Shown here piece after piece: positions 1 through 17,073 of a DNA stretch of 17,073 nt. The stretch spans positions 1 to 17,073 of the forward strand of contig JAGBTR010000250.1 of the NCBI GenBank assembly GCA_017631215.1, read 5' to 3'. How positions within the stretch are numbered: position 1 is the stretch's first letter; each line of letters begins with the position of its first letter. The stretch is from Clostridia bacterium (GTDB lineage: Bacteria; Bacillota; Clostridia; Oscillospirales; CAG-272). The position numbers and the translations under genes were made by a program. The notes beneath the pieces are model-generated. The model saw only the letters and a program-made list of their open reading frames with translations. It did no database searches and was not told where the DNA came from.

Positions 1-99
1 CGTCACGTCATAGCCCGCCTCGCGCATCAAGAGCGCGGCAACCGCGCTGTCGACACCGCCGCTCATTGCAACAGCGGCTGATATTTTGTTGTCAGGCAT
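1..99 (-). CDS. mnmA: tRNA-specific 2-thiouridylase MnmA, N-terminal fragment
   Basis: Only the first 33 codons lie in the window; the gene runs off the left edge. The translation starts MPDNKISAAVAMSGGVDSAV and continues through a GYDV segment. SGGVDS is the ATP-pyrophosphatase P-loop, and its position close to the N terminus followed by AALL..AGYDV fits MnmA, which thiolates U34 of Lys, Glu and Gln tRNAs. Other PP-loop enzymes (TtuA/TilS, QueC, ThiI, NadE) share SGGVDS but usually differ in the flanking residues. The start is the ATG whose first base is 99 on the minus strand, preceded by a modest GCGAGG ribosome binding site. The next gene upstream, trmL, also modifies tRNA position 34. 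Family assignment is good, but the fragment is short. Confidence 0.8.
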   Translation of the reverse strand, partial: MPDNKISAAVAMSGGVDSAVAALLMREAGYDVT

Positions 100-429
100 C
101 AAGATCGCCTCGCTTTCTTTTCGATGTGTTGAAGGGGATGGAGCAATAAGGTGATGGGGACTTTCGCCCCGACCGCGCGTAGGGCGGGGCTTGCTCCCAC
201 CGCGATGGATGGCGATGTCGGTGAACGGCGGCACCAAGGCACCGCTCTACGGTACACGTGTGGCACCGATAAATTTGGCGGCGGGTAGACGCACGTTCCA
301 CGTAGGGGCGCGCATTGCGCGGCCGCGAAAAGGGGCTGCCCCAAAAACGGACGACCGATGGTCGCTCCTACGGGGTGGGATGGGCGCCGTTTTACCACAT
401 CAGCTCACCGCCGGATCAAGGGCGGCCTC
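100..429. other. 330-base intergenic stretch with palindromic repeat-like modules, no gene
   Basis: No convincing reading frame with a ribosome binding site occurs between trmL and mnmA, which both read leftward. The stretch is rich in G/C runs and in the motif CGTAGG, found at 178-184 and 301-307 on the plus strand and at 366-372 on the minus strand. A short GGGG/CCCC hairpin with a 7-base loop lies at 156-170, and an imperfect palindrome GGGGCTTGCTCCC lies at 186-198. No intrinsic terminator with a U-run was seen for trmL, and no clear promoter for mnmA. The modules resemble REP/MITE-like intergenic repeats, which is inference from internal symmetry only. Confidence 0.55.
301..372. repeat. 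MITE/REP-like element with 25-bp imperfect terminal inverted repeats
   Basis: The arms 301-325 and 348-372 match as inverted repeats at 18 of 25 positions, both outer ends reading CGTAGG inward. Between them a smaller perfect hairpin GGGGC-T-GCCCC occupies 332-342. The element is non-coding and lies between two minus-strand genes. Such size and symmetry are typical of REP/BIME or small non-autonomous mobile repeats. Whether it is repeated elsewhere in the genome cannot be judged here. Confidence 0.5.
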
Positions 430-930
430 TCACTCCCACCGATGCTCGTGCAGCTCGCCCTCGGTCTGAAAGCCCTCGAAATCCCATTGGCGCAGGACCT
501 CGTAGGCGGCGACGGCGACGGAATTGGAGAGATTGAGCGAGCGCAGCGTGGGCAGCATCGGAATGCGGACGCAGTCATCGGGGTGCTCGAGGAGCAGCTC
601 CTCGGGAAGACCGCGCGACTCGGGACCGAACATCAGATAGACCTCGTCGCCGTAGTCTACGTCCACGTGGCGCGTGCGCCCCTTGGTCGTGAAATAGCAG
701 ACGCGCGCGTCGGGATTCTTTTCGTAAAATTCCTCAACGTTGTCGTAATAGGTGATGGACAGCTTGTCCCAGTAGTCCAGCCCTGCGCGCCTCAGGTGCT
801 TGTCGTCGACAGAAAAGCCCAAGGGGCGGATCAGATGCAGATGCGCGTTCGTAATGGCGCAGGTGCGGCTGATGTTGCCCGTGTTGGCGTGGATCTCGGG
901 CTGATACAGAACAATGTGTAGCTTTTTCAT
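430..930 (-). CDS. trmL: tRNA (cytidine/uridine-34-2'-O)-methyltransferase TrmL
   Basis: A 166-residue SPOUT-class methyltransferase that 2'-O-methylates the wobble nucleotide of Leu tRNAs using S-adenosylmethionine. Family hallmarks are visible: NTGNISRTC near residue 16, then in the C-terminal half the trefoil-knot cofactor motifs MFGPESRGLPEE and RSLNLSNSVAVAAYE. The length matches the usual 150-170 residues of TrmL (former YibK/CspR). The ATG start (first base 930) lies at the usual conserved N terminus KLHIVLYQPEI. A promoter with a 17-bp spacer sits 34 bases upstream on the same strand. The gene is transcribed divergently from secA and points toward mnmA, another position-34 modifier. 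The assignment is firm; the exact tRNA target is taken from the family. Confidence 0.95.
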   Translation of the reverse strand: MKKLHIVLYQPEIHANTGNISRTCAITNAHLHLIRPLGFSVDDKHLRRAGLDYWDKLSITYYDNVEEFYEKNPDARVCYFTTKGRTRHVDVDYGDEVYLMFGPESRGLPEELLLEHPDDCVRIPMLPTLRSLNLSNSVAVAAYEVLRQWDFEGFQTEGELHEHRWE

Positions 931-963
931 ACTTTCTCTCTTTCGAACACATACTATGCCGTC

Positions 964-992
964 ATTGTAGCACAGAATGGCGTGCGCGTCAA
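964..992 (-). promoter_or_regulatory. Promoter of trmL
   Basis: On the minus strand TTGACG (987-992) and TACAAT (964-969) are separated by exactly 17 bases, a near-consensus sigma-A type promoter. Its -10 element is 33 bases upstream of the trmL ATG. Confidence 0.75.
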
Positions 993-1054
993 GATTTGAC
1001 GAAAATGTTCCATAAAGTTTACAAATTAGCCCGTCTTCCTACATATATGTGCGA

Positions 1055-1060
1055 TATAAT
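1055..1060 (+). promoter_or_regulatory. Probable -10 element of the secA promoter
   Basis: A perfect TATAAT lies 80 bases before the secA start. No good -35 hexamer is found 16-18 bases upstream (the region reads CGTCTT). A TTTACA at 1018-1023 is too distant. The call rests on the -10 and its position. Confidence 0.45.
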
Positions 1061-1084
1061 AAAACCAACTATTTGAATTTTTAG

Positions 1085-1100
1085 CGACCGAGATCGGTCG
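1085..1100. promoter_or_regulatory. Palindrome in the secA leader
   Basis: CGACCGA and TCGGTCG form a perfect 7-bp inverted repeat separated by two bases. It lies downstream of the probable secA -10 and upstream of the ribosome binding site, so it would be in the 5' untranslated RNA or form a DNA operator just past the transcription start. There is no U-run, so it is not an intrinsic terminator. Its function is unknown. Confidence 0.4.
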
Positions 1101-1140
1101 TGTGATCGGATAAAAACGACAGAAAGGCAGGTATCACCTG

Positions 1141-3897
1141 ATGTCTTTGATGACCAAGCTGTTTGGCAGCTACAGTGATCACCAACTCAAAAAGCTGGAG
1201 CCCATCGTACGCGCGGTGGAGGCGCTGGCTGAAAAATACGAGGCAATGAGCGAGGAGGAGCTGCGCGGTACCACAGAGCGCCTTCGCGCGCGTCTGGTCG
1301 CCGGCGAGACGCTTGACGACGTTCTTCCCGATGCGTTTGCCGCTGTGCGCGAGGCCGATTGGCGCGTGCTGGGCAAGCGTCCCTTCCGCGTGCAGATCAT
1401 CGGCGGCATTCTGCTTCATCAAGGACGTATCGCCGAGATGAAAACGGGTGAGGGTAAGACGCTGGTCGCCACGATGCCCGCTTACCTCAATGCGCTCTCG
1501 GGGAAGGGCGTTCATATCGTTACGGTCAACGACTATCTGGCGCGCCGCGACAGCGAGGAGATGGGTCGCGTCTACGGCTATATGGGGCTGAGCACGGGTC
1601 TTGTCGTTCACGGTCAGAGCCGCCAGCAAAAGCGCGAGGCGTACGGAGCCGACATTACCTACGGCACCAACAACGAGTTCGGCTTTGACTATCTGCGCGA
1701 TAATATGGTCGTCTACAAGAGCCAGATGGTTCAGCGCGGTCACGATTTTGCGATCGTGGACGAGGTGGACTCCATTCTGATCGATGAGGCAAGAACGCCG
1801 CTGATCATCTCGGGTGCGGGTGAGGAGTCGACCGACCTTTATGACCGCGCCAACGCATTTGCCAAGAGACTCAAAAAGCAGGTGCGCAAGGAGGTCGATG
1901 ATAAGGAGGAGCAGGACAGCATCGATGCGGACTACATCGTCGATGAGAAGGCCAATCGCGCCACGCTGACGCCCAAGGGCGCAGAGAAGGCGGAGCAGTA
2001 CTTCGGTCTTGCCAATTTCACCGATCCCGAAAACGCTACCATCGCGCATCATGTCAACCAGGCCATCCGTGCGCACGGATGTATGAAGCGCGACGTGGAC
2101 TATATCGTCAATGAGAAGGGTGTTGTCATCGTCGACGCCTTTACAGGTCGTCTGATGCCCGGCCGTCGCTTCAGCAACGGTCTGCACCAGGCCATCGAGG
2201 CCAAGGAGGGCGTCAAGATCCAGAAGGAAAACAAGACGCAGGCGACCATCACCTTCCAGAATTATTTCCGTATGTACCGCAAGCTGTCGGGCATGACGGG
2301 TACGGCACTGACCGAGGAGAATGAGTTCCGTGAGATCTATCAGCTCGACGTGGTCGAGGTGCCCACCAACAAGCCTATGATCCGCAACGACCGCTCGGAC
2401 GTCGTCTACAAGAACGTTCGCGGCAAGTACGCCGCCATCGTCCGTCAGATCGCCGAGTGCCACGAGAAGGGTCAGCCAATCCTTGTCGGTACGGTCGATA
2501 TTGAAAAATCCGAGGTGCTCTCGCGCCTGCTCCGTGATGCGGGCATCCCTCACACGGTGCTCAACGCCAAGCTGCACGAGAAGGAGGCCGAGATCGTCGC
2601 GCAGGCGGGTAAGCTCGGCGCGGTCACCATTTCCACCAATATGGCAGGACGCGGTACCGATATTATGCTGGGCGGAAACCCGGAGTATATGGCAAAGGCC
2701 GAGATGCGCGAGATGGAGATCGACGAGGATCTCATCGCTCAGGCAACGGGCTCGGCTGAGAGCTCGGATCCTGCCATCAACGAGGCGCGTGCGACCTTCC
2801 GCCGCCTGTATGAAAAATACAAGGAGCAGATCGCGCCCGAGGCAGAGCGCGTGCGCGAGGCGGGCGGATTGTTCATTCTGGGAACCGAGCGCCACGAGTC
2901 GCGCCGTATCGATAACCAGCTTCGCGGTCGTTCGGGGCGTCAGGGCGACCCCGGTGAGTCGCGCTTCTTCCTGTCGCTTGAGGACGATCTGATGCGTCTG
3001 TTCGGCAGCGAGCGTATGCTCAATATGGTGGCCAATATGGGTCTTCCCGACGATATGCCCATCGATGCCCGCATTCTGTCGGGCGCGATCGAGGGCGCAC
3101 AGAAGCGGCTGGAGGATCAGAACTTCAAACGACGCAAATACGTGCTGGCTTACGACGATATTATGAACCAGCAGAGAACCATCATCTACAAGCAGAGAAG
3201 CGATGTGCTCGAGGATCAGGATATCTCCGAGACGGTTCGCAAAATGATCGTGCGGACGGTGGAGGATACCGTGGCGCGCTATACCGTCGGCGAGTCGTCC
3301 GACGATTGGGACACTAGCGGTCTGCTCGGCGCCTATGCGGGTGTGCTGACCGGTCCCGAGGACGCACAGCTGACCGAGGAGAGCGTCCGCGAGATGGCTG
3401 CCGACGAGGTGGTTGAGCTGTTGACCGAGCGCGCAATGGCACGCTATGAGATGCAGGAGCAGCTGTTCGGTGCGGAGACCTTCCGCGAGGCCGAGCGCGC
3501 CATCCTTCTTATGTGCGTCGACCGCGCGTGGATGGAGCATATCGACGCGATGGACGACCTCAAGGGCAGCATCGGTCTGCAATCCTATGCACAGCGCGAC
3601 CCTGTCACCGAGTACCGCTTCCAGGGCGGCGAAATGTTCGACGCGATGGTGGCTGACATCCGTGCCAATACGGTGCGCAGTATTCTGACCGTTGTGCCCA
3701 GAGAGCGCGTGGAGCGCGTGCAGGTCGCCAAGCCCCTCAACGAGGGCTTTGAGGGCGCTAAAACGGCACCCAAGAAGATCGTTCTTGGCAATGCCTCCTC
3801 GCAGGTGGCACTCAACGCACCTTGCCCCTGCGGTAGCGGTAAAAAGTATAAAAGATGCTGCGGCGTCGGTGCGCCGAGACATACCAACAATAACTGA
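1141..3897 (+). CDS. secA: Preprotein translocase ATPase SecA
   Basis: A complete 918-residue SecA, the motor that pushes unfolded preproteins through the SecYEG channel. Walker A KTGEGKT lies at residues 101-107 and the DEAD-type Walker B DEVD at 207-210, followed by SILIDEARTPLIISG. The preprotein cross-linking region, NBD2 motifs (TNMAGRGTDIMLGGNP; GRSGRQGDPGESRFFLS) and the helical wing and scaffold segments follow in order. The C terminus carries the zinc-binding SEC-C motif CPCGSGKKYKRCC at 895-907, used by many SecA proteins for SecB or lipid contact. The ATG at 1141 has an AGGCAGG-like site 9 bases upstream; an in-frame ATG at 1150 is an alternative. Two membrane-protein genes follow at short distance, so co-transcription is likely. 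It appears to be the housekeeping SecA1, with no truncation. Confidence 0.98.
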   Translation: MSLMTKLFGSYSDHQLKKLEPIVRAVEALAEKYEAMSEEELRGTTERLRARLVAGETLDDVLPDAFAAVREADWRVLGKRPFRVQIIGGILLHQGRIAEMKTGEGKTLVATMPAYLNALSGKGVHIVTVNDYLARRDSEEMGRVYGYMGLSTGLVVHGQSRQQKREAYGADITYGTNNEFGFDYLRDNMVVYKSQMVQRGHDFAIVDEVDSILIDEARTPLIISGAGEESTDLYDRANAFAKRLKKQVRKEVDDKEEQDSIDADYIVDEKANRATLTPKGAEKAEQYFGLANFTDPENATIAHHVNQAIRAHGCMKRDVDYIVNEKGVVIVDAFTGRLMPGRRFSNGLHQAIEAKEGVKIQKENKTQATITFQNYFRMYRKLSGMTGTALTEENEFREIYQLDVVEVPTNKPMIRNDRSDVVYKNVRGKYAAIVRQIAECHEKGQPILVGTVDIEKSEVLSRLLRDAGIPHTVLNAKLHEKEAEIVAQAGKLGAVTISTNMAGRGTDIMLGGNPEYMAKAEMREMEIDEDLIAQATGSAESSDPAINEARATFRRLYEKYKEQIAPEAERVREAGGLFILGTERHESRRIDNQLRGRSGRQGDPGESRFFLSLEDDLMRLFGSERMLNMVANMGLPDDMPIDARILSGAIEGAQKRLEDQNFKRRKYVLAYDDIMNQQRTIIYKQRSDVLEDQDISETVRKMIVRTVEDTVARYTVGESSDDWDTSGLLGAYAGVLTGPEDAQLTEESVREMAADEVVELLTERAMARYEMQEQLFGAETFREAERAILLMCVDRAWMEHIDAMDDLKGSIGLQSYAQRDPVTEYRFQGGEMFDAMVADIRANTVRSILTVVPRERVERVQVAKPLNEGFEGAKTAPKKIVLGNASSQVALNAPCPCGSGKKYKRCCGVGAPRHTNNN

Positions 3898-3929
3898 TCG
3901 GGCGGTAGATGCCGTCAAGGAGGGCTGAT

Positions 3930-4712
3930 ATGGGCTGGGGGCCTTTGTTCTTTGGATATTTTCTTGCCTTTGTGCCGGGACAGAACGTGCTGCTTTCGAC
4001 ACCGATGCTGCTCATAGGCGGCGGCTTTATGCTGTGGGGTCTGATCCGACTCTCGCGCTATTGCCATACCTTCCGCTATGCCACGCTCGGCGTGGTGCTG
4101 ATGATGGCGACGGCACTCTTGGGAGCGGGCTTGCTGCTTGTTATGCCTCCCCTTGAGCTGTCGACCGAGACGCTCGGTGTGGCTGATTGGCTGCGCGTGC
4201 TCTCCGAGTCGGGGAGATATGTGTGGCTGGATTGGATAAGATTACTGTTTCTGATGCTCTTCCACGTGGCGCTGGCCTTCTCCGTCAAGGAGATCGCCTT
4301 GCGTGTCGGCGTGGAAAAGAACGCGGTGCGAGCACTTCGCAATCTGGTGCTGCTCGGCGTGTATGTGCTGGCGATCGTTTTGCAGAGCAGCGGTGTTGGC
4401 ATCGCGCATCTTGCTGAGGTGGCGACCATCGTGCTTTTGATCGTTTCCGTCTGCAACAGCGTGATGCTGTATTCGTGCTATATGCGCATCGCGCCCGCCG
4501 AGGGCGAGGACGCGGAGGACACACGCAAGCCGTCGCGCTTTGCCTTCGTCAACCGTTTCCGCGCCAAAATGCAGGAGCGCGAGGACAAGGCTCGCGAGGC
4601 CGACCGCGCATACAGCGAGCAGCAAATGCGCGAGGAGCGCGAAAAGCAGCTTTCACGTATGTCGAAAAAACAGCGACAGCGCGAGGAGGCTCGCGATCGC
4701 AACAGAAAATAA
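3930..4712 (+). CDS. Unrecognised multi-pass membrane protein with charged C-terminal tail
   Basis: A 260-residue protein of a family I do not recognise. Five to six hydrophobic segments are visible, roughly at residues 5-17, 24-41, 51-72, 103-118, 138-152 and 163-183. From about 190 to the end the chain is extremely charged (runs of E, R, K, Q such as EQQMREEREKQ), likely a cytoplasmic coiled coil. The start is the ATG at 3930 because AAGGAGGG lies 5 bases upstream; an ATG seven codons earlier lacks such a site. It begins 32 bases after the secA stop and ends 31 bases before the next membrane-protein gene, so the three probably form one transcript. A role linked to export or the envelope is only guilt by association. 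No enzymatic motif is seen. Confidence 0.8.
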   Translation: MGWGPLFFGYFLAFVPGQNVLLSTPMLLIGGGFMLWGLIRLSRYCHTFRYATLGVVLMMATALLGAGLLLVMPPLELSTETLGVADWLRVLSESGRYVWLDWIRLLFLMLFHVALAFSVKEIALRVGVEKNAVRALRNLVLLGVYVLAIVLQSSGVGIAHLAEVATIVLLIVSVCNSVMLYSCYMRIAPAEGEDAEDTRKPSRFAFVNRFRAKMQEREDKAREADRAYSEQQMREEREKQLSRMSKKQRQREEARDRNRK

Positions 4713-4743
4713 CCGCCGACAGGGCGGGGAAGGGAGACCGCAA

Positions 4744-6234
4744 ATGGCAAGACAAAAAACAGCACTGGGTCGCGTTGGCTGGACACGGCTTTCGTGGGTC
4801 GTCGCGCTGGTGTTGTTATTCAATCCCAATATGCACGGCGTGGATATTTTGCCCGATGCGGTCGGATATCTGCTTCTGATCCATGCGCTTCGTCGGGTGG
4901 CAACGCTGGATGACAGCTTTGCCGAGGCGTCACGCCTGCTTGGACGTATGGCCTGGCTGAGTGCGGCGCGTCTTGTGGGGCTTGTATGGATCATCGCCGT
5001 TCCCGGTGCAAACGAGCAACCGACGCTTTTGCTGTTGCTCAGCTTCGTGCTGGGTGTGCTGGAGCTGATCACGGTCTTTCCTGCGTGCCATCAGCTGTTC
5101 CGCGGATTGGCCTACCTCGGCTCGCGAATGGGCGGCGAGGTCGTGCTGACCTCGGTGCGTGCGGAGCGGAACCGTCGCATTCTTAAGGCGCTGGAGCGGC
5201 CGATGAGCGAGGGACGCCGTGCGCGACTGGAGCGCAAGCTCAAAAAGCCGGTGGGGGGCGATATGACCGACCGTGCTTGTCTGGATTGTCTGATTTTTGC
5301 CGTTGTGAAAACGGTGCTTTGCGTCCTTCCCGAGCTGAGCGCGCTGTCCGAGCCGACCTATCGCGAGGGTGTGACGCTGGTCAACTGGTACGCCTACGTC
5401 AATCTGTTCCGCGTGGCGGCGCTGGCCGTCGGTTCTGTCGTCGGTCTTGTGTGGCTCTGCCGTATGGCACGCTATCTGCTTCGCATTGAGGCGGATACGT
5501 CGCTGTGGGAGACGCTTGAGATGCGCTGTGACGAGGACGAGCGCAACCACCCCGAGCGCCTGCCTGCCCGCCATTTGCGCCTTTTTGTGGGGCTCACATT
5601 TGCCGCTTTCGTGTTTTGTATCAACTTTTCGGTTGACAACGTCAACCTCTTCCCGAGCGTGCTGACGCCGCTGATCCTGCTTGGTGCGCTGAGCGTGCTT
5701 CGTCAGTATTTGTCGCGTCTGACCGTGTGGCTGTGCGCACTGTGCTGTGCCGTTTCGACGGCGGCGTCGGGCGTGGCGATGGCAATGTCGCTGTCCTTCT
5801 TCGCCAAGTACGACGTCAGTGCTTATTTTCGCAGTGAAACGGTGCAACGCGCCTACGACGGTGTGTTCGTTGTCACGGTGATAGAGTCGGTCGCTACGGC
5901 GCTGATGCTTGTCTTGCTGTTTGTTGTGCTTTGGCAAATGATCGCACGCTATACGGGTCACCACGACGCCGCGACCTTCTGCTATACCAAGGAGGAGATC
6001 ATCCGCGTCCGTCGCCGTCAGCTCGTCGGGCATACCGTGCCCGTGCTTGTGCTGGGCATCCTCAGCGCGGCGGCACATCCCGTCTACGTCTATCTTTTGC
6101 CCGAATATGATTTCGTCTGGCTGATTGACGTTGGCGTCGCGCTCTTGTTTGTTTTCTTCGCATGGATGCGCCTGGGTGATTGGCGTGAGGAGCTGGACCC
6201 GCACGCGATGCTGGACGGCAGAAAAGTTAAATAA
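4744..6234 (+). CDS. Unrecognised polytopic membrane protein, third gene of the secA operon
   Basis: A 496-residue, very hydrophobic protein of unknown family. I count about ten to twelve candidate membrane helices, for example near 15-27, 70-86, 94-114, 181-197, 220-240, 280-296, 303-318, 327-350, 374-400, 429-448 and 457-474. A basic cytosolic-looking loop (residues 138-172, rich in R, E, K) and an acidic loop (259-275) interrupt them. An early segment FNPNMHGVDILPDAVGYLLL precedes an amphipathic stretch. The ATG at 4744 has AAGGGAG 7 bases upstream. The frame stays open for 68 further codons upstream, but those overlap the preceding gene and lack a ribosome site. A strong terminator follows immediately. 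No transporter, protease or transferase motif is recognisable. Confidence 0.8.
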   Translation: MARQKTALGRVGWTRLSWVVALVLLFNPNMHGVDILPDAVGYLLLIHALRRVATLDDSFAEASRLLGRMAWLSAARLVGLVWIIAVPGANEQPTLLLLLSFVLGVLELITVFPACHQLFRGLAYLGSRMGGEVVLTSVRAERNRRILKALERPMSEGRRARLERKLKKPVGGDMTDRACLDCLIFAVVKTVLCVLPELSALSEPTYREGVTLVNWYAYVNLFRVAALAVGSVVGLVWLCRMARYLLRIEADTSLWETLEMRCDEDERNHPERLPARHLRLFVGLTFAAFVFCINFSVDNVNLFPSVLTPLILLGALSVLRQYLSRLTVWLCALCCAVSTAASGVAMAMSLSFFAKYDVSAYFRSETVQRAYDGVFVVTVIESVATALMLVLLFVVLWQMIARYTGHHDAATFCYTKEEIIRVRRRQLVGHTVPVLVLGILSAAAHPVYVYLLPEYDFVWLIDVGVALLFVFFAWMRLGDWREELDPHAMLDGRKVK

Positions 6235-6263
6235 AGGTCGAGGCATTGGCTTCGACCTTTTTT
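6233..6263 (+). terminator. Intrinsic terminator of the secA operon
   Basis: AAAGGTCGA (6233-6241) pairs with TCGACCTTT (6252-6260) around a 10-base loop, and the T-run extends to 6263. It starts within the stop codon of the membrane protein gene. Confidence 0.9.
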
Positions 6264-6285
6264 GCTATGAAATGAGGCAAAGCCC

Positions 6286-6314
6286 TTGACAAAAGAGAAG
6301 GGGTGTGTTATCAT
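6286..6314 (+). promoter_or_regulatory. Promoter of the polysaccharide control operon
   Basis: A consensus TTGACA at 6286-6291, a 17-base spacer and TATCAT at 6309-6314, located between the preceding terminator and the cpsC-like gene. CATAAT at 6312-6317 is a less well-spaced alternative -10. The leader is about 45-50 bases. Confidence 0.75.
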
Positions 6315-6367
6315 AATTAGAGTATGATGTCAAAGTATGCTCATATGAAAGGAGCTTCTGTTTTCTT

Positions 6368-7129
6368 ATGAACGAAACTAAGGACGTTTATGAAATTGAC
6401 CTGATACAGCTGATCAAAGCACTTTTGAAAAAGTGGTGGGCTATGGCGTTGCCCGCACTGGTCGGTGCTATTCTGATGTTCAGCTATACTACCTTGTTTG
6501 TGACTCCTCTGTATCGCTCGACGGCAAAGATGTACATCAACGCGTCGACCTCCAGCAACATCGATATGAGCGGACTTTCCACGGCGCGTGACCTTGTAGA
6601 GACGTATGCGTATCTGGTCAAGAATACGCGAATGACGCTTGAGGAGGTCGCCGAGAAAACGGGTCTGGATTACTCCTACGAGCAGATGCGCGGTATGATC
6701 TCGGTTGCGGGCGGCGGTAGCACCGAGTTCCTTGAGATCACAGTGGCCTGCCCCAATCCCGAACACGCATGCCTGATCGCCAACACGGTGATGGAGATCC
6801 TGCCGGGACGCGCGGCTGCGACCAATCTGAACTCGACCATTTCGGCCGCCGACTGGGCAACGGTTGCCAAGGAGCCCTCGTCGCCCAACACGATGAAAAA
6901 CGTTATGCTTGGCTTTATCGTCGGCTGTATGCTGGGTGCCGCTGTCATCGTTCTCAAGGAGATCTTTGATGATAAGCTCCAGTCGGAGAGCTGGCTCCAG
7001 CAGGCCTTTAAGGACGAGATCCCTGTGCTGGCGGTCATTCCCTCGACGGATCGCGCTCAAGGCAAAAAATCCGGCTACAATTCGTATTACGGCCATTACG
7101 CGCCGAACGGTAGAAATTCGTCCCGTTGA
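6368..7129 (+). CDS. Wzz/CpsC-type chain-length regulator and kinase adaptor
   Basis: A 253-residue membrane protein of the Wzz/YveK/CpsC family, which sets polysaccharide chain length and activates the partner tyrosine kinase from the membrane. An N-terminal cytosolic DVYEIDLIQLIKALLKKWW is followed by TM1 (about 24-46), an extracellular coiled domain beginning with the family signature PLYRSTAKMYI, and TM2 (about 177-197) after EPSSPNTMKN. The C-terminal cytosolic tail contains LAVIPSTDR and then four tyrosines at 237, 240, 241 and 244. Tyrosine clusters are usually on the kinase, so this is notable. GAAAGGAG lies 13 bases before the ATG, a rather long spacing. The kinase gene starts 30 bases downstream. 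Confidence 0.9.
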   Translation: MNETKDVYEIDLIQLIKALLKKWWAMALPALVGAILMFSYTTLFVTPLYRSTAKMYINASTSSNIDMSGLSTARDLVETYAYLVKNTRMTLEEVAEKTGLDYSYEQMRGMISVAGGGSTEFLEITVACPNPEHACLIANTVMEILPGRAAATNLNSTISAADWATVAKEPSSPNTMKNVMLGFIVGCMLGAAVIVLKEIFDDKLQSESWLQQAFKDEIPVLAVIPSTDRAQGKKSGYNSYYGHYAPNGRNSSR

Positions 7130-7159
7130 CCGAGAGCAAATTGAAAAGGAGTTGATCCT

Positions 7160-7909
7160 ATGGCATATAAAAACACACAGGAATCGATGGCGCGAAGAAC
7201 CGTGCACAAGCTCGGCCCCGAGCTGGATTTTGCGGCGTCTGAGGCATATAAGCTGCTGCGTACCAATTTGTCCTTTTCCATCCCCAATCAGGAGCGTGGT
7301 CGTGTGGTCGGTGTGACCAGCCCCCGCCCCCGAGACGGTAAGAGCTATACGTCCATCAATCTGGCGTATTCGCTCGCAGAGGCAGGCAACCGTGTCGTGC
7401 TGATCGACGCCGATATGCGTCGCTCGAGCATTGCGTCGACACTGGACAAGCCGCTCTCGCCCGGACTTTCCAACTATCTGGTCGGTGACGCCAAGGACGT
7501 GATCCACAAAAGCGTCCTGCACGAAAAGCTGTCGCTGATCACGGCGGGCGATGCCCCCCCAAACCCTGCTGAGCTTGTCGGCTCGGAGCGTATGCATCTG
7601 GTGCTGGATGCACTCAGCCAGCGCTACGATTACGTGATCGTCGATCTGCCCCCCATCAATCTGGTGGCAGACCCGTTGGTCGTCTCCAAGTATCTTGACG
7701 GCATTATCCTGGTTTTGAGACACGGCGTTTCCAAGCGCAGTGAGATCAAGGATACGGTTCGTCAGCTGAAGTTTGTGGGCGCGCATATCCTCGGCTTCGT
7801 GTATAACGGAAACGGTAAGGATCAGGGCGGTATGTCTCGCGGTTATTATCCGGCATCCTACGCACCCCAAAGAAATTCGGGCGTCGTGTCAGAGGATGAC
7901 AAAACCTGA
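7160..7909 (+). CDS. CpsD/CapB-type bacterial tyrosine kinase (BY-kinase)
   Basis: A 249-residue cytoplasmic autophosphorylating tyrosine kinase of the YwqD/CpsD/CapB family, acting with the preceding membrane adaptor to control capsule or exopolysaccharide assembly. Visible motifs: the oligomerisation motif EAYKLLRTNL at 28-37, Walker A SPRPRDGKS at 54-62, Walker A' VLIDADMRR at 80-88 and Walker B VIVDLPP at 159-165. The tail has Tyr229, Tyr230 and Tyr234 (GYYPASYAP) as likely phosphoacceptors. The Walker A is unusual: homologues normally read PGEGKS where this one has PRDGKS. AAGGAG lies 8 bases before the ATG. A terminator-like hairpin follows the gene, then the cognate phosphatase gene. 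ParA/MinD relatives are excluded by the adaptor and phosphatase neighbours. Confidence 0.93.
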   Translation: MAYKNTQESMARRTVHKLGPELDFAASEAYKLLRTNLSFSIPNQERGRVVGVTSPRPRDGKSYTSINLAYSLAEAGNRVVLIDADMRRSSIASTLDKPLSPGLSNYLVGDAKDVIHKSVLHEKLSLITAGDAPPNPAELVGSERMHLVLDALSQRYDYVIVDLPPINLVADPLVVSKYLDGIILVLRHGVSKRSEIKDTVRQLKFVGAHILGFVYNGNGKDQGGMSRGYYPASYAPQRNSGVVSEDDKT

Positions 7910-7971
7910 AGCACTCGCAAACGCGCAACGGTAAAGCACGTGTGGCGCAGGTCGAGAGTAACAATGAAATG

Positions 7972-8027
7972 GAAATAGTAATTGTTGCCCAAGGTTTGCC
8001 CGGCGGTTGCGGTTACTATTTCTTTTT
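7972..8027 (+). terminator. Intra-operon terminator-like hairpin (possible attenuator)
   Basis: GAAATAGTAA (7972-7981) pairs perfectly with TTACTATTTC (8013-8022), enclosing a 31-base G/C-rich loop, and TTTTT follows at 8023-8027. It sits between the kinase and phosphatase genes, 30 bases before the phosphatase start. It could end a share of transcripts, act as an attenuator, or be a target for processive antitermination, which is known in polysaccharide operons (EAR RNA, LoaP). No ligand-binding RNA fold was recognised. Confidence 0.6.
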
Positions 8028-8056
8028 GTAATTCAGAAAAGGGAAGGAGAGAAGCA

Positions 8057-8824
8057 ATGAGCGCAACACGATCCGAAACGGTTGTATGGCGACAGCCGCC
8101 TGACTTTCATTCCCATATTCTCCCGATGATGGATGACGGGAGCGACAGCGTGGCGACGTCGCTGGAGATGCTGACACGCAGTGCCGCCTACGGATGCTCC
8201 GTGATGGTGGCAACGCCCCATTTTTACCCTGAAAACGAAGGCCCCGACGCCTTTCTTGCCCGTCGTGCCGCGTCGGCGGCGCGTCTTTTGAACGGCGGTT
8301 ACGATCCGTCGCGCCACCCCTGCGTCTTTCTTGGCGCAGAGGTTGCCTATTTTACCGGTATCGGTCATTGTGCCGACCTTAAACGGCTGACCGTTCTCGG
8401 CACGCGGACGGTGCTTGTCGAGATGCCCTTCTGCCGTTGGACGGACTCGATGGTGGACGATATCCTTTTCATTCGCGATCATCTCGGGCTTTGCCCCGTG
8501 CTCGCGCATATCGAGCGGTATCGTGCCTTTTACAGCCGTCGACAGCTGGAGCTGCTCATCGAAGAGGGCGTGGCAATGCAGGTCAACGCGAGCAACATTG
8601 CCGGTTGTCTGACGCGATATCGTGCCAGACGAATGGTGGCGAGTGGGGTGGTGCAGCTGATCGGGTCGGATTGCCATAATCTCGGTACGCGCCCCCCCAA
8701 TCTGGATGTTTTGCTGCACGATCTTGCGTCGCACGGTGGGGAGTCGCTTTTGTCTCGGATGACCGAGCAGTGCCGCTTGCTTTTGCGCGGTGCTGTTCCG
8801 CTCGAGCAGACACCTGGTACTTGA
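8057..8824 (+). CDS. PHP-type tyrosine-protein phosphatase (CpsB/YwqE family)
   Basis: A 255-residue metal-dependent phosphatase that removes phosphate from the CpsD-type kinase and so resets the polysaccharide switch. The PHP-family metal ligands are all visible: DFHSHILPMMDDG at 16-28, ATPH at 52-55, GAE at 93-95, HIER at 151-154 and GSDCHN at 203-208. The length matches the usual 240-260. GGAAGGAG is positioned a few bases before the ATG at 8057. The frame is open upstream for 25 codons, but these run through the hairpin and have no ribosome site. The next gene begins 53 bases downstream with no terminator between, so the two are probably co-transcribed. The reaction is assigned from the family, and the kinase two genes away supports it. 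Confidence 0.93.
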   Translation: MSATRSETVVWRQPPDFHSHILPMMDDGSDSVATSLEMLTRSAAYGCSVMVATPHFYPENEGPDAFLARRAASAARLLNGGYDPSRHPCVFLGAEVAYFTGIGHCADLKRLTVLGTRTVLVEMPFCRWTDSMVDDILFIRDHLGLCPVLAHIERYRAFYSRRQLELLIEEGVAMQVNASNIAGCLTRYRARRMVASGVVQLIGSDCHNLGTRPPNLDVLLHDLASHGGESLLSRMTEQCRLLLRGAVPLEQTPGT

Positions 8825-8877
8825 CTTTTCAATTGCATTCGATATCTCTCATATATGACGAAGAGGAGTTTGCTTTT

Positions 8878-10752
8878 ATGAAGAAAAAATTGCTGATGTT
8901 GGGCGGTGTCGATCTTGGCGTTACGCTCTGTGCGTACGCCGCGGTGATGCTGTTGGCCTATGCCTTGGAGCACGCGGAAGTAGCGCTTGTCTGGCTTTGG
9001 GTGCCTGTCCTTGCGCTCCTGATCGGATACCTTCTCATTTTCGGTGCGTGTCATATCAACGATACGATCTGGCGTTACGCAAGCGAAAAGGATTACATCC
9101 GTATTGCCGCCACGACGCTGGGTCTTGGCACGGTTCTTTCGCTTTCGATGTGGCTGAGCGGCGCGGTCGCTGTGCGTCTGCCCTATCATCTGCTGGCGGT
9201 CGCGTTGGCAACGGGCGGCGTGGTGCTTTCCCGCTTGATCTACCGTATGCGTTGCTCTCGCCAAAAGGGAGGCGCCGAGACCTCGGTGTCCGGTAAAAGG
9301 CTGCTGATCGTCGGCGCGGGCTTTGTCGGCTCGGCGATGGTCAACGACATTCGACGCAATCCCCGCGCAGGGCTGTCCATCGTCGGTCTGGTGGATGATA
9401 ACCCCCAAAAGATCGGCTGCTCGATCTCGGGCTATTCGGTGCTTGGCAGTACCGAGGACATCGAGCGCATCTGCCGTGAGAAGGATGTGGAGCTTATCTA
9501 TATCGCCATCCCCTCGGCGACCAATACCGAGCGTGCGCGCATTCTTTCCGAGTGTGCAAAGACCAACTGCACGGTCAAGATCCTGCCCTACTTCTCCGAA
9601 ATTGAGGGCGAGAGCGACTTTACCCGATTGGTGCGTGACATCACCCCCGAGGAGCTGCTCGGGCGCGATCCTATTCAGGTCGCGGACGACAAGATCTACG
9701 AGTTTGTCAGCGGCACGCGCGTGATGATCACCGGTGGCGGCGGCTCGATCGGCTCGGAGCTGTGCCGTCAGGTCGCGGCTCATTCGCCTGCGAGATTGGT
9801 CATCGTCGATATTTATGAAAACAATGCCTACGCCATCCAGCAGGAGCTTCGCAACCGCTATGGCGATACGCTCAACCTCGAGGTGTACATCGCCTCGGTC
9901 AGAGACGCGAAAAAGATCGACTATCTCTTCTCGCTGGAAAAGCCGCAGATCGTCTTCCACGCGGCGGCGCATAAGCACGTGCCGCTGATGGAGGTCTCGC
10001 CTGAGGAGGCCATCAAGAACAACGTCTTCGGCACCTACAACACCGCCCTTGCCGCCAACAACCACGGCACGGATCGCTTTGTGCTCATCTCGACCGATAA
10101 GGCGGTCAATCCGACCAACATCATGGGCGCGTCCAAGCGCGTGTGTGAGATGGTTATTCAGTATTTCAGTCAGACCTCCGAGCACACCACTTACGCGGCG
10201 GTGCGCTTCGGTAACGTGCTCGGCTCCAACGGCTCGGTCATTCCGCTCTTTAAGGAGCAGATCAAGCAGCGTCACGATATCACCGTGACCGATCCGCGCA
10301 TCATCCGCTATTTTATGACCATCCCCGAGGCCAGCCAGCTGGTGCTGACGGCGGGAGCGATGGCAAGCGGCGGCGAGATCTTTGTGCTCGATATGGGCGA
10401 GCCCGTCAAGATCGACGACCTGGCGCGCAAGATGATCAGTCTGTCGGGACTTGTGCTGGGACGCGATATTAACATCCGCTACATCGGTCTGCGACCGGGC
10501 GAAAAGCTGTATGAGGAGCTGCTGATGAGCGAGGAGGGGCTTAAGGAGACGCTCAACCACAAGATCTTTATCAGCAGTGTCCTGCCCGTTCCTCCCGAGG
10601 TGATGGAGGGGCATCTTGAGATGCTGAGAACGAACATCGTCGAGCGCGTCGGCGTTTCGGGCGACGAGGTGGAGCGTTTGCTCAAGGTCATCGTTCCTTC
10701 CTTCCAGCGCTACGTGCCCGAAAAGGACAAAAAACAAGAGACGCCTGTCTGA
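8878..10752 (+). CDS. Membrane-bound UDP-N-acetylglucosamine 4,6-dehydratase (CapD/EpsC/PglF/WbpM family)
   Basis: A 624-residue nucleotide-sugar dehydratase that makes UDP-4-keto-6-deoxy sugars, the first step to sugars such as bacillosamine, QuiNAc or FucNAc. About four N-terminal membrane helices (roughly 5-30, 37-57, 77-98, 102-121) precede a first Rossmann segment (GAGFVGS, 146-152). The catalytic short-chain dehydrogenase domain follows, with NAD-binding TGGGGSIGSE at 285-294, HAAAHKHVPLME at 361-372 and STDKAVNPTNIMGASKR at 405-421. The S-M-K arrangement (Met416, Lys420) replaces the usual Ser-Tyr-Lys triad, as known in the large membrane members. AGAGGAG lies 9 bases before the ATG at 8878; an earlier in-frame ATG at 8770 overlaps the phosphatase gene. 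It is the last gene before a strong terminator and is full length. Confidence 0.93.
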   Translation: MKKKLLMLGGVDLGVTLCAYAAVMLLAYALEHAEVALVWLWVPVLALLIGYLLIFGACHINDTIWRYASEKDYIRIAATTLGLGTVLSLSMWLSGAVAVRLPYHLLAVALATGGVVLSRLIYRMRCSRQKGGAETSVSGKRLLIVGAGFVGSAMVNDIRRNPRAGLSIVGLVDDNPQKIGCSISGYSVLGSTEDIERICREKDVELIYIAIPSATNTERARILSECAKTNCTVKILPYFSEIEGESDFTRLVRDITPEELLGRDPIQVADDKIYEFVSGTRVMITGGGGSIGSELCRQVAAHSPARLVIVDIYENNAYAIQQELRNRYGDTLNLEVYIASVRDAKKIDYLFSLEKPQIVFHAAAHKHVPLMEVSPEEAIKNNVFGTYNTALAANNHGTDRFVLISTDKAVNPTNIMGASKRVCEMVIQYFSQTSEHTTYAAVRFGNVLGSNGSVIPLFKEQIKQRHDITVTDPRIIRYFMTIPEASQLVLTAGAMASGGEIFVLDMGEPVKIDDLARKMISLSGLVLGRDINIRYIGLRPGEKLYEELLMSEEGLKETLNHKIFISSVLPVPPEVMEGHLEMLRTNIVERVGVSGDEVERLLKVIVPSFQRYVPEKDKKQETPV

Positions 10753-10755
10753 ATA

Positions 10756-10787
10756 AAAAAGCAACGGTCGAGAGACCGTTGCTTTTT
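10756..10787 (+). terminator. Intrinsic terminator of the polysaccharide control operon
   Basis: AAAAAGCAACGGTC (10756-10769) and GACCGTTGCTTTTT (10774-10787) form a perfect 14-bp stem with a GAGA loop ending in five T, just 3 bases after the dehydratase stop. The A-run on the left could make it bidirectional. Confidence 0.95.
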
Positions 10788-10814
10788 GCGTGCAAAGAAT
10801 CTTTGCTTGCCATC

Positions 10815-10843
10815 TTGACATTTTGAAATGAATATGCTACAAT
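10815..10843 (+). promoter_or_regulatory. Promoter of the first TIR gene
   Basis: TTGACA (10815-10820), a 17-base AT-rich spacer and TACAAT (10838-10843). The spacer and the bases after the -10 (AATATG, then TACAATGAAAAA) closely match the promoter of the second TIR gene at 11937-11965. Confidence 0.85.
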
Positions 10844-10894
10844 GAAAAAGTGATTGGCTTCACAATCTTTGCTTTTTGATTAATGGAGACGAAT

Positions 10895-11872
10895 ATGGAC
10901 GTATACGAGGGAAAAGACAATTACATATTTATCAGCTATGCTCATAAGGATGCAGCGACGGTCGTTCCGATTTTAGAGCAGATGCAGAAGAACGGCTTCC
11001 GCTTGTGGTATGACCTTGGCATCGAGGCGGGCACCGAATGGCCCGAGTACATTGCCGAGCGGTTGGAGGGCTGTCATACGGTGATCGCGTTTATGTCCGA
11101 TCACGCCGCGTCCTCGCGTAATTGCCGCAACGAGATCAACGAGGCGTTGAATTTGGAAAAGGATATGCTGGTCATCCACCTGAGCGAGACTCAGCTCACG
11201 CCCGGTATGCGCCTGCAGCTCAACAGCACGCAGTCGATGTTTTATTACCATCACACAACGATGGACTCCTTCCTCACCGAGCTGTATAAGGCCCGCATTC
11301 TTCGCGAGTGCCGCGACGGTAGCGTAGAGGAGCAGACGCCGAACACCAACATCAAGATCGAGGTGAAGCACGCTCCCGAGAAGGAGGAGCGCACGGCGGC
11401 GGTCGTAGAGGAGACTGCTCCTAAGCAGGAGCAAAAGCGCGAGGATCTCAGCGCCGAGCAGCTTTGCCAGCTTGGACATACCTATTTGCGCGGCATCAGC
11501 GTGGCAAAAGACGTCGAGGAAGCGGAGCGGTGGTATCGTATGGCCGCCAAAAAGGGCTCGGCAGAGGCGCAGAATGCGCTTGGTAATTTCTATTACAAGG
11601 GCATTTCCGTGGCGATCGACTACGCGAAGGCGTTGGAGTGGTATCGCCAGGCGATCGAGACGAACGGTCTTCCCGCCGCTTATTTCAACGTGGGAAAATG
11701 CTACCTGATGGGCTGCGGTGTCGATCAGGATCTTGTCGCGGCACTGCGTTGCTTCGGCAAGGTGCTTCTCAAGATCGGCACGGTCATCTGGTCCTTCCTC
11801 AAGCGCGTGGCGGATAAGGTGATGAACAAGAGCAAAAAGCTGGTTGACAAGATCAAGCAGGAATGGGGTTGA
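10895..11872 (+). CDS. TIR-domain protein with Sel1 repeats, copy 1
   Basis: A 325-residue protein with an N-terminal TIR domain (about 1-138), a charged linker (about 140-185), roughly three Sel1/TPR-like repeats (about 186-289; AERWYRMAAKKGSAEAQNALG is typical) and a basic helical tail. TIR landmarks: box 1 YIFISYAHKD at 10-19, WYDLGIEAG at 38-46, and Glu80 in SRNCRNEINEAL at the position of the catalytic glutamate of NAD-cleaving TIRs. NADase activity is therefore plausible but unproven. The tail (about 290-325) is rich in Lys, Trp and Leu and may bind membranes. I prefer the ATG at 10895 because GGAG lies 6 bases upstream; an in-frame ATG at 10883 overlaps that site. The gene has its own promoter and terminator. 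No Thoeris ThsA, nuclease or SAVED partner is nearby. Confidence 0.9.
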   Translation: MDVYEGKDNYIFISYAHKDAATVVPILEQMQKNGFRLWYDLGIEAGTEWPEYIAERLEGCHTVIAFMSDHAASSRNCRNEINEALNLEKDMLVIHLSETQLTPGMRLQLNSTQSMFYYHHTTMDSFLTELYKARILRECRDGSVEEQTPNTNIKIEVKHAPEKEERTAAVVEETAPKQEQKREDLSAEQLCQLGHTYLRGISVAKDVEEAERWYRMAAKKGSAEAQNALGNFYYKGISVAIDYAKALEWYRQAIETNGLPAAYFNVGKCYLMGCGVDQDLVAALRCFGKVLLKIGTVIWSFLKRVADKVMNKSKKLVDKIKQEWG

Positions 11873-11878
11873 ATATTC

Positions 11879-11909
11879 CGACGGGCGTGTCAGAGCGCCC
11901 GTCGCTTTT
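11879..11909 (+). terminator. Intrinsic terminator after TIR copy 1
   Basis: CGACGGGCG (11879-11887) pairs with CGCCCGTCG (11896-11904) around an 8-base loop, followed by C and a short TTTT run. The short U-tract suggests incomplete termination. Confidence 0.75.
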
Positions 11910-11936
11910 GCTTATAAAAGAAAGGGTACCCCCTCC

Positions 11937-11965
11937 TTGACAATTCAAAAGGAATATGATACAAT
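11937..11965 (+). promoter_or_regulatory. Promoter of the second TIR gene
   Basis: TTGACA (11937-11942), a 17-base spacer and TACAAT (11960-11965), in the same arrangement and with much the same spacer sequence as the copy 1 promoter. The duplication therefore included the promoter. Confidence 0.85.
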
Positions 11966-12016
11966 GAAAAAAACAGCAGAGGCCGTTACGACACATATGG
12001 ATCAATGGAGGTTGCT

Positions 12017-13102
12017 ATGGACGTTTACGAAGGAAAAGAGAACTACATATTCATCAGCTACGCGCACAAGGATTCTGCCGTGGTCGTTCCCATTCTGGAG
12101 ACGATGATGAAGCACGGATTTCGTCTTTGGTACGATCTTGGCATCGAGGCGGGCACCGAATGGCCCGAGTACATTGCCGAGCATCTGCAGGGAAGCCGCA
12201 CCGTCATTTCGTTTATGTCGAACCACGCATCGAACTCGCGCAACTGCCGCAACGAGATCAACGAGGCGCTCAGCCTTGATAAGGACACGCTTGTGATCTA
12301 TCTGAGCGAGACGCAGCTCACGCCCGGTATGCGCCTGCAGCTCAACAGCACACAGTCGATGTTCTACTATCACCACGAATCGATGGATTCCTTCATTGAG
12401 GCACTGCTCAAGGCAAGGATCCTCAAGGATTGCCGCGGCAGTGCACCGTCTGCCGCACCGAGCGTGGGCATCCCCTATCAGGCGCCTGCTGCACCTGCGG
12501 CACCGACGCCCGCACCCGCCCCGACTCCCACGCCGACGCCCGCTGTGACGGCGACTCCCGTCAAGCCCGCGGTAATCGCCACCGAGCCGAGAAAGCCCGC
12601 TGTGACGGCCACCGAGACTATGCCCCGCGCAACGCAGTTTTCGCACAAGCAGGAGGAGAACGATAAGCTGGATCTGTCGGCCGACCAGCTGTATCAGGTG
12701 GGACGCAGCTACGCCGAAGGACTCGACACCCCCCGCGACTATGCGGAGGCGGAGTGCTGGTACCGTATGGCTTACAAAAAAGGCTCGGCCGAGGCGGCCA
12801 ACGCGCTGGGTGAGCTTTATTGTAAGGGCGTGTTCATCGGCGTTCCCGAGTACGTCAAGGGCATCGCTTGGTTCCGCAAGGCCATCGACCTGAACGGTCT
12901 TCCCGCCGCCTACCGCAACCTTGGCAAGTGCTACAGCAACGGTTACGGCGTTCAGCCGGACGCCGCGGCGGCGTTTGATTGCAAGGCTAAGGGCGCTGTC
13001 AGCTTCGGAAAGCGCATCGGCGGTGCGCTCAAGAGCTTTGGTGATGCGTTGACCGGTAAACGCAGAAGAGCCTTTAAGAAGGTCAATAAGGCGCTCAAAT
13101 AA
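12017..13102 (+). CDS. TIR-domain protein with Sel1 repeats, copy 2
   Basis: A 361-residue paralogue of the preceding gene. The TIR domain (1-138) is about four-fifths identical and keeps YIFISYAHKD, WYDLGIEAG, Glu80 and a shared LTPGMRLQLNSTQSMFYYHH block at 101-120. The linker (about 141-215) is entirely different: long and made of Pro, Ala and Thr (APTPAPAPTPTPTP at 162-175). Three Sel1-like repeats follow (about 220-325; AECWYRMAYKKGSAEAANALG), then a glycine- and lysine-rich amphipathic tail (GKRIGGALKSFGDALTGKRR from 331). The ATG at 12017 has GGAGG 5 bases upstream; the in-frame ATG at 12005 overlaps that site. It has its own promoter and a strong terminator. NAD hydrolysis or signalling is inferred from the retained glutamate; the target is unknown. 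Confidence 0.9.
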   Translation: MDVYEGKENYIFISYAHKDSAVVVPILETMMKHGFRLWYDLGIEAGTEWPEYIAEHLQGSRTVISFMSNHASNSRNCRNEINEALSLDKDTLVIYLSETQLTPGMRLQLNSTQSMFYYHHESMDSFIEALLKARILKDCRGSAPSAAPSVGIPYQAPAAPAAPTPAPAPTPTPTPAVTATPVKPAVIATEPRKPAVTATETMPRATQFSHKQEENDKLDLSADQLYQVGRSYAEGLDTPRDYAEAECWYRMAYKKGSAEAANALGELYCKGVFIGVPEYVKGIAWFRKAIDLNGLPAAYRNLGKCYSNGYGVQPDAAAAFDCKAKGAVSFGKRIGGALKSFGDALTGKRRRAFKKVNKALK

Positions 13103-13104
13103 GT

Positions 13105-13138
13105 AAAAAAACCGACGGACGTGCGTCCGTCGGTTTTT
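13105..13138. terminator. Bidirectional terminator between TIR copy 2 and the phosphodiesterase
   Basis: ACCGACGGAC (13111-13120) and GTCCGTCGGT (13125-13134) form a stem around GTGC, with seven A on the left and five T on the right. It lies between convergent genes and can serve both strands. Confidence 0.95.
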
Positions 13139-13140
13139 CT

Positions 13141-13686
13141 TTATAGCGTTTCCTGACGCCAAACCTGACCGTCTAACGTGCAGAAGCAGAGACGGCTGTC
13201 CTCGACGAGCAGGTAGCTCTTGGGCGAGCTCTCCTTGGGCAACGAGACCGAGCCGGGATTGACATAGCGGTAGCGCGTGCCGTCCTCGGTGGTTCGCATC
13301 TCGAAGGCGGGGACGTGCGTGTGACCGCCCAGCAAAATGTCGCTCTCACGGAGCGGCGGCACTGCGTGATGACCGTGATTGGCGATCCAGGTGTGCCCGT
13401 CGATCATCAGGCACGCGGTGTCGGACAGCATCGGGAAGGTCAGCACCATCTGGTCGACCTCGGTGTCACAGTTGCCCCGCACGCAGATGAGCTCGTCGCG
13501 CACGGCGTTCAGCAGCTCGATGACCTTTTTGGGGGCGTAGCCTGCGGGCAGATCGTTGCGCGGTCCGTGGTAGAGCAGATCACCGAGCAGGATCAATCTC
13601 TTGGCTCCCGAGGCGCGGTATTGCGAAAGCAGGGCGGCGGTGCAATCGGCATCGCCGTGAAGGTCGGATGCAATCATCCATTTCAT
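13141..13686 (-). CDS. yfcE: YfcE/MJ0936-family metallophosphoesterase
   Basis: A 181-residue calcineurin-like phosphoesterase. The dinuclear-metal motifs are complete and in order: SDLHG at 7-11, GDLLYHGPRND near 35, RGNCD near 70, NHGHH near 103, GHTHVP near 120 and NPGS near 143. YfcE-type enzymes hydrolyse phosphodiesters such as bis-pNPP in vitro, but the physiological substrate is unclear. The start (first base 13686) has AAGGA 9-10 bases upstream. A terminator serving the isomerase gene lies upstream at 13706-13735, so this gene depends on read-through or an unseen promoter. Its stop abuts the bidirectional terminator shared with TIR copy 2. Confidence 0.92.
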   Translation of the reverse strand: MKWMIASDLHGDADCTAALLSQYRASGAKRLILLGDLLYHGPRNDLPAGYAPKKVIELLNAVRDELICVRGNCDTEVDQMVLTFPMLSDTACLMIDGHTWIANHGHHAVPPLRESDILLGGHTHVPAFEMRTTEDGTRYRYVNPGSVSLPKESSPKSYLLVEDSRLCFCTLDGQVWRQETL

Positions 13687-13705
13687 AAGCGTTCATCCTT
13701 TCTTG

Positions 13706-13735
13706 AAAAAGAGACCGAGCGGCGCTCGGTCTCTC
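13706..13735 (-). terminator. Intrinsic terminator downstream of the second isomerase gene
   Basis: On the minus strand GAGACCGAGC (read from 13733 to 13724) and its complement at 13711-13720 form a 10-bp stem with a tight GCC loop, followed by TTTTT (13710-13706). It lies 8 bases past the isomerase stop and upstream of the phosphodiesterase gene. Confidence 0.85.
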
Positions 13736-13743
13736 TTGGTTTG

Positions 13744-14535
13744 TCAGATCTTAGCGGCAAGCTCGTTGAGATAGGACAGAGCAACGGTAGCATCACCCTT
13801 GAAGTCCTTGGTGTGCGCCTCAACGCTGACGTTGCCCGTGTATCCTGCCTCCTTGAGCGCGGAGAGGAATTCGACGTACAGCGCCTCGTTCTCGGCCGAG
13901 CCGGGCTTGGGGTAGACGCGCGTGCCGGGCTCTGCGATGTGGACGTTGAAGACGTAGTCCTTATACTTGACGAGGTTGGAAAAATCCTCACCGCCTGCGT
14001 GCATATGATACATATCGGGGTTGACACCCAGATTCTTGCACGCGGGGACGCGGCGGATGATGTCGTAGGCGTCCTCAACGGTGTGGATGAAGTTGGTCTC
14101 CTCGGCGCGGAGCGGCTCGATGGCGACCTTGATGCCGTACTCGTCCGCGATGGCGCAGAAGCGCGCAATCAGCGATGCCAGACGGTCAGCCGCTTCGTCG
14201 CGCGTCATGCCCTCGGGAATGTTGCGCGCCGTGCCGCTACCCATACAAACGCTCTTACAGCCAAGGCTCGCCGCGCGCTCCATACCGCGACGGACGAAGT
14301 CGCAGACCTTTTGCGACTGCTCCTCGGTGCCGTACAGCACGGAGTCGCCGGGAAGCATACTGTTCATCGAAACGACGGTCACGGGCGTCGCGCGCAGAAT
14401 CTCGCGCTCCTTGACGAATTGCTCCTCGCTCATATTGGCGTACATTGCAAAGCCGGATTCGATGTGTTTGCCGCCGAGCTCGTTCATAATGGGGGCGTTG
14501 GGAAGAGCGGTGCAGGCTCCGATTTGAATCTTCAT
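13744..14535 (-). CDS. Sugar-phosphate isomerase/epimerase (xylose-isomerase-like TIM barrel), copy A
   Basis: A 263-residue AP-endonuclease-2/IolE-type TIM barrel. Such enzymes bind a divalent metal and isomerise or epimerise keto-sugars, or dehydrate inosose. Likely metal and catalytic residues by family pattern are Glu140 (VAIEPL), Asp174 and His177 (NPDMYHM), His199 (FNVHIAEPG) and Glu239 (SVEAH). A protein well over half identical is encoded immediately upstream, so the pair is a tandem duplication. The ATG at 14535 has AAGGAAGGA upstream. A terminator follows. The substrate cannot be told; possible relatives include D-tagatose/D-psicose 3-epimerases and hydroxypyruvate isomerases. No kinase, transporter or regulator for a sugar pathway is adjacent. 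Confidence 0.88.
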   Translation of the reverse strand: MKIQIGACTALPNAPIMNELGGKHIESGFAMYANMSEEQFVKEREILRATPVTVVSMNSMLPGDSVLYGTEEQSQKVCDFVRRGMERAASLGCKSVCMGSGTARNIPEGMTRDEAADRLASLIARFCAIADEYGIKVAIEPLRAEETNFIHTVEDAYDIIRRVPACKNLGVNPDMYHMHAGGEDFSNLVKYKDYVFNVHIAEPGTRVYPKPGSAENEALYVEFLSALKEAGYTGNVSVEAHTKDFKGDATVALSYLNELAAKI

Positions 14536-14576
14536 AATTAGTAGTCCTTCCTTATATTTGTTGATATCATATTGCT

Positions 14577-14598
14577 TGAGAAGGCGGTTGCTTTCTCA
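14577..14598 (-). other. Hairpin between the two isomerase genes
   Basis: On the minus strand TGAGAA and TTCTCA, extended by an inner GC/GC pair past one mismatch, can fold into a stem over a short loop. No U-run follows, so it is not a terminator. It might be an RNA processing or stability element between the two copies. Confidence 0.4.
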
Positions 14599-14610
14599 TA
14601 GTGGCACGGA

Positions 14611-15399
14611 TCAGATGGCTGCGGCCAGTGAGTTCAGATAGGCGATGCCGTCGGTGACGTCGGCACAGAAGTCATCGGTCAGCGCCTCGATGCTGACGTT
14701 GCCCTCATATCCTGCCTGCTTGAGCGCAGTGAAGAAGCGGACATAGGTCTGCTCGTGCTCGCTTCCCGTGTGAGGGAAACGAAGCGAGCCGGGCTCGGAC
14801 AGGTGAACGTTGAACACGTAGTCCTTGTATTTGATCAGCTCGGAAAAATCCTCGTTGGCGTCGCACATATGGAACATATCCACGTTGATGCCGAGATTGT
14901 CGCATTCGGGCAGACGGCGGATGATGTCGTAGGCATCGGCGAGCGTGTGGATGAAGTTGGTCGCCTTGGAGAACAGCGGCTCGATGGCGATCTTGATGCC
15001 GTACTCCGCCGCAATGGCACAGAAGCGGGCGGTGATGGCCGCTAAACGCTCGGAGGCTTGCTCGCGCGACATTCCGTCGGGAATGCTGCGTGCGCCGCCG
15101 CTGCCAAAGCAAATGCTCTTGCAGCCCACCTTGGCCGCGCGCTCCATACCGCGTCGGACGAAGGCACAGACCTCCTCGGTCTGCTTGTCGTCGCCGTACA
15201 GCGAGTAGCCGCCGGGGATCATACCGTTCATCGAAACGCAACGAAGCGGCGTTGCCAAAAGTGCGGTCAGCTCGCGTTCGAAATCCTCTTCGGACATTTG
15301 CGCGTAGGTGGCAAAGCCCGACTCAATGCTTTTTGCACCGATCGAGTGGATGAACTCGGCTTGGGTGAAGGGCGCGCACGCGCCGATTTGAAGGTTCAT
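14611..15399 (-). CDS. Sugar-phosphate isomerase/epimerase (xylose-isomerase-like TIM barrel), copy B
   Basis: A 262-residue paralogue of the gene downstream, with the same framework: IESGFA..A.MSEE near 25-38, FVRRGMERAA at 80-89, GSG.AR.IP.GM at 99-110, Glu140 (IAIEPLF), Asp174 and His177 (NVDMFHM), His199 (FNVHLSEPG) and Glu238 (SIEAL). It differs from copy A next to the last glutamate (AL against AH) and in the loops after the metal ligands, suggesting related but distinct substrates. The ATG at 15399 is preceded by AAAGGA about 11 bases upstream. It lies 33 bases after the flavin reductase stop and 75 bases before copy A, so the three are probably one transcript. The exact reaction is unknown. 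Confidence 0.88.
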   Translation of the reverse strand: MNLQIGACAPFTQAEFIHSIGAKSIESGFATYAQMSEEDFERELTALLATPLRCVSMNGMIPGGYSLYGDDKQTEEVCAFVRRGMERAAKVGCKSICFGSGGARSIPDGMSREQASERLAAITARFCAIAAEYGIKIAIEPLFSKATNFIHTLADAYDIIRRLPECDNLGINVDMFHMCDANEDFSELIKYKDYVFNVHLSEPGSLRFPHTGSEHEQTYVRFFTALKQAGYEGNVSIEALTDDFCADVTDGIAYLNSLAAAI

Positions 15400-15432
15400 A
15401 TGCTTTGTTGTCCTTTCTTCGATATGCGTCGA

Positions 15433-15942
15433 TTAATCGCGAACAAGAACTTGTTCGATCTCGCAGACGTACATTTGGTGATAGTCGTCGGCAGGGTAAT
15501 GCTTGGCGATGATCTCCGGATCGAGAAACGCATCCTTTTGCAAGCGTCCTGCGTACAAGGTCTTGCACAGCACGACCGTGTGCGCCTCGGCGGGGTAGGG
15601 CGTGCCGTTTTCATCCTTATTAATATGCAGCCCGGTGGCGTCATATTTGTCGCCGTCACGCCCCGAATGGGCGCCCATATAGGCGAGCGCTTTGCGGTGC
15701 TCCTGCGTGAAAAAGGTCAGCGAAAGTCGGTCGCTTTTTTCGGTCATCTCAAAGGTATAGCGCTGTGGACGGATAAAGCAAACGGCAACGGGCTTGTTCC
15801 AAAGGATGCCAAAGCATCCCCAGCTGGCCGTCATCGAATTGGTGCGCTCACCGTCCGAGGCGGTGATGAGCATCCAATCGTTGCCGATGCGGTCGAACAG
15901 CGATGAAAATTCCTGCGTGGAAACAGCGTGAAAATTCGACAT
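15433..15942 (-). CDS. Flavin reductase-like (FMN-binding split-barrel) domain protein
   Basis: A 169-residue protein of the flavin reductase-like family, which binds FMN and either reduces free flavin with NAD(P)H or serves as a flavoprotein oxidoreductase. Supporting features are an N-terminal half with ITASDGERTNSMTASWGCFG (Thr/Ser-rich flavin contacts), KPVAVCFIRPQRYTFEM and SLTFFTQEHR, a pattern seen throughout this family. The start is the ATG at 15942, since AGGAG lies 8 bases upstream; a GTG at 15948 is too close to that site. A promoter with TATAAT and 17-bp spacing lies upstream, making this the first gene of an operon with the two isomerases. The electron-transfer partner is not in view. 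Confidence 0.85.
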   Translation of the reverse strand: MSNFHAVSTQEFSSLFDRIGNDWMLITASDGERTNSMTASWGCFGILWNKPVAVCFIRPQRYTFEMTEKSDRLSLTFFTQEHRKALAYMGAHSGRDGDKYDATGLHINKDENGTPYPAEAHTVVLCKTLYAGRLQKDAFLDPEIIAKHYPADDYHQMYVCEIEQVLVRD

Positions 15943-15980
15943 AGGCACCTCTCCTTATGCGTGAAAGACTTCACTATTGT

Positions 15981-16009
15981 ATTATATCACCAAGGCTGGT
16001 GTTTTGCAA
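15981..16009 (-). promoter_or_regulatory. Promoter of the flavin reductase-isomerase operon with internal palindrome
   Basis: On the minus strand TTGCAA (16004-16009), a 17-base spacer and a perfect TATAAT (15981-15986). The spacer contains an inverted repeat, CACCA and TGGTG separated by 4 bases (15988-16001), placed where a repressor would block polymerase. Confidence 0.75.
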
Positions 16010-16024
16010 TATCATTTTTGAATT

Positions 16025-16687
16025 TTATGGAATTTGCTGAATCCGACGGTAGATATCCTGCATCTTTTGATCGATGGCCGCGATCTCGTCGGCGCTTTTG
16101 AGCATCTGCTGGACGATGTCGGCGGGGATATCCTTCTCGGATTTGTAGTGCAGATCGTGTTCAAGGCTTGCCCAAAAGTCCATCGCGACGGTGCGGATCT
16201 GTACCTCGGCGGTGACGTATTCGGTGCGCTCGGACAGATAGATGGGCACCTCAAAGTCCAGATGCAGCGAGCGGTAGCCGTTGTAGTTTGGGGTTTTGAT
16301 GTAATCGGTGGTCTCGACAAGGCGCAGATCAGATTGGCGCAGAAGCATATCGGCCACCGAATACACGTCGTCGATGTAGTCGCAGACCACGCGGATGCCC
16401 GCAATGTCATTGAGATTCTTTTTGGCAGATTCCAGACTGACCTCAAAATGGCGACGATTGAGCTTCTTGAGAATGCTTTGAGGCGACTTGAGACGGCTGT
16501 CGATGTGGTGGATGGGGTTTCTCATATAGCGGACCTTGAATTCATCGTTGAGAATGTCCAGCTTGGTTTTGATTTCCTTGATGGCGGCGTTGTAAAGCTG
16601 CTGCATCTCCAGTAGCTCTTGGTAATTATGAAACAGCGGCGACAGATCTGCGGGGATCGTTTTGTCGGCAAGCAGGAGGTTGTTCAT
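16025..16687 (-). CDS. relQ: Small alarmone synthetase RelQ/YjbM (GTP pyrophosphokinase)
   Basis: A 220-residue single-domain (p)ppGpp synthetase that transfers pyrophosphate from ATP to GDP or GTP. There is no HD hydrolase domain. The RelA/SpoT synthetase signatures are present: NPIHHIDSRLKSPQSILKKL at 57-76 (nucleotide-binding segment), NDIAGIRVVC at 93-102 (metal-binding Asp94), TPNYNGYRSLHLD at 132-144 and EVQIRT at 161-166 with the following FWASLEHDLHYK. Length fits RelQ (about 210-230) rather than RelP or full-length Rel. I take the ATG at 16687, with AAAGGA upstream; an in-frame ATG 15 codons earlier lacks as good a site. The gene diverges from the rRNA operon promoter about 130 bases away, a suggestive arrangement because (p)ppGpp lowers rRNA synthesis. 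Confidence 0.95.
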   Translation of the reverse strand: MNNLLLADKTIPADLSPLFHNYQELLEMQQLYNAAIKEIKTKLDILNDEFKVRYMRNPIHHIDSRLKSPQSILKKLNRRHFEVSLESAKKNLNDIAGIRVVCDYIDDVYSVADMLLRQSDLRLVETTDYIKTPNYNGYRSLHLDFEVPIYLSERTEYVTAEVQIRTVAMDFWASLEHDLHYKSEKDIPADIVQQMLKSADEIAAIDQKMQDIYRRIQQIP

Positions 16688-16727
16688 ATCATCATCCTTT
16701 CTCGGGAAGTTTTTGCATCTATATTGT

Positions 16728-16757
16728 ATCATATTTCACAGAAGATTGCGTGAACAA
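16728..16757 (-). promoter_or_regulatory. Possible promoter of relQ
   Basis: On the minus strand TTGTTC (16752-16757), an 18-base spacer and TATGAT (16728-16733). An overlapping TACAAT at 16723-16728 is a better -10 but lacks a well-spaced -35. Tentative. Confidence 0.45.
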
Positions 16758-16784
16758 AAAGTAAAAAAGTGCGAAATTCACAAA

Positions 16785-16847
16785 TCAAAAAAAAACTAAA
16801 CTTTTTTTCAAAAAAGGCTTGACAAAGTTCGCACTCGGTGATATAAT
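16785..16847 (+). promoter_or_regulatory. Ribosomal RNA operon promoter with UP-like A/T tract
   Basis: Perfect TTGACA (16819-16824), a 17-base spacer and perfect TATAAT (16842-16847), preceded by A- and T-runs from 16785 to 16816 that fit an UP element. Such full-consensus promoters are typical of rRNA operons. The expected start 6-8 bases after the -10 falls on GG at 16853-16854, so initiation with GTP is plausible. Confidence 0.9.
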
Positions 16848-16852
16848 ATCAA

Positions 16853-17073
16853 GGCTGTCGCAAAGAGCGGCGGCGCCTCACCAAAGGTCAGGCGGCAAAT
16901 ACGTCAGTATTTGCTGAACTCGCCTTGGCGAGTTCGGTCTTTGAAAATTGAACAACAAGGAGATAAGTACAAAGCAAAGCTTCAGGCAACTGAAGCAGTG
17001 TGTGAAATACAGATCTCGCAATTCTGAAAGAGAATACTACTCAAACAAAAGTAAAAGAGCAAATCAAGCTCGA
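16853..17073 (+). ncRNA. 16S rRNA operon leader (precursor RNA, cut by the window edge)
   Basis: The region from the promoter to the window end has no gene but carries typical Firmicutes rRNA leader features: a boxA-like GTCTTTGAAAA at 16937-16947 followed by TTGAACAA, and several hairpins. These are GCAAATAC/GTATTTGC at 16895-16914, an 8-9 bp stem at 16916-16935, and GCTTCAG/CTGAAGC with a GCAA tetraloop at 16979-16996. The final bases AGAGCAAATCAAGCTCGA resemble the sequence just before mature 16S rRNA in relatives. The 16S gene itself is not in the window. Confidence 0.8.

Follow-up and report, generated by a model that had tools for sequence, protein, structure and literature searches.

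The Tandem TIR-Sel1 Genes

The window, that is, the whole stretch of 17,073 nucleotides that was analysed, belongs to an assembly of 1.89 Mb in 343 contigs that is 73% complete, and it contains two adjacent forward-strand genes whose products join a TIR domain to Sel1 repeats. Gene 1 (10895..11872, +) encodes a protein of 325 amino acids and gene 2 (12017..13102, +) a protein of 361. The respective open reading frames run from first ATGs at 10883 (329 amino acids) and 12005 (365 amino acids); translation is likely to begin at 10895 and 12017, at ATGs that follow GGAG and GGAGG at Shine-Dalgarno spacing, and the resulting lengths are those of the database entries P0001 and P0004. Both proteins exceed the curated Pfam cut-offs for TIR_2 (PF13676; 70.9 bits for gene 1 and 64.8 for gene 2, cut-off 28) and for Sel1 (PF08238; 69 and 54.4 bits, cut-off 30.7), which bears out the tandem TIR-Sel1 pair of the original prediction. 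PF08937 (ThsB_TIR) is likewise above its cut-off of 21.2 in both (32 and 27 bits), and families of the TIR type and Sel1 are the only ones found above cut-off in the two proteins. No ATPase family matches either of them in the Pfam scan, and the STAND/NB-ARC ATPase that lies between output domain and repeats in STAND/Avs and TIR-NLR proteins is absent from both.

In gene 1, the TIR domain (residues 1-140; 10895..11314, +), with Glu80, Trp38 and Cys77, is followed by a Sel1-repeat superhelix (residues 177-279; 11423..11731, +) and by a C-terminal tail (residues 280-324; 11732..11866, +) predicted by the structure model to form a single long helix. In gene 2, the TIR domain (12017..12436, +), which also carries Glu80, precedes an Ala/Pro-rich linker longer than that of gene 1 (approximately 12443..12667, +) and Sel1 repeats (approximately 12668..12982, +). 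The two TIR domains are identical at 114 of 140 residues (81%), in keeping with the four-fifths predicted earlier, while identity over the whole proteins is 53%. From a structural perspective, the model of the gene 1 protein consists of a TIR domain, a disordered linker and a Sel1 superhelix, with the low-confidence linker (residues 152-176) alone standing between the two folded parts; since its pTM is only 0.52, the placement of TIR relative to Sel1 is unsure. The ten best Foldseek rows align the model with Sel1 structures at 31-36% identity, and the Sel1 folds matched include those of Legionella LpnE and LceB.

Putative Promoters and Transcription Units

The proposal that each gene is a separate transcription unit is supported by a promoter match in front of each and by hairpins that set the two units apart. 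Upstream of gene 1 lies a sigma-70/A type match (10815..10843, +; TTGACA-17-TACAAT with a TG before the -10 element), which is also a direct repeat, and upstream of gene 2 lies a second TTGACA-17-TACAAT match (11937..11965, +), both agreeing with the consensus at 11 of 12 positions. The two are spaced 1122 bases apart, exactly as the gene starts are. They are the only such sites within 10700-13200; shuffled sequence yields 1.3 on average, so that the argument for promoters rests on their position and repetition and not on their count. A terminator-like hairpin is found 3' of gene 1 (11879..11904, +) and a symmetrical one, listed on the minus strand, 3' of gene 2 (13105..13140), while a further hairpin 5' of gene 1 (about 10760-10790) was seen by eye and is missing from the list of the hairpin program. 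The tRNA and Rfam scans of the window were both empty.

The TIR Domain and Its Putative Active Site

The numbering of Glu80, the putative catalytic residue of the original prediction, is correct from the starts at 10895 and 12017, and its conservation is nearly absolute: the residue is present in 173/173 listed proteins and in 94 of the 96 TIR genes of the sampled genomes, the window's own included. In the profile alignment it falls on the Glu of AbTIR and Cat1, i.e., it is a Glu of the catalytic type in the alpha-C helix. AbTir and SARM1 carry a Trp four residues before the catalytic Glu; at this position both window proteins, like 168 of the 173 listed ones, have an Asn (Asn76). The Trp is not essential for a TIR NADase, since the active NADase SpbK is described as having Tyr188 at the same spacing from its Glu192 (PMC12847820).

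Among solved structures the best profile match is Cat1 (E 4e-9), and the SpbK chain is matched at E 0.0034. Signalling TIRs, namely those of TLR15, TLR1 and MyD88 (1e-7 to 2e-4), score about equally with the NADases, and the VIA-align rows listed include the TIRs of TRR-2, IL-1RAcP and MyD88; similarity alone therefore cannot decide the NADase question. As for what is known of the family, active TIR assemblies are reported to share a head-to-tail strand, with the active site of the enzymatic TIRs lying between two domains (PMC11364022), and a screen of bacterial TIRs found only 28 of 152 active as expressed (PMC9092222). We consider it probable that the two window proteins are capable of NADase activity.

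Age of the Duplication

A stretch of 46 bases in gene 1 (11015..11060, +), encoding the family signature LGIEAGTEWPEYIAE, recurs in gene 2 (12137..12182, +); the identity is exact, as first noted, with mismatches at both ends. It corresponds to a run of 15 identical codons, equalled in 0.6% of 20,000 permutations (p 0.006), in a signature that is mostly kept across the family. Over the shared TIR residues, Met and Trp excluded, codons are identical at 65 of 106 positions (61%), only a modest excess over the 48% that codon bias would give, and hence no sign of a recent duplication. Nei-Gojobori estimates for gene 1 against gene 2 give dS values of 1.22 (TIR), 1.41 (linker), 1.32 (Sel1) and 0.93 (C-terminal helix), and dN values of 0.13, 1.18, 0.36 and 0.78 for the same parts. 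The dS of 0.9-1.4 all along the genes, together with the low dN of the TIR, points to an old duplication in which the TIR has been tightly held and the tails have been freer to change. A recent duplication or gene conversion is thus not the favoured origin of the 46-base identity, given a dS of 1.22 in the TIR and of 0.93-1.41 elsewhere. The run needs no recent event, although it may contain a short conversion tract, since it slightly exceeds chance.

Genomic Context

The pair sits in a variable slot of an otherwise conserved region, as the content of this slot differs among the genomes of the genus. Three sister species (G003, G004 and G005), out of five further genomes of the genus, show the succession spoU, secA, a pair of membrane genes, a gene of about 320 codons, yfcE and a flavin-reductase gene, with an isomerase gene between the last two in G004 and G005 and an extra small reading frame before yfcE in G003. 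The product of about 320 amino acids at the slot is an ECF_trnsprt plus DUF1893 protein in the two cases scanned. In the window its place between the conserved flanks is occupied by the TIR pair and four exopolysaccharide-type genes (6368..10752, +; Wzz, an AAA_31/ParA-type ATPase, CpsB/CapC and Polysacc_synt_2). G001 and G002 retain yfcE and the isomerase gene in the stretch examined, which does not include secA.

No ThsA, SAVED or STING protein, no nuclease of those systems and no CD-NTase was recognised among the 13 other window reading frames scanned, in agreement with the earlier statement that no known partner adjoins the pair, and the scanned frames yielded no recognisable CRISPR gene either. 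The SAVED-TIR match reported by PADLOC spans only the TIR part (residues 14-95). The suggestion that such genes might co-occur with defence genes was not upheld in the relatives: PADLOC family matches number 14 in 107 neighbours and 25 in 131, several of them being models of one family, versus 17 in 131 for more distant genes of the same stretches used as control, so that no clear enrichment is seen. The commonest match among the neighbours, mad3, in all likelihood reflects cross-matching to ABC transporters, as its member L080:6451-9333 carries ABC_tran and FtsX. Some single neighbours match candidate defence families, one of them strongly so (PDC-S01, 3.5e-96). Furthermore, no recurrent partner gene is obvious among 25 of the 119 Pfam families found in 107 neighbours, where ABC_tran leads with five occurrences.

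Carriage as phage or plasmid cargo was considered and rejected. The IMG/VR collection holds one confirmed locus (searched with two peptide patterns); nine phage records match, none over more than 80% of the query and eight of them reaching, at their best places, only the Sel1 part or the tail; and of 236 matching plasmid records none covers more than 80% of the query, the 20 listed covering only the Sel1 part and the C-terminal tail. Relatives are thus rare on viral contigs, and there is no mobile-defence signature.

Relatives and the Exchange of Tails

The closest relatives of gene 1 are P0002 (83%) and P0003 (73%), both TIR-Sel1 proteins, while the nearest to gene 2, itself aside, are gene 1, P0002 and P0003 at 52-54%. 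A scan of genome contigs brought up three distant proteobacterial loci, in which the match lies over the tail. Among the six genomes of the genus the pair is present only in that of the window; at E <=1e-15 G005 has one weak match and the other four genomes none, and weaker, partial matches occur in G001 and G005. At the same threshold the TIR subfamily is found in 42/395 genomes of the family (27/71 genera) and in 25/394 genomes of the order, the window's own counted in each case.

The subfamily was sampled through 80 stretches around its genes which, with the window, contain 96 TIR genes; the stretches were picked from match lists, many reach contig ends, and they are not a random sample. 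TIR genes adjoin another TIR gene in 22 of the 96 cases, distributed over nine loci of two to four genes, the window included. For the tails on 95 of the 96 TIR genes, the first 25 of 35 Pfam families comprise LRR_5 (27), Sel1 (10), MORN (4), FtsK (3), kinase, TM2, DUF6273 and TPR_16 (2 each), and NUDIX, tubulin-like and DnaA (1 each). Two of the sampled proteins have a TIR-FtsK-TIR arrangement with the alpha, motor and gamma domains of FtsK, and one is a TIR-NUDIX protein with a NUDIX gene directly downstream. The window pair, described at first as a self-contained two-copy unit, is therefore not isolated; it is part of a TIR subfamily that is broad and patchily distributed, carries tails of many types and has recurring tandem copies.

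A quick maximum-likelihood tree was built from the 96 TIR domains (140 columns), in which 16 of the 93 inner branches are starred and 40 are open; it omits the closer database relatives P0002 and P0003, and some of its rows are long-branched and unsure in position. The window genes are sisters on this tree (SH-aLRT 96), and the nearest other rows, P0002 and P0003 being absent from the sample, bear a different tail. The tail labels, set by patterns and by hand, require 38 changes on the tree, compared with a possible minimum of 9 and with 57 in shuffles (26 changes when unclassified rows are left out), which means that the labels are clustered and yet have been repeatedly exchanged. The Sel1 label alone (nine rows) changes six times, at least three of these changes being forced by starred branches. 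A separate clade of TIR-LRR proteins unites 12 rows on one starred branch, and two of its four scanned members lie between a CitMHS-type transporter and a protein of 625-643 amino acids without Pfam match, as if vertically kept. The wider picture, of one TIR head with exchangeable tails and of recurrent arrays in gut-type Clostridia, holds more interest than the window pair taken alone.

Comparison with Known Systems

The pair differs from Thoeris in that no ThsA was found alongside it or in the examined part of the genome; ThsB is not known to have a Sel1 tail. In contrast to the TIR-SAVED and TIR-STING proteins of CBASS, the window proteins have no SAVED or STING domain, and no CD-NTase is encoded among the scanned neighbours. 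Closer in design is SpbK of Bacillus subtilis, in which, as in the window proteins, TIR and ligand-binding part are united in a single chain: in the available account, SpbK senses the phage portal and then clusters into an NADase through head-to-tail assembly of its TIRs, but its sensor is N-terminal, whereas the window proteins have a C-terminal Sel1 tail and come as a tandem gene pair (PMC12847820). Cat1 of type III CRISPR (CARF-TIR) is likewise a TIR fused to a sensor; in this case cA4 is read by a CARF domain (PMC12162218), and no CRISPR gene was recognised in the scanned reading frames of the window. Avs5 also combines an NADase output with C-terminal repeats, of the TPR/Sel1-like kind and described as essential for activation; its output is, however, a Sir2 domain, and a STAND ATPase precedes its sensor, whereas the window proteins match no ATPase family (PMC12931631).

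The TIR_2 NADases of gut commensals studied by Weagley et al. belong to the same Pfam class and come from gut bacteria including Clostridia, some of them making ADPR or cADPR isomers; the word "sel1" is absent from the main text of that report (PMC9092222). A Sel1-repeat gene has been described in an operon with the abortive-infection gene AbiU2 (PMC3710099), and no paper on a TIR-Sel1 fusion was found in the part of the literature covered.

Proposed Function

By analogy with these systems, each gene of the pair would encode a cytoplasmic protein that is sensor and effector in one. Its ligand would be a protein, most likely of phage origin or otherwise indicative of attack or damage, recognised by the Sel1 superhelix together with the long C-terminal helix. 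Binding would gather several molecules, whose TIR domains could then assemble head to tail and thereby complete an active site around Glu80; the resulting cleavage of NAD+ would lead to a growth stop or to an ADP-ribose-type signal. The near-identical TIRs, combined with different linkers, repeats and tails, suggest that the two proteins probably respond to different inputs with one and the same output, and they may co-assemble. The core of this explanation, a ligand-clustered NADase, is in our judgement evenly poised between being right and being wrong, and a role in defence against phage or other attackers falls slightly short of an even chance. The small share of bacterial TIRs that were active in the published screen (28 of 152; PMC9092222) and the lack of a clear defence context weigh against it.

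A broader reading of the tail exchange is tentative, with the balance of probability clearly against it. The subfamily would be an ATPase-free, receptor-like repertoire, in which copies of one conserved TIR NADase head, often placed in tandem, acquire changing tails that serve as bait or detectors (Sel1, BspA-type LRR, MORN, TPR and TM2, as well as the cellular modules FtsK, protein kinase, NUDIX and tubulin-like domains), in a bacterial counterpart of the plant TIR receptors with integrated decoys; the window pair would then represent a minimal locus of this kind, its two receptors sharing their output and dividing the inputs between them.

Three further explanations appear unlikely, to a similar degree. 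In one of them the TIRs would be signal makers of the Thoeris kind, producing a cyclic ADP-ribose isomer read by a protein encoded elsewhere, as might be expected from the ThsB_TIR matches of both proteins and from the gut TIRs known to make cADPR variants (PMC9092222). Among the 33 TIR-bearing genomes searched (of about 64 known), however, ThsA_Macro was found in one and SIR2_2 in five (four above cut-off), and neither was found in the 73%-complete genome of the window.

It is equally doubtful that the domain is a non-enzymatic scaffold regulating the cell envelope or the adjacent exopolysaccharide genes. The pair does share its variable slot with the wzz, ATPase, cpsB and epimerase genes and follows them directly, the profile also matches the TIRs of MyD88 and the TLRs, and a survey describes TIRs chiefly as modules that form complexes in response to signals, with NAD cleavage as the less common activity (PMC7075850). 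Against it stand the promoter match proper to each TIR gene, the near-invariance of the catalytic-type Glu, and the finding that no polysaccharide family recurs among 25 of the 119 Pfam families for the 107 neighbours of relatives.

A general stress or growth-control NADase, answering for instance to envelope or protein damage and not directed at phage, would agree with the lack of a clear defence-gene context and with the apparently vertical maintenance of the TIR-LRR clade, but the patchy spread (42/395 family genomes) and the recurrent tandem copies suit genes engaged in conflict better than housekeeping ones, and this alternative, too, is improbable. Finally, TIR effectors of pathogens are known, and the Legionella proteins LpnE and LceB are among the matched Sel1 folds, but the host-interaction role once suggested finds no support, as neither protein has a membrane segment in its tail or, by eye, a leader peptide, and the FtsK, kinase and NUDIX tails of relatives would suggest an intracellular role, which makes delivery into a host cell highly improbable.

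If the ligand-clustered NADase is the correct explanation, gut-type Clostridia would possess a family of NAD-cutting switches, each made by one gene, which surveys of defence islands could miss, because the surroundings of the sampled genes are ordinary and the window pair has promoters of its own. Tail exchange on a single TIR head would moreover amount to a natural experiment on how TIRs are triggered and on what each tail detects. Such switches would also bear on NAD metabolism in the gut, for which the in vivo detection of a TIR product is reported (PMC9092222).

Fusion partners and gene neighbours of the TIR subfamily

In the stretch L187, domain matches identify a TIR-NUDIX fusion of 288 aa (4522-5765, minus strand), whose Nudix box, as judged by eye, is in part degenerate and which is directly followed by a separate NUDIX gene. 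This arrangement hints that ADP-ribose-type products matter. In two further proteins, of 832 aa (L181, 4989-7487) and 892 aa (L188, 408-3086), both encoded on the plus strand and also recognized by domain matches, the alpha, motor and gamma domains of FtsK are flanked on both sides by a TIR domain; each of these TIR-FtsK-TIR genes adjoins a TIR gene carrying an LRR label.

The genome of the window holds a third TIR gene, a TIR-LRR on another of its contigs (C72; L216, 220-1881, minus strand), which in the TIR tree forms with eleven relatives the starred TIR-LRR clade, with proteins of about 530-556 aa. Among the four members with scanned neighbours, two are flanked on one side by a CitMHS-type transporter and on the other by a protein of 625-643 aa without Pfam match, and the other two have a neighbour of 663-704 aa, also without Pfam match.

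Copy number and array members

At least ten matches to the TIR subfamily per genome were found in G257 and G278 (ten candidates were scored), and none, at E 1e-15, in G011, a 98% complete genome with the same genus code. In the alignment of TIR sequences, two array members (L080, 1395-2750, minus strand; L083, 10950-12836, plus strand) have a reduced loop, GIEAGTEWPEYI being mostly missing and the Glu retained; they may be degenerate partners.

Other genes of the window

Two tandem sugar-isomerase-like genes (Pfam AP_endonuc_2; 13744-15399, minus strand) share a 300-base repeat at 76%; at the corresponding position the gene is single-copy in two of three sister genomes of the same genus, and within the stretch examined in the third it has no match. 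Behind secA, two genes without Pfam match (3909-6234) keep their order in three sister genomes, with 41-46% identity. Finally, a RelA_SpoT-domain protein of 235 aa (16025-16732, minus strand) has no further domains in the Pfam table, and we take it to be probably a small alarmone synthetase.
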